Origin: Nocardioides dongkuii
GTDB taxonomy: Bacteria > Actinomycetota > Actinomycetes > Propionibacteriales > Nocardioidaceae
Direction of reading: 5' to 3'
Assembly: GCF_014127485.1 (NCBI RefSeq)
Contig: NZ_CP059903.1
Span: 1,240,001-1,304,000, forward strand
DNA length: 64,000 bases
Shown here: piece after piece, positions 1 to 64,000 of the stretch
Position numbering within the stretch: the stretch's first letter is position 1
Layout: the number at the start of each line of letters is the position of its first letter
Position numbers and translations under genes: made by a program
Notes under the pieces: generated by a model
What the model saw: the letters and a program-made list of their open reading frames with translations, nothing else
Told to the model about the DNA's origin: nothing
The model's database searches: none

Positions 1-74
1 AGCGGACCGTGGACAAGGCCGACGAGATGGCGCTGGACACCGCGTCCACCAAGACCACCCGCATCAAGAAGTGA
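1..74 (+). CDS. C-terminal end of an unidentified protein (partial)
   Basis: Only the last 23 codons and the TGA stop lie in the window; the reading frame begins at base 3. The visible tail ends in TKTTRIKK and is rich in Asp, Thr and Lys, with no diagnostic motif. It ends 10 bp before the FHA gene, so the two are probably cotranscribed. In actinobacteria such FHA/zinc-ribbon genes often follow a von Willebrand A-domain gene, but that identity is an inference from context. The upstream sequence is outside the window. Confidence 0.6.
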   Translation, partial: RTVDKADEMALDTASTKTTRIKK

Positions 75-84
75 GGCGTCGACC

Positions 85-861
85 GTGAGCACCTGCCCCG
101 CCGGGCACGACACCACCGCGACCGACTACTGCGACGTCTGCGGGTTGGCAATGGGCGCCGCCCCGCCCGCCGGCGCCGGGGCGTCCGGCGCGCCCGACGC
201 CGCCGACCCCGCGTCCGGTGGGGACGCCGGGGACAGCGGGATCTGCCCGGCGTGCTCCTCGGTCAACCCGCCCAACGCGCTGTTCTGCGAGGCGTGCGGC
301 TACGACTTCACCACCGGGTCGATGCCGCGCCCGCTCACCCCGCCCACTCCGCCCGCCGAGCAGGCCGACACCGACACGGTCGCCGCGCCCGTCGTACCCG
401 ACCTGCCGGCGGCGCCGGCTCCTACGTCGGCGGAGGGCAACCTCTCCCCGGCGCTGAGCGACGAGTGGGTCGCGGAGGTCTGGATCGACCCCGACTGGTA
501 CGCCGACCAGAAGTCGACCGACCCGCTGCCCTCGCCCGGGCTGCCGCTGGTCGTCGCGCTGCGGCACACCTCGGTGCTCGTCGGCCGGGCCTCGCGCAGC
601 CGCGGGATCACCCCCGACATCGACCTGTCCTCGGACAACGGCATCAGCCGCCGGCACGCCCAGCTCACCACCGACGGCACCCGCTGGTTCGTCGAGGACC
701 TCGGCTCCTCCAACGGCACGTACGTCGGCGGCGCGGTCGGCGCCCTTCCCACCTCGCCCGTGACCCCCGGCCAGAAGCAGGAGGTCCTCCCCGACGAGCG
801 GATCTACCTCGGCGCCTGGACCCGGATCGTGCTGCGCCGCGCCACCCCCGGCGAGATCTGA
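85..861 (+). CDS. zinc-ribbon and FHA domain protein
   Basis: A 258-residue cytoplasmic protein with two N-terminal zinc-binding clusters (C4/H8/C16/C19 and C54/C57/C68/C71), a Pro/Ala-rich linker, and a C-terminal forkhead-associated domain at about residues 160-250. The FHA motifs are visible as GRASR, SRRHAQL and SSNGTYV. FHA domains bind phosphothreonine, so this is probably an adaptor reading Ser/Thr kinase signals. The GTG start at 85 follows the upstream gene by 10 bp, suggesting an operon. The kinase that would modify its partners is not adjacent; one lies at 8.7 kb. The partner protein is unknown. Confidence 0.85.
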   Translation: MSTCPAGHDTTATDYCDVCGLAMGAAPPAGAGASGAPDAADPASGGDAGDSGICPACSSVNPPNALFCEACGYDFTTGSMPRPLTPPTPPAEQADTDTVAAPVVPDLPAAPAPTSAEGNLSPALSDEWVAEVWIDPDWYADQKSTDPLPSPGLPLVVALRHTSVLVGRASRSRGITPDIDLSSDNGISRRHAQLTTDGTRWFVEDLGSSNGTYVGGAVGALPTSPVTPGQKQEVLPDERIYLGAWTRIVLRRATPGEI

Positions 862-924
862 CCCCGAGTCGGCGTGAATTGACGGGTCAACCCCGCAACT
901 CACGCCGACTGGACGCGCAACTCA

Positions 925-972
925 CGCCGAGTCGGCGCACATGTGCGCCGACTCGGCGGATCTCTCCACAGG
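925..972. repeat. GAGTCGGCG palindromic element, copy 1
   Basis: A 34-bp perfect palindrome (925-958, left arm CGCCGAGTCGGCGCACA) lies between the converging FHA and methyltransferase genes. It is followed by TCCACAGG at 965-972, directly before the methyltransferase stop. Extra partial copies of the theme (GAGTCGGCGTG, ACTCACGCCGA) fill 865-924. The same core recurs at 33938-33971 and in a variant form at 40601-40675. The position and strong hairpin fit a bidirectional terminator. Confidence 0.8.
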
Positions 973-1542
973 TCAGCGCTTGGTGGCGATGATCGTGGAG
1001 GCGTCGGAGGCGACCATCACCTCGACGGCGGTGAAGCGCTCGTCGGTGAGCCACTGCTCGCGGAGGACGTCGACGCGGCCGTAGGCGATGGGGGGCCAGA
1101 CCTCGCACGGGGTGAAGTCGTCGAGGACGACGATGCCGCCCTCCTCGACGAGGTCGGCGACGGCGTCGACGCCCACCTCGGTGGGCTCGCCGGAGTCGAG
1201 GAAGAGCAGCGAGAAGGGGCCCTGGGTCAGCAGGGTCGACCAGTCCGCGGCGAGCACCTCGACCTGCGGGTCGTCGACGAAGATCTCGGCCGCGGCGCGG
1301 GCCAGCTTCGGGTCCAGCTCGGCGGTGATGATCCGGGTGCCGGTCCCGCGTACGCCGGAGCGCAGCCAGGCGGTCCCGACCCCGCACCCGGTGCCGAACT
1401 CCGCCATCGTCCCGCCGCGGGTGGCGGCGAGGGTGGCGAGCAGCCGGCCGGTCTCGTTGCGGCAGAAGGAGACGTACCCCGCCTTGCGGGAGACGGCGAA
1501 CGCCCGGGACACGACGTCGGGGAGCTCGGGCGGCGCACTCAT
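973..1542 (-). CDS. class I SAM-dependent methyltransferase (O-methyltransferase-like)
   Basis: A 189-residue protein with a Rossmann methyltransferase fold. Motif I (MAEFGTGCGVGTAWL) is at about residues 46-60, followed by acidic strands with conserved LDS and LDDF motifs. The size and architecture resemble the bacterial O-methyltransferase/CmcI-like families, but the substrate cannot be read from sequence. ATG start at 1542. It converges on the FHA gene across the palindromic element and is divergent from the leader and leuB region, so it is monocistronic. Confidence 0.75.
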   Translation of the reverse strand: MSAPPELPDVVSRAFAVSRKAGYVSFCRNETGRLLATLAATRGGTMAEFGTGCGVGTAWLRSGVRGTGTRIITAELDPKLARAAAEIFVDDPQVEVLAADWSTLLTQGPFSLLFLDSGEPTEVGVDAVADLVEEGGIVVLDDFTPCEVWPPIAYGRVDVLREQWLTDERFTAVEVMVASDASTIIATKR

Positions 1543-1641
1543 CCTGCGAGTCTCTCACCGTGGGACGGCCGTCCCGCATCGCGGACACATTCCGGAATGC
1601 GGTGGCCGTCGTCCGGTGAGCGCGGTTACCGTCGGATCACC

Positions 1642-1686
1642 ATGCGGAGCGTCTACGTACTCATCGACTGCCGCGGCGGGGCCTGA
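1642..1686 (+). CDS. putative 14-residue leader peptide upstream of leuB
   Basis: A short frame, MRSVYVLIDCRGGA then TGA. Four of five consecutive codons specify Val, Val, Leu and Ile (residues 4, 6, 7, 8), the end products of the pathway served by the downstream leuB and ilvE. A TACCGT -10-like hexamer ends 9 nt before the ATG and no Shine-Dalgarno is visible, so translation may be leaderless. Seen: the frame, its codons and a large inverted repeat behind it. Inferred: control by branched-chain amino-acid supply. A single Cys codon makes a cysteine attenuator less likely. It may also be chance. Confidence 0.35.
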   Translation: MRSVYVLIDCRGGA

Positions 1687-1741
1687 CAGAGAGGCCACCT
1701 CGCCGCGGAGTTCGGCGTTGCGGGCCTCTCGAGAAGCGTGC

Positions 1742-1890
1742 CGGTCCGGCACACCTCGATCGAAGACGCCCCCGGGCGGGACGCCACCAGCGTCGCGCGA
1801 TCCGCACCGCGTGGTCCTCTCCTCCTCGTGCGATCCACGAGTCCGGGACTCTCCTGTCCGGAGCGTCTTCGATCCGGGTGTGCCGGGCCG
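1742..1890. repeat. long imperfect inverted repeat in the leuB leader
   Basis: Two 28-bp arms (1742-1769 and 1863-1890) are complementary at 25 of 28 positions, with GCGTCTTCGATC in the right arm, and enclose about 93 bp. The 380-bp gap between the methyltransferase and the 45-codon ORF otherwise holds only the putative leader peptide and a GGGACGGCCGTCCC palindrome at 1562-1575. The arms could form an RNA stem in the leuB leader or be the terminal repeats of a small MITE-like element. No target duplication was recognised. Confidence 0.6.
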
Positions 1891-1922
1891 ATCCCGACGA
1901 CCGACCTGCGAGGAGAACGACG

Positions 1923-2060
1923 ATGTACGACATGTATCCCGACTGGGGCCCGGCGAGCCACCACCCCGAGAATCCCGCCAGCCAGGAGAACGCGTACGCC
2001 GCGCTGCAGCGCTCGCTCGACCTGCGGGACGGCGGCGGCCAGCGTCCCGACGACAACTAG
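1923..2060 (+). CDS. small acidic hypothetical protein, 45 residues
   Basis: The frame starts [15 protein letters not shown] and ends GGGQRPDDN. The ATG at 1923 is preceded by a clear GAGGAG ribosome site 8 nt upstream; in-frame starts further upstream have no such site. It is Tyr/Trp-rich at the N-terminus, acidic, without membrane segment or known domain. Its stop is 10 bp before the leuB start, so the two are translated from one message. Function unknown; the strong ribosome site and tight coupling argue that it is real. Confidence 0.6.
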
Positions 2061-2070
2061 CGTTCACCCC

Positions 2071-3144
2071 ATGAGCGACTCGAACCCCACCAGCACCACG
2101 CTGCAGCTCGCGGTCATCCCCGGCGACGGCATCGGGCAGGAGGTCACCGCCGAGGCCCTCAAGGTCCTCGAGGTGGCGGCTCCCGCCGGCGTGAAGTTCG
2201 AGCAGACCCGCTACGACCTCGGCGCGGAGCGCTACCTCGCGACCGGCGAGGTGCTCCCCGACTCGGTGCTCGCCGAGATCCGCGACCACGACGCGATCCT
2301 GCTCGGGGCCGTCGGCGGCAAGCCCAACGACCCGAACCTGCCGCCCGGCATCCTCGAGCGGGGGCTGCTGCTCCGGCTGCGCTTCGAGCTCGACCACTAC
2401 GTCAACCTGCGCCCGTCCCGGATCTTCCCGGGCGTGACCTCGCCGCTCGCCGCCCCGGGCGAGGTCGACTTCGTGGTCGTCCGCGAGGGCACCGAGGGCC
2501 CCTACACCGGCAACGGCGGCGCGCTGCGGGTCGGTACGCCGGCCGAGGTCGCCACCGAGGTCTCGGTGAACACGGCGTACGGCGTGGAGCGGGTGGTCCG
2601 TGACGCCTTCGCCCGCGCCGAGCGGCGACCGCGCAAGAAGCTCACCCTGGTCCACAAGACCAACGTGCTGGTGAACGCCGGCTCGGTGTGGTGGCGGCTG
2701 TTCCAGGAGGTGGCCGCGGAGCACCCCGACGTGACCACCGACTACATGCACATCGACGCGGCGATGATCTTCATGACCACCGACCCGTCTCGCTTCGACG
2801 TGATCGTCACCGACAACCTCTTCGGCGACATCATCACCGACCTCGCCGCCGCGATCACCGGCGGCATCGGCCTGGCGGCGTCCGGGAACATCAACCCCGA
2901 CCGCACGGCGCCGAGCATGTTCGAGCCGGTCCACGGCTCCGCCCCCGACATCGCCGGCCAGCAGAAGGCCGACCCGACCGCGGCGATCCTGTCCGCGTCG
3001 CTGCTGCTGGACCACCTCGGCCACCCCGAGGCGGCGGCCGTGGTCGAGGACGCGGTCATCGCCGACCTCGCCGCCCGCGAGCCCGGCACCACCCGGCGCA
3101 CTCCCGAGGTCGGCGACGCGATCGCCGCCCGCGTGGCCGGCTGA
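2071..3144 (+). CDS. leuB: 3-isopropylmalate dehydrogenase
   Basis: A 357-residue enzyme that oxidatively decarboxylates 3-isopropylmalate to 2-oxoisocaproate with NAD+ in leucine synthesis. Family motifs are clear: [10 protein letters not shown] near the N-terminus, the substrate-binding EGTEGPYTG loop, HKTNVL, and the metal/NAD signature [10 protein letters not shown] followed by [12 protein letters not shown]. The length matches the actinobacterial group. ATG at 2071 was chosen because the homologous N-terminus begins there; an open frame further upstream is antisense-like filler. It precedes ilvE by about 50 bp; leuC and leuD are 32 kb away. Confidence 0.96.
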
Positions 3145-3183
3145 CGCCCTCCACCCGCGCAGCCGGGTGGGTCCGAAGAACGG

Positions 3184-3189
3184 TACTTT
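3184..3189 (+). promoter_or_regulatory. -10 box of a possible leaderless ilvE promoter
   Basis: TACTTT ends 7 nt before the ATG at 3197, the spacing expected when transcription starts at the first base of the start codon. No Shine-Dalgarno precedes either candidate ATG (3191 or 3197). No convincing -35 box was found. Confidence 0.45.
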
Positions 3190-3196
3190 GATGTCC

Positions 3197-4270
3197 ATGC
3201 AGATCAGCACCACGCGGTCGACGGAGACCGTCAGCGACGAGCGGCTCGCCGAGGTCCTGGCGGACCCCGGCTTCGGCGTCCACTTCACCGACCACATGTT
3301 CCGGGTGGAGTGGACCCCCGACGCCGGGTGGCACGGCGCCCGGATCGAGCCGTACGGCCCGCTGACCCTCGACCCGGCGACCGCGGTGCTGCACTACGCG
3401 CAGGAGACCTTCGAGGGGATGAAGGCCTACCGCCACGCCGACGGCTCGGTGTGGTCGTTCCGCCCCGAGGAGAACGCCGCCCGGATGGCGCGCTCCAGCC
3501 AGCGCCTGGCGCTGCCGGTGCTGGAGGTCGACGACTTCGTCCAGGCCGTGCAGGCGCTCGTCGAGGTCGACGAGCGCTGGGTGCCCGACCCGGCGGGGGA
3601 GAAGAGCCTCTACCTGCGCCCGTTCATGTTCGCCTCCGAGGCGTTCCTGGGCGTCCGGCCCGCCCAGCACGTCACCTTCATGGTGATCGCCAGCCCCGCC
3701 GGCTCCTACTTCAAGGGCGGCGTGCACCCGGTCAGCCTGTGGCTCACCGAGGAGTACACCCGCGCCGGCCGCGGCGGCATGGGCGCGGCCAAGACCGGCG
3801 GCAACTACGCCAGCTCGCTGGTCGCCCAGCAGGAGGCCACCGCCCACGGCTGCGACCAGGTCGTCTTCCTCGACGCCCAGGAGGGGAAGTACGTCGAGGA
3901 GCTCGGCGGCATGAACATGTACTTCGTGCACGCCGACGGCCGGATCGTCACCCCCGAGACCGGCACCATCCTCGAGGGCATCACCCGCGCCTCGATCAAG
4001 GAGCTGGCCGAGAAGCTGGGCCACCCGGTCGAGGAGCGGAAGTTCTCGATCCAGGAGTGGAAGGACGGCGTCGCCTCCGGCGAGATCACCGAGATCTTCG
4101 CCTGCGGCACCGCCGCCGTGGTCACCCCGGTCGGCGCGCTGCGCTGGGACGGCGGGGAGGTCGCGACGCCCGAGGGCGGCGGGCTGTGGTCCCGGCTGCG
4201 CCAGGCCCTGGTCGACGTCCAGTACGGCCGGGCCGCCGACGACTTCGGCTGGATGAAGCGCCTGGTCTGA
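3197..4270 (+). CDS. ilvE: branched-chain amino-acid aminotransferase
   Basis: A 357-residue fold-type IV PLP enzyme that transfers amino groups between glutamate and the 2-oxo acids of Leu, Ile and Val. The PLP lysine lies in GAAKTGGNYASS, with downstream EELGGMNMYFV and the EGITRASI loop typical of BCAT II enzymes. The start is uncertain between 3191 and 3197. I chose 3197 because a TACTTT hexamer sits 7 nt upstream, fitting a leaderless message. It follows leuB in the same direction, giving a short leucine-pathway cluster. Confidence 0.95.
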   Translation: MQISTTRSTETVSDERLAEVLADPGFGVHFTDHMFRVEWTPDAGWHGARIEPYGPLTLDPATAVLHYAQETFEGMKAYRHADGSVWSFRPEENAARMARSSQRLALPVLEVDDFVQAVQALVEVDERWVPDPAGEKSLYLRPFMFASEAFLGVRPAQHVTFMVIASPAGSYFKGGVHPVSLWLTEEYTRAGRGGMGAAKTGGNYASSLVAQQEATAHGCDQVVFLDAQEGKYVEELGGMNMYFVHADGRIVTPETGTILEGITRASIKELAEKLGHPVEERKFSIQEWKDGVASGEITEIFACGTAAVVTPVGALRWDGGEVATPEGGGLWSRLRQALVDVQYGRAADDFGWMKRLV

Positions 4271-4274
4271 TCCG

Positions 4275-4291
4275 CTCCGGGGCGCCCGGAG
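4275..4291 (+). terminator. hairpin after ilvE
   Basis: CTCCGGG and CCCGGAG form a 7-bp perfect stem around a GCG loop, 4 bp after the ilvE stop. There is no T tract. A second small hairpin (GAGGT/ACCTC) follows directly. It separates ilvE from the iron-regulated operon. Confidence 0.5.
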
Positions 4292-4310
4292 GTGTGACCT
4301 CCGCGACAGG

Positions 4311-4329
4311 TGAGGGTACCCTTACCTGG
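4311..4329 (+). promoter_or_regulatory. DtxR/IdeR-type iron box before the siderophore permease
   Basis: The AGGGTACCCTTACCT core has the AGG-N9-CCT spacing of DtxR boxes and matches the 19-bp consensus at about 12 positions. It ends 13 bp before the GTG start at 4343, where a bound repressor would block transcription or translation initiation. DtxR-family boxes control iron-uptake genes in actinobacteria; binding here is inferred. Confidence 0.7.
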
Positions 4330-4342
4330 TGAGGTGGACGTC

Positions 4343-5413
4343 GTGAGCTCGCTGCTCGACCGGGGGACCCCCGGAGCCGCAGCGACCCCGGCCCCCGTCG
4401 TACGCCGGGGCTCGACCGCGTCGCGGGGCCTGCTGGCCACCGTCGTCCTGCTGGTGCTCGTCGCCCTGGCCGCGCTGGCCAGCCTGATGTGGGGCGCCCG
4501 CGACATCGCGCCCGGCGCCGTCTGGGACGGGCTGTTCCACCCGGTCACCGGCGACAACGACCACCACGTCGTCCGCGACATCCGGCTGCCGCGCACGCTG
4601 ATCGGCCTGGCCGCCGGCGCCGCCCTCGGCGCGTCCGGCGCGCTGATGCAGGGCGTCACCCGCAACCCGATCGCCGACCCCGGCCTGCTGGGCATCAACT
4701 CCGGTGCCTCGCTCGCGGTGATCGTGGCGATCGCCGGCTTCGGCGTCGCCTCCGTCGGCGGCTACCTCTGGTTCGCGTTCCTCGGGGCGGCCGTCGCCGC
4801 CGTGGTCGTGTACGGCGCCGCCTCGCTCGGCTGGGAGGGCGTCACGCCGGTGAAGCTGGCCCTGGTCGGCGCCGCCTTCACCGCCACCGCGACGTCCGCG
4901 GTGACCGTGGTGCTGCTGACCGACCGGCACACGCTGCAGGAGTACCGCTTCTGGCAGGTCGGGTCGCTGGCCAACCGCCCCCTCGACGTCCTCGGCACGG
5001 TGCTGCCGTTCCTCGTGGTCGGCCTGCTGCTCGCGCTGGCCGCCGGCCGGGTGCTGAACGCGCTGGCGCTCGGCGACGACGTCGCGCGCGGCCTCGGCCA
5101 GGACCTGGTCCGCGGCCGGCTCCTGGTGGTCACCGCCGTGGTGCTGCTGTGCGGCTCGGCGGTCTCGCTGGTCGGGCCGATCGCCTTCGTCGGGCTGGCC
5201 GTGCCGCACGCGGCACGGATGGTCGTGGGGCCCGACTACCGCTGGATCCTCCCGCTCTCCATGCTCCTCGGCCCGGTCCTGCTCCTCGGGGCCGACATCG
5301 CCGGGCGCCTCGTCGCGCGTCCGGCGGAGGTCGAGGCCGGGCTGGTGGTCGCGGTCCTCGGCGCGCCGGTGCTGCTGGCCATCGTCCGCCGCTCGAAGGG
5401 GGTCTCGGCGTGA
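4343..5413 (+). CDS. iron-siderophore ABC transporter permease (FecCD family)
   Basis: A 356-residue integral membrane protein with about nine or ten hydrophobic helices, forming half of the channel for ferric-siderophore import. FecCD features include RLPRTLIGLAAGAALGASGA, the GVTRNPIADPGLLGINSGAS stretch, and GPIAFVGLAVPHAAR, the loop that meets the ATPase. GTG at 4343 was preferred over the upstream GTG at 4310 because it has a GAGGTGG ribosome site and lies just behind the iron box. It overlaps the next permease by 4 bp (GTGA), indicating translational coupling. Confidence 0.93.
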   Translation: MSSLLDRGTPGAAATPAPVVRRGSTASRGLLATVVLLVLVALAALASLMWGARDIAPGAVWDGLFHPVTGDNDHHVVRDIRLPRTLIGLAAGAALGASGALMQGVTRNPIADPGLLGINSGASLAVIVAIAGFGVASVGGYLWFAFLGAAVAAVVVYGAASLGWEGVTPVKLALVGAAFTATATSAVTVVLLTDRHTLQEYRFWQVGSLANRPLDVLGTVLPFLVVGLLLALAAGRVLNALALGDDVARGLGQDLVRGRLLVVTAVVLLCGSAVSLVGPIAFVGLAVPHAARMVVGPDYRWILPLSMLLGPVLLLGADIAGRLVARPAEVEAGLVVAVLGAPVLLAIVRRSKGVSA

Positions 5414-6480
5414 GCGCCCCCGCCCTCGAGGTGCCCCGCTCCGCCCACGACGTCGCCGCGCACGGCCTGCGGGCCACCCGCCGGCGCCGCGCCGCCCGGC
5501 GTACCACCGTCACGGTGGCGCTGCTCGTGCTCGTCGCGGTCCTCTCGGTCGCCGCGCTGATGCTGGGGGACTACCGGCTCACCGCCGGCCAGGTGCTCGC
5601 CGCCCTCGCGGGCGACGAGGCGCGGCCGGCCCACTTCATCGTCACCGAGCTGCGGCTGCCCCGCCTGCTGCTCGGGATCCTCGTCGGCCTGGCGTTCGGG
5701 CTCGCCGGCGCGCTCTTCCAGTCGGTGCTGCGCAACCCGCTCGCGAGCCCCGACGTCATCGGCATCTCGCAGGGCGCGAGCGCGGGCGCGGTCGCGGCGC
5801 TGCTGCTGGCGGGCCTGTCCGGATGGTGGGTCTCGGCGTCCGCGCTCGCCGGCGGCGTGCTCGTCGGCGCCACGCTGTACGCCGTGGCGTGGCGGCAGGG
5901 CGTGACCGGGCACCGGTTCGTGCTCTGTGGCGTCGGCGTCTCCTACCTCGGCACCAGCCTGATCGGCTACCTGCTGACCCGGAGCGGGCTCGACGAGGCG
6001 CAGGGCGCGCTGGTGTGGATGACCGGCAGCCTGGCGCAGGCCACCACCGAGCTGGTGCGGGTGCTCGCCATCGTCCTGGTCGTGCTGCTGCCGCTGGTCG
6101 CGCTGGTCGCGCGCGGGCTGGACCTGCTGCTGCTCGGCGACGAGCAGGCGGGCGGCCTCGGGCTGCGGCCCGAGCTGACCCGGCTCGCGGTGATCGCGCT
6201 CGGCGTCGGGCTGACCTGCGCGGCGACCGCGGCCGCCGGACCCGTGGCCTTCGTCGCGTTCACCGCGGCCCCGGTCGCCCGCCGGCTGCTCGGCGACGGC
6301 TCGCTGGCGCTCGTGCAGTCGGCCCTGGTCGGCGTGGTCACGGTGGTCGGCGCCGACATCGTGGCCCAGCACCTGCTGCCCGCCGACATGTCCGTCCCGG
6401 TCGGGGTGATCACCGGCGCCGTCGGCGGCCCCTACCTGATCTGGCTGCTCGCCCGCGGCCGAGCCGCGGCGACCTCGTGA
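5410..6480 (+). CDS. second iron-siderophore ABC transporter permease (FecCD family)
   Basis: Also 356 residues, with the same family motifs: ELRLPRLLLGILVGLAFGLA, LRNPLASPDVIGISQGAS and GPVAFVAFTAAPVARRL. It should pair with the first permease as the heterodimeric inner-membrane channel. Its GTG start overlaps the previous stop by 4 bp. The N-terminal 40 residues are Arg-rich and cytoplasmic before the first helix. The ATPase gene follows 25 bp downstream. The siderophore type (hydroxamate or catecholate) cannot be told from sequence. Confidence 0.93.
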   Translation: MSAPALEVPRSAHDVAAHGLRATRRRRAARRTTVTVALLVLVAVLSVAALMLGDYRLTAGQVLAALAGDEARPAHFIVTELRLPRLLLGILVGLAFGLAGALFQSVLRNPLASPDVIGISQGASAGAVAALLLAGLSGWWVSASALAGGVLVGATLYAVAWRQGVTGHRFVLCGVGVSYLGTSLIGYLLTRSGLDEAQGALVWMTGSLAQATTELVRVLAIVLVVLLPLVALVARGLDLLLLGDEQAGGLGLRPELTRLAVIALGVGLTCAATAAAGPVAFVAFTAAPVARRLLGDGSLALVQSALVGVVTVVGADIVAQHLLPADMSVPVGVITGAVGGPYLIWLLARGRAAATS

Positions 6481-6505
6481 CGACCTCGTGAGGAGGAGGA
6501 GTGCG

Positions 6506-7378
6506 TTGACCACGATCCTGGACCCGGTGACGGCCGAGCCGGACGGGACGGCCGCGCCCGGGGTGGTCTCGCTGGCCGCGTGCGGGCTGAGCCTGGGCTA
6601 CGACGACCGGACGGTCGTGCACGAGGTCGACCTCGAGGTGCCGCCCGGCAAGGTGACCGCGATCGTCGGCGCCAACGGCTGCGGCAAGTCGACCCTGCTG
6701 CGCGGGCTGGCGCGGGTGCTCAAGCCGGTCGCCGGTCACGTCGAGCTCGGCGGCACCGACGTACGCCGGATGCGTCCGAAGGACGTCGCCGCCGTGCTCG
6801 GCCTGCTGCCCCAGCAGCCGCTCGCGCCGGAGGGGATCACCGTCGCCGACCTGGTCGGCCGCGGCCGGCACCCGCACCAGGGCGCCTTCCGCCGGTGGAG
6901 CGCGGCCGACAGCGAGGCCGTCGTCCGGGCGCTGGCGCTCACCGACCTCCACGACCTCACCGGCCGCCGGGTCGAGGAGCTCTCCGGCGGGCAGCGGCAG
7001 CGGGTCTGGATCGCGATGATGCTCGCGCAGGACCCGCGGATCATGCTGCTCGACGAGCCCACGACGTACCTCGACATCGCCCACCAGGTCGACGTGCTCG
7101 ACCTGCTGCACGAGCTCAACCAGGCGCGCGGAACCACGGTCGTGATGGTGCTGCACGAGCTCAACCTCGCCGCCCGGTACGCCGACCACCTCGTCGTCAT
7201 GTGCGAGGGGCGGGTGCTGCGCGAGGGCGCGCCGGGGGAGGTGCTCGACGCCGACTGCGTGCGCGAGGCCTTCGGCCTCGACGCCCGGATCGTCCCCGAC
7301 CCCGTCACCGGCTCGCCGATGGTGGTGCCGCTGGGGCGGCACGGTCGGCGGGGGGAAGATTCACCGGTCGACCGGTGA
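6506..7378 (+). CDS. iron-siderophore ABC transporter ATP-binding protein
   Basis: A 290-residue FepC-type ATPase with Walker A GANGCGKST, a Q-loop region, signature LSGGQRQRVWI, Walker B IMLLDEPTTYLD and the H-loop HELNLAARYAD. It powers the two FecCD permeases. TTG at 6506 was chosen as start because AGGAGGAGGA lies 5 nt upstream. The last codons (EDSPVDR) and the stop fall inside a palindromic repeat element that also occurs at 20.7 kb, so the C-terminus may have been altered by repeat insertion. Confidence 0.93.
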   Translation: MTTILDPVTAEPDGTAAPGVVSLAACGLSLGYDDRTVVHEVDLEVPPGKVTAIVGANGCGKSTLLRGLARVLKPVAGHVELGGTDVRRMRPKDVAAVLGLLPQQPLAPEGITVADLVGRGRHPHQGAFRRWSAADSEAVVRALALTDLHDLTGRRVEELSGGQRQRVWIAMMLAQDPRIMLLDEPTTYLDIAHQVDVLDLLHELNQARGTTVVMVLHELNLAARYADHLVVMCEGRVLREGAPGEVLDADCVREAFGLDARIVPDPVTGSPMVVPLGRHGRRGEDSPVDR

Positions 7379-7435
7379 ATCTTCCGCTTGACCGACGGAG
7401 CTTCATCGGTCCAGCGGAAGGTTCGTCGGTCCAGT
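7360..7435. repeat. two-hairpin repeat element, copy A
   Basis: A 76-bp element begins with the 20-bp perfect palindrome TTCACCGGTCGACCGGTGAA (7360-7379) and continues with TTGACCGACGGAGCTTC and a GGTCCAG end. A second copy lies in reverse orientation at 20680-20754, 68 of 75 bases identical. The first palindrome overlaps the fepC-like stop codon at 7376-7378. No ORF is encoded. Confidence 0.8.
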
Positions 7436-7490
7436 ACGGCGGCCCGCGGCCGCGCGGTCTGGTCCAGGTCCCGGGCCTGCGGGAATCATG

Positions 7491-7509
7491 TAAGGTAAGC
7501 CTTACCTGA
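7491..7509 (+). promoter_or_regulatory. DtxR/IdeR-type iron box before the siderophore-binding lipoprotein
   Basis: The core AGGTAAGCCTTACCT is a perfect 7-1-7 palindrome, extended to TAAGGTAAGCCTTACCTGA, close to the DtxR consensus. It lies 47 bp before the GTG start of the binding protein, giving this gene its own iron-responsive promoter in addition to the operon promoter. Confidence 0.88.
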
Positions 7510-7555
7510 CTTGATCCGCTGGACCTGCTGGTCCCCGCACCCCTGAGGAGTGGAC

Positions 7556-8611
7556 GTGACGTCCCTTCGTCCCATCCGTGCCCGCCGCTCGCTGCGGCGC
7601 GCCCTGCCGCTCGCCGCACTGCTGCTCGCGCTCCCGCTCGCCGCCTGCGGCTCCGACGACGACTCCGAGGACGAGAGCACCGCCGGCTCCGGCGAGAGCT
7701 CTGCCGAGGCCTTCGAGCCGGTCACCATCGAGCACGCCTTCGGCGAGACCACGATCGAGGAGCGGCCCGAGCGCGTCGCCACCTGGGGCTGGGCCTCCAG
7801 CGACGCCGCCATCGCGCTCGGCGTCGTACCGGTCGCGATGCCGAAGAACAGCTACGGAGCCACCGAGGAGGGCTACATGCCCTGGCAGCAGGAGGCGATC
7901 GAGGCCTCTGGGGCCGAGGAGCCGGTGCTGCTGGCCGAGGCGGAGGCGCCGCCGTTCGAGGAGATCGCCGCGGCCGCGCCCGAGGTCATCATCGCCAACT
8001 ACTCGGGGATCACCGAGGCCGACTACGAGAAGCTCACGCAGATCGCGCCGACCGTCGCCTACCCCGACGAGCCCTGGGCCACCCCGTGGCGCGACGTGAT
8101 CACCACCGTCGGCGAGGTGCTCGGCCAGACCGACGAGGCCGAGCAGGTGCTCGAGGACATCGACGCCGAGGTCGCCGCGGCCGCCGAGGAGCACCCGGAG
8201 TTCGAGGGCAAGACGATCGCGGCCGTCGCGATCGACCCGGCCGCCTTCTACGTCTACCGCGGCGCCGACCCGCGCGTGCAGTACCTCGAGGACCTCGGCT
8301 TCACCCTCGCCCCGAGCGTGGGCGAGCTGGACACCGAGGAGACGACGTTCTACTACACGATCAGCACCGAGGAGGTCGACAAGCTGACCTCCGACGTGCT
8401 GCTCTCCTACGTCCCGACCGAGGAGCGGGTGGCCGAGATCGCCGAGGACAAGACCTACCAGGCGATGAGCCAGTTCCAGGACGGCACGGTCGCCCACCTC
8501 GTGGGCGAGGACCTCGTCTCGTCGGTCTCCCCGCCGACGGCGCTCTCGCTGACCTGGGGCATGGACGAGCTGATCGCGGCGCTCGAGCCCGCCGTCGCCG
8601 CGTCCAACTGA
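7556..8611 (+). CDS. iron-siderophore ABC transporter substrate-binding lipoprotein
   Basis: A 351-residue FepB/FhuD-type binding protein that presents the ferric siderophore to the permeases from the outer face of the membrane. It has an Arg-rich N-terminus, a hydrophobic segment and the lipobox LAAC with Cys31 as lipid anchor, then an acidic Ser/Glu linker. The periplasmic-binding fold shows ATWGWASSDAAIALG and an AAAPEVIIANYSGI motif. Start at GTG 7556 follows GAGGAG; the GTG at 7550 is too close to that site. The strong iron box upstream supports low-iron induction. Confidence 0.92.
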   Translation: MTSLRPIRARRSLRRALPLAALLLALPLAACGSDDDSEDESTAGSGESSAEAFEPVTIEHAFGETTIEERPERVATWGWASSDAAIALGVVPVAMPKNSYGATEEGYMPWQQEAIEASGAEEPVLLAEAEAPPFEEIAAAAPEVIIANYSGITEADYEKLTQIAPTVAYPDEPWATPWRDVITTVGEVLGQTDEAEQVLEDIDAEVAAAAEEHPEFEGKTIAAVAIDPAAFYVYRGADPRVQYLEDLGFTLAPSVGELDTEETTFYYTISTEEVDKLTSDVLLSYVPTEERVAEIAEDKTYQAMSQFQDGTVAHLVGEDLVSSVSPPTALSLTWGMDELIAALEPAVAASN

Positions 8612-8648
8612 GCACTGCCGCGGTGCGCGCGCACGCGCCCCGACCCAT

Positions 8649-8677
8649 CGCCCCGCGACCCGCCCGGTCGCGGGGCG
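8649..8677 (+). terminator. GC-rich hairpin ending the siderophore operon
   Basis: CGCCCCGCGACC and GGTCGCGGGGCG form a 12-bp perfect stem with a 5-nt loop, 37 bp after the lipoprotein stop. It has no T tract, common for actinobacterial terminators. Confidence 0.7.
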
Positions 8678-8714
8678 GTGGTGCGTCCGGAGCGGGTACG
8701 CCGGGTCGCGCGAG

Positions 8715-8720
8715 TACATT
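8715..8720 (+). promoter_or_regulatory. -10 box of leaderless kinase promoter
   Basis: TACATT ends 6 nt before the GTG start at 8727, the spacing of a leaderless transcript. No ribosome site is present. Confidence 0.55.
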
Positions 8721-8726
8721 TCGTCC

Positions 8727-10337
8727 GTGACGACGACGCAGACGGTGGTGGGTGACTACACCCTGCTCGCCAAGATCGGCGAGGGCGGGATGGGCGTGGT
8801 CCACCTCGCCCGGCGTCCCGACGGGCAGCGCGTCGCGCTCAAGGTGCTGCGCACCCACATCGTCGGTGACGACGAGGCGCGCGCCCGGCTGGCCCGCGAG
8901 GTCGGGTCGCTGCGCCGGATCCGCAGCCGCTGGGTCGCCGAGATCGTCGACGCCGACCCCTGGGCGCCGGTGCCGTACGTCGCCACCCGCTACGTCCCCG
9001 GCCTCTCCCTGCACGACCACGTGGTCGACGAGGGGCCGATCACCGGCCACGACCTGATGTGGTTCGCCGGGTGCCTGGCCGAGGGGCTCGCCTCCGTGCA
9101 CGGCGCCGGCGTCCTGCACCGCGACGTCAAGCCGTCGAACGTGCTGATGGAGGGCCGCACGCCGATCCTCATCGACTTCGGCCTGGCGCGGGTCGCCGAC
9201 GACCCGAAGCTCACCCACGCCGGGTGGCTGCTCGGCACGCCGGGCTACCTCGCCCCCGAGATCCTGTACGGCGAGGACGCGACCGCCGCCTCCGACCTGC
9301 ACTCCTGGGCCGCGACGGTGGCGTACGCCGGCACCGGGCGCGCGCCGTTCGGCCGGGGCCCGTCGATGGCGATCATGGACCGGGTCCGCCGCGGCGAGCA
9401 CGACCTGACCGGTCTGCCCCCGGACCTGCGCCGGGTGGTCGAGGCCACGCTCGACCCGGACCCGCTGCGCCGGCCCACGCTGGGGCAGCTGCTCGCCTGG
9501 CTGCGCCCGCAGACGACGCAGGCCGGCTCGCGTCGCCCGGTGCCGCCGCCCCCGGTGGCCACCGAGGACGTCTTCACGCTCCCGCTCGCGCTGGCGTCGC
9601 CGAGCGCGCTGGCCGACGCGCCCACCGACCGGGTGCCCGCCGGCTCCGACCTCGGGGCGCCGGCCACGCGGCTGGAGACCGAGCACGTCACGACCGCGAT
9701 CCCGACCTGGGACGACGGCGCGGACGCATTCCCTGCCGAACACCCCCTCGCGTTCCCCCTCGCCCCGCCCCCGCCGAGCTGGGGCGAGCGTGCGCGGCGC
9801 GGCGTCCTCCTCGTCGGCGCCGCGCTGGCCGTCGGCGCCGGCACCGCGGCGTACCCCTGGTGGGTGATCGCCGTCCTCGTCGTGCTCGTCTGGCTGCTGC
9901 GCAGCGGCTCCCTGGCCGCCAGCGCCGCCGGCGACCGGCGCCGGCTGCGCGGCCGGCGGTGGTACGACGGGGCGCGGTTCCTGCTCGCCGCCCCCTGGCA
10001 CATGGTGCGCTCGATCCCCGCCACGCTGGTGCTGGTGCTGTGGAGCGCGGGGCTGGCGGTGGCCGGCGCCCTGGTCTGCTACGCCGCGGCGGCCACCGCG
10101 CCGGTGACGCTCTTCGTCTCCGGCACGGTGCTGGCCGCGTCGCTGTGGACCGGACCCGGCGGCTCCCGGGTGCGCTCGCCGATCGCCCGCGCCGTCCACC
10201 CGCTCGCCGCCGACCCGCGCCGCTGGGTCGCCGCGGTCGTCGTCCTCGCGGTCCTCGCGCTCGGGCTGGGCGCGTTCGCCGAGCGCGGCCCCGACTGGTC
10301 GCCCGCCGACTCCCGGCCGCTGTCGTCGGTGGGGTAA
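8727..10337 (+). CDS. membrane-anchored serine/threonine protein kinase
   Basis: A 536-residue Hanks-type kinase. The N-terminal catalytic domain (about 10-265) has the Gly-rich loop GEGGMG, Lys39 in VALKVL, the HRD motif at 131-133 followed by KPSN, DFG at 150-152 and a GTPGYLAPE activation-segment end. A Pro/Ala-rich linker follows, then at least four hydrophobic helices in the last 190 residues. No PASTA or other sensor domain is seen, so the input signal is unknown. All catalytic residues are intact. The GTG start fits a leaderless message from TACATT. Confidence 0.9.
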   Translation: MTTTQTVVGDYTLLAKIGEGGMGVVHLARRPDGQRVALKVLRTHIVGDDEARARLAREVGSLRRIRSRWVAEIVDADPWAPVPYVATRYVPGLSLHDHVVDEGPITGHDLMWFAGCLAEGLASVHGAGVLHRDVKPSNVLMEGRTPILIDFGLARVADDPKLTHAGWLLGTPGYLAPEILYGEDATAASDLHSWAATVAYAGTGRAPFGRGPSMAIMDRVRRGEHDLTGLPPDLRRVVEATLDPDPLRRPTLGQLLAWLRPQTTQAGSRRPVPPPPVATEDVFTLPLALASPSALADAPTDRVPAGSDLGAPATRLETEHVTTAIPTWDDGADAFPAEHPLAFPLAPPPPSWGERARRGVLLVGAALAVGAGTAAYPWWVIAVLVVLVWLLRSGSLAASAAGDRRRLRGRRWYDGARFLLAAPWHMVRSIPATLVLVLWSAGLAVAGALVCYAAAATAPVTLFVSGTVLAASLWTGPGGSRVRSPIARAVHPLAADPRRWVAAVVVLAVLALGLGAFAERGPDWSPADSRPLSSVG

Positions 10338-10398
10338 GGGGTGCCCGGATCGGGAGACGCCCGCCCGTCGCGGGGCGGGTCGTGGCACCATGGGTGAC

Positions 10399-10425
10399 AT
10401 GCAGCACCGCATCCGCATTCCCTAG
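10399..10425 (+). CDS. putative cimA leader peptide MQHRIRIP
   Basis: An 8-codon frame with two Ile codons (ATC, ATT) separated by one Arg codon, ending TAG, sits 81 bp before cimA. An in-frame ATG at 10390 would give MGDMQHRIRIP. A CACCAT -10-like hexamer ends 7 nt before 10399, consistent with a leaderless leader. Citramalate synthase feeds isoleucine synthesis, so Ile codons before a hairpin and terminator suggest attenuation. The peptide is short and inferred, not proven. Confidence 0.5.
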   Translation: MQHRIRIP

Positions 10426-10478
10426 CGCGTCGAGCACCTTCGACGCGCCGACCTCTCGCACCCACGGGAGGTTTTTTT
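10425..10478 (+). promoter_or_regulatory. attenuator-like hairpin and intrinsic terminator before cimA
   Basis: Two stems follow the leader stop codon. Stem 1 is GCGCGTCGA/TCGACGCGC (10425-10433 with 10440-10448, 9 bp perfect). Stem 2 is ACCTCTCG/CGGGAGGT (10451-10458 with 10465-10472, 8 bp with one G-U pair), followed by a run of seven T (10472-10478), a textbook intrinsic terminator and the only strong T tract noticed in this GC-rich window. It could alternatively just end the kinase transcript. Confidence 0.7.
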
Positions 10479-10506
10479 GTGCCCCGAGATCGACGAGAGA
10501 GAACCG

Positions 10507-12099
10507 ATGGACCTGCACGGCTCGTTCCACGTCTACGACACCACCCTGCGCGACGGCGCGCAGCAGGAGGGGCTGACCCTCTCGGTCGCCGACAAGCTGT
10601 CGATCGCGCGGCAGCTCGACGACCTCGGCGTCGGGTTCATCGAGGGCGGGTGGCCGGGGGCGAACCCCAAGGACACCGAGTTCTTCCGCCGCGCGTCCGA
10701 GGAGCTCGACCTCAAGCACGCGCGGCTCGCGGCGTTCGGCGCGACCCGCCGCGCCGGGGTGCGCGCGGCCGACGACCCGCAGGTCGCGGCGCTCCGCGAC
10801 AGCGGCGCCGGCGTGGTCACGCTGGTGGCGAAGTCGCACGACCGGCACGTCGAGCTCGCGCTGCGCACCACGCTCGAGGAGAACCTCGCGATGGTCCGCG
10901 ACACCGTCTCCCACCTCCGCGCCGAGGGGCAGCAGGTCTTCCTCGACGCCGAGCACTTCTTCGACGGCTACCGCGCCAACCGCGACTACGCCCTCGAGGT
11001 GCTGCGCACGGCGTACGACGCGGGCGCCGAGGTCGTCGCCCTGTGCGACACCAACGGCGGCATGCTCCCCACCTGGGTCGGCGACGTGGTCCACGACGTC
11101 GTCGACACCACCGGGGTGCGCGTCGGCATCCACGCCCACAACGACAGCGGCTGCGCGGTCGCGAACTCGCTGGCCGCGGTCGCCGCCGGCGCCACGCACG
11201 TCCAGGGCTGCATCAACGGGTACGGCGAGCGCACCGGCAACGCCGACCTGGTCACCGTCGTGGCCAACCTCGAGCTCAAGCTGGACCGGCAGGTGCTCCC
11301 GGCCGGGCTGCTGCGCGACGCCACCCGGATCGCCCACGCGGTCGCCGAGGTCACCAACTTCCCGCCCGCGAGCCGGCAGCCGTACGTCGGCACCTCGGCG
11401 TTCGCGCACAAGGCCGGCCTGCACGCCAGCGCGATCAAGGTGGACCCGAACCTCTACCAGCACCTCGACCCCGTGCAGGTCGGCAACGACATGCGGCTGC
11501 TGGTCTCCGACATGGCCGGCCGGGCCTCGATCGAGCTCAAGGGCCGCGAGCTCGGCTTCGACCTGTCCGGGGACAAGGACCTGCTCGGCCGGATCACCGA
11601 CCGGGTCAAGGTGCTGGAGGCGCGGGGCCACACCTTCGAGGCCGCCGACGCGTCCTTCGAGCTGCTGCTCCTCGAGGAGGTCGAGGGCCAACGGCCGTCG
11701 TACTTCGAGGTCGAGTCGTGGCGGGTGATCACCGAGACGCTGCACCACGCCCGGCCCGGCGAGGAGGCGGTCTCCGAGGCCACCGTGAAGCTGCAGTCGG
11801 CGGGCGTGCGCTACGTGGTCACCGGCGAGGGCAACGGCCCGGTGAACGCCCTGGACCAGGCGCTGCGCAGCGCGATCGGCCAGGCGTTCCCGGAGGTCGC
11901 GAAGTTCGAGCTGATCGACTACAAGGTGCGGATCCTCGACCAGGGGCACGGCACCGACGCGATCACCCGCGTGCTCATCGAGACCTCCGACGGCGAGTCG
12001 TCCTGGGTCACGGTCGGCGTCGGCCACAACGTGATCGAGGCGTCGTGGGGGGCGCTGGTGGACGGGCTGACGTTCGGGCTGCGGCGCCAGGGGGTCTAG
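10507..12099 (+). CDS. cimA: (R)-citramalate synthase
   Basis: A 530-residue HMGL-like enzyme condensing pyruvate and acetyl-CoA to citramalate, the first step of a threonine-independent route to 2-oxobutyrate and isoleucine. The N-terminal TIM barrel starts YDTTLRDGAQQEG, with GWPGANPKDTEFF, the metal-binding HAHND region and GYGERTGNADL; the C-terminal third is a LeuA allosteric dimer domain. The length and the GANPKDTEFF motif separate it from 2-isopropylmalate synthase. ATG 10507 is preceded by GAGAGA; a TTG at 10477 lies inside the terminator T run and is rejected. Confidence 0.93.
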   Translation: MDLHGSFHVYDTTLRDGAQQEGLTLSVADKLSIARQLDDLGVGFIEGGWPGANPKDTEFFRRASEELDLKHARLAAFGATRRAGVRAADDPQVAALRDSGAGVVTLVAKSHDRHVELALRTTLEENLAMVRDTVSHLRAEGQQVFLDAEHFFDGYRANRDYALEVLRTAYDAGAEVVALCDTNGGMLPTWVGDVVHDVVDTTGVRVGIHAHNDSGCAVANSLAAVAAGATHVQGCINGYGERTGNADLVTVVANLELKLDRQVLPAGLLRDATRIAHAVAEVTNFPPASRQPYVGTSAFAHKAGLHASAIKVDPNLYQHLDPVQVGNDMRLLVSDMAGRASIELKGRELGFDLSGDKDLLGRITDRVKVLEARGHTFEAADASFELLLLEEVEGQRPSYFEVESWRVITETLHHARPGEEAVSEATVKLQSAGVRYVVTGEGNGPVNALDQALRSAIGQAFPEVAKFELIDYKVRILDQGHGTDAITRVLIETSDGESSWVTVGVGHNVIEASWGALVDGLTFGLRRQGV

Positions 12100-12110
12100 A
12101 CGCGACGCCG

Positions 12111-12725
12111 TCAGGAGCGGGGCGGCACCGGGATCCCGACGACGCGGGAGACCAGGTCGTCCCACCCGGCGAGCACCCGGTCGACCGGGAACTCCTCGAC
12201 GCGCACCTGCTGGTCGAGGATCGGCAGCTCCAGCGGCGCGAGCAGCGCGGTCGCGAGCAGCGGCAGGTCGCCGTGGACGCCGAGCTCGGCGAGCAGGTGG
12301 CGCACGTGCATCATCGTGAAGGAGTACGCCGCGTACGAGCGGGTGCCGGCCGCTCCGGCCTCGCGGATCAGGTCGCCGTGGCGCAGCGTCGCCTCGAGCC
12401 GCGAGCAGCCGAACGCGAGCAGCCGGTCCAGCGGCGGGGCGCCCGGTCCGAGCGGCGGGGGACCGGAGATCACCGCGGCCTGCCACTCGGTCTCGGACCG
12501 GTTCAGCAGCGCGGCCATCAGCCCTTCGCGAGACTCGAAGCGGCGGAAGACGGTGCCCTTGCCGACGCCGGCGCGCGCCGCCACGGCCTCCATCGTCACC
12601 GCGCGCAGGCCGTGCTCCTCGACCAGCTCGTCGGCCGCGCGGAGCAGCGCCTCGCGGTTGCGCGCCGCATCGCGACGCTCCAGCGGCGGGGCGTCGAGCA
12701 GGGGGAGGATGCGGCGCTCGGACAT
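12111..12725 (-). CDS. TetR family transcriptional regulator
   Basis: A 204-residue protein with an N-terminal TetR helix-turn-helix (about 20-65: ADELVEEHGLRAVTMEAVAARAGVGKGTVFRRF) and a variable all-helical ligand domain. It is divergent from the FMN reductase gene, with a 20-bp palindromic operator candidate between them, so it probably represses that gene and itself. Its 3' end lies 11 bp from the cimA stop (convergent). The inducer is not known. Confidence 0.88.
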   Translation of the reverse strand: MSERRILPLLDAPPLERRDAARNREALLRAADELVEEHGLRAVTMEAVAARAGVGKGTVFRRFESREGLMAALLNRSETEWQAAVISGPPPLGPGAPPLDRLLAFGCSRLEATLRHGDLIREAGAAGTRSYAAYSFTMMHVRHLLAELGVHGDLPLLATALLAPLELPILDQQVRVEEFPVDRVLAGWDDLVSRVVGIPVPPRS

Positions 12726-12782
12726 GGCCTGCCCACTGTAGAGAGCAACGCCTCACCGGTTCGAGGTCCAGACCGGGAATAC

Positions 12783-12802
12783 AACCGGACCACGGTCCGT
12801 TT
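12783..12802. promoter_or_regulatory. candidate TetR operator
   Basis: AACCGGACC-AC-GGTCCGTTT is a 20-bp inverted repeat with one mismatch between the arms, located between the divergent TetR and reductase genes, 42 bp before the reductase start. Length and symmetry suit a TetR dimer site. Confidence 0.65.
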
Positions 12803-12843
12803 TGCCCCGTGACCACCACGCCCCATGTTCCAGGAGGAACCCC

Positions 12844-13395
12844 ATGTCCGACACCCGTGTCATCGTCCTCGTCGGCAGCCTGCGCGCCGACTCCGTCAAC
12901 CGACGGATCGCCGAGAAGCTCCGCGACCAGGCCCCCGAGGGCGTGACCCTCGAGATCGCCGAGGGCCTCGCCGACCTCCCGTTCTACAACGAGGAGATCG
13001 ACGGCGAGCAGGTCCCCGAGGCTGCTGCCCGGCTCCGCTCGCAGGTCGCCGCCGCCGACCGCGTCCTCGTGGTCACCCCCGAGTACAACGGCACCATGCC
13101 GGCCGCGCTCAACAACGCCATCGACTGGCTCTCCCGCCCGTACGGCGCCGGCGCCCTGACCGCCAAGCCGTTCGCGGTCATCGGCACCACCCCCACGCCG
13201 TACGGCGGCCGCTGGGCGCACGCCGACGCCAACCGCTCCGCGAACATCGCGGGCGCCGTGGTGCTCGAGGACGTGACCGTCTCCCAGCCCGGCGTCGACG
13301 TCGACGTCCTCGAGGACCCCGAGGTCCAGGCCCGCATGCAGGAGGCGCTGCGCTCCCTCGTCGAGTACGACCCCGCCCCCTCCTCGGCGGCCTGA
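12844..13395 (+). CDS. NADPH-dependent FMN reductase
   Basis: A 183-residue flavodoxin-fold protein of the YieF/azoreductase-like group. Visible features are the N-terminal phosphate-binding loop VGSLRADSVNRR, the flavin-contacting PEYNGTMPAALNNAIDWLSRP segment and GTTPTPYGGRWA. It would reduce FMN or quinones with NAD(P)H. The ATG at 12844 has an AGGAGG site upstream. It is divergent from the TetR gene and likely its target, which suggests induction by a quinone or another toxic compound. Confidence 0.88.
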   Translation: MSDTRVIVLVGSLRADSVNRRIAEKLRDQAPEGVTLEIAEGLADLPFYNEEIDGEQVPEAAARLRSQVAAADRVLVVTPEYNGTMPAALNNAIDWLSRPYGAGALTAKPFAVIGTTPTPYGGRWAHADANRSANIAGAVVLEDVTVSQPGVDVDVLEDPEVQARMQEALRSLVEYDPAPSSAA

Positions 13396-13415
13396 CCCGG
13401 GTCCCCTCCGGCGGC

Positions 13416-13421
13416 TAGGTT
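13416..13421 (+). promoter_or_regulatory. -10 box of leaderless amidase promoter
   Basis: TAGGTT ends 7 nt before the GTG at 13429; no ribosome site is seen. Confidence 0.5.
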
Positions 13422-13428
13422 CGAGGTC

Positions 13429-15720
<2,292 letters not shown>

Positions 15721-15811
15721 GGGCTGGTCGCCCTCGAAAGGCCGCCGTACGCGCGGTCTGGTCCGACAGAGCAGTTCGCAACTCATCAGTGCGACCCGGC
15801 GTCTCCTGAGG

Positions 15812-16234
15812 ATGACCTCTCCGTCGGTCCGACGTGGCGGCCTTGCGGCCGCCCTGGTCGCTGCGTGTTCCTTGACCTCCGCGTGCGCCTCGCCCGAGAG
15901 CGGCTCCACCGTTCCCGAGAGCCGCACCGCCGCCCCGACCGAGACTCCAGACGTCGCCTCGGCGCCCCCGAGTCCCGATGTCCCACCCCTCACGCGGTGC
16001 AGCGACGTCGTACCCCCTGCTGGCGGCTTCGGCGAGGGCGACTTCGGTGCCGACCTCACGACAGGGACGGCGACCCTGAACGTCAGCGACACCCGGGACG
16101 GGCGGTACCGCAACATCACCTACGTGGTTGCCTACCGGACCGACCCGACGTGCCGCACCAGCCCGGAGGTGGCCCGCCTCCTGGATCGCTTGGACCTACC
16201 CGTCTGCTGCGCGACGCGGCGAGCGCTCAGCGGC
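15812..16234 (+). pseudogene. truncated lipoprotein gene (3' end lost)
   Basis: The ATG at 15812 opens a convincing lipoprotein N-terminus: two Arg, a hydrophobic segment and lipobox LTSAC with Cys25, then a Ser/Thr/Pro linker and a start of a folded region (GDFGADLTTGTATLNVSDTRDGRYRNITYVV). Past about 16230 the frame has no stop; it runs antisense through the GNAT gene and into bioN until 17272. The natural 3' part therefore seems missing, replaced at the junction with the converging GNAT gene. The end given is where plausible coding stops. No homologue recognised. Confidence 0.5.
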
Positions 16235-16840
16235 TCAGCCCGGCCCGAAGTCGATCCGCATCACGGCTCGGCGCGGGGTCGGCCGGCTCACCTCCCGGAA
16301 GCCGGCGGCGGCGTACGTCGCGAGGCTGCCGACGTGCAGCTCCTCGGTGATGGCCGCGGTCGTCGTCATGGGGTACGCCTCGAGCGCGCGGGCGCCTCGG
16401 TCACGGGCGAAGCCGACCGCGGCGCGTGCCAGCGCGCGACTGACGCCGCGCTTCCGGAACTCGGCCCGGGTCAGCAGGCAGGTCACGGCCCAGACGCTCT
16501 CGTCCGCCGGGTCCTCGGCGCGCCCCAGCCACGGCACCTTGTAGACCCGGACCAGTCCGCCGTAGTGGGGGCGGGGCTCGACCGCGCACCACCCGACGGG
16601 CTCAGCGTCCAGGTAGGCGACCAGGCCGCTGGTCGTCGGAGCGGCGGGGTCGCCGCAGTCGGTCTGCCGGTAGAGCCGGTCCGCCCGGACCTCGCTCGGG
16701 ACGCCCGCGAAGGTCTCGCCCGCCGCGAGCTTGTACCGCTGGCACTGGCACCGCGAGGACGGACCGCGCGACCCGAAGACGGCCTGCAGGTCCTCGGCCC
16801 GAGCCTGGTTGGCGGGGACGACAGAGATGGCGGCTTCCAT
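16235..16840 (-). CDS. GNAT family N-acetyltransferase
   Basis: A 201-residue acetyltransferase. It contains a Cys-rich start (GPSSRCQCQRYK), a central ESVWAVTCLLTRAEFRKRGVSRALA segment that carries the acetyl-CoA binding R-x-x-G-x-S/A loop, and a C-terminal EELHVGSLATYAAAGF motif. The pattern resembles a subgroup of actinobacterial GNATs of unknown substrate. ATG at 16840 was chosen; upstream sequence in frame belongs to the divergent spacer before bioN's 3' end. It converges on the truncated lipoprotein gene. Confidence 0.8.
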   Translation of the reverse strand: MEAAISVVPANQARAEDLQAVFGSRGPSSRCQCQRYKLAAGETFAGVPSEVRADRLYRQTDCGDPAAPTTSGLVAYLDAEPVGWCAVEPRPHYGGLVRVYKVPWLGRAEDPADESVWAVTCLLTRAEFRKRGVSRALARAAVGFARDRGARALEAYPMTTTAAITEELHVGSLATYAAAGFREVSRPTPRRAVMRIDFGPG

Positions 16841-16881
16841 GCCCGCACATGCTGCCAGTCGCCCCGCCCATCCCGACGCGC

Positions 16882-17493
16882 TCAGTCGCCGATGCCGCGC
16901 GCCTGCAGCGCGTCGCCGGTCTCGTGCGCGCGGGCGACGACGCGGACGACGAACGGCGTGAGCAGGGCCCGCGGGTGCCGGCCGAGGCCGCGTGCGCGGG
17001 CGGCGTCCCGGGTCTCCAGCGCCAGCGCGACGGTGCCCGGCAGCGCCTGGATCGCCAGCCCGAACGTCAGGGCGACCCGGTCGGGGTCCACCCCGAACCG
17101 GCGCAGCGGCCGCATCGCCCGCACCAGCGCGTCGAGCATCGCGTTGACCGGCGTGGTGGCGCTGAGCACGATCGCCGCGAGCGAGAGGCTGATCAGGTCG
17201 ACGAGGGTCTCGACCGCCTTGTCGCGGCCGTACCACCACCACTGCAGCGCCGCCGCGAAGACCGCGAAGTAGAGCACCACCCGCGTCGCCCGCACGAGCG
17301 TGCGCAGCCGCACCCGGCCGACCAGCGGGAGGGCGAGCGCGGTGGCCAGGAAGACCCACGACCACTCCACGCTGCGGACCACGACGACGCAGAGGCAGTA
17401 CGCCGCGAGCAGCGCGAGCTTGACGCCGACGCGGGCCCGGTGGAGCGGCGTGTCCCCGGGCTGGTGGACGCCGACCAGGATCGCGGTGCTCAC
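16882..17493 (-). CDS. bioN: ECF transporter T component for biotin
   Basis: A 203-residue membrane protein of the CbiQ/BioN family, coupling the ATPase to the substrate-binding BioY. About five hydrophobic segments are visible, and the C-terminal cytoplasmic part carries the ETRDAARARG and QARGI motifs (the paired Ala-Arg-Gly signatures). GTG at 17493 overlaps the upstream bioM stop by 4 bp. It is the last gene of the bioY-bioM-bioN operon. Confidence 0.9.
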   Translation of the reverse strand: MSTAILVGVHQPGDTPLHRARVGVKLALLAAYCLCVVVVRSVEWSWVFLATALALPLVGRVRLRTLVRATRVVLYFAVFAAALQWWWYGRDKAVETLVDLISLSLAAIVLSATTPVNAMLDALVRAMRPLRRFGVDPDRVALTFGLAIQALPGTVALALETRDAARARGLGRHPRALLTPFVVRVVARAHETGDALQARGIGD

Positions 17494-18185
17494 GGCAGCG
17501 CCGACGCGACGTACTCGTCGACGGCCCGGTCCGCCGGCCCGTCGAAGCGCACCCGGCCGTCCTCGACCACGAGCACCCGGTCGCAGCGGCGGGCCAGGTC
17601 GAGGTCGTGGGTGACCAGGACCAGCTGCTGCTCGAGGGCGAGGAGCAGGTCGCCGACGCGACGGGTGTTGGCGAGGTCGAGCAGCGTCGTGGGCTCGTCG
17701 GCGACGACCACCGACGGCTCGGTGGCGAGCACGCCGGCGAGCGCGAGCAGCTGCTTCTGGCCGCCGGAGAGGCTGTGCACGCTGTCGTGCGCGTGGGCGC
17801 CGAGGCCGTACGCCGCGAGCAGGGCCAGCGCCCGCTCGCGCCGCCGGCCGGCGTGCTTCTCGTGCCGCCGCAGGGACAGCTCGACGTCCTCGACGCAGGT
17901 CGGCATCACCAGCTGGGCGGCCGGGTCGGTGAACACGAACGCCACCCGACGGCGTACGTCGGCGCCGCGGCGGGCGACGTCCAGGTCGTCGACGAGGACC
18001 CGGCCGCTGGTCGGTGTCACCAGGCCGTTGAGCAGCCGGGCCAGCGTGGACTTGCCGGACCCGTTGGCGCCGACGACGCCGATCCGGCGCTCGGTGAGGG
18101 TCAGGGTGGTCGGCGCGAGCACGACCCGGTCGCCCGAGGGGGTGGCGACCGTGACGCCCGCGTCGACGAGCTCGATGGTGGGCAC
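17490..18185 (-). CDS. bioM: ECF transporter ATPase for biotin
   Basis: A 231-residue ABC ATPase with Walker A VGANGSGKSTL, a Q-loop in FVFTDPAAQLVMPT, signature LSGGQKQLLALAGV, Walker B SVVVADEPTTLLD and H-loop THD. It energises the ECF biotin importer. The GTG start at 18185 lies 2 bp after the bioY stop, and its own stop overlaps bioN. Note that Walker B reads VVADEP, as is common in this subfamily. Confidence 0.92.
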   Translation of the reverse strand: MPTIELVDAGVTVATPSGDRVVLAPTTLTLTERRIGVVGANGSGKSTLARLLNGLVTPTSGRVLVDDLDVARRGADVRRRVAFVFTDPAAQLVMPTCVEDVELSLRRHEKHAGRRRERALALLAAYGLGAHAHDSVHSLSGGQKQLLALAGVLATEPSVVVADEPTTLLDLANTRRVGDLLLALEQQLVLVTHDLDLARRCDRVLVVEDGRVRFDGPADRAVDEYVASALP

Positions 18186-18187
18186 GC

Positions 18188-18796
18188 TCAGCGACGGCCG
18201 CGGAGGAGCTGGGGGAACGCCCGGTGCACCTCGGCGGCGACGAGCGCGACCACCGTGGTCTTGAGCAGGTCGCCGATCCAGAACGGCGTGTCGTAGGTCA
18301 GCGCCTGCGACCAGGTCACGTCGAAGTGCAGCTTCATCCCGGCGACGCCGAGCGGGTGGACGACCAGGACGCTGGCAGCGAGGGAGCAGCCGAAGACGAC
18401 CAGCGCGCGGGTCTTGCCGCGGTCGCCGGCCAGGTGCTTGACCAGCAGCCCGGCCAGCAGCGCGGCGAGGGGGAAGGAGAGCAGGTACCCGCCGCTCGGG
18501 CCGGCGAAGACGCCGGTGCCGGCGGAGTGCTCGGCGAAGACCGGCAGGCCGATCGCGCCGAGCCCGAGGTAGAGAGCGACCGCCAGGAACCCGCGGACCG
18601 GGCCGAGCAGGCACCCGCTGAGCATCACCGCGAAGGTCTGCAGGGTGATCGGCACGCCGGCGCCGCCGACCGGGATCGCCCCGACGTACGCGCACGCCGA
18701 GATCAGCGCGGCGAAGGCGGCGACCAGCGCCAGGTCGGTGGTGCTGAGGCGACGGCGGGCGTCGACGGGCGCCGCGGCGTCCTCGGTGGTGGTCAT
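18188..18796 (-). CDS. bioY: biotin transporter BioY (S component)
   Basis: A 202-residue integral membrane protein with six predicted helices. BioY-specific sequences are VPITLQTFAVMLSGCLLGP, GLPVFA, GPSGGYLLSFPLAA and the C-terminal PFWIGDLLKT. It captures biotin and is fuelled by BioMN. First gene of the operon, divergent from bioQ, with two BioQ boxes in the shared promoter region. Confidence 0.96.
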   Translation of the reverse strand: MTTTEDAAAPVDARRRLSTTDLALVAAFAALISACAYVGAIPVGGAGVPITLQTFAVMLSGCLLGPVRGFLAVALYLGLGAIGLPVFAEHSAGTGVFAGPSGGYLLSFPLAALLAGLLVKHLAGDRGKTRALVVFGCSLAASVLVVHPLGVAGMKLHFDVTWSQALTYDTPFWIGDLLKTTVVALVAAEVHRAFPQLLRGRR

Positions 18797-18820
18797 GCGC
18801 AGTCCTTCGCGGAGCGGACC

Positions 18821-18848
18821 TGAACGGTGGTCAGGTGAACGGCGTTCA
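18821..18848. promoter_or_regulatory. tandem BioQ operator boxes
   Basis: Two TGAAC-N3-GTTCA-type boxes: TGAACGGTGGTCA (18821-18833, one mismatch) and TGAACGGCGTTCA (18836-18848, perfect), centres 15 bp apart. They sit between bioY and bioQ. The motif is the known BioQ recognition pattern in mycobacteria and corynebacteria; here it would repress both the importer and bioQ. Confidence 0.85.
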
Positions 18849-18900
18849 GGTTAGGCTGGCGGGGACCGGGCGTCAACGGGACGGCCGAGGGAGGTGCGCC

Positions 18901-19482
18901 GTGCGCCATCACCGCGCCGACGTCGTCGAGCGGGCCCTGGCCGTGCTCGACGCCTACGGCCTCGCCGACCTCTCGATGCGCCGGCTGGGGGCCGAGCTGG
19001 GCGTGCAGCCCAGCGCGCTCTACCACCACTTCGCCAACAAGCAGCTGCTCCTCGCGGCGGTCGCCGACGAGGTCCTGGCCCGCGGGCCCCGCCCGCCCGC
19101 GGAGGGCACGTGGGACGAGCGGGTCGCCGCGGTCTGCAGCGGCCTGCGCGAGGCGGTGCTGGCCTACCGCGACGGCGCCGAGCTGGTCGCGACGGTGCAC
19201 GCCTTCGGCCTCGGCGCGCGGGCGCCGTACGACGACCTGGTCGCCGCCCTGCGGCACGGCGGGCTGGACGACGGGCTGGTGCCGGTCGCGGCCCGGACCC
19301 TGGTGCACTTCGTGCTCGGCCACGTCTCCGACGAGCAGACGCACCTGCAGGCGGGGAGCGCCGGCGCGATCGGCGACGGGCCCCGGGAGACGTCCGACTT
19401 CACCCTGGGGCTGGGGATCGTGGTCGACGGGATCCGGGTGCGGGCGGGCGAGCTCAGCCCGGGTCCACGACCGCGCCGCTGA
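18901..19482 (+). CDS. bioQ: TetR family biotin regulator BioQ
   Basis: A 193-residue TetR protein with HTH at about 10-50 (DLSMRRLGAELGVQPSALYHHFANK) and a TetR_C ligand domain. Assignment to BioQ rests on three points: it is divergent from bioYMN, two BioQ-type boxes lie between, and its HTH matches the BioQ/TetR_C group. GTG at 18901 follows GGGAGGTG. Its 3' end overlaps the converging pentapeptide gene by 29 bp. Confidence 0.88.
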   Translation: MRHHRADVVERALAVLDAYGLADLSMRRLGAELGVQPSALYHHFANKQLLLAAVADEVLARGPRPPAEGTWDERVAAVCSGLREAVLAYRDGAELVATVHAFGLGARAPYDDLVAALRHGGLDDGLVPVAARTLVHFVLGHVSDEQTHLQAGSAGAIGDGPRETSDFTLGLGIVVDGIRVRAGELSPGPRPRR

Positions 19483-20056
19483 GCTCGGCCAGCCAGACGG
19501 CGCCGGCGAGGTCGAGCCGGGTGTCGCGCAGGGTGGCCGCGGTCAGGTCGACGCCGTCGAGCGTGGCGCCGCGCAGGTCGGCGCCGGTCAGGTTGGTGCC
19601 GCGGACCGTCGCGCCGGAGAGCCGGGCGCCGCGTAGGTTCGCGCGGCTGAGGTCGGCCATCGACAGGTCGGACTCGCCGAGGTCGACGTCGGCAAGGTCG
19701 ATCCCGGCCAGCTTCGCGCCCCGCGCCGTCACCCCGCGCCACCGCCCGCCGCGGACCGTCAGCGCCCGCAGCGCGCACTCGGTCAGCACCGAGCCGTCGA
19801 GCTTGCAGCCGTCCAGGGTGACGTCGAAGAGGCTGGTCCGGCGGAACTCGCAGGCGATGAACGCGCTCGCGCGGTGGGTCGAGGAGTTGAGCCGGCAGCT
19901 CGCGAAGACGCACTCCTGGAACAGCGCGCCCGCGGTCGTGCACTCGCTGAGGTCCACGTCGATGAAGGTGACCCCGCGGAAGACCGCGGCGCCGAGGTCC
20001 TCGCCGTACCAGTCCTCGCTGCGGACCTCGCCGCCGTCGAGCTCGCGCACCGTCAT
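19454..20056 (-). CDS. pentapeptide repeat protein
   Basis: A 200-residue protein built mostly of A(D/N)LXX-like pentapeptides: residues 30-190 hold runs such as GVTFIDVDLSECTT, SDLSMADLSRANLRGARLSG and GADLRGATLDGVDL, which form a right-handed quadrilateral beta helix. Qnr and MfpA proteins share this fold and mimic DNA, but many family members have other or unknown roles. Its ATG overlaps the peptidase stop by 4 bp (ATGA), suggesting coexpression. No gyrase link can be shown from sequence. Confidence 0.85.
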   Translation of the reverse strand: MTVRELDGGEVRSEDWYGEDLGAAVFRGVTFIDVDLSECTTAGALFQECVFASCRLNSSTHRASAFIACEFRRTSLFDVTLDGCKLDGSVLTECALRALTVRGGRWRGVTARGAKLAGIDLADVDLGESDLSMADLSRANLRGARLSGATVRGTNLTGADLRGATLDGVDLTAATLRDTRLDLAGAVWLAELSGAVVDPG

Positions 20057-20610
20057 CGCGGCCTCAGCTTGAGCAGCTTGCGCGGCCAGACAGCGGTGGA
20101 CAGGCCACCGCCGACCGCGCGCTGCTCGAAGTGCAGGTGGCAGCCGTCGGGGGCGCCGTCGTCGGACGCGCGGGCGATCAGCGTGCCCTTCTTGACCCGG
20201 TCGCCGGGCTCGACGTACACGCGTCGGGTGTGCCCGATGACCAGGTCGAAGCCGAGCTTGCGGTTGCGCAGCAGCAGCGGGTTGCGGCCGTACGCCGGCC
20301 CGAGCGAGCCGTTGTCGACGACCCGCACCCCCCGCCGCGCGAACAGCCGGGTGCCGCACGGCATGGCGACGTCGATGCCGTGGTGGAAGCCGCGGCCGCC
20401 CCGGCAGCGCGGGTCGGGGGAGTAGTACGGCGCGCTCGTGCAGCCGAAGGGGATCATGATCCGGTGCGCCCGGCCGTACCAGGGCGAGGTGTAGCGGGTG
20501 CGGTCCTCGGTGAAGAACTCCCACCGTGGGTCCGGCTCCGCCGCGGCCGGCACCGCCGGCGCGAGGACGAGCAGCAGGGGCAGGACCAGCAGGGTCGAGA
20601 GCAGTCGCAC
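20053..20610 (-). CDS. secreted M23 family peptidase (LytM-like)
   Basis: A 185-residue secreted protein. GTG at 20610 begins a clean signal peptide (VRLLSTLLVLPLLLVLAPAV, then AAAEPDPRW). The LytM metal site is seen as HHGIDVAMPCGT (first His and Asp) and HLHFE (last His). The family cleaves peptidoglycan cross-bridges, or serves as a regulator when residues are lost; here they are intact. A longer frame upstream is only repeat element copy B. It overlaps the pentapeptide gene by 4 bp. Confidence 0.88.
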   Translation of the reverse strand: MRLLSTLLVLPLLLVLAPAVPAAAEPDPRWEFFTEDRTRYTSPWYGRAHRIMIPFGCTSAPYYSPDPRCRGGRGFHHGIDVAMPCGTRLFARRGVRVVDNGSLGPAYGRNPLLLRNRKLGFDLVIGHTRRVYVEPGDRVKKGTLIARASDDGAPDGCHLHFEQRAVGGGLSTAVWPRKLLKLRPR

Positions 20611-20679
20611 GCCCCCAGCCTCACACACCCGCCTTCCGGCGAGTGACGCGGAACGGTCGGGACGCGGGGCTCGCAGCGA

Positions 20680-20754
20680 CTGGACCGAAGAACCTGTCGC
20701 TTGACCGACGAAGCTCCGTCGGTCAAGGGGAAGTTTCACCGGTCGACCGGTGAA
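20680..20754. repeat. two-hairpin repeat element, copy B
   Basis: Reverse-oriented partner of the element at 7360-7435: it contains the same perfect palindrome (20735-20754) and a TTGACCGACGAAGCTCCGTC hairpin. It lies between the M23 peptidase start and the rsbP-like stop, on a 160-bp spacer. With copy A it flanks 13.2 kb as an inverted pair. Confidence 0.8.
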
Positions 20755-20772
20755 TCGTCCCCCCGGTCGGCC

Positions 20773-21948
20773 TCACGGCACCCGCACCGCAAGCACCGCG
20801 ATGTCATCGCGGGCGACCCCGCCCTGGAAGTCCAGGACGTGCTCGACGAGGCCGGGGACGAGGTGGTCGCTGCTGGCGGGGAAGAGCCCGCCGAGCGTGT
20901 CCAGCAGCCGGTCCTCGCCGAACCAGGACTCGGCGCCCTTGGCCTCGGTGACGCCGTCGGTGTAGAGCACCAGGGCCTCGCCCGACCGCAGCACGAGCTC
21001 GTGCTCGGGGTAGACGGCGTGGTCGAACGCCCCCACCAGCGGACCCACGAGCTCGACCCGGGCCGGCGCCGCGTCCGGGCGCAGCAGCACCGCCGGCGGG
21101 TGTCCGCCCGTGGTCAGCGTGACCCGCCAGCCGTCCGCGTCGGGGCGCAGCCGCGCGAGCAGGACGGTGCAGAACCGGTCGGTCTCGTGTGCGAGCACCG
21201 TCTCGTTGAGGTGGCTCAGGACGTCGCGCAGCGGCATCGGAGCGGGGGCGAGGGCGCGCAGGGAGTACCGCGCCAGCGCGGTGACCACCGCCGCGTCGAC
21301 GCCCTTGCCGCACACGTCGCCGAGGACGACGACCCACTCGCCGTCCGGGAGCGCGAAGACGTCGTAGAAGTCGCCGCCCACCACCGAGCCGTCGCCCGCG
21401 GGGCGGTACGCCGCCGCCACGTCGAGGCCGGGGATGCGCGGCGGCAACGGCGGGATGAGCGTCTGCTGCAGGGTGCGCGCCAGCGTCCGGGCGTGCGCCT
21501 CCGAGCTCTCCGCGCGCTCCTTGGCCGCCACCAGCTCGCGCTCGTACCCGCGCCGCTCGGTCGCGTCGAAGAGGGCGATCCGGACCACCCGGGGCGTGCC
21601 GTCCTCGAACCGGTCGAGGGTCGCGTTGACCAGCACCGGCAGCCGGCTGCCGTCTCGGCGGCGCACGTCGACGGCGATCTCGCGGACCGTGCCCTGCATC
21701 CGCAGCATCGGCGCGTAGTGCGTCTCGTGGAAGATCCGCCCGCCGACCGTGAGCAGGTCGGCGAACGTGCGGCTCCGCAGCTCCTCGAACGTGAAGCCGG
21801 TCCAGGTCAGGAAGGTCTCGTTGGCCTTGATGATCCGGCCGTCGGGCGTCGTCGAGAGGTAGCCGCAGGGCGCGCGCTCGTAGAGCTGGACCGGGTCGTC
21901 CTCCGCCAGCGCGTCCTGGAACGCGTCGGCCGCCTCCTCCTGCGACAC
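20773..21948 (-). CDS. PAS-PP2C phosphatase, RsbP-like
   Basis: A 391-residue cytoplasmic protein: a PAS domain (about 20-130: YLSTTPDGRIIKANETFLTWTG), a helical linker (130-170), and a PPM/RsbU-type phosphatase domain (170-390) with GGDFYDVF, VVLGDVCGKGVDAAVVTA, TTGGHPPAVL and LYTDGVTEA. The metal-binding Asp residues are intact. In Bacillus, RsbP dephosphorylates an anti-anti-sigma factor under energy stress and requires RsbQ. Here an RsbQ-like hydrolase gene lies directly upstream (19-bp gap). No sigma factor gene is in the window. Confidence 0.9.
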   Translation of the reverse strand: MSQEEAADAFQDALAEDDPVQLYERAPCGYLSTTPDGRIIKANETFLTWTGFTFEELRSRTFADLLTVGGRIFHETHYAPMLRMQGTVREIAVDVRRRDGSRLPVLVNATLDRFEDGTPRVVRIALFDATERRGYERELVAAKERAESSEAHARTLARTLQQTLIPPLPPRIPGLDVAAAYRPAGDGSVVGGDFYDVFALPDGEWVVVLGDVCGKGVDAAVVTALARYSLRALAPAPMPLRDVLSHLNETVLAHETDRFCTVLLARLRPDADGWRVTLTTGGHPPAVLLRPDAAPARVELVGPLVGAFDHAVYPEHELVLRSGEALVLYTDGVTEAKGAESWFGEDRLLDTLGGLFPASSDHLVPGLVEHVLDFQGGVARDDIAVLAVRVP

Positions 21949-21967
21949 CAGCCGACCCCGAGCGCCG

Positions 21968-22780
21968 TCAGGCGGCGCGCCGACCCCGCACGAACGGCGC
22001 GATGGCAGCGACGGTCTGGTCGGGTGCGCTGAGGTTGGGGCAGTGGCCGGTGGCGTCGAGCATCACCAGGCTGCCGTCGGGGATCGCGGCGGCGACGTAC
22101 TCGCCCACCGCGACGGGGGCGATCGCGTCCTGGGTGCACTGCAGCACCAGCGTCGGCACCGAGATCCGCGGCAGGTCCTCGCGGGAGTCGGAGCGGAACG
22201 TCGCGGTCGCGAAGCCCCGGGCGACCACCGGGTCCATCCGGCAGAAGCTGGCGGTGAGCTCCTGGCCGAGCTCGGGCCGGTCGGCGTTGCCGACGATCAC
22301 CGGCGCCATCGCCGAGGACCACCCGAGGTAGTTGCTGCCGAGCGACTCCAGCAGCTCGTCGATGTCCTCCTCGGCGAAGCCGCCGACGTAGCCCGTGGCG
22401 GGGTCGTCGACGTAGCGCGGGCTCGGGGCGACCATGACCAGCGACGCGAACCGGTCCGGCTCGGTGACCTGGGCCAGGCCGCCGATCATGGCGGCGACGG
22501 AGTGGCCGACCAGGACGACGTCGCGCAGGTCTAGCTCGCGCAGCACCTCGAGCACGTCGTCGGCGTACCCCTGCAGGCTCGCGTAGCGCTGCGCGTCGTA
22601 CGTCGCGCGCGAGCCGCCGGCGCCGACGAGGTCCAGCAGGACGACCCGGAAGTCGTCCTCGAAGGCGGGCGCGACGTGGCGCCACATGTTCTGGTCGCAG
22701 CCGAAGCCGTGCACGAACACCATCGGCTGGCCGTCGGGGCGCCCGGACTCCACGACGTGGTGGCGTTCCCGGGCATCCAT
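21968..22780 (-). CDS. alpha/beta hydrolase, RsbQ-like
   Basis: A 270-residue hydrolase of the RsbQ/D14/KAI2 group. The triad is Ser94 (VGHSVAAMIG), Asp218 (QCTQDAI) and His246 (ATGHCP), almost the same positions as Bacillus RsbQ, and FVHGFGCDQNMWRHVAP is a family hallmark. It probably binds or cleaves a small hydrophobic molecule and activates the phosphatase encoded 19 bp downstream. The ATG at 22780 begins the operon. Ligand unknown. Confidence 0.88.
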   Translation of the reverse strand: MDARERHHVVESGRPDGQPMVFVHGFGCDQNMWRHVAPAFEDDFRVVLLDLVGAGGSRATYDAQRYASLQGYADDVLEVLRELDLRDVVLVGHSVAAMIGGLAQVTEPDRFASLVMVAPSPRYVDDPATGYVGGFAEEDIDELLESLGSNYLGWSSAMAPVIVGNADRPELGQELTASFCRMDPVVARGFATATFRSDSREDLPRISVPTLVLQCTQDAIAPVAVGEYVAAAIPDGSLVMLDATGHCPNLSAPDQTVAAIAPFVRGRRAA

Positions 22781-22790
22781 GAGGCTGACC

Positions 22791-23639
22791 CTAACCGACC
22801 GCGAGCAGCCGCAGACACTCGTCGATCAGCCTCGCCCGGAGGGGTGAACCGCGCTCCGCGAAGGCGCGCTGCGCCGCGGCGTACTCCTGCTTCCCCTCGG
22901 CCGTCTCGATGCGCACGGGCTCGAAGCCGAGGTCCGCGAGGTCGTACGGCGAGGCGCGCATGTCGAGCTCGCGGATGTCGCGGGCGAGCTCGAAGCAGTC
23001 GGCGACCAGGTCGGAGGAGACCATCGGCGTCAGCCGGAACGCGTGCTTGTAGAGGTCCATCCCGGCGTGCAGGCACGCGGGCTGCTCGAAGTCCGGGCGG
23101 TCGGCGGCGGTGGGGGAGAGCGTGTTCAGCGGCCGCGCCGACGGGGTGAAGAAGCGGAACGCGTCGAAGTGCGAGCAGCCGATGCGGTGCGACTCGACGA
23201 CCGCGTCGGTGCCGGCGCCGCCGAGGCGCAGCGGCCAGTCGGCGTGCCGGGTCTCGTCGTCGGCCAGCCGGTGCACCATCGCCCACTCGTGCAGGCCGAA
23301 GCAGCCGAAGTGCGCGGGCCGGGCGGCGGTCGCGCTCAGCAGCCGGTGCAGCGCCTCCACCATCGGCCGCTGCTTGCGGACGTACGCCGTGGTCACGGTG
23401 CCGTCCGCGTAGCCCTTGAGCCCGTCGTACGCCGGGGCGTCGAGCAGCCGGACGCCGTACCCGGGGTGCCAGCGGCGCAGCTGCGCCGGCCGCTGGGAGT
23501 AGTAGGTGAAGAGGAAGTCGTGGACGGGGTGCTTGACGCCGGTCTCCCGCCGCGCGAGGTGCGGCGCGACGAAGGCGTCGACGCGCTCGGCGTGTGCCGT
23601 CGCGCACGCCTGCCAGGTCTCCGCGTCCAGCACCTCCAC
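22791..23639 (-). CDS. conserved actinobacterial protein often labelled 3-methyladenine DNA glycosylase
   Basis: A 282-residue soluble protein (VEVLDAETWQACATAH start, then HPVHDFLFTYYSQRPAQLRRWHPGYG). Proteins with this pattern carry the name 3-methyladenine DNA glycosylase in databases, but I see no helix-hairpin-helix or AlkD HEAT repeats, so the name is doubtful. Several conserved His/Cys (GCFGLHEWAMVH, GCSHFDAFRFF, CLHAGMDLYKH) suggest a metal or heme-like site. GTG 23639 was preferred to the TTG at 23648: TAGGCT lies 8 nt before it on this strand. It ends 10 bp before the RsbQ-like gene, same direction. Confidence 0.7.
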   Translation of the reverse strand: MEVLDAETWQACATAHAERVDAFVAPHLARRETGVKHPVHDFLFTYYSQRPAQLRRWHPGYGVRLLDAPAYDGLKGYADGTVTTAYVRKQRPMVEALHRLLSATAARPAHFGCFGLHEWAMVHRLADDETRHADWPLRLGGAGTDAVVESHRIGCSHFDAFRFFTPSARPLNTLSPTAADRPDFEQPACLHAGMDLYKHAFRLTPMVSSDLVADCFELARDIRELDMRASPYDLADLGFEPVRIETAEGKQEYAAAQRAFAERGSPLRARLIDECLRLLAVG

Positions 23640-23647
23640 GGCCGCCA

Positions 23648-23665
23648 AGCCTAGGTCGCTAGGGT
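23648..23665. promoter_or_regulatory. divergent leaderless promoter pair
   Basis: TAGGGT (23660-23665, plus) ends 6 nt before the GTG at 23672; TAGGCT (23653-23648 on the minus strand) ends 8 nt before the GTG at 23639. The two -10 boxes are 6 bp apart with no ribosome sites, so the polymerases would compete. Confidence 0.55.
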
Positions 23666-23671
23666 CGAGGG

Positions 23672-24481
23672 GTGCGCATCGCGAGGTTCACCACAGGCGA
23701 GGACCCCCAGTACGGCGTCGTCACCGGCGAGGTCGACGAGCTCGGCCAGCCCGCCGAGGACAGCGTGATCGTGGCGCTCGCCGGCGACCCGCTGTACGTC
23801 GGGGTCAAGCTGCTCGACCAGGAGCACCGGCTCGAGGACGTGCGGCTGCTCGCCCCCGTCCTGCCGCGGAGCAAGGTCGTGGGCATCGGCCGCAACTACG
23901 CCGCCCACGCCGCCGAGCTGGGCAACGAGGTCCCGACCGAGCCGGTGATGTTCCTCAAGCCCAACACCAGCGTCGTCGGTCCGGGCGACCCGATCTTCTA
24001 CCCGCCGCAGAGCACCGAGGTGCACTACGAGGGCGAGCTCGCCGTGGTCATCGGCCGGATCTGCCGCGACGTCCCCGTGGAGCGCGCGACCGACGTCATC
24101 CACGGCTACACGATCGCCAACGACGTCACCGCCCGCGACCTGCAGCGGCGCGACGGCCACTTCACCCGCGCCAAGGGGTTCGACTCCTTCTGCCCGCTGG
24201 GTCCCTGGATCGAGACCGACCTGGACCCGCAGTCCTTCATCGACGGCGTCCGCATCCAGACCCACCTCAACGGCGAGCTGGTGCAGGATGGCAGCACCGC
24301 CGACATGGTCTTCGACATCCCCACGCTCGTCGCCCACGTCTCCAGCATCATGACGCTCCTCCCGGGCGACGTGATCCTCACCGGCACCCCCGAGGGTGTC
24401 GGTCCGATGAGCGTCGGCGACGAGATCGAGGTCTCGATCGCCGGGCTCGGATCCCTCACGAACAAGGTGGCCCAGCGTTGA
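23672..24481 (+). CDS. fumarylacetoacetate hydrolase family protein
   Basis: A 269-residue FAH-fold enzyme. Conserved metal and catalytic residues occur in VGIGRNYAAHAAELGN, HYEGELAVVIGR (the E-x-E pair) and NDVTARDLQ, with KGFDSFCPLGPW and TGTPEGVGPM near the end. The small single-domain form acts as 2-hydroxyhepta-diene-dioate isomerase, acylpyruvase or oxaloacetate decarboxylase; which one is not decided by sequence. It is translationally coupled to gltX (TTGA overlap). Confidence 0.88.
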   Translation: MRIARFTTGEDPQYGVVTGEVDELGQPAEDSVIVALAGDPLYVGVKLLDQEHRLEDVRLLAPVLPRSKVVGIGRNYAAHAAELGNEVPTEPVMFLKPNTSVVGPGDPIFYPPQSTEVHYEGELAVVIGRICRDVPVERATDVIHGYTIANDVTARDLQRRDGHFTRAKGFDSFCPLGPWIETDLDPQSFIDGVRIQTHLNGELVQDGSTADMVFDIPTLVAHVSSIMTLLPGDVILTGTPEGVGPMSVGDEIEVSIAGLGSLTNKVAQR

Positions 24482-25941
24482 GCACCCCCGTCCGCGTCCG
24501 TTTCTGCCCGTCCCCGACCGGCTCGCCGCACGTCGGCTTCGCCCGGGCCGCGCTCTACAACTGGGTCTTCGCCCGGCACCACGGCGGCACCTTCGTCTTC
24601 CGCATCGAGGACACCGACAAGGAGCGCTCCACGCAGGAGTCCTACGACGCGATGGTCGAGTCGATGCAGTGGCTCGGCCTCGACTGGGACGAGGGCCCGC
24701 TCAAGGGCGGCCCGTACGCGCCGTACCGCCAGAGCGAGCGGGGCGACCTCTACCGCGACGTGCTCGCGAAGCTGGCCGCGTCGAAGTTCACCTACGACTG
24801 CTACTGCACGACCGAGGAGGTCGACGCGCGCCGCAAGGCCAGCGGCTCCAAGGTGCAGGGGTACGACGGGTTCTGCTGCGAGCTCTCCGCCGAGCAGGTC
24901 GCCGCGTTCGAGGGCGAGGGCCGCAAGCCCGTCGTCCGGTTCCGGATGCCCGACGGCTCGGTCACCTGGACCGACCTGGTCCGTGGCGAGGTCACCTTCG
25001 AGACCCAGTACGTCCCCGACTTCGCCCTGTGCCGGGCCAACGGCGACCCGCTCTACACGCTGGTCAACCCGGTCGACGACGCGCTGATGCGGATCACCCA
25101 CGTGCTGCGCGGCGAGGACCTGCTCTCCAGCACCCCGCGGCAGATCCCCCTCCACGAGGCGCTGGTCGAGCTCGGCGTCTCCGAGGCGGTCCCGCAGTTC
25201 GGGCACCTGCCGCTGATCATGGGCGAGGGCAACAAGAAGCTCTCCAAGCGCGACCCGCAGGCCCACCTCTTCATGTACCGCGACCAGGGCTTCCTCCCGG
25301 AGGGCCTGCTCAACTACCTGGCCCAGCTGGGCTGGGCGATCGCCGCCGACCGCGACGTCTTCTCCCTCGAGGAGATGGTGGCGGCCTTCGAGATCGGCGA
25401 CGTGAACCCCAACCCGGCCCGCTTCGACCTCAAGAAGGCCGAGGCGATCAACGTCGCCCAGATGCGCATGCTGTCGGTCGAGGAGCTCACCGAGCGGGTG
25501 CTGCCCTACCTCGAGCAGGCCGGCGTGCTCGACCCCGCCTCGCTGCCGGACCGCCAGCTGCTCGACCTGGCCATGCCGCTGATCGCGGAGCGGATCAACA
25601 AGCTCACCGAGGCCGTCGACATGCTCGGCTTCCTCTTCGTCGACGAGGACGCGTTCACCCGCGACGAGGCGGACGCCGAGAAGCTCCTCACCGACGACGG
25701 CAAGCAGGTCGTGCAGGCGGCGTACGACGCCGTGGCGCCGCTCGAGGAGTGGTCCACCGCCGCGATCCAGGACGCCCTGCAGGCCAAGCTCGTCGACGAG
25801 CTCGGGCTGAAGCCGCGCAACGCCTACGGGCCGGTCCGGGTGGCGATCACCGGACGCCGTGTCTCGCCGCCGCTGTTCGAGTCGATGGAGCTGCTCGGTC
25901 GCGAGCGCAGCCTCGCCCGGCTGCGGTCGGCGACGGCCTGA
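24478..25941 (+). CDS. gltX: glutamyl-tRNA synthetase
   Basis: A 487-residue class I synthetase. The HIGH-like motif is SPTGSPHVGF, the KMSKS-like loop is KKLSKRD, and RIEDTDKERS binds the tRNA acceptor end. It charges tRNA-Glu (and, where GatCAB exists, tRNA-Gln). The TTG start at 24478 overlaps the FAH stop by 4 bp and puts VRVRFCPSPTGSPH at the usual N-terminal position. The tRNA-Gln and tRNA-Glu genes lie 1 kb downstream. Confidence 0.96.
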   Translation: MSTPVRVRFCPSPTGSPHVGFARAALYNWVFARHHGGTFVFRIEDTDKERSTQESYDAMVESMQWLGLDWDEGPLKGGPYAPYRQSERGDLYRDVLAKLAASKFTYDCYCTTEEVDARRKASGSKVQGYDGFCCELSAEQVAAFEGEGRKPVVRFRMPDGSVTWTDLVRGEVTFETQYVPDFALCRANGDPLYTLVNPVDDALMRITHVLRGEDLLSSTPRQIPLHEALVELGVSEAVPQFGHLPLIMGEGNKKLSKRDPQAHLFMYRDQGFLPEGLLNYLAQLGWAIAADRDVFSLEEMVAAFEIGDVNPNPARFDLKKAEAINVAQMRMLSVEELTERVLPYLEQAGVLDPASLPDRQLLDLAMPLIAERINKLTEAVDMLGFLFVDEDAFTRDEADAEKLLTDDGKQVVQAAYDAVAPLEEWSTAAIQDALQAKLVDELGLKPRNAYGPVRVAITGRRVSPPLFESMELLGRERSLARLRSATA

Positions 25942-25943
25942 CG

Positions 25944-26870
25944 ATGCAGTACCACCGGCTGCTGCGACTGGGGCCGTGGTCGTGGTGGCGGCCGCTCGTC
26001 GGCGTGCTCTTCCTGGCCGCCATGTTCGTGCTCGTCGTGCCGACGGTCGTGCTCGCGATCTTCGTCGTCGGCGTCGCCGTCTCGGGCCACGACGTGCAGA
26101 CGACCGCCGAGGCGATGCTCGACACCGACCACGTGACGCCGCTCGGCCTGGCGTACCTCAACGTCGCCATCGCCGCGATGATCCCGGTGACCTGGCTGCT
26201 GGTGCGCGTCCTGCACGGGCTGCGACCGGGGTGGCTGTCCTCGGTCCGGCCGCGGATCCGCTGGGGGTGGCTGGGGCTGTGCCTGGTGCTGGCCTTCGCG
26301 GCGCTCGTGACGACGCTGATCGTGGCGGCTCTGCTGCCCACGCAGGGCGAGGGCACCGAGGTCACCAGCGGGGTCAACGACTTCACCCGCACCAGCCGCG
26401 ACTTCCTGCTGGTCGTGCTGCTGCTCACGCCGCTGCAGGCGGCGGGGGAGGAGTACGTCTTCCGCGGCTACCTCACCCAGGCCTTCGGCGGCCTGGTCTC
26501 CTCGCCGTACCTCGCCGTGCTGGGGCCGGCGCTGCTCTTCGCGCTCGCGCACGGCGCCCAGGACCCGCCGATCTTCTTCGACCGGTTCGCCTTCGGCGTC
26601 GTCGCGGGGGTGCTCGTGGTGCTCACCGGCGGTCTCGAGGCGGGCATCGCGATGCACGTGCTGAACAACTTCGTCGCCTTCGGGATCGCGCTCGCCTTCG
26701 GGGACATGACCACGGTCCTGAACCCCACCGGAGGCACCTGGTGGAGCATCCCGGTGACCCTGACGCAGTCGCTGACGTTCCTCGGGCTGACGGTCTGGGC
26801 GGGGCGCTCGCTGGGCATCCAGACCGCCGTACGGCCGGCCGTTTTGGAGCCGTCCGGTCCTCGCATGTAG
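25944..26870 (+). CDS. CPBP family intramembrane metalloprotease
   Basis: A 308-residue membrane protein with about seven hydrophobic helices and the CPBP/Abi signature: GEEYVFRGYL (Glu-Glu and Arg), FALAHGAQDP (His) and MHVLNNFVAF (His/Asn). These residues form the intramembrane active site of Rce1-like proteases. Substrate unknown; roles in bacteriocin immunity or protein maturation are known for relatives. It starts 2 bp after the gltX stop and is coexpressed with it. Confidence 0.88.
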   Translation: MQYHRLLRLGPWSWWRPLVGVLFLAAMFVLVVPTVVLAIFVVGVAVSGHDVQTTAEAMLDTDHVTPLGLAYLNVAIAAMIPVTWLLVRVLHGLRPGWLSSVRPRIRWGWLGLCLVLAFAALVTTLIVAALLPTQGEGTEVTSGVNDFTRTSRDFLLVVLLLTPLQAAGEEYVFRGYLTQAFGGLVSSPYLAVLGPALLFALAHGAQDPPIFFDRFAFGVVAGVLVVLTGGLEAGIAMHVLNNFVAFGIALAFGDMTTVLNPTGGTWWSIPVTLTQSLTFLGLTVWAGRSLGIQTAVRPAVLEPSGPRM

Positions 26871-26910
26871 TGTTTTCCACGCGGTTCGGAGACGGTCCGC
26901 GGCACGTCAG

Positions 26911-26982
26911 TGGGATATGGTGTAATTGGCAACACGACTGGTTCTGGTCCAGTTATTCTAGGTTCGAGTCCTAGTATCCCAG
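26911..26982 (+). tRNA. tRNA-Gln (CTG anticodon)
   Basis: The 72-nt cloverleaf has acceptor arms TGGGATA (26911-26917) and TATCCCA (26975-26981), anticodon stem ACTGG/CCAGT with loop TTCTGGT and anticodon CTG at 26944-26946, and T-loop GGTTCGAGTCC. CCA is not encoded. The unusual U1-A72 pair is typical of tRNA-Gln. Confidence 0.96.
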
Positions 26983-26986
26983 CGAG

Positions 26987-27023
26987 ATCGCGGCAGTTCC
27001 GACGCCGGAATGGCCGCGATTTT
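26987..27023 (+). terminator. hairpin after tRNA-Gln
   Basis: ATCGCGGC (26987-26994) pairs with GCCGCGAT (27013-27020), with an inner TTCCG/CGGAA stem, followed by TTT. It sits 4 bp after the tRNA. Confidence 0.75.
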
Positions 27024-27075
27024 GTGCGAGCGAAGGCCCTTGGCTAGAGTTCCGCAGGTTGCTCGAGAGAGCGAT

Positions 27076-27148
27076 GCCCCCGTTGTGTAGCGGCCTAGCA
27101 CGCCGCCCTCTCAAGGCGGTAGCGCCGGTTCGAATCCGGTCGGGGGTA
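27076..27148 (+). tRNA. tRNA-Glu (CTC anticodon)
   Basis: The 73-nt cloverleaf has acceptor arms GCCCCCG (27076-27082) and CGGGGGT (27141-27147, with a G-U first pair), anticodon stem CCGCC/GGCGG, loop CTCTCAA with anticodon CTC at 27110-27112, and T-arm CCGGTTCGAATCCGG. CCA is not encoded. Confidence 0.96.
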
Positions 27149-27157
27149 CACCACGCG

Positions 27158-27189
27158 AAGGGCCCGGATCCACCAGGATCCGGGCCCTT
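27158..27189. terminator. terminator after tRNA-Glu
   Basis: AAGGGCCCGGATCC and GGATCCGGGCCCTT form a 14-bp perfect stem with an ACCA loop. It begins 9 bp after the tRNA and could also act on the converging GIY-YIG transcript. Confidence 0.9.
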
Positions 27190-27218
27190 TCGCATGCCCA
27201 GCCCAACCCATCCCACCC

Positions 27219-27241
27219 CGCCGAGTCGGCGCTTGTGTCCG
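27219..27241. repeat. GAGTCGGCG element, half copy
   Basis: These 23 bp begin CGCCGAGTCGGCGCTTG and are identical to the left arm of the element at 40601-40623, but the matching right arm is absent. It lies between tRNA-Glu and the converging GIY-YIG gene. Confidence 0.75.
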
Positions 27242-27277
27242 CGGTGTCCTTCGTGGGCCGAGTAGGCGTCCTTCGGT

Positions 27278-27313
27278 GGTCGAGTAGCGAGCGCCAGCGA
27301 GCGTATCGAGACC
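27278..27313. repeat. GGTCGAG repeat family, single copy
   Basis: A 36-bp copy from GGTCGAGTAGCGAGCGCC to GCGTATCGAGACC, the same unit as in the tandem array 400 bp away. It abuts the 3' end of the GIY-YIG gene (stop at 27316). Confidence 0.8.
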
Positions 27314-27315
27314 TC

Positions 27316-27600
27316 TCAGCGATCGAAGTCCTTCTTCGCCAACGCCGGGAGCTCGTCGTACCGCTGCTCGATCAGCGCCAGTCTCTTCGCGCGGCTCCAG
27401 TTCTGGACCTGCTTCTCGCGCGCGAACGCCAGGCCGACGTTCTCGTGCTCTTCGCTCCAGACCAGCCGGACAGGACGTCGCCGGCGGGTGTACGTCGCCC
27501 CCTCGCCGATCTCGTGCTCGTACAGGCGCCGCCCGAGGTCGCGGGTGCTGCCGACATACAGGGAGCCGTCCGCGCACAGGAGCATGTAGGTGAAGGGCAT
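27316..27600 (-). CDS. GIY-YIG nuclease-fold protein
   Basis: A 94-residue single-domain protein of the UPF0213/YhbQ type. The GIY-YIG signature reads YMLLCADGSLYVGST, followed by the Arg of DLGRRLYEHE and a C-terminal Glu in FAREKQVQNWSRAKRLALIE. Such small proteins may nick DNA, but the cellular role is unknown. It lies between repeat arrays: a single GGTCGAG copy at its 3' end and the tandem array upstream of its start. Confidence 0.85.
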   Translation of the reverse strand: MPFTYMLLCADGSLYVGSTRDLGRRLYEHEIGEGATYTRRRRPVRLVWSEEHENVGLAFAREKQVQNWSRAKRLALIEQRYDELPALAKKDFDR

Positions 27601-27664
27601 GTGCCCATGCTTCGCGGGTCGGCGGTGAGCGACCAGCCCCGCGATCCCACCTGTGGACGAGGGG

Positions 27665-28007
27665 GGTCTCGATACGCCCGCTCGTGCCTCGCGGGCTACT
27701 CGACCTACGAGGGGCCGGGCGAGGTGTTCGTTGGTCGAGTAGCGAGCGCCAGCGAGCGTATCGAGACCCGGCGGTGTGGTGGTCTCGATACGCCCGCTCG
27801 TGCCTCGCGGGCTACTCGACCAGCGAGGGGTCGCCTCGCGAGCTACTCGACCAGCGAGGGGCCGGCGAGGTGTTCGTTGGTCGAGTAGCGAGCGCCAGCG
27901 AGCGTATCGAGACCCGTCGGTGTGGTGGTCTCGATACGCCCGCTCGTTCCTCGCGGGCTACTCGACCTACGAGGGGTCGCCTCGCGGGCTGCTCGACCAG
28001 CGAGGAG
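27665..28007. repeat. tandem array of GGTCGAG/TCGAGACC palindromic repeats
   Basis: Two and a half units fill the 410-bp gap between the GIY-YIG start and the LCP stop: unit 1 27665-27780, unit 2 27781-27926, partial unit 3 27927-28007. Each unit has a forward arm (GGTCTCGATACGCCCGCTCG ... CTACTCGACC) and a reverse arm (GGTCGAGTAGCGAGC ... GTATCGAGACC) joined by a GGCGAGGTGTTCGT linker. Unit 2 holds an extra internal GCTACTCGACCAGCGAGG. No gene or promoter was recognised inside. Confidence 0.88.
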
Positions 28008-28010
28008 GTG

Positions 28011-29201
28011 CTAGGCGCAGAGGCCGTTGGCGAGCGCCTGCTCGCGGTCCTGCTGCTCGGCCTCCGTCGCCTGGGGCGACTGCGAGGATGGGGAGCTCGG
28101 GGCCGGGGACTCGCTGGTGGGCGGCTTCGCGGCGCTGATGCTGCCGTCGCTGAACGAGCGGCCGAGGGGCTCGTCGGCGATCATCCGCTTCCAGAGGGCG
28201 TCGGCGTCGTCGGTCCACTGCAGGCGGTCGGCGTCGAGGGGATACTCCTCGATCGGCACCGTGACGAACTTGATGTCCTGCAGCCCGGTACGGCGGAACT
28301 GCATCGCGAGGTCGGCGAGGTCCCGGATCCGGTCCAGGTCCTCGTCGACCTGGATCGAGCCGACGACGGCCTTGAGGAACGCCCGCACCCGCGTCGGCTG
28401 GCTCAGCGTGTTCGCCGACATCACCTTGTTGACCATCGAGGCCAGGAACGCCTGCTGGCGCTTCATCCGGCCGATGTCGCCGGTGGCCGAGAGCACGGTG
28501 CGCTCGCGGACGTAGTTCAGCGACTGCCGGCCGTCGAGCTCCTGGGTGCCGGCGTCGAAGTAGATGTCGTGCTCGGGGTCGTCGACCTCCTTCGGGAGGC
28601 ACACCGTGACACCGTCGACCGCGTCGACCATGTCCTGGAAGCCGGCGAAGTCGAGCACGATGAAGTGGTCGACGTACACGCCGGTGAGCACCTGGACCAT
28701 CTGCACCGTGCACAGCGGGCCGCCGACGGCGAACGCCGTGTTGAACATGACGGCCCGCTCGCCCGGCACCCGCTTCCCGTCCGCCGTCGTGCAGGCGGGC
28801 CGGTCGACCATGGCGTCGCGCGGCAGGCTCACGCCGTACGCCTCCTCCCGGTCGGCCGAGACGTGCAGCAGCATCGTGGTGTCCGAGCCGCCGGCGCCGG
28901 CCTCGGCGTCGATGCCGCACCCGGCGCAGCTGCGGTCGTCGGAGCCCATCACCAGGATGTTGAGCGGTCCCTCGGCCTCCGGCTTCTCCATGCCCGCGGG
29001 GCGGGGGATGGCCAGCCCGGGCGGCAGCTCGTTCTCTAGCTGGTTCCACACGAAGTAGACGGTGGTCGCAGTGAGGATCGCCATCACCAGCTGGGTGACC
29101 AGCACGACCTTGAGGACCGTACGGCGCGGTCGGCGTCCGCGGCCCGCGGGCGCCTCGTCCGCGGGTGCCGGCGCGGCCGGCGGCTGCTCGTCGTCGGCCA
29201 C
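28011..29201 (-). CDS. LytR-CpsA-Psr family protein
   Basis: A 396-residue protein with a Pro/Ala-rich cytoplasmic start, one membrane helix (TVLKVVLVTQLVMAILTATTVYF) and an extracellular LCP domain: NILVMGSDDRS, GGSDTTMLLHVSADREEAYGVSLPRDA, and GRQSLNYVRERT with conserved Asp/Arg. LCP enzymes attach polymers such as arabinogalactan or teichoic acid to peptidoglycan. The C-terminus is a Ser/Pro-rich tail. The GTG start at 29201 is one choice; the frame is open further upstream. The tandem repeat array begins 4 bp after its stop. Confidence 0.88.
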   Translation of the reverse strand: MADDEQPPAAPAPADEAPAGRGRRPRRTVLKVVLVTQLVMAILTATTVYFVWNQLENELPPGLAIPRPAGMEKPEAEGPLNILVMGSDDRSCAGCGIDAEAGAGGSDTTMLLHVSADREEAYGVSLPRDAMVDRPACTTADGKRVPGERAVMFNTAFAVGGPLCTVQMVQVLTGVYVDHFIVLDFAGFQDMVDAVDGVTVCLPKEVDDPEHDIYFDAGTQELDGRQSLNYVRERTVLSATGDIGRMKRQQAFLASMVNKVMSANTLSQPTRVRAFLKAVVGSIQVDEDLDRIRDLADLAMQFRRTGLQDIKFVTVPIEEYPLDADRLQWTDDADALWKRMIADEPLGRSFSDGSISAAKPPTSESPAPSSPSSQSPQATEAEQQDREQALANGLCA

Positions 29202-29328
29202 GACTCCATGGTGACAGCAGGCCGGTCGGAACTCGGGCAGGATCGGCCGCATTGGCGGGTTGACCTGCGCGATCCCCATGTCCGATTCCCGCGAGCAGAC
29301 GTCGGCGGCGTGGGGGAGGATGGGCCTC

Positions 29329-30843
29329 ATGGACGCGACCGCCACCCGGCACCCCGACCCGGAGTCGTGCTACCGCGCGGTCAAGTCCCGCGACCGCCGC
29401 TTCGACGGCGTCTTCTACACCGCGGTCCGCACCACCGGCATCTACTGCCGGCCCAGCTGCCCGGCGCGCACCCCGGCGTACGCCAACGTCAGCTTCCACC
29501 CGAGCGCCGCCGCCGCGCAGGCGGCCGGCTACCGCGCCTGCAAGCGCTGCCTGCCCGACGCCACGCCCGGCAGCCCCGACTGGGACGTCGCCGCCACGGC
29601 CGCCGGTCGCGCGATGCGGCTGATCGCCGACGGCGTCGTCGACCGCGAGGGCGTCGAGGGGCTCGCCCGCCGGGTCGGGTACACCCCGCGCCACCTGAGT
29701 CGGATCCTCACCGCGGAGCTCGGTGCCGGCCCGCTCGCGCTCGCCCGGGCCCGCCGCGCCCAGACCGCGCGGGTGCTCATCGAGACCACGGCGCTGACCC
29801 ACGCCGAGGTGGCGTTCGCCGCGGGCTTCTCCAGCGTCCGCCAGTTCAACGAGACCATCCGCGAGGTGTACGCCGCGAGCCCGACCGCGCTGCGCGGTCG
29901 CCGGGCCACCGACCCGGCGGCCACCGGGTCGGTCACGCTGCGGATCGCCGTCCGTACGCCGTTCGCCGGCGCCGCCCTGCTCGACTTCCTCGCCTTCCAC
30001 CTGATCCCGGGCGTCGAGACCGCCGGAACCGGCTGGTATGCCCGGACCCTCGACCTGCCCCACGGACCCGGCACCGTCCGGCTCGACGTCCGCGACACCC
30101 CCGCCGTCGGCGAGACCGCGTTCGTGACGGCGACCCTCCGGCTGCACGACCTCCGGGACACCTCGGCGGCGCTCGAGCGGGCGCGCCGGATCGTGGACGC
30201 CGACTGCGACCCGGTCGCCGTCGACGACCACTTCGCGGGCGATCCGGTGGTCGGCCCGCTGGCCCGGTCGGCCCCCGGGCTGCGCGTGCCCGGGCAGGTC
30301 GACGGCGACGAGATCGCGGTGCGCACGGTCATCGGGCAGCAGGTCAGCGTGGCCGGGGCGTGCACGGTCACCGGCCGTCTGGTCGCCGCCCACGGACGGC
30401 CGGTGGAGACCGGTGTCCCGGGCCTGACCCACCTCTTCCCCGACGCGGCGACGCTCGCCGCCCTCGACCCCGAGGCGCTGCCGATGCCCCGGGCGCGCGG
30501 GCGCGCGCTGGTGGGCCTGTGCGCCGCGCTCGCGGCCGGGGACGTCGCGCTCGACCGCGGCCCCGAGCGCTCCGACGTACGCCGGCAGCTGCTGGCACTG
30601 CCGGGCATCGGGCCGTGGACCGCCGACTACGTCGCCATGCGGGCGCTGGCCGACCCCGACGTCTTCCTCCCGACCGACGTCGGGGTGCGCAACGCGCTGA
30701 CCGGCCTCGGCCACGATCCGGCGGCCGTCGTCGCCGCCAGCGAGCGGTGGCGCCCGTGGCGCTCCTACGCGCTGATGCACCTCTGGAACACGCTGATGCC
30801 CCCCATCACCGACCCCGACCCGCTCATCGACCCGGAGGCCTGA
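29329..30843 (+). CDS. Ada-AlkA fusion: methylphosphotriester sensor and 3-methyladenine glycosylase
   Basis: A 504-residue fusion. The Ada zinc domain (1-80) has all four Cys (C40, C44, C71, C74), where C40 accepts methyl from DNA phosphotriesters. An AraC-type HTH (about 95-185) follows, then AlkA N-terminal and HhH-GPD glycosylase domains (200-500) with LPGIGPWTADYVAMRAL and the catalytic Asp in FLPTDVG. It thus couples sensing of alkylation to base excision. ATG 29329 has a GGGGGAGGA site. The ogt gene starts 3 bp downstream, making an adaptive-response operon. Confidence 0.93.
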   Translation: MDATATRHPDPESCYRAVKSRDRRFDGVFYTAVRTTGIYCRPSCPARTPAYANVSFHPSAAAAQAAGYRACKRCLPDATPGSPDWDVAATAAGRAMRLIADGVVDREGVEGLARRVGYTPRHLSRILTAELGAGPLALARARRAQTARVLIETTALTHAEVAFAAGFSSVRQFNETIREVYAASPTALRGRRATDPAATGSVTLRIAVRTPFAGAALLDFLAFHLIPGVETAGTGWYARTLDLPHGPGTVRLDVRDTPAVGETAFVTATLRLHDLRDTSAALERARRIVDADCDPVAVDDHFAGDPVVGPLARSAPGLRVPGQVDGDEIAVRTVIGQQVSVAGACTVTGRLVAAHGRPVETGVPGLTHLFPDAATLAALDPEALPMPRARGRALVGLCAALAAGDVALDRGPERSDVRRQLLALPGIGPWTADYVAMRALADPDVFLPTDVGVRNALTGLGHDPAAVVAASERWRPWRSYALMHLWNTLMPPITDPDPLIDPEA

Positions 30844-30845
30844 CC

Positions 30846-31325
30846 ATGTGGACCGTCCTCGACTCGCCCGTGGGCGAGCTGCGCCTCGTCGAGCACCACG
30901 GCGCGATCACCGCCATCGAGTTCGCGCCGTTCCGCGAGCCCGACGGCCGGGTCCGCGGCGACCGCGACGACACCCACCCGGTGCTCGTCGAGGCGGCCCG
31001 CCAGCTCCGGGCCTACTTCGACCGCGACCTCAAGGAGTTCCGGCTGCCGCTCGCACCGGGCGGCAGCGACTTCCAGCAGCGGGTCTGGGCCGAGCTGACC
31101 GCGATCCCGTACGGCGCGACCTCGTCGTACGGTCAGGTCGCCCGGCGGCTCGGCATGACCAACGCCGCCTCGCGCGCCGTCGGCCTGGCCAACGGGCGCA
31201 ACCCGATCCCGATCGTCGTCCCGTGCCACCGGGTGATCGGCGCGGACGGCACGCTCACCGGGTACGCCGGGGGCCTGGAGCGCAAGCAGCTCCTGCTCGG
31301 GCTCGAGCAGGACGCGCTGTTCTGA
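30846..31325 (+). CDS. ogt: methylated-DNA--protein-cysteine methyltransferase
   Basis: A 159-residue suicide repair protein that removes O6-methyl from guanine. The active site is Cys127 in IPIVVPCHRVIG, with the DNA-binding TSSYGQVARRLGMTNAASRAVG helix-turn-helix and the Asn hinge in NGRNP. It lies 3 bp behind the Ada-AlkA gene and is presumably induced with it. Confidence 0.96.
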   Translation: MWTVLDSPVGELRLVEHHGAITAIEFAPFREPDGRVRGDRDDTHPVLVEAARQLRAYFDRDLKEFRLPLAPGGSDFQQRVWAELTAIPYGATSSYGQVARRLGMTNAASRAVGLANGRNPIPIVVPCHRVIGADGTLTGYAGGLERKQLLLGLEQDALF

Positions 31326-31344
31326 GCCGAACCGGGGCCCCGCC

Positions 31345-32001
31345 TCAGCGCCAGCGCCAGGTGTTGAGCACCGACTCGACCAGGTCCGGCTGCTGCCGGA
31401 GCGTCGCCGGGGAGACCTCGAAGGTCAGGGAGATCAGCCTGTCCTCGTGGTGGGCGGTCACCTGCTCGAAGTGGCGGCCGGCCTCGGTCGTGCCGGAGAT
31501 GCGCACCAGCGGGACGCCGCCGAGCTCGACGTCCGGCTCCCGCTGGTAGCTGCCGCCGAGGGCGCGTGCGCTCTCGAGGGCGATCTTCGCCTGCTGGTCC
31601 AGGGTCGGCGGCTCCAGGTCGAGGCCGAACGCCTCCTGGTCCGAGAGCAGGATCAGCTCGCCCGGGCCACCGTTGCTGCCGCTCCCGAACGAGAGCACCT
31701 CCTCGGTGGCGATCCACCCCTCGGGGACGGTGACCTCCACGCTCCGCTCGCGCAGCGTGACGGGGCCGGCTGCCGGCTCCGAGTCGGGGAAGGGGAGCTC
31801 GGGGTCGGCGGGGGACGACGCGTCGGTGGGGCTCGGGGACGTCGTCGGGGACGCGGACGGGGACGCGGTGTCGGACGCGGTCGGCGACGGGTCGGCCCCG
31901 GGCTCGTCCTCGCCGCATCCTGCGCCGGCGAGGAGGACCAGGGCGAGAGCGAGCGAGAGCGAGAGGGTCGCGGCGGGTTTCAGCAGCACGGGCGAGGGCA
32001 T
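31345..32001 (-). CDS. putative lipoprotein of unknown function
   Basis: A 218-residue protein with a signal peptide and lipobox LAGAGC (Cys about 29), then a 40-residue Ser/Pro/Thr/Asp linker and a globular part with VTLRERSVEVTVPEGW and LISLTFEVSP strands. The globular part resembles the DcrB/LpqN or Mog1-like beta folds that often follow such linkers, but the similarity is only by pattern. It converges on ogt and is divergent from the type VII substrate pair. Confidence 0.75.
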   Translation of the reverse strand: MPSPVLLKPAATLSLSLALALVLLAGAGCGEDEPGADPSPTASDTASPSASPTTSPSPTDASSPADPELPFPDSEPAAGPVTLRERSVEVTVPEGWIATEEVLSFGSGSNGGPGELILLSDQEAFGLDLEPPTLDQQAKIALESARALGGSYQREPDVELGGVPLVRISGTTEAGRHFEQVTAHHEDRLISLTFEVSPATLRQQPDLVESVLNTWRWR

Positions 32002-32051
32002 ACCCGCCTCGTACTCCGTCTAGACATCTGCTTCGCGCGCAGGAGGAGCCC

Positions 32052-32450
32052 ATGGCGCTCAGCATCATCGGCACGATGACCGACCTCGGTTTCGAGGACA
32101 CCCTGATCCAGCAGGTCGCGGGGGTCCTCGACCAGAGCACCAAGGCGGTGCGGGACGCGAGGGAGGTCCGGGGAGTCGCCCCGACGAGCTTCGGTGACAT
32201 CCAGGAGGGCATCGACCTCGCCGACCACACCCAGCGTGCCCGCGACCGGGTCCGGGTGGCGCTCGACGAGATGGTCGCGGGCCTCGCCGGCTACCACAGT
32301 GCCCTCCTCCAGCTCCGCGAGGACACCTACCAGGTCGAGGACGACACGGTCACGACGCTCCAGCGGATCGCGCAGGCCGAGTCGTGCGTGGTGACCCCGT
32401 CGTTCGCAGCGCCCAGCCAGTGCGCCGCCCCCGGCACGAGCGAGGGCTGA
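32052..32450 (+). CDS. EspC-like/WXG100-type ESX secretion substrate
   Basis: A 132-residue mostly helical protein without a signal peptide. Two long helices (about 15-45 and 55-100) are joined by a short turn, and the second ends with TYQVED, matching the YxxxD/E type VII secretion signal. A Cys-containing tail follows. The classic WXG is absent, as in EspC/PE-like substrates. It is 4 bp upstream of a PPE-like partner. No ESX machinery (eccC, mycP) is in the window, so secretion must depend on a distant locus. Confidence 0.65.
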   Translation: MALSIIGTMTDLGFEDTLIQQVAGVLDQSTKAVRDAREVRGVAPTSFGDIQEGIDLADHTQRARDRVRVALDEMVAGLAGYHSALLQLREDTYQVEDDTVTTLQRIAQAESCVVTPSFAAPSQCAAPGTSEG

Positions 32451-32454
32451 GCCG

Positions 32455-33882
32455 ATGGCGATCGGACCCAAGCAGCAGCGGCTCGCCTCCACGGTCAAGC
32501 CCGCCGACGACCTCGACATCACCAACGCCGAGACCGCCTGGAAGGAGGGCGGCCGCCTGCTGGCCGAGGTAGCCCGCAACCTGGCGACGATCCGGGCGAA
32601 CCTCGCCAACGACGAGCGGTTCAGCGGCCGCACCGCCGTGGCGTCGATCGGCGCCTTCGATCGCTCCGCGGCCGCGCTGACCGACCGTGCGAAGGAGATG
32701 TCGGACGCCGGCGAGGCGCTGATCGCCGCCCGTGAGGCGCTGGTCCTGGCCACCGACACGAGCAACCAGCTGGGGTCGGGCCCGGACGTCGGTCCGGAGC
32801 CCCGTCCGACCTCGGCCAACCCGTCGAAGGCCGAGCTGAACGCGCACAAGGCCTGGCGCAGGGACGCCGACGCGGCGCAGGCCGACTACGAGCGGCGCGA
32901 GCAGCAGGCCCAGGACGCCCTGACGGCGCTGCGTGAGGCCTACCTCGCCGCGGCCGAGCCGATGAAGAGGATCCACGGCGAGTCCGACGGGACCATCGGC
33001 GACGATTTCGACGACCCGGACCTCGACACGGGCGAGTCCGGTGGCGGGGCGAAGGACGGCTCCGGCGGCGACGGCGGCGGAGGCAGCGCTGGCGGCCCTG
33101 GGGGATCCGGTGGCGGCGGCGTCGGGCCCGGCGCCGGTGGTCCCGGCGGAGGACCTGGTGGGCCCGTGCCCGGTGGACCTGGTGTCCCCGGCGGTCCCGG
33201 TGGCCCGATCCCGGGTCCGGGTCCGGGTGCCGGGGGTGGCCCCGGCCTGCCCCAGGCCCCCACGCCTGAGGTGACCCCGCCGGGCGCCGGCGGTCCCGGG
33301 AGCCTGCCTCCGGGTGGCGCCGGTGGAGGCGGCGGCGCCGGTGGCGCCGGCGGTGGTTCCGGAGGTCTCGGCGCGGTGGCGGCGGGTGCCGGCATGGGCG
33401 GTGTCGGAGCCGCGGCCGGCGGGCTCGCGGCCGGGCTGGGGGGACGCGGTCCGCTCGGCGTACCCACCGGGTCGGCCGCCAGTGCCGCCTCGGGCGGACG
33501 CATCGGCGGCGCCGGCCAGGCCGGCGGCAGCAGCGTCCTCGGCCGGGGTACGCCGGTGGGCGCGGGCGGTCAGGCGGCCGCAGCCCGCGGGGCCGGAGCG
33601 GCGGGCTCGAGCGGGCGCGGTGCCGCGGGACGCGGTGCAGGCCGTGGTGGCGCGGCCGGCGCCGGTGCCGGGAAGAGCGCCGGCGGACGAGGTGCCGCCG
33701 GACGCGGCGGAGCGGTCGGCTCGACCGGCACACGCAGCGGCGGCCGCGCCGGTGCCGCTGCTGGTGGCGGCGGACGTGGCGGCGGCAAGGACCGCGACCG
33801 TCAGCAGTCCGCGAAGGACCTCTTCGACGACGGCCAGGACTGGGTGGACGACGAGGGCCAGGGGCCCGGCGTCATCGCCTGA
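32455..33882 (+). CDS. PPE-like protein with long Gly/Ala-rich tail
   Basis: A 475-residue protein. The first 170 residues are helical ([48 protein letters not shown]) and probably pair with the small protein encoded just upstream. Residues 195-455 are low-complexity Gly/Pro/Ala repeats (GGPGG, GAGG, GRGAAG), and the end is acidic ([16 protein letters not shown]). This layout resembles EspB-like ESX substrates rather than enzymes. The WxG-like TAWKEGG turn replaces the usual motif. Function unknown. Confidence 0.62.
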
Positions 33883-33923
33883 CGGAGGCTCCGCGGCCAG
33901 CACGCGGCCGCGACCACGCGGCA

Positions 33924-33985
33924 CCTGTGGACGGACTCGCCGAGTCGGCGCACATGTGCGCCGACTCGGCGGCCTCATCCACAGG
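33924..33985. repeat. GAGTCGGCG palindromic element, copy 2
   Basis: The same 34-bp perfect palindrome as copy 1 (33938-33971) is framed by CCTGTGGA (33924-33931) and TCCACAGG (33978-33985), making the whole 62 bp nearly symmetric. It lies between the converging PPE-like and IclR genes. Confidence 0.85.
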
Positions 33986-34000
33986 CAGGGGGTGCGGTCG

Positions 34001-34723
34001 TCACTCCGCCGCGGCGCGACGGAGCGACTCCGAGAGCCGCTCGGCGGCGGCGAGGACCGCGGGGGCGTGCATCCGGCCGGGCTGGCGGGAGAGCCGCTCG
34101 AGGGGGCCGGAGACCGAGACGGCGGCGATGATCTTCCCGCCGGGGGAGCGCACCGGGGCCGACACCGACGCGACGCCCTGCTCGCGCTCGCCGACGGACT
34201 GCGCCCAGCCGCGGCGCCGGATGCCCGAGAGTGCGGCGGCCGAGAACGCGGCGTTCTGCAGGCCGCGGTGCATCCGCTCGGGGTCCTCCCACGCGAGCAG
34301 CACCTGAGCGGCCGAGCCGGCGCGCATCGTCAGCTGCGACCCGACCGGGATCGTGTCGCGCAGGCCGCTCGGCCGCTCCGCGGCCGCGACGCAGACGCGG
34401 TGCTCGCCCTGGCGGCGCCACAGCTGGGCGGACTCGCCGGTGATGTCGCGGAGCCGGGCCAGCACCGGCCCGGCGGTCGCCAGCAGGCGGTCCTCGCCGG
34501 CGGCCGCCGAGAGCTCCGCGAGCCGTGGCCCGAGGACGAACCGGCCCTGCATGTCGCGGGCGACCAGCCGGTGGTGCTCGAGGGCGACCGCGAGCCGGTG
34601 GGCGGTGGGCCGGGCGAGACCGGTGGCCGCCACGAGCCCGGCCAGGGTTGCCGGACCCGCTTCGAGGGCCGTGAGCACGAGGGCTGCCTTGTCGAGCACG
34701 CCGACGCCGCTGGTGGTGTCCAT
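34001..34723 (-). CDS. IclR family regulator, LtbR-like
   Basis: A 240-residue protein with an N-terminal winged HTH ([23 protein letters not shown]) and an IclR effector domain ending [20 protein letters not shown]. Its position divergent from leuCD is that of LtbR/NdgR, the IclR regulator of leucine (and tryptophan) genes in corynebacteria, mycobacteria and streptomycetes. Three matching boxes in the shared 168-bp region support that. ATG 34723. The symbol is not assigned because function is inferred from synteny. Confidence 0.85.
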
Positions 34724-34738
34724 ATGCCAATACTTCCG

Positions 34739-34840
34739 TCTCGGATCATGGGATGCAAGCGATGTGACGCGCGCCGCACTCCAGGCGGCCACGCCGACGC
34801 TCGATCTCGCATGATGGGATCCGCGTCTCAGATCATGGGA
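34739..34840. promoter_or_regulatory. three IclR/LtbR operator boxes
   Basis: A TCTCR-N5-TGGGA motif occurs three times: TCTCGGATCATGGGA (34739-34753), TCTCGCATGATGGGA (34805-34819) and TCTCAGATCATGGGA (34826-34840). The last two are 21 bp apart, two helical turns. Each is a partial palindrome (TCYCA/TGRGA). Confidence 0.75.
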
Positions 34841-34891
34841 CCGGCGTCGTACGCTGCCGTGGTACGTCGGCACGTCACGAGGGAGTGGATC

Positions 34892-36301
34892 ATGGGCAGG
34901 ACCCTGTCGCAGAAGGTGTGGGACGAGCACGTCGTCCGGTCGAGCCCGGGAGAGCCGGACCTGCTCTACATCGACCTCCACCTCATCCACGAGGTGACCT
35001 CGCCGCAGGCCTTCGACGGCCTCCGGCTGTCGGGTCGCGGCGTACGCCGTCCCGACCTCACGCTGGCGACCGAGGACCACAACGTCCCGACCCTCGACTG
35101 GGACAAGCCGATCGCCGACCCGGTCTCCCGCACCCAGGTCGAGACGCTGCGGCGCAACGCCGAGGAGTTCGGCGTCCGGCTGCACCCGCTCGGCGACATC
35201 GACCAGGGCATCGTGCACGTCGTCGGCCCGCAGCTTGGCCTGACCCAGCCGGGCATGACCATCGTCTGCGGCGACAGCCACACCAGCACCCACGGCGCCT
35301 TCGGCGCGATCGCGTTCGGCATCGGCACCTCCGAGGTCGAGCACGTGCTCGCCACCCAGACGCTGATGCAGGCCAAGCCCAAGACGATGGCGGTCACCGT
35401 CAACGGCAGCCTGCCGGCCGGCGTCACCGCCAAGGACCTGGTGCTGAACCTGATCGCCCACACCGGCACCGGCGGCGGCCAGGGCTACATCGTCGAGTAC
35501 CGGGGCCAGGCCATCGAGGAGCTCTCGATGGAGGCGCGGATGACGATCTGCAACATGAGCATCGAGTGGGGGGCCAAGGCCGGCATGATCGCCCCCGACC
35601 AGACGACCTTCGACTACATCCAGGGCCGCCCCGAGGCGCCCACCGGCGCCGACTGGGACGCCGCCGTCGAGCACTGGACCGGCCTGCGCACCGACGACGA
35701 CGCCGTGTTCGACGAGGAGATCGTCCTGGACGCCTCCGAGATGGCGCCGTTCGTCACCTGGGGCACCAACCCCGGCCAGGGCGTGCCGCTCTCCGCGAGC
35801 GTGCCCGACCCCGCGAGCTACGAAGAAGAGTCCGACCGGATCGCCGCGGAGCGGGCGCTGGAGTACATGGCCCTCGAGGCCGGTACGCCGATGCGCGAGG
35901 TCAAGGTCGACACCGTGTTCGTCGGCTCCTGCACCAACGGTCGGATCGAGGACCTCCGGCTGGCCGCCGACATCCTCAAGGGCCGCAAGGTCGACCCCGG
36001 CACCCGCCTGCTCGTCGTGCCCGGGTCCGTGCGCGTGCGCCTGCAGGCCCAGGACGAGGGTCTCGACCTGGTCTTCAAGGAGGCGGGCGCCGAGTGGCGC
36101 GGCGCCGGCTGCTCGATGTGCCTGGGCATGAACCCCGACACCCTCCAGCCGGGCGAGCGCAGCGCCTCGACGTCCAACCGCAACTTCGAGGGCCGCCAGG
36201 GCAAGGGCGGGCGCACGCACCTGGTGTCGATCCCCGTCGCTGCCGCGACCGCCGTCCGCGGCACCCTCTCCTCGCCCGCCGACCTCGCGCCGATCGGCTG
36301 A
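34892..36301 (+). CDS. leuC: 3-isopropylmalate dehydratase large subunit
   Basis: A 469-residue aconitase-family subunit that isomerises 2- to 3-isopropylmalate with LeuD. The [4Fe-4S] ligands are seen as VGSCTNGR (first Cys) and [11 protein letters not shown] (Cys pair), with [13 protein letters not shown] and the N-terminal LSQKVWDEH. The ATG at 34892 follows AGGGAG. It is preceded by the IclR boxes and followed by leuD after a 110-bp spacer with a repeat copy. Confidence 0.97.
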
Positions 36302-36327
36302 GGAACGAAGCCGATCACCGGGCGCGA

Positions 36328-36381
36328 GGTCGAGCAGCGCCACGGCTGAGCCTGCGAAGCCGTGACGCGCGTGTCGAGACC
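36328..36381. repeat. GGTCGAG repeat family copy between leuC and leuD
   Basis: Runs from GGTCGAGCAGCGCCACGG to GTGTCGAGACC with an inner CGGCTGAGC...GAAGCCG hairpin. It lies inside the leuCD transcript, 26 bp after leuC and 30 bp before leuD. Confidence 0.75.
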
Positions 36382-36411
36382 TAGCGCCGTATCCGACAGG
36401 GAGCACCCACG

Positions 36412-37023
36412 ATGGACAAGTTCACCACCCACACCGGCATCGGCGTCCCGCTGCGACGCAGCAACGTCGACACCGACCAGATCATCCCCGCCGTCTACCT
36501 CAAGCGGGTGACCCGCACCGGCTTCGAGGACGGGCTGTTCGCGGCCTGGCGCAACGACCCGGACTTCGTGCTCAACAACCCCGTGTACGCCGCGGGCTCG
36601 GTGCTGGTGGCCGGTCCCGACTTCGGCACCGGCTCCTCCCGCGAGCACGCCGTCTGGGCGCTGCAGAACTACGGGTTCAAGGCGGTCATCTCCTCCCGGT
36701 TCGCCGACATCTTCCGCGGCAACTCCGGCAAGGCGGGTCTGCTCGCCGCCCAGGTCGACGAGAAGGTCGTGCAGCGGCTCTGGGACCACCTCGAGGAGAA
36801 CCCCGGTGCCGCCGTGACCGTCGACCTCGAGTCGCGCACGGTGCGGGCCGGTGAGGGCGCCGACGAGATCGTGGACTCCTTCGACATCGACGACTACACC
36901 CGGTGGCGGCTGCTCGAGGGGCTCGACGACGTCGGCATCACCCTGGGCCACGCCGACGACATCGCGGCGTACGAGGCCGAGCGCCCGCGCTGGAAGCCGA
37001 CGACCCTCCGCCCCGTCGGCTGA
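36412..37023 (+). CDS. leuD: 3-isopropylmalate dehydratase small subunit
   Basis: A 203-residue swivel-domain partner of LeuC. Motifs include the N-terminal [36 protein letters not shown] (active-site Ser region) and [19 protein letters not shown] 36412 is preceded by CAGGGAG. The gene is codirectional with leuC although a palindromic repeat separates them, which may lower its expression. Confidence 0.96.
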
Positions 37024-37057
37024 GCGGAGAATTCCGACGCCGGGCGCGGCGTGGTGA

Positions 37058-37086
37058 TTGTGACGCGCGCCACGAGTGCCTAGCGT
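37058..37086 (+). promoter_or_regulatory. sigma-70-type promoter of hupB
   Basis: TTGTGA (37058-37063), a 17-bp spacer and TAGCGT (37081-37086), the standard spacing, followed by a leader of about 50 nt with an AAGGGGA ribosome site before the GTG at 37142. Confidence 0.7.
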
Positions 37087-37141
37087 GCCCAGGGAATGTC
37101 CGAGCACGGGCTCGGCGCAGCGTTCTCTGAAGGGGAATCCA

Positions 37142-37894
37142 GTGAACAAGACTCAGCTCATCGACGCGTTGGCGGCGCGGTACGAGGGGAACCGGAAGGC
37201 CGCGTCCCACGCGCTCGACTCCGTGCTCGACACCATCACCCGCGAGGTCGCCAAGGGGGAGAAGGTCGCGATCACCGGCTTCGGCTCCTTCGAGAAGCGG
37301 GTCCGCGAGGCACGCTGGGTGCGCAACCCGCAGACCGGTGAGCGGATCAAGGCCAAGAAGACCGCCGTCCCGAAGTTCAAGCCGGGAGCGGACCTCAAGA
37401 ACGTCGTGTCCGGCGCCAAGAAGCTGCCCAAGCTGACGGTCGCGGTGGCCAAGGTCGCTACCGCGCCGGCGATGGCCGCCGCGAAGGCGACCGGCGTCGC
37501 CGAGACGAAGTCGACCCCTTCGAAGTCGGCGGCGAAGTCTGCAGCGAAGTCGGCGGCGAAGTCGGCCACGAAGTCGACGGCGTCCACGTCCGCGGCCAAG
37601 AAGACGGCCGCGAAGTCCACGCCGGCGAAGAAGACGGCCACGAAGTCGACCCCGGCGAAGAAGACGGCCGCGAAGTCCACGCCGGCGAAGAAGACGACCA
37701 CGAAGTCGGCGGCGGCGAAGAAGTCGTCCTCGGGCAGCGCGGCCAAGAAGGGCACGTCGAAGTCCACGGCATCGAAGTCCACGGCATCGAAGTCGACCGC
37801 GTCGAAGTCGACCGCGTCGAAGTCGACGGCGCCGGCGAAGAAGTCAGCGGCGAAGAAGTCCCCGGCGAAGAAGTCGGCGGCCAAGAAGTCCTAA
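37142..37894 (+). CDS. hupB: HU-family DNA-binding protein with Lys/Ala/Ser-rich tail
   Basis: A 250-residue nucleoid protein. Residues 1-95 are a canonical HU domain (MNKTQLIDALAAR, GFGSFEKRVREARWVRNPQTGE, KFKPG). The rest is a basic low-complexity tail of KSAAKS, TPAKKTA and KSTAS repeats like that of mycobacterial HupB and eukaryotic histone H1. The tail DNA is repetitive (37500-37880), so its length may vary among strains. It has its own promoter. Confidence 0.95.
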   Translation: MNKTQLIDALAARYEGNRKAASHALDSVLDTITREVAKGEKVAITGFGSFEKRVREARWVRNPQTGERIKAKKTAVPKFKPGADLKNVVSGAKKLPKLTVAVAKVATAPAMAAAKATGVAETKSTPSKSAAKSAAKSAAKSATKSTASTSAAKKTAAKSTPAKKTATKSTPAKKTAAKSTPAKKTTTKSAAAKKSSSGSAAKKGTSKSTASKSTASKSTASKSTASKSTAPAKKSAAKKSPAKKSAAKKS

Positions 37895-37911
37895 GCACCG
37901 CGACCGTCGGC

Positions 37912-37940
37912 GGGGCCGTCCTCCTCCGGGAGGCGGCCCC
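37912..37940. terminator. bidirectional terminator between hupB and cofC
   Basis: GGGGCCG and CGGCCCC enclose an inner CTCC/GGAG stem, between two converging genes, 18 bp after the hupB stop. Confidence 0.75.
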
Positions 37941-37972
37941 GTCGCCGTTCGGGTACGGCGCGGGCCGCGCGC

Positions 37973-38605
37973 TCAGACCAGGTGGGCGAGGGCGCGGGTG
38001 CGGGCCCCGACGCCGAGGGCGAGCGCCGCCCGCAGGTCCGCGACGTCGTCGACGTCCCGGCGCAGCGAGGCCGCGTCCAGCCCGACCTCGAGGGCCTGGA
38101 GGTCGTGGGCGTCGCGCGACCCGGGGCCGAAGCACGGGTCGAACTCCTCCCACGCGGCGGTGTAGAGGGTGGTGCCGACGCCGGCCGCGTCCGGGACGTA
38201 CGCCGGGGCCGCGCCGACGGCGCGCAGGGCGGCGTCGAGGTCGTCGGGGCGCAGGGCCGGGAGGTCCGCGCAGAGGGCGGCCGGCCGCAGGTCCGGCCAG
38301 CGGCGCCGGGCCTCCGCGGCGGCGAGCCGCAGGCTGGCGTTGAGGTCGCCCGCGACGCCGTCCGGGATGGCGGGGCAGCCCAGGGGCGCGAGGTCGGCGG
38401 CGAACGACGCGTCGTCGGTCGCGACCAGGACGGCGCCGACCTGCTCCGCGGCGAGGCACGCCGCGACCGTGTCGAGGGCGAAGGCGGCGGCGAGCGCGCG
38501 GCGTACGTCGTCGGGCAGCCCGACCAGGCGGGACTTCCCGCGCGCCGGCGGCTTCACGGGCACGAGCATCGCGAAGCGACGCGTCGGGGGCGGGGGAGCG
38601 GACAT
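37973..38605 (-). CDS. cofC: 2-phospho-L-lactate guanylyltransferase
   Basis: A 210-residue nucleotidyltransferase that activates 2-phospholactate (or phosphoenolpyruvate) with GTP in coenzyme F420 synthesis. It shows the N-terminal LVPVKPPARGKSRL and ALCADLPALRPDDL, where the DLP motif binds metal. It is a lone F420 gene here; fbiA/B/C are not in the window. It is divergent from plsC. Confidence 0.88.
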   Translation of the reverse strand: MSAPPPPTRRFAMLVPVKPPARGKSRLVGLPDDVRRALAAAFALDTVAACLAAEQVGAVLVATDDASFAADLAPLGCPAIPDGVAGDLNASLRLAAAEARRRWPDLRPAALCADLPALRPDDLDAALRAVGAAPAYVPDAAGVGTTLYTAAWEEFDPCFGPGSRDAHDLQALEVGLDAASLRRDVDDVADLRAALALGVGARTRALAHLV

Positions 38606-38704
38606 CGGGTCGATCCTGTCAGGTCGCCCGGCGCCGACCGAGTAACCTGCGTGGCGACGTGGGGTGCGTCACGATGGCGCGCCGCAGGACGGACGAGGGA
38701 GCAC

Positions 38705-39475
38705 GTGAAGGTTCGCAAGCTGCAGCACCAACGTGGCTGGGCGTGGCACGTCGCCGTTCCCCTCGTGAAGCCGGTGCTGCTCGCCACGACCACCCACGAG
38801 TGGATCGACGGCGAGAAGATCCCGGCGACGGGCGGCTGCGTCCTGGTGCTCAACCACGTCTCCCACGCCGACCCGCTCACCGCGGCGCACATCGTGTGGG
38901 ACCACGGCCGGGTGCCGCGGTACCTCGCGAAGTCCGGCCTGTTCCGCAACCGGGTGCTGGGCTGGTTCCTGAGGTCGGCCGGCCAGATCCCCGTCGAGCG
39001 GCGCAGCACCAACGCCGTGGGGGCGTACGACGCGGCGGTCGCGGCGGTGCGCGCCGGCGAGTGCGTCGTGGTCTACCCCGAGGGCACGATCACGCGGGAC
39101 CCCGACGGCTGGCCGATGGTCGGCAAGTCCGGCGCCGCGCGGATCGCGCTCGCGACCGGGTGCCCGGTGGTGCCGATCGGCCAGTGGGGTGCCCAGCAGC
39201 TGCTCGCGCCGTACGCGAAGCGGCCGGACCTGTTCCCGCGCAAGCGGATCACGATGAAGGTCGGCGACCCCGTCGACCTCAGCGACCTGCTGGAGGTCGA
39301 GACCACCCCGGCGGTCGTGCAGCAGGCGACCGACCGGATCATGGATGCCGTCACCGGGCTGGTCGAGGAGATCCGCGGCGCGACCGCGCCCGCCGAGCGC
39401 TTCGACATGCGCCGCGCCGGTGCACGAGAGATCGGCAACCCGCATCGTCACGAGCCCGGGGAGGACCCCGCATGA
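38705..39475 (+). CDS. plsC: 1-acylglycerol-3-phosphate O-acyltransferase
   Basis: A 256-residue membrane-associated acyltransferase making phosphatidic acid. The catalytic NHVSHADPL (NHx4D) and the glycerol-phosphate-binding YPEGTITRDPDGWP motifs are intact. GTG at 38705 has a GAGGGA site. Its stop overlaps the gpsA start (ATGA), placing two glycerophospholipid steps in one coupled unit. Confidence 0.92.
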   Translation: MKVRKLQHQRGWAWHVAVPLVKPVLLATTTHEWIDGEKIPATGGCVLVLNHVSHADPLTAAHIVWDHGRVPRYLAKSGLFRNRVLGWFLRSAGQIPVERRSTNAVGAYDAAVAAVRAGECVVVYPEGTITRDPDGWPMVGKSGAARIALATGCPVVPIGQWGAQQLLAPYAKRPDLFPRKRITMKVGDPVDLSDLLEVETTPAVVQQATDRIMDAVTGLVEEIRGATAPAERFDMRRAGAREIGNPHRHEPGEDPA

Positions 39476-40491
39476 GCCCCATATCCAGCACCGGCAAGGT
39501 CGCCGTCCTCGGCGCGGGCTCGTGGGGGACCGCCTTCTCGATCGTGCTGGCCGACGGCGGCAACGACGTCGTGATGTGGGGCCGCCGCGAGGAGGTCTGC
39601 GCGACGATCAACGACCAGCACGAGAACGTCGAGTACCTCCCCGGCGTCGAGCTGCCGCCGACCGTGAGCGCTAGCCACGACGCCGAGAAGGTGCTCGCCG
39701 GCGCGGACGTCGTGGTGCTCGCGGTGCCGTCCCAGTCGCTGCGCGCCAACCTCACCGAGTGGGCGCCGTACCTGCCCGACAGCTCGGTGATGGTCTCGCT
39801 GGCGAAGGGCGTCGAGCTCGGCACGGTGAAGCGGATGAGCGAGGTGATCGCGGAGGTCACCGGCGCCGGTCCGGAGCGGATCGCGGTGATCAGCGGCCCC
39901 AACCTGGCCAAGGAGATCGCCCGGCGCGAGCCGGCGGCCTCGGTCGTGGCGTGTGAGGACGAGGAGGTCGCGAAGATGCTCCAGGCCCGCTGCCACTCGC
40001 CGGCGTTCCGCCCCTACACCTCGGTCGACGTGCTCGGGTGCGAGCTCGGCGGGGCGTACAAGAACGTCGTCGGCCTCGCGGTCGGCATGGCCGTCGGCCT
40101 CGGCTTCGGCGACAACACGACCGCCTCGGTGATCACCCGGGGCCTGGCGGAGACCGCCCGGCTCGCGATGCGGCTCGGCGCCAACCCGCTGACCCTGATG
40201 GGTCTCGCCGGCCTCGGCGACCTGGTCGCCACCTGCTCCTCGCCGCTCTCCCGCAACCGCACCTTCGGCGAGAAGCTCGGCCAGGGGATGACCACCGAGG
40301 ACATCTTCGCGAGCACCCGCCAGGTCGCGGAGGGCGCGAAGTCCTGCTCCTCGCTGCGCGCCCTCGCCGAGCAGTCCGGAGTCGACGCCCCGATCGCCCA
40401 GCACGTCGACGACGTCGTCGCCGGCCGGCTCACCGCCAACGAGATGATGGACGCCTTCATCGCCCGCGACACCAAGGCCGAGACTGATTGA
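39472..40491 (+). CDS. gpsA: NAD(P)-dependent glycerol-3-phosphate dehydrogenase
   Basis: A 339-residue enzyme reducing dihydroxyacetone phosphate to sn-glycerol-3-phosphate. It has the N-terminal Rossmann loop VLGAGSWGTAFS, AVPSQSLR, the substrate-binding GGAYKNVVGLAVG with catalytic Lys, and GLAGLGDLVATC. It overlaps plsC by 4 bp. Two repeat elements follow its stop before the converging PLP enzyme. Confidence 0.96.
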   Translation: MSPISSTGKVAVLGAGSWGTAFSIVLADGGNDVVMWGRREEVCATINDQHENVEYLPGVELPPTVSASHDAEKVLAGADVVVLAVPSQSLRANLTEWAPYLPDSSVMVSLAKGVELGTVKRMSEVIAEVTGAGPERIAVISGPNLAKEIARREPAASVVACEDEEVAKMLQARCHSPAFRPYTSVDVLGCELGGAYKNVVGLAVGMAVGLGFGDNTTASVITRGLAETARLAMRLGANPLTLMGLAGLGDLVATCSSPLSRNRTFGEKLGQGMTTEDIFASTRQVAEGAKSCSSLRALAEQSGVDAPIAQHVDDVVAGRLTANEMMDAFIARDTKAETD

Positions 40492-40534
40492 CCACCGGCG
40501 GGCGAGGAACGAGCCCGCCGCGTGGGGTCAATCA

Positions 40535-40587
40535 GGTCGAGCGAGCGACGCGACTGAGGTACGAAGTCGCGTGAGCGTGTCGAGACC
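40535..40587. repeat. GGTCGAG repeat family copy after gpsA
   Basis: From GGTCGAGCGAGCGACGCG to GTGTCGAGACC with an inner GCGACTGAGG...GAAGTCGC hairpin, in the convergent spacer and next to the palindromic element at 40601. Confidence 0.75.
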
Positions 40588-40600
40588 GACTGACCCCGAA

Positions 40601-40675
40601 CGCCGAGTCGGCGCTTGTGTCCGCTTTCTCCACAGCCGGTCTGGGGAGAACCCGGACACAAGCGCCGACTCGGCG
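40601..40675. repeat. GAGTCGGCG palindromic element, copy 3 (extended)
   Basis: Perfect 23-bp arms (40601-40623 and 40653-40675; left arm begins CGCCGAGTCGGCGCTTG) enclose an inner TTCTCC/GGAGAA stem with a CCACAG sequence. It ends 11 bp before the stop of the converging PLP enzyme and should act as a strong bidirectional terminator. Confidence 0.85.
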
Positions 40676-40686
40676 TCTTTGCGGGG

Positions 40687-41751
40687 TCAGGGGAGGGCGT
40701 CGAGGGCCTGGAGGAGGTCGGCCCAGAGGTCCTCGACGTCCTCGATGCCGACGGAGAGGCGGACCAGGGCGTCGGGGATGGTGGCCGGCTCGGACTTCCA
40801 CCGGCGGCGGCGCTCGAAGGTGGACTCCACGCCGCCGAGGCTGGTCGTGTAGACCCACAGGCTGGTGCTGTGCGTGAGCAGGTCGGCGGCCAGGGCGCCC
40901 CCGGCGAGCACGATCGAGACGATGCCGCCGAAGCCGGGGTAGCGGACCTCGGCGACCGCCGGGTGGTCCGCCAGGCGTACGGCGAGCTCGGTCGCGTTGG
41001 CCTGGGCCCGCTCCACGCGCAGGTGCAGGGTGCGCATGCCGCGGAGGGTGAGCCAGGCCTCGAACGTGCCGGGCACCGCGCCGAGCAGGTCGCGGCGGCC
41101 CTTCAGCACGCCGTACAGGTCGTCGTCCGCCGTGACCAGCGCCCCCATCAGCACGTCGCTGTGACCGGAGAGGTACTTGGTCGCCGAGTGCAGGACGATG
41201 TCGGCCCCGAGCTCCAGCGGCTTCTGCAGCAGCGGGGTCGCGAAGGTGTTGTCGACCACGACGTACGCCCCGGCCTCCCGCGCGGCGGCCGCGATGGTCT
41301 CGACGTCGGCGACCTCGAGCGCCGGGTTGGTCGGCGACTCCAGCCAGACCAGCGCCGCGTCGTCGCAGGCCGCGACGAACGCCTCCGTGTCGGTGACGTC
41401 GACGAGCTCGGTGGTGATCCGCCCCCGGGCCTCGAGGTCGCCGAGCTGCACGATGGTCCCGTTGTAGGAGTGCGCGGGCGCCACCACCTTGGCGCCGTTG
41501 CCGACGAGGTCGAGGACCACCGAGACGGCAGCCAGCCCCGAGGAGAAGGCCAGCGCCCGGCCGCCCTCGAGCGCGCCCAGCGCGGACTCGAAGGCCTGCC
41601 ACGTCGGGTTCCCCCACCGGCCGTACTCCCGCTCGCCGCCGCCGACGAACGTCGAGGCCATGGTGATCGGGGTGTTCAGGGGCTCGTCGGCCAGGTGCGG
41701 CGGGCGGCCGGCGTGGACGGCGACGGTCGAGGGCTGGAGGGCGTCGGACAT
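40687..41751 (-). CDS. Cys/Met-metabolism PLP enzyme (cystathionine gamma-lyase/synthase type)
   Basis: A 354-residue fold-type I enzyme. The PLP lysine is in [32 protein letters not shown] and [14 protein letters not shown] are family motifs, and the C-terminus ends in [16 protein letters not shown]. Whether it synthesises or cleaves cystathionine, or acts on methionine, is not decided by sequence; it is somewhat shorter than usual (about 380). ATG 41751 is 6 nt after a TAGTCT box on this strand. Divergent from murF. Confidence 0.88.
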
Positions 41752-41757
41752 GGTCAC

Positions 41758-41767
41758 AGACTATGGT
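41758..41767. promoter_or_regulatory. overlapping divergent leaderless promoters
   Basis: TATGGT (41762-41767, plus) ends 8 nt before the murF ATG at 41776. TAGTCT (41763-41758, minus) ends 6 nt before the PLP-enzyme ATG at 41751. The two -10 boxes share two bases. Confidence 0.55.
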
Positions 41768-41775
41768 CGGGCTCC

Positions 41776-43158
41776 ATGATCCCCCTGACCCTGGCGGAGG
41801 TCGCCGCCGTCGTGAGCGGCGAGGTGGCCGGCGAGGGTGCCCGGGTCGCCATCACCGGACCGGTCGTCATCGACGGGCGCGAGGCCGCCCCGGGCAGCCT
41901 GTTCGTGGCGTTCGTCGGCGAGCAGAGCGACGGGCACGACCATGCGGACCAGGCCGCCGAGCAGGGCGCCGTCGCGGTGCTCGGCAGCCGCCCGACGGCG
42001 CTCCCGACCGTGGTGGTCGACGATCCGCGCCGCGCGCTCCAGCAGCTCGCGGCGTACGTCGTGGCGCAGGTACGCCGGGTCGGCGACCTGTCCGTGGTCG
42101 GGATCACCGGCTCCCAGGGCAAGACCTCGACCAAGGACCTGCTCGGGGCCGTGCTCGGCCACGCCGGTCCCACCGTGGTGACCCGCGGGTCGTTCAACAA
42201 CGAGCTCGGGATGCCGCTGACCGCGCTGGGGGTCGAGTCGGACACCCGGTTCCTGGTGCTCGAGCTCGGGGCCCGCGGGCGCGGCCACATCGCCGAGCTG
42301 GCGCGGCTCGTGCCGCCCGACGTCGGCGTCGTCCTCAACGTCGGTCAGGCCCACGTGGGGGAGTTCGGCTCGCAGGACGCGATCGCCGTCGCCAAGGGTG
42401 AGCTGGTCGAGGGGCTGGCCGAGGACGGCACGGCGGTGCTCAACGCCGACGACGCCCGGGTCGCCGCCATGGCCGCGCGCGCCACGGGACGCGTCGTCAC
42501 CTTCGGCCGCGACCAGCCGGCCGACGTCCGCGTCGAGGAGCTGCGGCTGGACCGGCTCGGCCGGCCGTCCTTCGTGCTCGCCACCGCCCAGGACCGCGTC
42601 CCGGTCAGCCTCCAGCTGGTCGGCGCCCACCAGGCCCTCAACGCCGCCGCCGCGGCGGCCGCGGCCCTCGTCCTCGGGATGAGCCCCGCGCAGGTCGGGG
42701 AGGCGCTCTCCGGCGTCACGACCCTCTCGCAGTGGCGGATGGAGCTGCGCGAGCTGCCGAGCGGCGTGACCGTCCTCAACGACTCCTACAACGCCAACCC
42801 GGACTCGATGCGGGCCGCGCTGGACGCCCTCGCCGCCATCGGCGCCGACCCCGCGGTGCGCCGCACGGTCGCCGTGCTCGGCGAGATGCGGGAGCTCGGC
42901 GGGACCAGCGAGGACGAGCACGCCGGGATCGGGGCGTACGCCGTGGGCCTGGGCGTCGACCGGCTGCTGGTCGTCGGCGAGCCGGCGCGCGGCATCGAGC
43001 GCGGTGCCGAGGGGTGCGGCACGACCGAGACCACGTTCGTCGCCGACAACGCCGCGGCGGTCGACTGGCTCCGCGAGCACGTCGGTCCCGGGGACGCCGT
43101 GCTGCTCAAGGCCTCGCGAGGGGCGCGCCTCGACGAGGTCGCCGCCACCATTCAGTAG
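41776..43158 (+). CDS. murF: UDP-N-acetylmuramoyl-tripeptide--D-alanyl-D-alanine ligase
   Basis: A 460-residue Mur ligase adding D-Ala-D-Ala to the peptidoglycan precursor. It shows the ATP loop [34 protein letters not shown] and [11 protein letters not shown]. The ATG at 41776 fits a leaderless promoter. It is followed by ddl 11 bp downstream, which makes its substrate. Elsewhere in actinobacteria murF sits in the dcw cluster; here it is separate. Confidence 0.95.
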
Positions 43159-43169
43159 CATCGGGGATC

Positions 43170-44267
43170 ATGGCCGACGCTTCCCCCGACCCGACCACCC
43201 CGCCGCGTCGGAAGGTCCGGGTCGCCCTGCTCTTCGGCGGCCGCTCCGGCGAGCACGGCGTCTCCGCCGCCACCGCGGCCGGCGTGATGAAGGCCATCGA
43301 CCGGGACAAGTACGACGTCGTCCCGGTCGGCATCACCCGCGACGGGCAGTGGGTGCTGGCGTCGGACGACGCGAGCCGGTGGGAGCTCACGTCCGGCGGC
43401 CTGGCCGAGGTCACCCCCGAGTCCGGCAAGGAGCTCGTCGGTCTCACGGACCTGGGCGAGGTCGACGTCGTCTTCCCGCTGCTGCACGGCCCCTTCGGCG
43501 AGGACGGCACGGTCCAGGGCATGCTCGAGCTCGCCGGCATGCGCTACGTCGGCGCCGGCGTGCTGGCCTCCGCGGTCGGGATGGACAAGCAGTACATGAA
43601 GCTGGTCTTCGCCGCCCACGGCCTCCCCGTCGGCCCGTACGTCGTGGTGCAGCCGCAGGAGTGGGAGCACCGCCGCGCCGAGGTGGTCGACCGGGTCATG
43701 GATCTGAAGTTCCCGGTGTTCGTGAAGCCGGCACGCGCCGGCTCCTCCCTCGGCGTGACCCGGGTCGACGACGTGGGCGCGCTGGACGACGCCATCGAGG
43801 AGGCTCGCTTCCACGACCCGAAGGTGCTCGTGGAGCAGGGCATCGAGGGGCGGGAGATCGAGTGCGCGGTGCTCGGCGGGCGCGCCGGCGCGCCGCCGCG
43901 CGCTTCGGTCGCCGGCGAGATCGTGGTCGACCACGACGCCGCGGCGTTCTACGACTTCGACGAGAAGTACCTCAGCGGCTCCCACAGCCGCACCGAGGCC
44001 CCGGCCGACCTGCCCGACGAGGTCGGGGAGCGGGTGCGGGAGGTGGCGGTCCGGGCGTTCGAGGCGATCGGCGCCGAGGGCCTCTCCCGCGTCGACGTCT
44101 TCGTGACGCCCGAGGGCGAGGTCGTCGTCAACGAGATCAACACGATGCCCGGGTTCACGCCGATCTCGATGTACCCCAAGCTGTGGGAGGCCTCCGGGCT
44201 GTCCTACCCCGCGCTCATCGACGAGCTGATCCAGCTCGCCCTGGAGCGCCCCGTCGGCCTGCGCTGA
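43170..44267 (+). CDS. ddl: D-alanine--D-alanine ligase
   Basis: A 365-residue ATP-grasp enzyme of the DdlA size class. Motifs: LLFGGRSGEHGVS, FPLLHGPFGEDGTVQG, FVKPARAGSSLGVTRV, the omega-loop FYDFDEKYLSGS and VNEINTMPGFT. It forms the dipeptide used by MurF. A TAGCAT -10 box overlaps the murF stop (43156-43161) and ends 8 nt before the ATG, so it can also be expressed alone as a leaderless message. Confidence 0.94.
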   Translation: MADASPDPTTPPRRKVRVALLFGGRSGEHGVSAATAAGVMKAIDRDKYDVVPVGITRDGQWVLASDDASRWELTSGGLAEVTPESGKELVGLTDLGEVDVVFPLLHGPFGEDGTVQGMLELAGMRYVGAGVLASAVGMDKQYMKLVFAAHGLPVGPYVVVQPQEWEHRRAEVVDRVMDLKFPVFVKPARAGSSLGVTRVDDVGALDDAIEEARFHDPKVLVEQGIEGREIECAVLGGRAGAPPRASVAGEIVVDHDAAAFYDFDEKYLSGSHSRTEAPADLPDEVGERVREVAVRAFEAIGAEGLSRVDVFVTPEGEVVVNEINTMPGFTPISMYPKLWEASGLSYPALIDELIQLALERPVGLR

Positions 44268-44282
44268 CCGGCGGCCGGGCGC

Positions 44283-45239
44283 TCAGCGCTGCAGCGCCCG
44301 CACCAGCAGGGCGCGGCCGACGGCGCCCAGCGAGGTGCCGCTGGCGGTGCAGGCGTAGGGCAGCACGGAGGTCTCGGTGACGCCCGGCGTGATCGCCGTC
44401 TCGAGGAGCACGAAGGTGCCGTCGGGGGAGACGATGAAGTCGGAGCGGGACAGGTCGCTGAGGCCCAGCACGCGGTGCGCCTCGCGGGCGACCTCGCCGA
44501 GGCGGGTCGTGAGCTCGTCGGGCAGGTCGGGGGTCAGCAGCGAGACGAACTCGGCGGTGTAGCGCGCGCTGAAGTCGAACTCGTGGCCCTTCTCGTACTC
44601 GATCTCCACCGGCGCCAGCGAGGTCAGCCCGTCGGGGCCCTCGAGGCACACGACGCTGACGTCGACGCCGTCGTGGAACCGCTCGACGATCGCGTCCTCG
44701 CAGTAGGCGTAGGTCTCGACGAGGGCGGACGGCAGGGCGCCCAGCCCGTCGACCCCGGTCACGCCGAGGGCGCTGCCGCCGCGGGCGGGCTTGACCACCA
44801 CGCGGGCGCCGAGCCGGTGCATGACGTGCTCCATCAGCGCCGTGGCCCCGATGTCGCGGAAGGTGGTGGCCGACAGGGCGACCCCGGCCGGCACCGGGAT
44901 CCCGGCGCGGTGCAGCAGCTCGCGGGCCGTGCCCTTGTCCCACGCGACCCGGCAGGCGTGGCTGCGCGACCCGACGTACGGCAGGTCGATCAGCTCCAGC
45001 AGCGTCTGGATCTCGCCGTCCTCGCCGAACTGCCCGTGCAGGACGGGGAAGGCCGCGACCACCTTGTCGCGCTCGAGCGCGTGCAGCAACTGGCGGTCGA
45101 AGTCGTAGGCGTGCGCCTCGACGCCCGCCGCCTGCAGCTCGCGGACCAGGTTGCGGCCGCTGGCGAGGGAGACGTCACGCTCGTGGCTGAGGCCTCCGGC
45201 GATCACGGCCACCGGTCCGGGGAGCTCCTCGGTCGTCAT
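44283..45239 (-). CDS. second D-Ala-D-Ala ligase-like ATP-grasp protein
   Basis: A 318-residue paralogue facing ddl with only 15 bp between the stops. It keeps the Ddl frame: IAGGLSHERDVSLASGRN, FPVLHGQFGEDGEIQTLLE, VVKPARGGSALGVTGV and LETAITPGVTETS. It differs at several core positions: the omega-loop reads EFDFSARYTAE, and VNEINTMPGFT is replaced by LLETAITPGVTE. These changes suggest a different second substrate or a regulatory role. ATG 45239. Confidence 0.85.
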   Translation of the reverse strand: MTTEELPGPVAVIAGGLSHERDVSLASGRNLVRELQAAGVEAHAYDFDRQLLHALERDKVVAAFPVLHGQFGEDGEIQTLLELIDLPYVGSRSHACRVAWDKGTARELLHRAGIPVPAGVALSATTFRDIGATALMEHVMHRLGARVVVKPARGGSALGVTGVDGLGALPSALVETYAYCEDAIVERFHDGVDVSVVCLEGPDGLTSLAPVEIEYEKGHEFDFSARYTAEFVSLLTPDLPDELTTRLGEVAREAHRVLGLSDLSRSDFIVSPDGTFVLLETAITPGVTETSVLPYACTASGTSLGAVGRALLVRALQR

Positions 45240-45292
45240 GGGAGGAGCGTCCCACACGGCACCGACGGCGCCGACGGCCCGCGGGAGCGACC

Positions 45293-45529
45293 TCAGATGT
45301 GGACGACGGGGCAGGTCAGCGTGCGGGTGATGCCGTCGAGGGTCTGCACCTTGGCGACGACCAGCTTGCCGAGCTCGTCGACGTTGCGGGCCTCCGCGCG
45401 GACGATGACGTCGTAGGGGCCGGTGACGTCCTCGGCGAGGGTGACGCCCTTCACCTGGGCGATCGCGGTCGCGACCTCGGCGGCCTTGCCGACATCGGTC
45501 TGGATCAGGATGTACGCCTGGACGACCAT
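45293..45529 (-). CDS. stand-alone Lrp/AsnC ligand-binding (RAM) domain protein
   Basis: A 78-residue protein consisting only of the alpha-beta effector fold of Lrp/AsnC regulators (VQAYILIQTDVGKAAEVATAIA, GPYDVIVRAEARNVDELGKLV), with no DNA-binding part. Such proteins may bind amino acids or modulate full-length Lrp partners. ATG 45529 follows GGGAGAAC. It is in the same direction as the Ddl paralogue, 53 bp upstream of it. Confidence 0.85.
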   Translation of the reverse strand: MVVQAYILIQTDVGKAAEVATAIAQVKGVTLAEDVTGPYDVIVRAEARNVDELGKLVVAKVQTLDGITRTLTCPVVHI

Positions 45530-45678
45530 CGTGTTCTCCCTCGGTGGAGCTCGGTGGGGCTGGTGAACGGGGACCCGCCCAGGGCGAGCCCGGAGCGAAG
45601 TCAACCTACCCGGTCCGGCTCGGCTGTCGATAGGCGGCGCAGGTGCCCGCACCCCCGCCCGTCTGGTGGGATGGGGCC

Positions 45679-46629
45679 ATGGCCCTTCCCCCCGACGCGA
45701 CCCTCGGCGACGCCGGCGAGTTCGCGCTGATCGACGAGATCGTCCGCCTGTTCCCGCAGGGCGAGCACGTGCTCCTCGGCCCCGGTGACGACGCGGCCGT
45801 GCTGCGGGTGCGCACCGGCCACGTGGTGGTCTCCACCGACCTGATGGTGGAGGGCCGGCACTTCCGGCGGGACTGGGCCTCGGCCGCCGACGTCGGGCAC
45901 CGGGCGGCCGCGCAGAACCTCTCCGACATCAACGCCATGGGCGGTACGGCGACCTCGCTCACCGTCGGTCTCGCCGCGCCCGCGGACCTCCCCGTGGCCT
46001 GGGCGCTGGACTTCGCCGCGGGCTTCGCGGAGGAGTGCGGCCTGGTCGGCGCCAGCGTGGTCGGCGGCGACTTGACCCGCGCCGACCAGGTCGTGGTCGC
46101 GGTCACCGTCCTCGGGTCGTGCACGCAGGCCCCGGTCGTCCGGTCGGGGGCGGAGCCGGGCGACGTGCTCGCGCTCACCGGCCGCCAGGGCTGGGCCGCC
46201 GGCGGGCTCGCCGTGCTCGGCCGGGGGTTCCGGTCGCCGCGGGTGCTCGTCGAGGCCTACCGGCGCCCGGAGCCGCCGTACGCCGCGGGGCGGGTGGCTG
46301 CGGAGGCCGGCGCGACGTCGATGATCGACGTCTCCGACGGCCTGCTGTCCGAGGCGGGCCACCTCGCGGCCGCCTCCGGCGTCGCGATCGACGTGCGCAC
46401 CGACGCCTTCGAGGTCCCCGAGCCGCTGGTGGCGGTCGGCGCCGCGGTCGGGGCGGACCCGCTGGGGTTCGTGCTGACCGGCGGCGACGACCACGCCCTG
46501 CTCGCGACCTTCCCGGACGCCGGGTCGGTGCCGGAGGGCTGGGCCGTGGTCGGCACCGTCGCCGAGGGGGCGGGCGTCACCGTCGACGGTGCGCCGTACG
46601 ACGGCCCCACAGGCTGGACGCACTTCTGA
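45679..46629 (+). CDS. thiL: thiamine-monophosphate kinase
   Basis: A 316-residue enzyme phosphorylating thiamine phosphate to the active diphosphate. Motifs: LGPGDDAAVL, STDLMVEGRHF, NLSDINAMGG, SMIDVSDGLLSEAGH and LTGGDDHALL. No TPP riboswitch precedes it. ATG 45679. Divergent from the Lrp-domain gene; a repeat copy lies behind its stop. Confidence 0.95.
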   Translation: MALPPDATLGDAGEFALIDEIVRLFPQGEHVLLGPGDDAAVLRVRTGHVVVSTDLMVEGRHFRRDWASAADVGHRAAAQNLSDINAMGGTATSLTVGLAAPADLPVAWALDFAAGFAEECGLVGASVVGGDLTRADQVVVAVTVLGSCTQAPVVRSGAEPGDVLALTGRQGWAAGGLAVLGRGFRSPRVLVEAYRRPEPPYAAGRVAAEAGATSMIDVSDGLLSEAGHLAAASGVAIDVRTDAFEVPEPLVAVGAAVGADPLGFVLTGGDDHALLATFPDAGSVPEGWAVVGTVAEGAGVTVDGAPYDGPTGWTHF

Positions 46630-46672
46630 GCGCGCCTCGTTCGAGCCTGCGAGGACGAGGAGCCACGCGCCA

Positions 46673-46725
46673 GGTCGAGTAGCCCCGCGGCTGAGGAACG
46701 AAGCCGCGACGGGCGTACCGAGACC
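46673..46725. repeat. GGTCGAG repeat family copy after thiL
   Basis: From GGTCGAGTAGCCCCGCGG to GCGTACCGAGACC with an inner GCGGCTGAGG...GAAGCCGC hairpin, in the 225-bp convergent spacer between thiL and rpmB. The remainder up to the rpmB terminator shows no gene. Confidence 0.75.
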
Positions 46726-46811
46726 GAGGACGCGTCAGCGGACTCCCTGATGCCCGAGGGTCGTCATCGCCGAAAGGTACGAGCGCTGTCCCCGGAGATG
46801 GACAAAAGAGA

Positions 46812-46839
46812 AGGCCCCGACCGCGGACGGTCGGGGCCT
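46812..46839 (-). terminator. rpmB intrinsic terminator
   Basis: AGGCCCCGACCG/CGGTCGGGGCCT, a 12-bp perfect stem with a 4-nt loop, followed on the minus strand by TCTCTTTTGTC. It lies 15 bp after the rpmB stop. Confidence 0.88.
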
Positions 46840-46854
46840 CCTCTCACGCGGGGG

Positions 46855-47040
46855 TCAGCGAGTGACCTTGCCCGCCTTCAGGCAGCCGGTGCACACGTTG
46901 AGGCGCTTCGGGGTGCCGTTGACGGTCGCGCGGACGCGCTGGATGTTGGGGTCGAAGCGACGCTTCGTGATCTTGCGCGACCAAGGCCGGTTGTTGCCGA
47001 AGCCCGGCTTCTTGGCGCAGATGTCGCAGACGGCAGCCAC
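46855..47040 (-). CDS. rpmB: 50S ribosomal protein L28
   Basis: A 61-residue L28 of the zinc-binding (C+) form: CDIC at the N-terminus and CTGC near the C-terminus supply the four ligands, with GFGNNRPWSRKITKRRFDPN between. The length is standard for this form. The ATG at 47040 begins MAAVCDIC. It is divergent from the fakA-like gene across 216 bp that hold both promoters and no other gene. Confidence 0.96.
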   Translation of the reverse strand: MAAVCDICAKKPGFGNNRPWSRKITKRRFDPNIQRVRATVNGTPKRLNVCTGCLKAGKVTR

Positions 47041-47256
47041 CGTGAACTCCTGATGGATCGAGGTTTGTGTACTGGTGTGGAATGAGGGGCCCGACCAGCG
47101 GGCAACCGCACCAGCGTATCCGACGGTCCGGGGACCCGGCGAATCGAGCAGGGCGCCCGACGTCGGCTGCCGAGACTACCCTTCTGCCACGTCGGTACGA
47201 CCGGCGGCAGGCGACGAGCAGATCCCCAGCAGACGACAGCGACGGAGAGGACGGCG

Positions 47257-48924
47257 ATGGAGGTCCCCGGCGGGAGCGTCCAGCTCCCGATCGTGCTGCG
47301 CTTCGTCGACATCGCCGTCGACGCGCTGGCCGGCGCGCGCGAGGAGATCGACGCGCTGAACGTCTACCCGGTGCCCGACGGCGACACCGGCACGAACATG
47401 TACCTCACCGTCTCCGCGGCCCGCGACGCGATCCGCGACGCCACCGGCGGCGGCGACCCGGGCGCCGACCTGGTCGCGGCCCTGGCCGCCCTGAGCCGCG
47501 GTGCGCTGCTCGGCGCACGCGGCAACTCCGGGGTGATCCTCAGCGAGATGCTGGGCGCGATCGCCCGCCGGCTGTCCCACGCCCGGCCCGACGAGCGCAA
47601 CGCGGTGGTGATGGCCGAGGCCCTGCAGCAGGCCACCGACGCCAGCTACGCCGCGGTCGGCACTCCGGTCGAGGGCACGATGCTCACCGTCGCGCGGGCG
47701 GCGTCCGACGCCGCGATGGAGGTCGTCAAGGACTCCTCGGTCCGGGCGCGCGACGTGTTCGCCGCGGCCGCGGCCGCGGCGCGGGAGGCGCTGGCACGCA
47801 CCCCCGAGCAGCTGCGGATGCTGGCCGACGCCGGGGTCGTGGACGCCGGCGGGCGCGGGTTCAGCGTCGTCCTCGACGCGGCCGAGACCGTGCTCACCGG
47901 GCGCCGCCCGGTCCCGGTGACCAGCCCGATCGGCACCCGCACCATCCCGGTGCCGCTGGCGACGGGCGCGGGCGCCGACGAGCTGCGTCCCGACGGGCCG
48001 TCGTACGAGGTGATGTACCTCCTCGACGCCGAGGACGACCGGGTGCCGGCGCTGCGCGAGCGGCTGGGGCCGCTGGGCGACTCCCTCGTCGTCGTGGGCG
48101 GCGAGGGCCTGTGGAATGTCCACGTGCACGTCGACGACGTCGGGGCGGCGATCGAGGCTGGCATCGAGGCCGGCCGGCCCCACCGGGTGCGGGTCACCCA
48201 CTTCGCCGAGCAGGTCGCCCAGGCCCGGTCGCGGCCCGACGAGGCCCGCTCCGGTCGGCGGATCGTCGCGGTCTCCGCCGGTCCCGGCCTCGCGCGGCTC
48301 TTCGAGGAGGCCGGCGCCGTGGTCGTGCCGGGCGGTCCCGGACGCCGACCCTCCACCGGCCAGGTCCTCGAGGCGATCACCTCGTGCGGCGCCTGCGAGG
48401 TGGTGCTGCTGCCCAACGACCCCGACTCCGTGCGGGTCGCCCACATCGCGGCGTCCACCGCCGAGGCCGACGCCGACGACGGGCTGCGCGTGGCGGTGAT
48501 CCCGTCCCAGGCCCAGGTGCAGGGCCTCGCCGCGATCGCCGTCCACGAGCCGGGCCGGGCGTTCGACCAGGACGTGCTCGAGATGACCGCCACCGCCCGG
48601 CACGCCCGGCACGGTGCGGTGACCGTCGCGGCCCGCCAGGCGATGACGATGGCCGGGCCGTGCGAGCCCGGCGACGCCCTCGGGGTCCTGGCGGGCGACT
48701 TCGTCGTCGTCGGCTCCGACCTGTACGACGTGGCCACCGACGTCCTCGACCGGCTGCTGGGCGGCGGCGGCGAGCTGGTCACCCTGGTGGCCGGCGCGGA
48801 CGACGCGGAGGGCTCGCTCGCCACCCGGGTCGCCGGGTACGTCGAGCGGCACCACCCCGCCGTCGACGTCGTGGTCTACGACGGCGGCCAGGAGCGCTAC
48901 CCCCTCCTGGTCTCGGTCGAGTGA
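47257..48924 (+). CDS. DAK2/DegV-domain protein, fatty-acid kinase FakA-like
   Basis: A 555-residue protein with an N-terminal DAK2 kinase domain (about 10-200: LNVYPVPDGDTGTNMYLT, GARGNSGVILSE) and a C-terminal DegV-like part (from about 330). FakA phosphorylates fatty acids bound to FakB; in actinobacteria the role is inferred. ATG 47257 follows GGAGAGGACGGCG. It is coupled to recG by a 4-bp overlap, a common actinobacterial arrangement. Confidence 0.88.
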   Translation: MEVPGGSVQLPIVLRFVDIAVDALAGAREEIDALNVYPVPDGDTGTNMYLTVSAARDAIRDATGGGDPGADLVAALAALSRGALLGARGNSGVILSEMLGAIARRLSHARPDERNAVVMAEALQQATDASYAAVGTPVEGTMLTVARAASDAAMEVVKDSSVRARDVFAAAAAAAREALARTPEQLRMLADAGVVDAGGRGFSVVLDAAETVLTGRRPVPVTSPIGTRTIPVPLATGAGADELRPDGPSYEVMYLLDAEDDRVPALRERLGPLGDSLVVVGGEGLWNVHVHVDDVGAAIEAGIEAGRPHRVRVTHFAEQVAQARSRPDEARSGRRIVAVSAGPGLARLFEEAGAVVVPGGPGRRPSTGQVLEAITSCGACEVVLLPNDPDSVRVAHIAASTAEADADDGLRVAVIPSQAQVQGLAAIAVHEPGRAFDQDVLEMTATARHARHGAVTVAARQAMTMAGPCEPGDALGVLAGDFVVVGSDLYDVATDVLDRLLGGGGELVTLVAGADDAEGSLATRVAGYVERHHPAVDVVVYDGGQERYPLLVSVE

Positions 48925-51149
48925 TCTCCCTCGACTCGCCGATCGCGACCGTCTTCGGCGACCAGACCAAGAAGCGCGACCTCGTCGTCAAGGGGCTCGG
49001 CATCGAGACCGTGGGCGACCTGCTGCGCCACTTCCCGCGGCGCTACCTCGAGACCGGCGAGCTGACCAAGGTCGACGACCTCGAGGTCGGCCAGCTGCTG
49101 ACCGTGGTGGGCCAGGTCGTCAAGAGCGACCTCAACACCTACCGCGACCGCCGCACGGGGAACACGGCGTACCGCCTGGACGTGGTGCTCAGCACCGACG
49201 GCCCGACGTTGCGGATGTCGTTCTTCGCCAAGAGCAAGGGCACGGCGCAGTGGCACGCCTCGCGGCTCCCGCGGGGTCGGCGGGGGGTCTTCGTCGGCCA
49301 GGTCAGCTCCTTCCAGGGCAGCTGGCAGCTGACGAACCCCAGCATGACCCTCTTCGGCGCCGACGAGGACGGCGTCGAGGCCCCCGACGGGCTGGGCGCG
49401 CTGTTCCCGATCTACCCGCTGACCAAGGGGGTGGAGTCGTGGGACCTCCAGCGCGCGGTGACCTTCGCCCGCACCGTCCTCGACGACGTCCCCGAGCTGC
49501 TCCCGCTCGAGGTGCGCGAGCGGCAGGGGCTGATCGAGGCGCGGACCGCGCTGAACTGGATCCACGCGCCCGACGACCAGGCCCAGGTCGGAGCCGCGCG
49601 CAAGCGCTACCGGTTCGAGGAGGCCCTGGTCACCCAGCTGGTGCTGGGCCGCCGGCGCCGCGCGCTGCAGGCCCAGGGCGCCCGCGCCCGCACCGGCGGC
49701 GGGGGACTGCTCGCGGCGTTCGACGCCCGGCTGCCGTTCGAGCTCACCGCGGGCCAGCGCACGGTCGGCGCCGAGATCGAGGCCGACCTCGCGCAGCCGC
49801 ACCCGATGAACCGGCTGCTCCAGGGCGAGGTGGGGTCCGGCAAGACGCTGGTGGCGCTGCGGGCGATGCTGCGGGTCGTCGACTCCGGCGGGCAGGCCGC
49901 GCTGCTCGCGCCCACCGAGGTGCTCGCGCAGCAGCACCACCGCTCGATCACCGCGATGCTCGGCGACCTCGCCGGCGGCGGGATGCTCGGCGGCGCCGCC
50001 GAGGCCACCTCCGTCGAGCTGCTCACCGGGTCGATGACCAAGACCCAGCGCACCGCGCCGATGAGCCGGCTCGGCAGCGGCGAGGCCGGCATCGTCATCG
50101 GCACCCACGCCCTGCTCGAGGACACGGTGCAGTTCGCCGACCTCGGCCTCGTCGTCGTCGACGAGCAGCACCGGTTCGGGGTCGAGCAGCGCGCCGCGCT
50201 CACCGACAAGGCGGGGTCGCCGCCGCACGTGCTGGTGATGACCGCGACGCCGATCCCGCGGACGGTCGCGATGACGGTCTTCGGCGACCTCGAGACCTCG
50301 GTCCTCACCGAGCTCCCCGCCGGCCGCGCGCCGATCCAGACCAACGTCGTCCCGCTCGCCGAGCACCCCTCGTGGATGGGCCGGGTCTGGCAGCGGGTGC
50401 GCGAGGAGGTCGAGCGCGGCCACCAGGCGTACGTCGTGTGCCCGCGGATCAGCGGCGACGTCCAGGAGGCGGGGGAGAGCGACCAGCTCGACCTCGACGA
50501 GGACGGCGCAGCGCGTCCCCCCGCCACCGGGCCGGCCCCGCTGGCCGCGGTCGAGGAGGTCGCGGCGGAGCTGTCCACGGGTCCGCTGGCCGACCTGCGC
50601 GTCGCCGTGCTGCACGGCCGGCTGGCGCCCGACGAGAAGGACCGCACCATGCGCGCCTTCGCCGCGGGGGAGATCGACGTGCTCGTCTCCACCACCGTCA
50701 TCGAGGTCGGCGTCGACGTCGCCAACGCCACGGCGATGGTGCTGCTCGACGCCGACCGGTTCGGCGTCTCCCAGCTCCACCAGCTGCGCGGGCGGGTGGG
50801 CCGTGGCGGCCACCCGGGCCTGTGCCTGCTGGTCAGCCGCGCCGAGGGCGGCAGCCCCGCCCGCGACCGCCTCGACGCCGTCGCGTCGACGACCGACGGC
50901 TTCGAGCTGAGCCGGGTCGACCTCGAGCAGCGGCGCGAGGGCGACGTCCTGGGGGCGTCGCAGTCGGGCTTTCGCTCCAGCCTGCAGAGCCTGCGCGTGC
51001 TGCGCGACGAGAAGACCATCGTCGCCGCCCGCGAGGAGGCCGGCCGGCTCCTCGACGCCGACCCCGACCTGGTCGGCTTCCCCGAGCTGGAGGCCGAGGT
51101 CTCCCGCTGGGAGGCGTCGGTGCGCTCCGAGTTCCTGGACAAGTCGTGA
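48921..51149 (+). CDS. recG: ATP-dependent DNA helicase RecG
   Basis: A 742-residue fork-regression helicase: an N-terminal wedge/OB domain (LLTVVGQVVKSDLNTYRDRR), Walker A GEVGSGKTLVALRAM, DEQH box VVVDEQHRFG, motif III TATPIPRT, and motif VI LHQLRGRVGRGG. It includes an acidic/Pro insert around 515-545. GTG 48921 overlaps the fakA-like stop; its own stop overlaps rsmD. Confidence 0.96.
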   Translation: MISLDSPIATVFGDQTKKRDLVVKGLGIETVGDLLRHFPRRYLETGELTKVDDLEVGQLLTVVGQVVKSDLNTYRDRRTGNTAYRLDVVLSTDGPTLRMSFFAKSKGTAQWHASRLPRGRRGVFVGQVSSFQGSWQLTNPSMTLFGADEDGVEAPDGLGALFPIYPLTKGVESWDLQRAVTFARTVLDDVPELLPLEVRERQGLIEARTALNWIHAPDDQAQVGAARKRYRFEEALVTQLVLGRRRRALQAQGARARTGGGGLLAAFDARLPFELTAGQRTVGAEIEADLAQPHPMNRLLQGEVGSGKTLVALRAMLRVVDSGGQAALLAPTEVLAQQHHRSITAMLGDLAGGGMLGGAAEATSVELLTGSMTKTQRTAPMSRLGSGEAGIVIGTHALLEDTVQFADLGLVVVDEQHRFGVEQRAALTDKAGSPPHVLVMTATPIPRTVAMTVFGDLETSVLTELPAGRAPIQTNVVPLAEHPSWMGRVWQRVREEVERGHQAYVVCPRISGDVQEAGESDQLDLDEDGAARPPATGPAPLAAVEEVAAELSTGPLADLRVAVLHGRLAPDEKDRTMRAFAAGEIDVLVSTTVIEVGVDVANATAMVLLDADRFGVSQLHQLRGRVGRGGHPGLCLLVSRAEGGSPARDRLDAVASTTDGFELSRVDLEQRREGDVLGASQSGFRSSLQSLRVLRDEKTIVAAREEAGRLLDADPDLVGFPELEAEVSRWEASVRSEFLDKS

Positions 51150-51736
51150 CGCGCATCATCGGCGGCACGGCCGGCGGTCGGCGCCTGGACACGCCGCGTG
51201 GCGCGAGCACCCGTCCCACCAGCGACCGGGTGCGCGAGGCGCTGTTCTCCGCGGTCGAGTCGTGGTGCGGCTCGCTGCACGGGCTGCGCTTCCTCGACCT
51301 GTACGCCGGGTCGGGCGCCGTCGGCCTGGAGGCCTGGTCGCGCGGGGCCGGGGTGGTGACGCTGGTCGAGTCCGACCGGCGTACCGCGGCCCTGATCACC
51401 GCCAACGCGCGGTCGCTCGGCTTCCCCCGCGCCGAGGTCGTCACGGCGTCGGTGGCGAGCACGCTCCAGCGGCGGCCCGCGGCGCCGTACGACGTGGTCT
51501 TCAGCGACCCGCCGTACCCCCTCGACGACGCCGCGGTCGAGGCCGACCTCCGCGCCCTGGTCGACCACGGCTGGCTGGTGCCCGGTGCGCTGGTGGTCCT
51601 CGAGCGCTCGGTGCGCAGCCCGGAGCCCGCCTGGCCGCCGGGGCTGCGCGGCGACCGACGGCGCAAGTACGGCGAGACGGTGCTTTGGTACGGTCACGCC
51701 GCCGATCCCGACGACCCCGACCACGACCAGGAGTGA
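51146..51736 (+). CDS. rsmD: 16S rRNA (guanine966-N2)-methyltransferase
   Basis: A 196-residue SAM enzyme with LDLYAGSGAVGLEAWSRGA (motif I) and the N6/N2 methyltransferase motif FSDPPYPLDD. The N-terminus TRIIGGTAGGRRLDTPRG is typical of RsmD. GTG 51146 overlaps the recG stop (GTGA). coaD follows 5 bp downstream, a pairing conserved across bacteria. Confidence 0.95.
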   Translation: MTRIIGGTAGGRRLDTPRGASTRPTSDRVREALFSAVESWCGSLHGLRFLDLYAGSGAVGLEAWSRGAGVVTLVESDRRTAALITANARSLGFPRAEVVTASVASTLQRRPAAPYDVVFSDPPYPLDDAAVEADLRALVDHGWLVPGALVVLERSVRSPEPAWPPGLRGDRRRKYGETVLWYGHAADPDDPDHDQE

Positions 51737-51741
51737 CCCAC

Positions 51742-52242
51742 GTGCGACGAGCCGTCTGCCCCGGTTCCTTCGACCCCGTCACCCACGGCCACCTCGACAT
51801 CATCGAGCGCGCGGCGAACCTCTTCGACGAGGTCGTGGTGGCGGTCGGCGTCAACGCCTCCAAGCGCCGCCTGTTCACCGCCGAGGAGCGGATGGGCATG
51901 CTCGAGCAGGCCTGCGCCGGGTTCCCGAACGTGCGGGTCGCGGGCTTCAGCGGGCTGCTCACGACGTTCTGCCAGGAGCACGACATCCACGCGATCGTGA
52001 AGGGCCTGCGCGCGGTCTCCGACTTCGACTACGAGCTGCAGATGGCGCAGATGAACTCCTCGCTCACCGACGTCGAGACGGTGTTCGTGCCGACCAGCCC
52101 GGAGTACTCCTTCCTCGCCTCGAGCCTGGTCAAGGAGGTCGCCTCGTTCGGCGGCGACGTCTCCGCGTTCGTGCCCGGCTTCGTCCTGGCCCGGCTCACG
52201 GCCCGCCTCGACGAGGTCGCGGCCCGCCCGCAGGACGCCTGA
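51742..52242 (+). CDS. coaD: phosphopantetheine adenylyltransferase
   Basis: A 166-residue nucleotidyltransferase of coenzyme A synthesis. It has the CPGSFDPVTHGHLDII start with the HxGH-type THGH motif, KGLRAVSDFDYELQMAQMN, and EYSFLASSLVKEVA. GTG at 51742 follows CAGGAGTG. It is the last gene of the fakA/recG/rsmD/coaD unit. Confidence 0.97.
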   Translation: MRRAVCPGSFDPVTHGHLDIIERAANLFDEVVVAVGVNASKRRLFTAEERMGMLEQACAGFPNVRVAGFSGLLTTFCQEHDIHAIVKGLRAVSDFDYELQMAQMNSSLTDVETVFVPTSPEYSFLASSLVKEVASFGGDVSAFVPGFVLARLTARLDEVAARPQDA

Positions 52243-52311
52243 GCCGGCGTACCCCGCCCGCTGGTTTGGTCGCGGGTCCGTCGGACGGATAGCATTCCCG
52301 ACGATCTGTTC

Positions 52312-52887
52312 GTGCCCGGACCCGGAAGTGAACCCCTGACCAGCCTGGACCCGAAAGCGCCGCTCGTGCTCGACACCCGCGAGCTCGGCCGCCGCGCGGG
52401 GTCCCAGCACCAGGTGTCGCCCACGGTGCCGGCGCCGACAGATCTGGGCATCGAGGTCCTTCGTGTCCCCGAGGGTGCGCCGGTCGATCTGGACCTGCGC
52501 CTCGAGGCGGTCATGGAAGGGGTCCTGGTCACGGGCACGGCGCGAGCCGAGCTCGAGGGCGAGTGCGCGCGGTGCCTGGAACCGATCTCCGAGGAGTTGG
52601 AGGTCACGTTCCAGGAGCTGTTCGTGTACGACGACTCACGTGACGCGGACCTCGACCGGGAGGATGACGACGTCAGCAAGCTGGAGGACGACCTGCTCGA
52701 CCTCGAGCCGCTGCTGCGGGACGCGGTGGTGCTCGCACTGCCGTTCCAGCCGCTGTGCCAGGACGACTGTCCCGGGTTGTGCCCCGAGTGTGGGGCCCGG
52801 CTCGCGGACGACCCGGATCACACGCACGACGAGCCGATCGACCCTCGGTGGGCCGGACTGGCCGCACTGAAGAACGACGACGACTAG
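52312..52887 (+). CDS. YceD/DUF177 family protein
   Basis: A 191-residue protein with the conserved GECARCLEPISEELEV (CxxC) and a second Cys cluster QDDCPGLCPECG, probably a zinc site. In bacteria and plastids YceD/DUF177 is linked to 23S rRNA processing and is almost always next to rpmF, as here (42 bp). GTG 52312 lies behind a TAGCAT box (52290-52295); the first 15 residues are not conserved, so the start could be slightly downstream. Confidence 0.88.
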   Translation: MPGPGSEPLTSLDPKAPLVLDTRELGRRAGSQHQVSPTVPAPTDLGIEVLRVPEGAPVDLDLRLEAVMEGVLVTGTARAELEGECARCLEPISEELEVTFQELFVYDDSRDADLDREDDDVSKLEDDLLDLEPLLRDAVVLALPFQPLCQDDCPGLCPECGARLADDPDHTHDEPIDPRWAGLAALKNDDD

Positions 52888-52929
52888 AGATCGAGGCCGG
52901 ACCCCCGGCCACGGACCAAGGAGAAAACA

Positions 52930-53115
52930 GTGGCTGTCCCGAAGCGGAAGATGTCGCGCAGCAACACCCGTCACCGGCGCTCGGCGTGGAAGGCTGTCGC
53001 CCCCACGCTGGTGACCTGCGCGAACCCCGCCTGTGGTGCCAAGCACCTGCCGCACCGCGCGTGCAGCACGTGCGGCCAGTACGGCGCCCGCGCCGACCGT
53101 CGTCAGGTCCTCTGA
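52930..53115 (+). CDS. rpmF: 50S ribosomal protein L32
   Basis: A 61-residue L32: [20 protein letters not shown] start and a four-Cys zinc ribbon (CANPAC and CSTC). GTG 52930 has an AAGGAG site. The rnc frame overlaps its end; see the rnc entry for the start problem. Confidence 0.97.
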
Positions 53116-53890
53116 GCACCCGCAGAGCGTCTGGTCCGGTCCGCTGACCACCTACCCCGAGCTGCGCAGCGCGCTCGGCGATCCCGTCCTGGACGCCGAG
53201 CTGCTCGAGCGCGCCCTCACGCACCGGTCCTACGCCTACGAGAACGGCGGGCTGCCCACCAACGAGCGCCTGGAGTTCCTGGGTGACTCGGTGCTGGGCG
53301 TGGTCGTCACCGAGAAGCTCTACCGCGCCCACCCCGACCTCTCCGAGGGACGGCTGGCCAAGCTGCGCGCCGCGGTCGTCAACGCCCGCGCGCTCGCCGG
53401 CGTGGGCCGGGCGATCGGGCTCGGCGAGCACGTCAAGCTCGGGCGCGGCGAGGAGGCGACGGGTGGTCGCCAGAAGTCCTCGATCCTCTCCGACACCGTC
53501 GAGGCCGTGATCGGCGCCGTGCACCTCAGCGGCGGGTTCGAGGCCTCGGCGGACGTCGTGCACCGGCTCTTCGACCCGCTGATCGAGGCGGCGTCGGCGC
53601 TGGGTGCCGGCCTGGACTGGAAGACCTCCCTCCAGGAGCTGGCCGCCGAGCACGCGCTCGGGGTCCCCGAGTACGTCATCGAGGACGACGGCCCCGACCA
53701 CATGAAGACCTTCGCCGCCCAGGTGCGCGTCGGCGACCGGCTCTACGGCAACGGCGCCGGCCGGTCGAAGAAGGAGGCCGAGCAGGCCGCCGCCGAGACG
53801 GCGTACGGCGAGATCGCCGCGGCGTACGGCGCCGTCGACCCCGCGGCCGCCGCCGCCGAGGGCGCCGCGGCGTCCACCGCGACCGACTGA
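53033..53890 (+). CDS. rnc: ribonuclease III (start uncertain)
   Basis: RNase III with the catalytic signature [13 protein letters not shown], a second acidic site in [10 protein letters not shown], and a C-terminal dsRNA-binding domain ([24 protein letters not shown] ... [12 protein letters not shown]). It processes rRNA and dsRNA. No ATG, GTG or TTG lies in frame between the rpmF stop and the conserved LRSALGDP start. The coordinates use the only upstream canonical codon (GTG 53033, inside rpmF); real initiation may be at CTG 53144, giving about 248 residues. The tail is Ala-rich. Confidence 0.85.
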
Positions 53891-53897
53891 GCGGCCG

Positions 53898-54824
53898 ATG
53901 CCCGAGCTGCCCGAGGTCGAGGTCGTCCGCGCCGGCCTCGAGCGGCACGTCCTCGGCGCGCGGATCACCCGCGTCGACGTCCTCCACGAGCGGCCGGTAC
54001 GCCGCGACCCGCGCGGCCCCGCCGGCTTCGTGGCCGCGCTGACCGGCCGCCGGATCGACGGCGCCCGGCGCCGCGGCAAGTACCTCTGGCTGCCGCTCGA
54101 CAACGGCGACGCCCTGCTCGCGCACCTCGGGATGAGCGGGCAGTTCCTCGTCCAGCCGCCCGATGCCCCCGACGAGCGGCACCTGCGCGTCCGGCTGGCG
54201 CTCGACGGCGCGGCCGAGGGGCGCCCCTTCGATACGGCTCGTCCCTCGCCTACTCAGGACAAGGAGGCCCGCTTCGTCGACCAGCGGATGTTCGGGGGCC
54301 TGTCGGTGTCCGCCGGCGGCGCCGAGCTGCCTCCGGAGATCGCGCACATCGCCCGGGACCCGCTCGACCCGGAGTTCGACGACGACGCGTTCGTGGCCCG
54401 GGTGCGCAAGCGCGCCTCCGGGGTCAAGCGGCAGCTCCTGGACCAGGGACTGGTCTCGGGGGTCGGCAACATCTACGCCGACGAGGCGCTCTGGCGGGCG
54501 CGCCTGCACGGGGAGCGGCCCGGCACCCGGCTCACCGCCGCGCAGGTCCGCGAGCTGCTCGGCCACGCCCGCGACGTGATGAGCGAGGCGCTCGGCCAGG
54601 GCGGCACGTCCTTCGACGCCCTCTACGTCAACGTCAACGGGGAGTCGGGCTACTTCGACCGGTCCCTGCACGCCTACGGGCGCGAGGACGAGCCGTGCGA
54701 CCGGTGCGGGACGCCCGTGCGCCGGGTCGCCTTCATGAACCGCTCGTCGTACTTCTGCCCGCGCTGCCAGCCGGCGCCGAGGCGGCCCCGGACGACGTCC
54801 CCGACGCCGCCCGTCCTGGATTGA
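53898..54824 (+). CDS. mutM: formamidopyrimidine-DNA glycosylase
   Basis: A 308-residue repair enzyme removing 8-oxoguanine. PELPEVE gives the catalytic Pro2/Glu3, GKYLW the conserved Lys, [12 protein letters not shown] the H2TH motif, and [11 protein letters not shown] ... YFCPRCQ the zinc finger. Between LRVRLAL and [11 protein letters not shown], residues about 107-122 ([14 protein letters not shown]) are extra and correspond to a GGTCGAG-family repeat inserted in frame. The active site is intact, so it is probably functional. The C-terminal Pro/Arg tail is not conserved. Confidence 0.94.
54228..54260. repeat. GGTCGAG repeat fragment inside mutM
   Basis: TTCGATACGGCTCGTCCCTC followed by GCCTACTCAGGAC matches the TCGATACGC...GCTACTCGACC arm of the tandem array, in the reverse orientation relative to the 27278 copy. 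It is read through in frame. Confidence 0.7.
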
Positions 54825-54901
54825 CCGGGAGGTCCCTCGGTGGGACTCTTGAAGACGGTCCGACAGAGCGGGCCGACCATCGACATGCGGAAGGTCCACT
54901 C

Positions 54902-55111
54902 ATGGCCAAGGCACTGATCGGCCACCTGAACAGGGACCTCCGGACCCCCACGCGGCTGGTCGCCGAGAACGCCCGGCTGCGGGCGCGCGTGGGTGAGCTC
55001 GAGGCGCTGGTCCTCAGGCTCTCGGAGGACAACGACAGGCTCGTCGCGGCCCGCGCCGCCGACCTGCTCGACATCAAGACGGCGTCCCTGCAGGAGATGC
55101 AGCCCGCCTGA
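54902..55111 (+). CDS. small coiled-coil protein, 69 residues
   Basis: Starts MAKALIGHLNRDLRTPTR and continues as one long heptad-rich helix (ENARLRARVGELEALVLRLS), with no membrane segment. ATG 54902 lies 77 bp after mutM with only a weak ribosome site. Its place between mutM and smc, and an uninterrupted helix with low content of rare residues, argue for a real gene. Function unknown. A GC hairpin (CCGGGC/GCCCGG, 55137-55153) follows it. Confidence 0.6.
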   Translation: MAKALIGHLNRDLRTPTRLVAENARLRARVGELEALVLRLSEDNDRLVAARAADLLDIKTASLQEMQPA

Positions 55112-55249
55112 CCGGCCCCGTCCCCGGACGGGCTCCCCGGGCGGACCGCCCGGAGCGGGTACGCTCGGCGTCGCTGAGCTTCCCCCGCGCAGTGCTGCGA
55201 CCCCGCACGCTCCGCGTCCGCTCGACCGCCCACCGGTGAGGGAGCCCCG

Positions 55250-58200
55250 TTGTACCTGAAGAGCCTGACCCTGAAGGGGTTCAAGTCCTTCGCCTCCTCG
55301 ACCACCCTCCAGCTCGAGCCGGGCATCACCTGCATCGTGGGGCCCAACGGCTCGGGCAAGTCCAACGTCGTCGACGCGCTGGCCTGGGTGATGGGCGAGC
55401 AGGGCGCGAAGTCGCTGCGCGGCGGCAAGATGGAGGACGTCATCTTCGCCGGCACGTCGGGCCGGCCGCCGCTGGGCCGCGCCGAGGTGGTGCTCACCAT
55501 CGACAACGCCGACGGCGCGCTCCCGATCGAGTACGCCGAGGTGACGATCAGCCGGACCATGTTCCGCAGCGGCGGGTCGGAGTACGCCATCAACGGCAGC
55601 TCGTGCCGGCTGCTCGACGTCCAGGAGCTGCTCTCCGACTCCGGCATCGGCCGCGAGATGCACGTGATCGTCGGGCAGGGCCAGCTCGACACGATCCTGC
55701 ACGCGACCCCCGAGGACCGCCGGGGGTTCATCGAGGAGGCGGCGGGCGTCCTCAAGCACCGCAAGCGCAAGGAGAAGGCGCTCCGCAAGCTCGACTCCAC
55801 CGAGGGCAACCTGACCCGGCTCGGCGACCTGCTCACCGAGATCCGCCGCCAGCTCAAGCCGCTGGGGCGCCAGGCCGAGGTCGCGCGCCGGGCGGCGACC
55901 GTGCAGGCCGACGTGCGCGACGCCCGGGCCCGGTTGCTCGCCGACGACCTGGTGCAGGCGCGCACCGCGCTGGAGCAGGAGATGTCCGACGAGACGATCC
56001 TGCTCGAGCGGCGCGAGCAGGTGGAGGCCGCGACCACCGCGGCCCGCGAGCAGGAGGCGGCGCTCGAGGCCGCGCTCCGCGAGGACCTGCCGGCGCTCTC
56101 GCGCGCCCAGGACACCTGGTTCGCCCTGTCCGGGCTGCGCGAGCGGCTGCGCGGCACCCAGTCGCTGGCCGCCGAGCGGGTCCGCAACGCCGCTGGCACC
56201 GCCGAGACCGAGCTGTCCTCGGGCCGCGACCCCGACGAGCTGGAGCGGCAGGCCGAGCAGGTCCAGGCCCAGGAGGAGAAGATCGGGGCCGAGGTCGACG
56301 GGCACCGCACGGCGCTCGAGCAGGCGGTCACCGCGCGGAAGGCGGCCGAGGACGCCGCCGCGGAGGAGGAGCGCCGGGTCGCTGGGCTGCAGCGGGCCGC
56401 GGCCGACCGGCGGGAGGGGCTGGCCCGGCTGCACGGGCAGGTCAACGCGCTGCGCTCCCGCGCCGCCGCCGCCGACGAGGAGGTCGGCCGGCTGGGCCTG
56501 GCCCGCGAGGAGGCGGTCGCGCGCGCCGAGCGCGCGCAGCGCGACTTCACCGCCCTGGAGACCAGGGTCGCCGGGCTGGACGCCGGCGAGGAGGGCCTCG
56601 ACGCCGAGCACGAGGCCGCGGTCGGCGCGCTCGACGACGTCGAGGAGCGGCTGGCCAAGGCGCGCGACGAGGCGCTGCAGGCCGACCGGGACCGCTCCAC
56701 CCTCGCGGCCCGCAAGGACGCGCTCGAGATGGGCCTGGCGCGCAAGGACGGCGCCGGCGCGCTGCTGGCCGCCACCGAGGACGTCTCGGGACTGCTCGGC
56801 TCGGTCGCGGCGCTGCTCAGCGTGCGCAGCGGGTTCGAGACCGCCGTCGCCGCCGCGCTCGGCTCCGCCGCCGACGCGGTCGCGGTCACCGGCGCCGACG
56901 CCGCCGCCGACGCGATCGGCCACCTCAAGAGCGGCGAGCTCGGCCGGGCCGGGATGCTGCTCGGCGGGGCGCCGTCGGCCGGCCTCCTCGACGACCGGGA
57001 CTGGCCCGGCCTGCCGGCCGGGGCGACGTACGCCGTGGACGCGGTGGAGTGCCCCGACCCGCTGGCGCCCGCCCTCGCCCGGCTGCTGTTCAAGGTCGCC
57101 GTCGTCGACGACCTGGACGCCGCGCGGGCCCTCGTCGCCGAGGCCCCCGACGTCACCGCGGTCACGCGCGAGGGCGACGTCATCGGCACCCACTTCGCCT
57201 CCGGCGGGTCCTCGGACCAGCCGAGCCTGATCGAGGTGCAGGCCGCGGTCGACGAGGCGACCTCGATGCTCGCCGAGGCGGTCGCGGCCAGCGAGCGGCT
57301 CGGGTTCGACATCAGCCGCCTCGAGGCCGAGCGGCTGGAGGCCCAGAAGCGGGCCGACGTCGCGCTCGCCAAGCTGCACGAGTCCGACGCCACCCTCGCG
57401 GCGGTCGCCGAGGAGCTCGGCCAGTACGGCTCACAGGCGCGCGCCGCCCGCGGCGAGGCCGACCGCCTCACCACGGCCATCGCCGCCGCCGAGGAGGCCC
57501 GCGCCCAGGCGATCGCCGGCCTCGCCGACCTCGAGGCGCGGCTCGCCGGCGCCGAGGACGCGCCCGACGAGGAGCCCGACACCACCGTCCGCGAGCAGCT
57601 CGCCGAGGCGGCCCGCGCCGCCCGCCAGGCCGAGATGGACGCCCGCCTCGCCCTGCGCACCTCCGAGGAGCGGGCCCGGGCGCTGCACGGACGCGCCGAC
57701 TCCCTGCGCCGCACGGCGCGGGGTGAGCGGGAGGCCCGCGCCCGGGCCGCCGAGCGACGCGAGCGGCTGCTCCGCGAGGGGCGCGCCGCCGAGGCGGTCG
57801 GCCTCGCCGTCGCCCACGTCCTCGCCCGGCTCGAGGTGTCGGTGCACCGCGCGGCCGAGGCCCGCGCGGCCGTCGAGGCAGCTCGGGGCGGCCGCGAGCA
57901 GCAGCTGCGCGACGTCCGCGTCCGGCTGCGGGACCTGGCCCGGGAGCACGACGAGCTGGTCAGCTCGGTGCACCGCGACGAGATGGCCCGCACCCAGCAG
58001 CGGATGCGGATCGAGCAGCTCGAGGAGCGCGCGATCGAGGAGCTGGGGCTCGCCCCCGACGCCCTGGTCGGCGACTACGGCCCCGACCAGCCGGTGCCGG
58101 TCGCCGCCGACCCCGACGCCCCCGAGGACGCCGAGCCGCCCGCGCCGGTGCCGTTCGTCCGCGAGGAGCAGCAGAAGCGGCTGCGGTCCGCGGAGAGGGC

Positions 58201-58819
58201 GCTCGCGATGCTCGGCAAGGTCAACCCGCTCGCGCTCGAGGAGTTCTCGGCCATGGAGGAGCGGCACAAGTTCCTCACCGAGCAGCTCGAGGACCTGCGC
58301 CGCACCCGCAAGGACCTGCTCGACATCGTCCGCGAGGTCGACTCGCGCGTGCAGCAGGTCTTCACCGAGGCGTACGCCGACGTGGAGCGGGCCTTCGACG
58401 CGACCTTCGCCCGGCTCTTCCCCGGCGGCGAGGGGCGCCTGGTGCTCACCAACCCCGACGACATGCTGACCACCGGCATCGAGGTCGAGGCGCGGCCCGC
58501 CGGCAAGAAGGTCAAGCGGCTCTCGCTGCTCTCCGGCGGCGAGCGCTCCCTGGTCGCGGTCTGCTTCCTGGTCGCGCTCTTCAAGGCCCGGCCCTCGCCG
58601 TTCTACATCCTCGACGAGGTCGAGGCCGCCCTCGACGACACCAACCTCGGTCGGCTGCTGGAGATCTACGAGGAGCTCCGCGAGAGCTCCCAGCTGCTCG
58701 TCATCACCCACCAGAAGCGGACCATGGAGGTCGGCGACGCGCTGTACGGCGTGACCATGCGCGGCGACGGTGTCTCCGCGGTCATCAGCCAGCGCCTCCG
58801 GGAGGCCGAGCCCGCATGA
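55250..58819 (+). CDS. smc: chromosome segregation protein SMC
   Basis: An 1189-residue SMC ATPase: Walker A GPNGSGKSNVVDALAW near residue 32, two long coiled coils (about 165-500 and 660-1000), a hinge at about 505-650 (LLGSVAALLSVRSGFETAVAAALGSAADAV), signature LSLLSGGERSLVAV and Walker B FYILDEVEAALDDTN. It compacts and separates chromosomes with ScpA/B, which are not here. TTG 55250 gives MYLKSLTLKGFKSFA, the normal start. Its stop overlaps the next gene by 4 bp. Confidence 0.97.
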   Translation: MYLKSLTLKGFKSFASSTTLQLEPGITCIVGPNGSGKSNVVDALAWVMGEQGAKSLRGGKMEDVIFAGTSGRPPLGRAEVVLTIDNADGALPIEYAEVTISRTMFRSGGSEYAINGSSCRLLDVQELLSDSGIGREMHVIVGQGQLDTILHATPEDRRGFIEEAAGVLKHRKRKEKALRKLDSTEGNLTRLGDLLTEIRRQLKPLGRQAEVARRAATVQADVRDARARLLADDLVQARTALEQEMSDETILLERREQVEAATTAAREQEAALEAALREDLPALSRAQDTWFALSGLRERLRGTQSLAAERVRNAAGTAETELSSGRDPDELERQAEQVQAQEEKIGAEVDGHRTALEQAVTARKAAEDAAAEEERRVAGLQRAAADRREGLARLHGQVNALRSRAAAADEEVGRLGLAREEAVARAERAQRDFTALETRVAGLDAGEEGLDAEHEAAVGALDDVEERLAKARDEALQADRDRSTLAARKDALEMGLARKDGAGALLAATEDVSGLLGSVAALLSVRSGFETAVAAALGSAADAVAVTGADAAADAIGHLKSGELGRAGMLLGGAPSAGLLDDRDWPGLPAGATYAVDAVECPDPLAPALARLLFKVAVVDDLDAARALVAEAPDVTAVTREGDVIGTHFASGGSSDQPSLIEVQAAVDEATSMLAEAVAASERLGFDISRLEAERLEAQKRADVALAKLHESDATLAAVAEELGQYGSQARAARGEADRLTTAIAAAEEARAQAIAGLADLEARLAGAEDAPDEEPDTTVREQLAEAARAARQAEMDARLALRTSEERARALHGRADSLRRTARGEREARARAAERRERLLREGRAAEAVGLAVAHVLARLEVSVHRAAEARAAVEAARGGREQQLRDVRVRLRDLAREHDELVSSVHRDEMARTQQRMRIEQLEERAIEELGLAPDALVGDYGPDQPVPVAADPDAPEDAEPPAPVPFVREEQQKRLRSAERALAMLGKVNPLALEEFSAMEERHKFLTEQLEDLRRTRKDLLDIVREVDSRVQQVFTEAYADVERAFDATFARLFPGGEGRLVLTNPDDMLTTGIEVEARPAGKKVKRLSLLSGGERSLVAVCFLVALFKARPSPFYILDEVEAALDDTNLGRLLEIYEELRESSQLLVITHQKRTMEVGDALYGVTMRGDGVSAVISQRLREAEPA

Positions 58820-59271
58820 GCGACCGACCCACCCGCGACGACTACGTCGCGTGGCGCACCGTCACGACCCGCTGGCGCGACGACGACGCCTACGGCCACC
58901 TCAACAACGCGACGTACTACGAGCTCTTCGACACCGCGGTCAACGCCCACCTCTACGAGGAGACCGGGCTCGACGTCCGGTCCCTGCCGCAGATCGGGGT
59001 GGTGGCCGAGACCGGCTGCCGCTACTACCGCGAGCTCGGCTTCCCCGCCCCGATCGAGACGGGCCTGGTGGTCGACAAGGTCGGCCGGTCGAGCATCGTC
59101 TACCGGATCGGCCTGTTCCAGGGGGACAGCCCCGAGGCGGCCGCCGAGGGCCGGTTCGTGCACGTGTACGTCGACAACACCGTCCCCGAGCGCCCGGTCG
59201 CCCCGATGCCCGACGAGATCCGCGCCGTCGTGACCCGGCTGCTGTCCCCGACGGCGGCCCCGCCGCCCTAG
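58816..59271 (+). CDS. acyl-CoA thioesterase (hotdog fold)
   Basis: A 151-residue hotdog-fold protein of the YbgC/4HBT group: RWRDDDAYGHLNNATYYELFDTAV carries the catalytic Asp and the HxNN motif. It hydrolyses acyl-CoA esters; chain preference is unknown. ATG 58816 overlaps the smc stop. It converges on the GtrA gene (9 bp between stops). Confidence 0.88.
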   Translation: MSDRPTRDDYVAWRTVTTRWRDDDAYGHLNNATYYELFDTAVNAHLYEETGLDVRSLPQIGVVAETGCRYYRELGFPAPIETGLVVDKVGRSSIVYRIGLFQGDSPEAAAEGRFVHVYVDNTVPERPVAPMPDEIRAVVTRLLSPTAAPPP

Positions 59272-59280
59272 GGGCGTGGA

Positions 59281-59742
59281 TCAGGACGTGGTCTCGGGCG
59301 TGGTCTCGGGCGCGGTCGGCCGGCGGAACGAGATCCAGGTGTGCCCGAAGTAGGTCGCCACGACCACGAGGGCGAGCGCGACCACCTGGCCGGGGAGCAC
59401 CGGCAGCCCGGCGACCTCGACGAGCACCGGCAGCAGCAGCGAGTTGAGCGCGAGCGACGCGGCCTGCACCCCCACGAACCGCACCAGGTCCAGGAGCACC
59501 CTGCCGCGGACCCGGAACACGAACCGGCGGTGCAGCACGAAGCCCAGGGCGCTGCCGATCGTGTAGGCGATGATCAGGGCACCAAGGTAGTGCAGGACAT
59601 CGCCCCACCACAGGTAGAGCAGCGCGAAGGCGACCAGCCCGACGGCGGTGTTGAGCCCGCCGACGATGAGGAACCGGATCTCCGGGCGGGCGAGCAACCG
59701 CCCGAGCCACGCCAGGGGAGCGACAGTCCCTCCCCGATCCAC
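59281..59742 (-). CDS. GtrA family membrane protein
   Basis: A 153-residue protein with four hydrophobic helices and the GtrA pattern: RFLIVGGLNTAVGLVAF, GSALGFVLHRRFVFR and the C-terminal FGHTWISFRR. GtrA proteins are linked to translocating lipid-linked sugars for envelope polysaccharides. GTG 59742 was chosen because TACCGT (minus strand) ends 6 nt before it; a GTG at 59787 is possible. The polysaccharide genes at 61.3-64 kb give a plausible context. Confidence 0.85.
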   Translation of the reverse strand: MDRGGTVAPLAWLGRLLARPEIRFLIVGGLNTAVGLVAFALLYLWWGDVLHYLGALIIAYTIGSALGFVLHRRFVFRVRGRVLLDLVRFVGVQAASLALNSLLLPVLVEVAGLPVLPGQVVALALVVVATYFGHTWISFRRPTAPETTPETTS

Positions 59743-59884
59743 GCCGTCACGGTACGGCACCGAGGCGGAGGTCACGAAGGTCACCACCGCCTCCCGGTGT
59801 GGGTGCCGGATCGGCCGCGCCGGTGTGGCACCGTCGAACGCCGGATCGACCGGTCCTGCTCCACGTGTTCTCGGGAGGACACTC

Positions 59885-60082
59885 GTGCTCTACATCGTTC
59901 TGGCCATGATCGTCGTCGTGGTGATCGCCGCCGCCGTCGTCGTGTACGCCGCCTACCCCCACCGGGGCGAGGAGGTGCCGACGGCGCCCTGGCTCGGCAA
60001 GGCGATGACCCGGGCGGTCGGCCGGCTGCCGACCATCACCCAGGAGGAGGGCGACCGGCACCGGGAGGACCAGCGGGGCTGA
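59885..60082 (+). CDS. small single-pass membrane protein, 65 residues
   Basis: Begins MLYIVLAMIVVVVIAAAVVV (one helix, N-terminus out or in unresolved), then a short basic/acidic tail PHRGEEVPTAPWLGKAMTRAV. GTG 59885 has a strong GGGAGGA site 5 nt upstream. It lies 44 bp before ftsY, itself a membrane-anchored receptor; the two may be coexpressed. Function unknown. Confidence 0.65.
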   Translation: MLYIVLAMIVVVVIAAAVVVYAAYPHRGEEVPTAPWLGKAMTRAVGRLPTITQEEGDRHREDQRG

Positions 60083-60126
60083 GGCCACCGGCACGGCCCG
60101 ACCCGACGTACTGATTGGATGGAGGC

Positions 60127-61299
60127 ATGGAAGCCCTCTCGATCATCATCCTGGTCATCGCGCTGGCCGGGCTCGCCCTGGTGGCGACCGTCGCGGGCCT
60201 GGTGGTCACCCGCCGGCGCAAGCCGGGGGTGCTCCCGAACACCCACACCGACGTGCTGGGCGCCCCGCCGGTCGAGGGCCAGCCGCCGGTCGAGCTGAGC
60301 TCGCCGCCGGCCACGATCGAGCCGGGCGTCGACGCCGTCGACGCCGCGGAGGCGGCGACCGCCCCCGCGCTGGAGCGGCCCGAGGGCACCGCGTCCCGCC
60401 TGGTGCGGCTGCGCCAGCGGCTCGCCGGCTCGCAGGGCGGCCTGGGCCGGGGGCTGCTCGCGCTGCTCAGCCGCGACCGCCTCGACGAGGACACCTGGGA
60501 GTCGATCGAGGACACCCTGCTGACCGCCGACCTCGGGGTCGCGCCGACCCAGCAGGTCGTCGAGGCGCTCCGCGCCCGGCTGCGGGTGGAGGGCGGCTCG
60601 GCCGCCGAGGCGCGCGCGGTGCTGCGCGAGGAGCTGTTGCGGCTGGTCGACCCGTCCATGGACCGGCGGCTCCAGGTCAGCGGCGCCGACGGCGCTCCGG
60701 GCGTGGTCCTGGTCGTGGGCGTCAACGGCGCCGGCAAGACCACCACGGTCGGCAAGATCGCCCGGATCCTGGTCGCCGAGGACCGCAGCGTGGTGCTCGG
60801 CGCCGCCGACACGTTCCGCGCCGCCGCGGTCGACCAGCTCGCGACCTGGGGCGAGCGGGTGGGCGTCGAGGTGGTCCGCGGCCCGGAGGGCACCGACCCC
60901 GCGAGCGTCGCCTTCGAGGCGGTCAAGGAGGGCGTCGGCCGGGGCGTCGACACGGTCATCGTCGACACCGCCGGACGGCTGCAGAACAAGGCCGGGCTGA
61001 TGGACGAGCTCGGCAAGGTCAAGCGGGTCATCGAGAAGCAGTCCCCGGTCACCGAGGTGCTCCTGGTGCTCGACGCGACCACCGGCCAGAACGGCATGAT
61101 CCAGGCGCGGGTCTTCAGCGAGGCCGTCGCCGTGACCGGCATCGTGCTGACGAAGCTGGACGGCTCGGCCAAGGGCGGCATCGTGGTCGCGGTCCAGCGC
61201 GAGCTCGGCGTGCCGGTCAAGCTGGTCGGCCTGGGGGAGGGCGCCGACGACCTCGCGCCCTTCGACGCGGGCGCGTTCGTCGACGCCCTGCTCGGCTAG
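60127..61299 (+). CDS. ftsY: signal recognition particle receptor FtsY
   Basis: A 390-residue SRP GTPase receptor with an N-terminal membrane helix (MEALSIIILVIALAGLALVATVAGLVV), a Pro/Ala-rich acidic linker, and the NG domain (about 90-390): GVNGAGKTTTVGK (G1), DTFRAAAVDQLATW, DTAGR (G3), TKLDGSAKGG (G4). It docks ribosome-SRP complexes at the membrane. ATG 60127 follows GGATGGAGG. It lies in the usual smc-ftsY neighbourhood. Confidence 0.97.
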   Translation: MEALSIIILVIALAGLALVATVAGLVVTRRRKPGVLPNTHTDVLGAPPVEGQPPVELSSPPATIEPGVDAVDAAEAATAPALERPEGTASRLVRLRQRLAGSQGGLGRGLLALLSRDRLDEDTWESIEDTLLTADLGVAPTQQVVEALRARLRVEGGSAAEARAVLREELLRLVDPSMDRRLQVSGADGAPGVVLVVGVNGAGKTTTVGKIARILVAEDRSVVLGAADTFRAAAVDQLATWGERVGVEVVRGPEGTDPASVAFEAVKEGVGRGVDTVIVDTAGRLQNKAGLMDELGKVKRVIEKQSPVTEVLLVLDATTGQNGMIQARVFSEAVAVTGIVLTKLDGSAKGGIVVAVQRELGVPVKLVGLGEGADDLAPFDAGAFVDALLG

Positions 61300-61312
61300 C
61301 CCGCGGGCCGGG

Positions 61313-62776
61313 TCACCGCGCGAGCACGACCACGGTCAGCGCGACCGCGACGTACCCGGCGATGACGACGACCTGGAGCCTGGTCAACCACCGCACGACG
61401 CCCGGCTCCGCCGGCGTCCAGGTGATCTCGTCCGCGTCCGGCGGGCGGCCGCGGACCCGGGCCAGGAGCGGCGGGCCGAGGGTGCGCACGGCCAGGACAG
61501 CGAGCAGCATCAGCAGCGGGGCGAACGTCGGCCAGTACCGCGACGTGGAGATGTGCACGAACGGCTGCACCATCGTGGCCGCCAGCGCCAGGCTCGCGAC
61601 GAGGGAGAGCAGCTGCTCCCGCACGCTCCGGCGCACGACGACGAGCAGGCCGACCACCGCGAGGGCCAGGACCAGGAAGTAGGACACCTCGGTGCTCCGG
61701 GTCACGACGGTGCTCCACCCGTCCGGCGGGGTCCTGAACGTGCGGAACCGCGACTCGAAGCCCCCGGGGTCGAGGACGTAGCGACCGACGTTGCCCTCGA
61801 TGTCGGCGGCGACGCTGTGCGCCGTGGCGCCCTCGAGGGCGTACTCCGACATCCGCCGCTGCACCTCGAGCTCGCTCACGCCGAGGCCGCGCCCGACCTC
61901 ACGGGAGTAGTCGACCGCGGAGACCCAGATGTTCCCCTCGGGGCACGGGCCGAAGCAGAGGCGGTCGACGTCGCCGAAGGCCACGGCGAGGGAGAGGGGG
62001 ACGGTGGAGGTCGTCACCACCCGGTCGCCGAGCGTGCGGCTGGCGGCGTAGGACCACGGCAGCAGCAGCCCGAGCAGGACGGCGCCGGCGACGACACCGG
62101 CGAGCACGCCGCGCCGCCGGGCGGGGCCGCGCAGCCAGGCCAGCGCCCCGAGGAGCACGAGCCCGAGCAGGCCGACGACCAGGGGCAGCGTGTTGGAGCG
62201 CAGGTAGAGGGTGACGGCGCAGGTCAGGCCGACCACGAGGCCCCAGCGCAGGGACGGTGGCTGCCCGGCCACGGCACGCCGTCCGGCGCCGACCAGGAGC
62301 GCGACGAGCACGACGCCGAGGAGCCCGGCGTCCAGGTCGCCCCACCCGCTGAAGGAGAAGAGCACCCAGATCGGCACCAGGCCCGGGAACGCGAGCAGGG
62401 CGGTGCCGTACGCCGGCCCCACGTGACGGCGCACGACCGCGACGGCGAGCAGCAGCAGGCCGGTGCTCACCACCCCCAGGTACAGGCGCATCACCGCGAC
62501 CGAGGGGTTCTCGAGCACCAGGAAGAGCGGGGTCAGCAGCACGGCCATCCCGGGCATGAACCAGCCGGCGCCCACCACCTCGCGCTCCAGGAGGCCGGCG
62601 TCCGCGTCGCCGCGCAGGAAGGCCGCCAGCGCCGCCGCGCTCTCGGCGTACGCCGTCTCGTCGCCGCGCAAGGCGACGTCGTCGACCCGCAGGTAGCAGA
62701 GCACCTTGAGGACCAGGTGGGCGACGAGGAGGCCGAGCAGCCAGCGGTCGGCGAGGACCCGGGACCGCAGGCTCAC
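61313..62776 (-). CDS. multi-spanning membrane glycosyltransferase-like protein
   Basis: A 487-residue protein with 9-11 hydrophobic helices and the pattern of GT-C/PMT enzymes: an early extracellular acidic loop RVDDVALRGDETAYAESAAAL, and a large extracellular loop after the middle helices (GDVDRLCFGPCPEGNIWVSAVDYS). Lipid-linked sugar donors and acceptors are not defined by sequence. GTG 62776 overlaps the epimerase stop by 4 bp, so the three minus-strand genes form an envelope-polysaccharide operon. Confidence 0.75.
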   Translation of the reverse strand: MSLRSRVLADRWLLGLLVAHLVLKVLCYLRVDDVALRGDETAYAESAAALAAFLRGDADAGLLEREVVGAGWFMPGMAVLLTPLFLVLENPSVAVMRLYLGVVSTGLLLLAVAVVRRHVGPAYGTALLAFPGLVPIWVLFSFSGWGDLDAGLLGVVLVALLVGAGRRAVAGQPPSLRWGLVVGLTCAVTLYLRSNTLPLVVGLLGLVLLGALAWLRGPARRRGVLAGVVAGAVLLGLLLPWSYAASRTLGDRVVTTSTVPLSLAVAFGDVDRLCFGPCPEGNIWVSAVDYSREVGRGLGVSELEVQRRMSEYALEGATAHSVAADIEGNVGRYVLDPGGFESRFRTFRTPPDGWSTVVTRSTEVSYFLVLALAVVGLLVVVRRSVREQLLSLVASLALAATMVQPFVHISTSRYWPTFAPLLMLLAVLAVRTLGPPLLARVRGRPPDADEITWTPAEPGVVRWLTRLQVVVIAGYVAVALTVVVLAR

Positions 62777-63723
62777 GACGCAGCCCGGGTCGCGGCCACC
62801 GCCAGCCTCAGGTCGGCCATGGTGGCCGCCATCCCGGCCGGCAGGCTGGTGGTCATCAGCCCGTCCAGGTCGGTCCAGACGTGGGAGCGGAAGCGCAGGT
62901 CGGCGGTCTGGTACGCCGCGAGGGGCGAGGTCCCGAGCACGACCGGGGGGCGGCGCTTGGTGAGCCGTCTCAGCTCCCCGAGCAGGGCCGCCACGGTGGT
63001 GGAGCGCTGGCTGGCGACGACCTTGACCGTGGCCGAGCCGGCGGGCTGCTCGGCCGCCCGGTCGGCGAGCGCGAGCAGCACCCGCGCGACGTCGTCGACG
63101 AAGACGTAGTCGCGCGCCGTGTCGAGCGCGACGTAGATGCTCAGCGGCTGGCGCAGGAGGTGCGCGCGGCACAGGTGGGTGACCAGGCCCTGGGCCTTCG
63201 AGAGGTCCTGGCCGGGGCCGTAGAGGTTGGCGATCCGCGCGGCCACCACCGGGACGCCGGTGCGCTCCGCGTGGGCGCGCACCTCGTCCTCGGCCTGCAG
63301 CTTCGCCTGCCCGTACGGCGAGATCGGCACCGGCTCGCTCGTCTCGTCGAACGGCGCGGGGCTCGACCCGGCGTGCACGCCCCCGGCCGAGGAGGCCAGC
63401 ACCAGGGCCCGCGGCCGGGCGCCCGCGGGCAGGTCCCCGGTGCCGGCGAGGAACCGGCGCAGCGTGCGCACCTCGACCTCGAGCGCCTCGGGCGCGGTGG
63501 CGACGACCCCCGCCCCGGCGCACCACAGCACCTGCCACGGTCTCCCGGACCCCGCGAGGGCGTGCGCCTGCGCCACCAGCGCCGTGACGGCGGCGTCCTC
63601 GTCGCTCCACGGCACCGTCGCCCGGTGTGCCTCGGTGCCACGGCGACCGAGCTCCCGGACCACCGCGCTGCCGAGCAGCCCGCGTGACCCGACGACCCAG
63701 GTGAGCGGGTCAGGGGCGGCCAC
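62773..63723 (-). CDS. NAD-dependent epimerase/dehydratase family protein
   Basis: A 316-residue extended-SDR protein. The N-terminal Rossmann loop VVGSRGLLGSAVVREL replaces the usual GxxGxxG with GSRGLLGS; SSAGG and YGQAKLQAE give the Ser and YxxxK catalytic residues. Substrate is probably a nucleotide sugar. The GTG start at 63723 lies inside the upstream GT2 gene (14-bp overlap), and its stop overlaps the membrane-protein start. Confidence 0.85.
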   Translation of the reverse strand: MAAPDPLTWVVGSRGLLGSAVVRELGRRGTEAHRATVPWSDEDAAVTALVAQAHALAGSGRPWQVLWCAGAGVVATAPEALEVEVRTLRRFLAGTGDLPAGARPRALVLASSAGGVHAGSSPAPFDETSEPVPISPYGQAKLQAEDEVRAHAERTGVPVVAARIANLYGPGQDLSKAQGLVTHLCRAHLLRQPLSIYVALDTARDYVFVDDVARVLLALADRAAEQPAGSATVKVVASQRSTTVAALLGELRRLTKRRPPVVLGTSPLAAYQTADLRFRSHVWTDLDGLMTTSLPAGMAATMADLRLAVAATRAAS

Positions 63724-64000
63724 GACCCCGCCCCAAGGGCCCGCGTGCGCGGTCCTGGGTGATCACGTACAGCGGTTTGCCCATCGCCATCCCCACCGCG
63801 ACCCCGAGGTACTCCGCGACGATGCCGAGCACGAACAGCAGGAGCCCGGTGCATAGCAGCATCACGACCATCAGCGAGGTCCAGCCCTGCACGGGGGCGT
63901 CGCCGAAGACCCGCATCAGCACCAGCGTGCCGGCCAGCAGCAGGCCGAGGGTCGCGCACGCGACGCCGAGCAGGCTCGCGAGGCGCAGGCTGCGGGTGCC
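63710..64000 (-). CDS. GT2 family glycosyltransferase, C-terminal part (partial at window edge)
   Basis: 97 codons (stop at 63710) of a protein whose start is beyond the window. They encode two hydrophobic helices and the ending GIVAEYLGVAVGMAMGKPLYVITQD, characteristic of DPM1/ArnC-like polyprenyl-phosphate glycosyltransferases with membrane anchors (the EYLG...RPLY pattern). The catalytic domain is outside the window. It overlaps the epimerase start by 14 bp. Confidence 0.8.
   Translation of the reverse strand, partial: GTRSLRLASLLGVACATLGLLLAGTLVLMRVFGDAPVQGWTSLMVVMLLCTGLLLFVLGIVAEYLGVAVGMAMGKPLYVITQDRARGPLGRGRGRP

Follow-up and report, generated by a model that had tools for sequence, protein, structure and literature searches.

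An isoleucine-codon leader peptide and intrinsic terminator ahead of cimA in Nocardioidaceae: a probable ribosome-mediated attenuator on a scaffold reused in Actinomycetes

The trp, his and ilv attenuators of E. coli carry their sensor codons in the 5' arm of stem 1 and have a competing antiterminator. In Actinobacteria, leader peptides with terminators were predicted in 2005 for ilvB and leuS, cimA not being listed (PMC1262725), and several leaders of the ilvB/leuS type have been observed by RNA-seq, again with no cimA leader on the list (PMC8079986). Specifically, S. lividans has leuL2 (MRAVRLLLSEPR) before leuS and ilvL (MRTRILVLGKRVG) before ilvBHC; the leuS leader is transcribed leaderless and is followed by a hairpin and a U run (PMC8079986). 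The ilvB1 attenuator of M. tuberculosis lost its induction when the LVVI codons of the leader were replaced by AAAA, and the logic proposed there is that an antiterminating structure is masked while a ribosome occupies the stop codon and freed when the ribosome stalls (PMC13236596). For the Corynebacterium ilvB-II motif, in which the upstream frame spans the P1 hairpin ahead of the P2 terminator, an antiterminator formed by the P1 loop and the terminator 3' arm has been proposed (PMC10272879). In the ilvB and leuA leaders of S. coelicolor, the effects of codon changes deviate from the prediction of classical attenuation (PMC1262725).

Here we consider a leader of this general kind ahead of cimA, the gene of citramalate synthase, in Nocardioides dongkuii (Table 1; the window is the whole 64-kb stretch of DNA that was analysed, G+C 74%); no earlier report of a cimA leader or attenuator was found in the open-access literature. 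A first-pass annotation of the window had proposed an isoleucine attenuator at this place, and its reading of an 8-codon frame with two Ile codons agrees with the sequence. It put a 9-bp stem at the stop codon and an 8-bp stem before seven T: the position of the former is right, the 5' end of stem 1 being the G of the leader TAG, and the T run is as described, but the helices have 10 bp (counting the terminal G-U) and 9 bp, respectively. The T7 at 10472 is the sole run of at least six T or six A across the window; the annotation had noticed no other strong terminator with a T tract. The start of the element was placed at 10390, which is an upstream in-frame ATG; the spacing of the CACCAT hexamer favours 10399 instead. 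Both hairpins are present in the RNAfold structure of 10399-10507 (-35.4 kcal/mol, z -2.0), and the combination of an Ile codon, one further codon, a stop and a hairpin of at least 8 bp starting at that stop occurs once when both strands of the window are scanned. Recurrence at the equivalent place in relatives puts the leader element far beyond chance. The window copy is slightly decayed: it reads Ile-Arg-Ile (IRI, not III), the middle Ile codon having been lost.

Table 1. Features of the cimA leader region, with positions in the window
Feature	Position	Strand	Details
-10-like hexamer CACCAT, inferred promoter	10386-10391	+	7 nt 5' of the leader start codon
Leader peptide frame MQHRIRIP-TAG	10399-10425	+	ATG CAG CAC CGC ATC CGC ATT CCC TAG; two Ile codons
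Sensor codons ATC CGC ATT	10411-10419	+	in relatives mostly ATC ATC ATT
Stem 1	10425-10448	+	arms 10425-10434 / 10439-10448, loop 10435-10438; 10 bp including a terminal G-U
Intrinsic terminator	10450-10478	+	hairpin 10450-10473 (9 bp), T7 at 10472-10478
cimA, citramalate synthase	10507-12099	+	TIGR00977 at 642 bits (cut-off 450); ATG at 10507

CimA was located in 177 of 200 Nocardioidaceae genomes, and 120 upstream regions were taken, of which 119 were readable. A terminator together with a frame containing at least two Ile codons is present in 111 of these 119. The typical layout is a -10-like hexamer 6-7 nt ahead of a short frame that holds two or three Ile codons and then, in most cases, a single codon before TAG; a G+C stem starts at the stop, and the terminator follows. 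Codon statistics were drawn from the 109 relatives captured by a single pattern anchored on the last Ile codon: the codon immediately before this anchor specifies Ile in 94% and the one at -2 in 72%, compared to a background of 2.8% Ile in cimA. Relatives thus keep both the frame and its Ile codons, as the first-pass annotation had expected of an attenuator. One codon past the anchor, TAG follows in 97 of the 109 leaders, and in the leaders that have no TAG there the frame extends into stem 1 while the Ile codons stay in place. A scan with one genome per species gave 42 places, all in Nocardioides or other actinomycete genomes, with a cimA N-terminus no more than 420 nt away in 39; one of the remaining three is cut by a contig end.

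The eight cimA upstream regions from which the device is absent count against an attenuator and can serve as natural controls. In several of the losses (including L076 and L100), the leader and terminator are gone and the promoter-like hexamer is apparently kept; one genome (G076, L050) retains a relic frame, VPHLTRPRAAAR, without Ile codons and without a terminator; and in two others (G018 and G058; L067 and L111) cimA lies directly 3' of a gene resembling a branched-chain aminotransferase (ilvE-like).

Both stems covary in the Nocardioidaceae, which was the second expectation of the first-pass annotation. In an alignment of 72 relatives, 95.3% of cells are paired (40-58% in slid controls), and 90 cells are changed on both sides as compared to 18.4 in shuffles. 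Stem 1 has five pairs with changes on both sides, the terminator has three, with 99.3% of its cells paired, and the top covarying distant column pairs are pairs of these two helices. The terminator arms are near-invariant and show a strong asymmetry, with pyrimidines in the 5' arm and purines in the 3' arm. The GCGCG base of stem 1 scarcely varies either, and the conservation of the stem base and of the terminator arms exceeds the needs of pairing.

In 104 of the 109 relatives, a [CT]ANNNT hexamer precedes the leader start, at a distance of 6 nt in 51 and of 7 nt in 53. A sigma-70 promoter scan of the locus gave no match, and the actinomycete -10 required a separate spacing test. Because the hexamer spacing of 6-7 nt fits a start at the leader start codon, the RNA probably begins at 10399 and the frame would be leaderless. 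The first-pass annotation had named a start of cimA transcription downstream of 10478 as speaking against its reading; the predicted start lies upstream.

The device extends beyond cimA. Two models were used in searching, R1, made from the cimA copies alone, and the broader R2. In the same genome, R1 found a second copy at C1:2637720-2637817 (L162), with the leader MRSALLLT-TAG before leuS (TIGR00396), and R2 found a third at C1:1219419-1219529 (L202), some 20 kb upstream of the window, whose leader, MLQDILVRTRRAS, enters stem 1 and precedes a frame bearing an ilvB motif. R1 had matches in 110 of 149 genomes of the order. In the class, R2 (E up to 0.001, the E-values being rough and some tens of distant matches having been inspected) found at least one copy in 222 of 297 genomes and in 99 of 114 genera; in family f22 genomes it found leaders near-identical to those of S. 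lividans before leuS (MRAVRLLLSGPR) and ilvB (MRTRILVLGQRVG). Among the 67 leaders with an identified downstream gene, assigned by sequence motif and in a subset confirmed with NCBIfam, the sensor runs contain 69 Leu and 2 Ile before leuS, 69 Ile, 18 Val and 8 Leu before cimA, and 19 Leu, 17 Val and 10 Ile before ilvB. To judge from the leaders inspected, a single scaffold is reused class-wide, with the sensor codons swapped to suit the downstream gene, and common descent of the copies appears likely. The genes behind it include cimA, leuS and ilvB, often within one genome, so that the swapped-codon copies make up natural matched sets for testing amino-acid specificity.

The cimA leader has the sensor codons, the stem 1 that follows 4-5 nt on, and the abutting terminator of the actinomycete leuS/ilvB scaffold. 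It resembles leuL2 and ilvL of S. lividans as a short leader with end-product codons, and leuL2 also in the hairpin, the U run and, probably, the leaderless start; it differs in that it would sense Ile before cimA, whereas those leaders precede leuS and ilvB. With the Corynebacterium ilvB-II motif it shares a leader frame, a first hairpin and a terminator as the second. The M. tuberculosis ilvB1 leader is similar in its branched-chain codons and terminator, and its masking logic fits the geometry of the cimA leader; that leader, however, is 166 nt long, is not described as leaderless, and is drawn with a mutually exclusive terminator and antiterminator, whereas in the cimA leader the two helices are compatible in their pairing. 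The E. coli attenuators, too, have a leader rich in end-product codons and an intrinsic terminator before the gene.

The geometry was assessed in 171 sequences, near-relatives included, whose folds show two helices. Stem 1 follows the last sensor codon at a distance of 4-5 nt in 147 of them, and the gap between stem 1 and the terminator is 0-2 nt in all 171 minimum-energy folds, which tend to close small gaps; in the covariation-based alignment it is 1-2 nt in 71 of 72. The textbook reach of a ribosome is 9 nt beyond the A-site codon, and this value was assumed here. In the window leader, a ribosome with such a reach leaves the ten-nucleotide 5' arm of stem 1 wholly free when at the first Ile codon, but covers four of its nucleotides at the second and all ten at the stop. 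Therefore, stem 1 can form at an early stall and not at the stop.

Taken together, the conserved frame, its Ile codons and the covarying stems in relatives bear out, at the level of sequence, the isoleucine attenuator first suggested for this place. The leader contains codons for the end product, an intrinsic terminator stands before the gene, and the gene belongs to the matching pathway; very probably, then, the cimA leader is a ribosome-mediated transcription attenuator by which isoleucine supply sets cimA expression. The leaderless leuS leader of S. lividans (PMC8079986) and the effect of the codon replacement in M. tuberculosis ilvB1 (PMC13236596) speak for this reading as well. Against it count the failure to find an antiterminator, the lost middle Ile codon of the window copy and a result from a related leader: the S. 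coelicolor ilvB leader was reported to be insensitive to changes of its codons (PMC1262725), so that some leaders of this kind depart from classical behaviour. Transcription would start at or beside the leader start codon, and a ribosome would translate the eight codons. With charged tRNA-Ile, it would reach TAG, and the intrinsic terminator would halt RNA polymerase before cimA; with uncharged tRNA-Ile, it would stall at the Ile codons and read-through would increase, a direction that we infer from the codon choice and the pathway. The geometry points to stem 1 as the structure of the starvation state, which would be free at the stall and covered with the ribosome on the stop. If the reading holds, cimA, whose product catalyses the first committed reaction of isoleucine synthesis via citramalate, joins the leader-peptide-controlled genes in Actinomycetes.

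We infer a switching step that connects the position of the ribosome to termination, and for this step we can offer only a tentative, rather doubtful proposal: a steric switch, common to the class and devoid of an antiterminator, in which free stem 1 hinders the closing of the lowest terminator pairs. The hindrance would act at the polymerase exit, stem 1 being free when a ribosome is absent or has stalled at the sensor codons, and a ribosome on the stop would cover the whole 5' arm of stem 1 and thereby permit termination. That an abutting helix has such an effect on terminator closure is our hypothesis.

The alternative for the same step is a classical switch of the E. coli type, with stem 1 as the 1:2 protector whose 5' arm is covered by the stalled ribosome, so that its 3' arm or its loop, once freed, can pair with the terminator and act as antiterminator. 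The general layout is similar, and a loop-to-3'-arm antiterminator is what has been proposed for the Corynebacterium ilvB-II motif (PMC10272879). In the cimA leaders, the stem-1 loop and the terminator 3' arm form a slightly better duplex than shuffled arms do (mean z -0.72). However, tests by covariation, folding, duplex energy and arm swapping revealed no mutually exclusive antiterminator, just as none could be drawn in the first-pass annotation, and the Corynebacterium pairing is unsupported here. The G-test over all alignment columns shows no third covarying helix; 98-100% of sequences keep the terminator as their best fold after removal of the RNA upstream of the ribosome edge, set at four positions; and the putative antiterminator arms of a species pair no better with each other than with those of another species (p 0.13 and 0.62), whereas stem 1 and the terminator, as positive controls of the arm swap, both pass (0 of 2000 permutations). 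Moreover, a ribosome at the first sensor codon falls short of stem 1, and the sensor codons precede this stem rather than lying within its 5' arm as in E. coli. We therefore consider a classical switch unlikely. The absence of an antiterminator from a deep alignment also makes the puzzle of the S. coelicolor ilvB and leuA leaders (PMC1262725) a testable one.

Other readings dispense with the attenuator altogether. A metabolite-binding riboswitch or a protein-binding RNA, instead of a translated leader, might account for the conservation of the GCGCG base and of the terminator arms; it is very improbable, given that the leader element has no Rfam match at curated score, T-boxes and riboswitches included (two tRNAs are the only matches in the window), that there is no conserved unpaired core, the stem-1 loop ranging from 2 to 19 nt among relatives, and that the conserved codons keep to the reading frame and differ according to the gene downstream. 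The terminator 3' arm could also be a Shine-Dalgarno sequence for another short frame or for an extended CimA, as arms of the AGGAGG type are followed 4-9 nt on by ATG, GTG or TTG in most relatives; yet these starts are spread at random over the three frames of cimA (39/32/31), their stops fall anywhere, seven relatives have none, and the spacing between the T run and the conserved CimA start ranges from 19 to 126 nt, so that this reading is highly improbable. Finally, an ordinary terminator of the kinase transcript with a short frame by chance, an alternative already mentioned in the first-pass annotation on account of the kinase gene that ends at 10337 on the + strand, 113 nt 5' of the terminator, deserves hardly any credence, since the kinase was matched beside cimA in just 16 of the 29 nearest relatives, the device stays with cimA in family, order and class, and the Ile codons and their spacing to stem 1 are conserved.

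Several minor observations concern the spread of the scaffold and its codons. One leader on the same scaffold, MKHLLLIESARH (L233), has the run LLLI before a 2-isopropylmalate synthase-like (leuA-like) gene, which suggests that leuA, too, is served in some lineages. Two low-scoring R1 matches (L180 and L201) look like chance. A divergent copy with Leu-Ile codons (…GELIS) in Propionibacteriaceae-like genomes (G228 and G264; L195 and L196) precedes a 2-dehydropantoate 2-reductase-like gene. A rare codon is usual at the last sensor position, namely CTT in 22 of 25 leuS leaders and ATT in 73 of 109 cimA leaders; cimA of the window itself uses ATC only.
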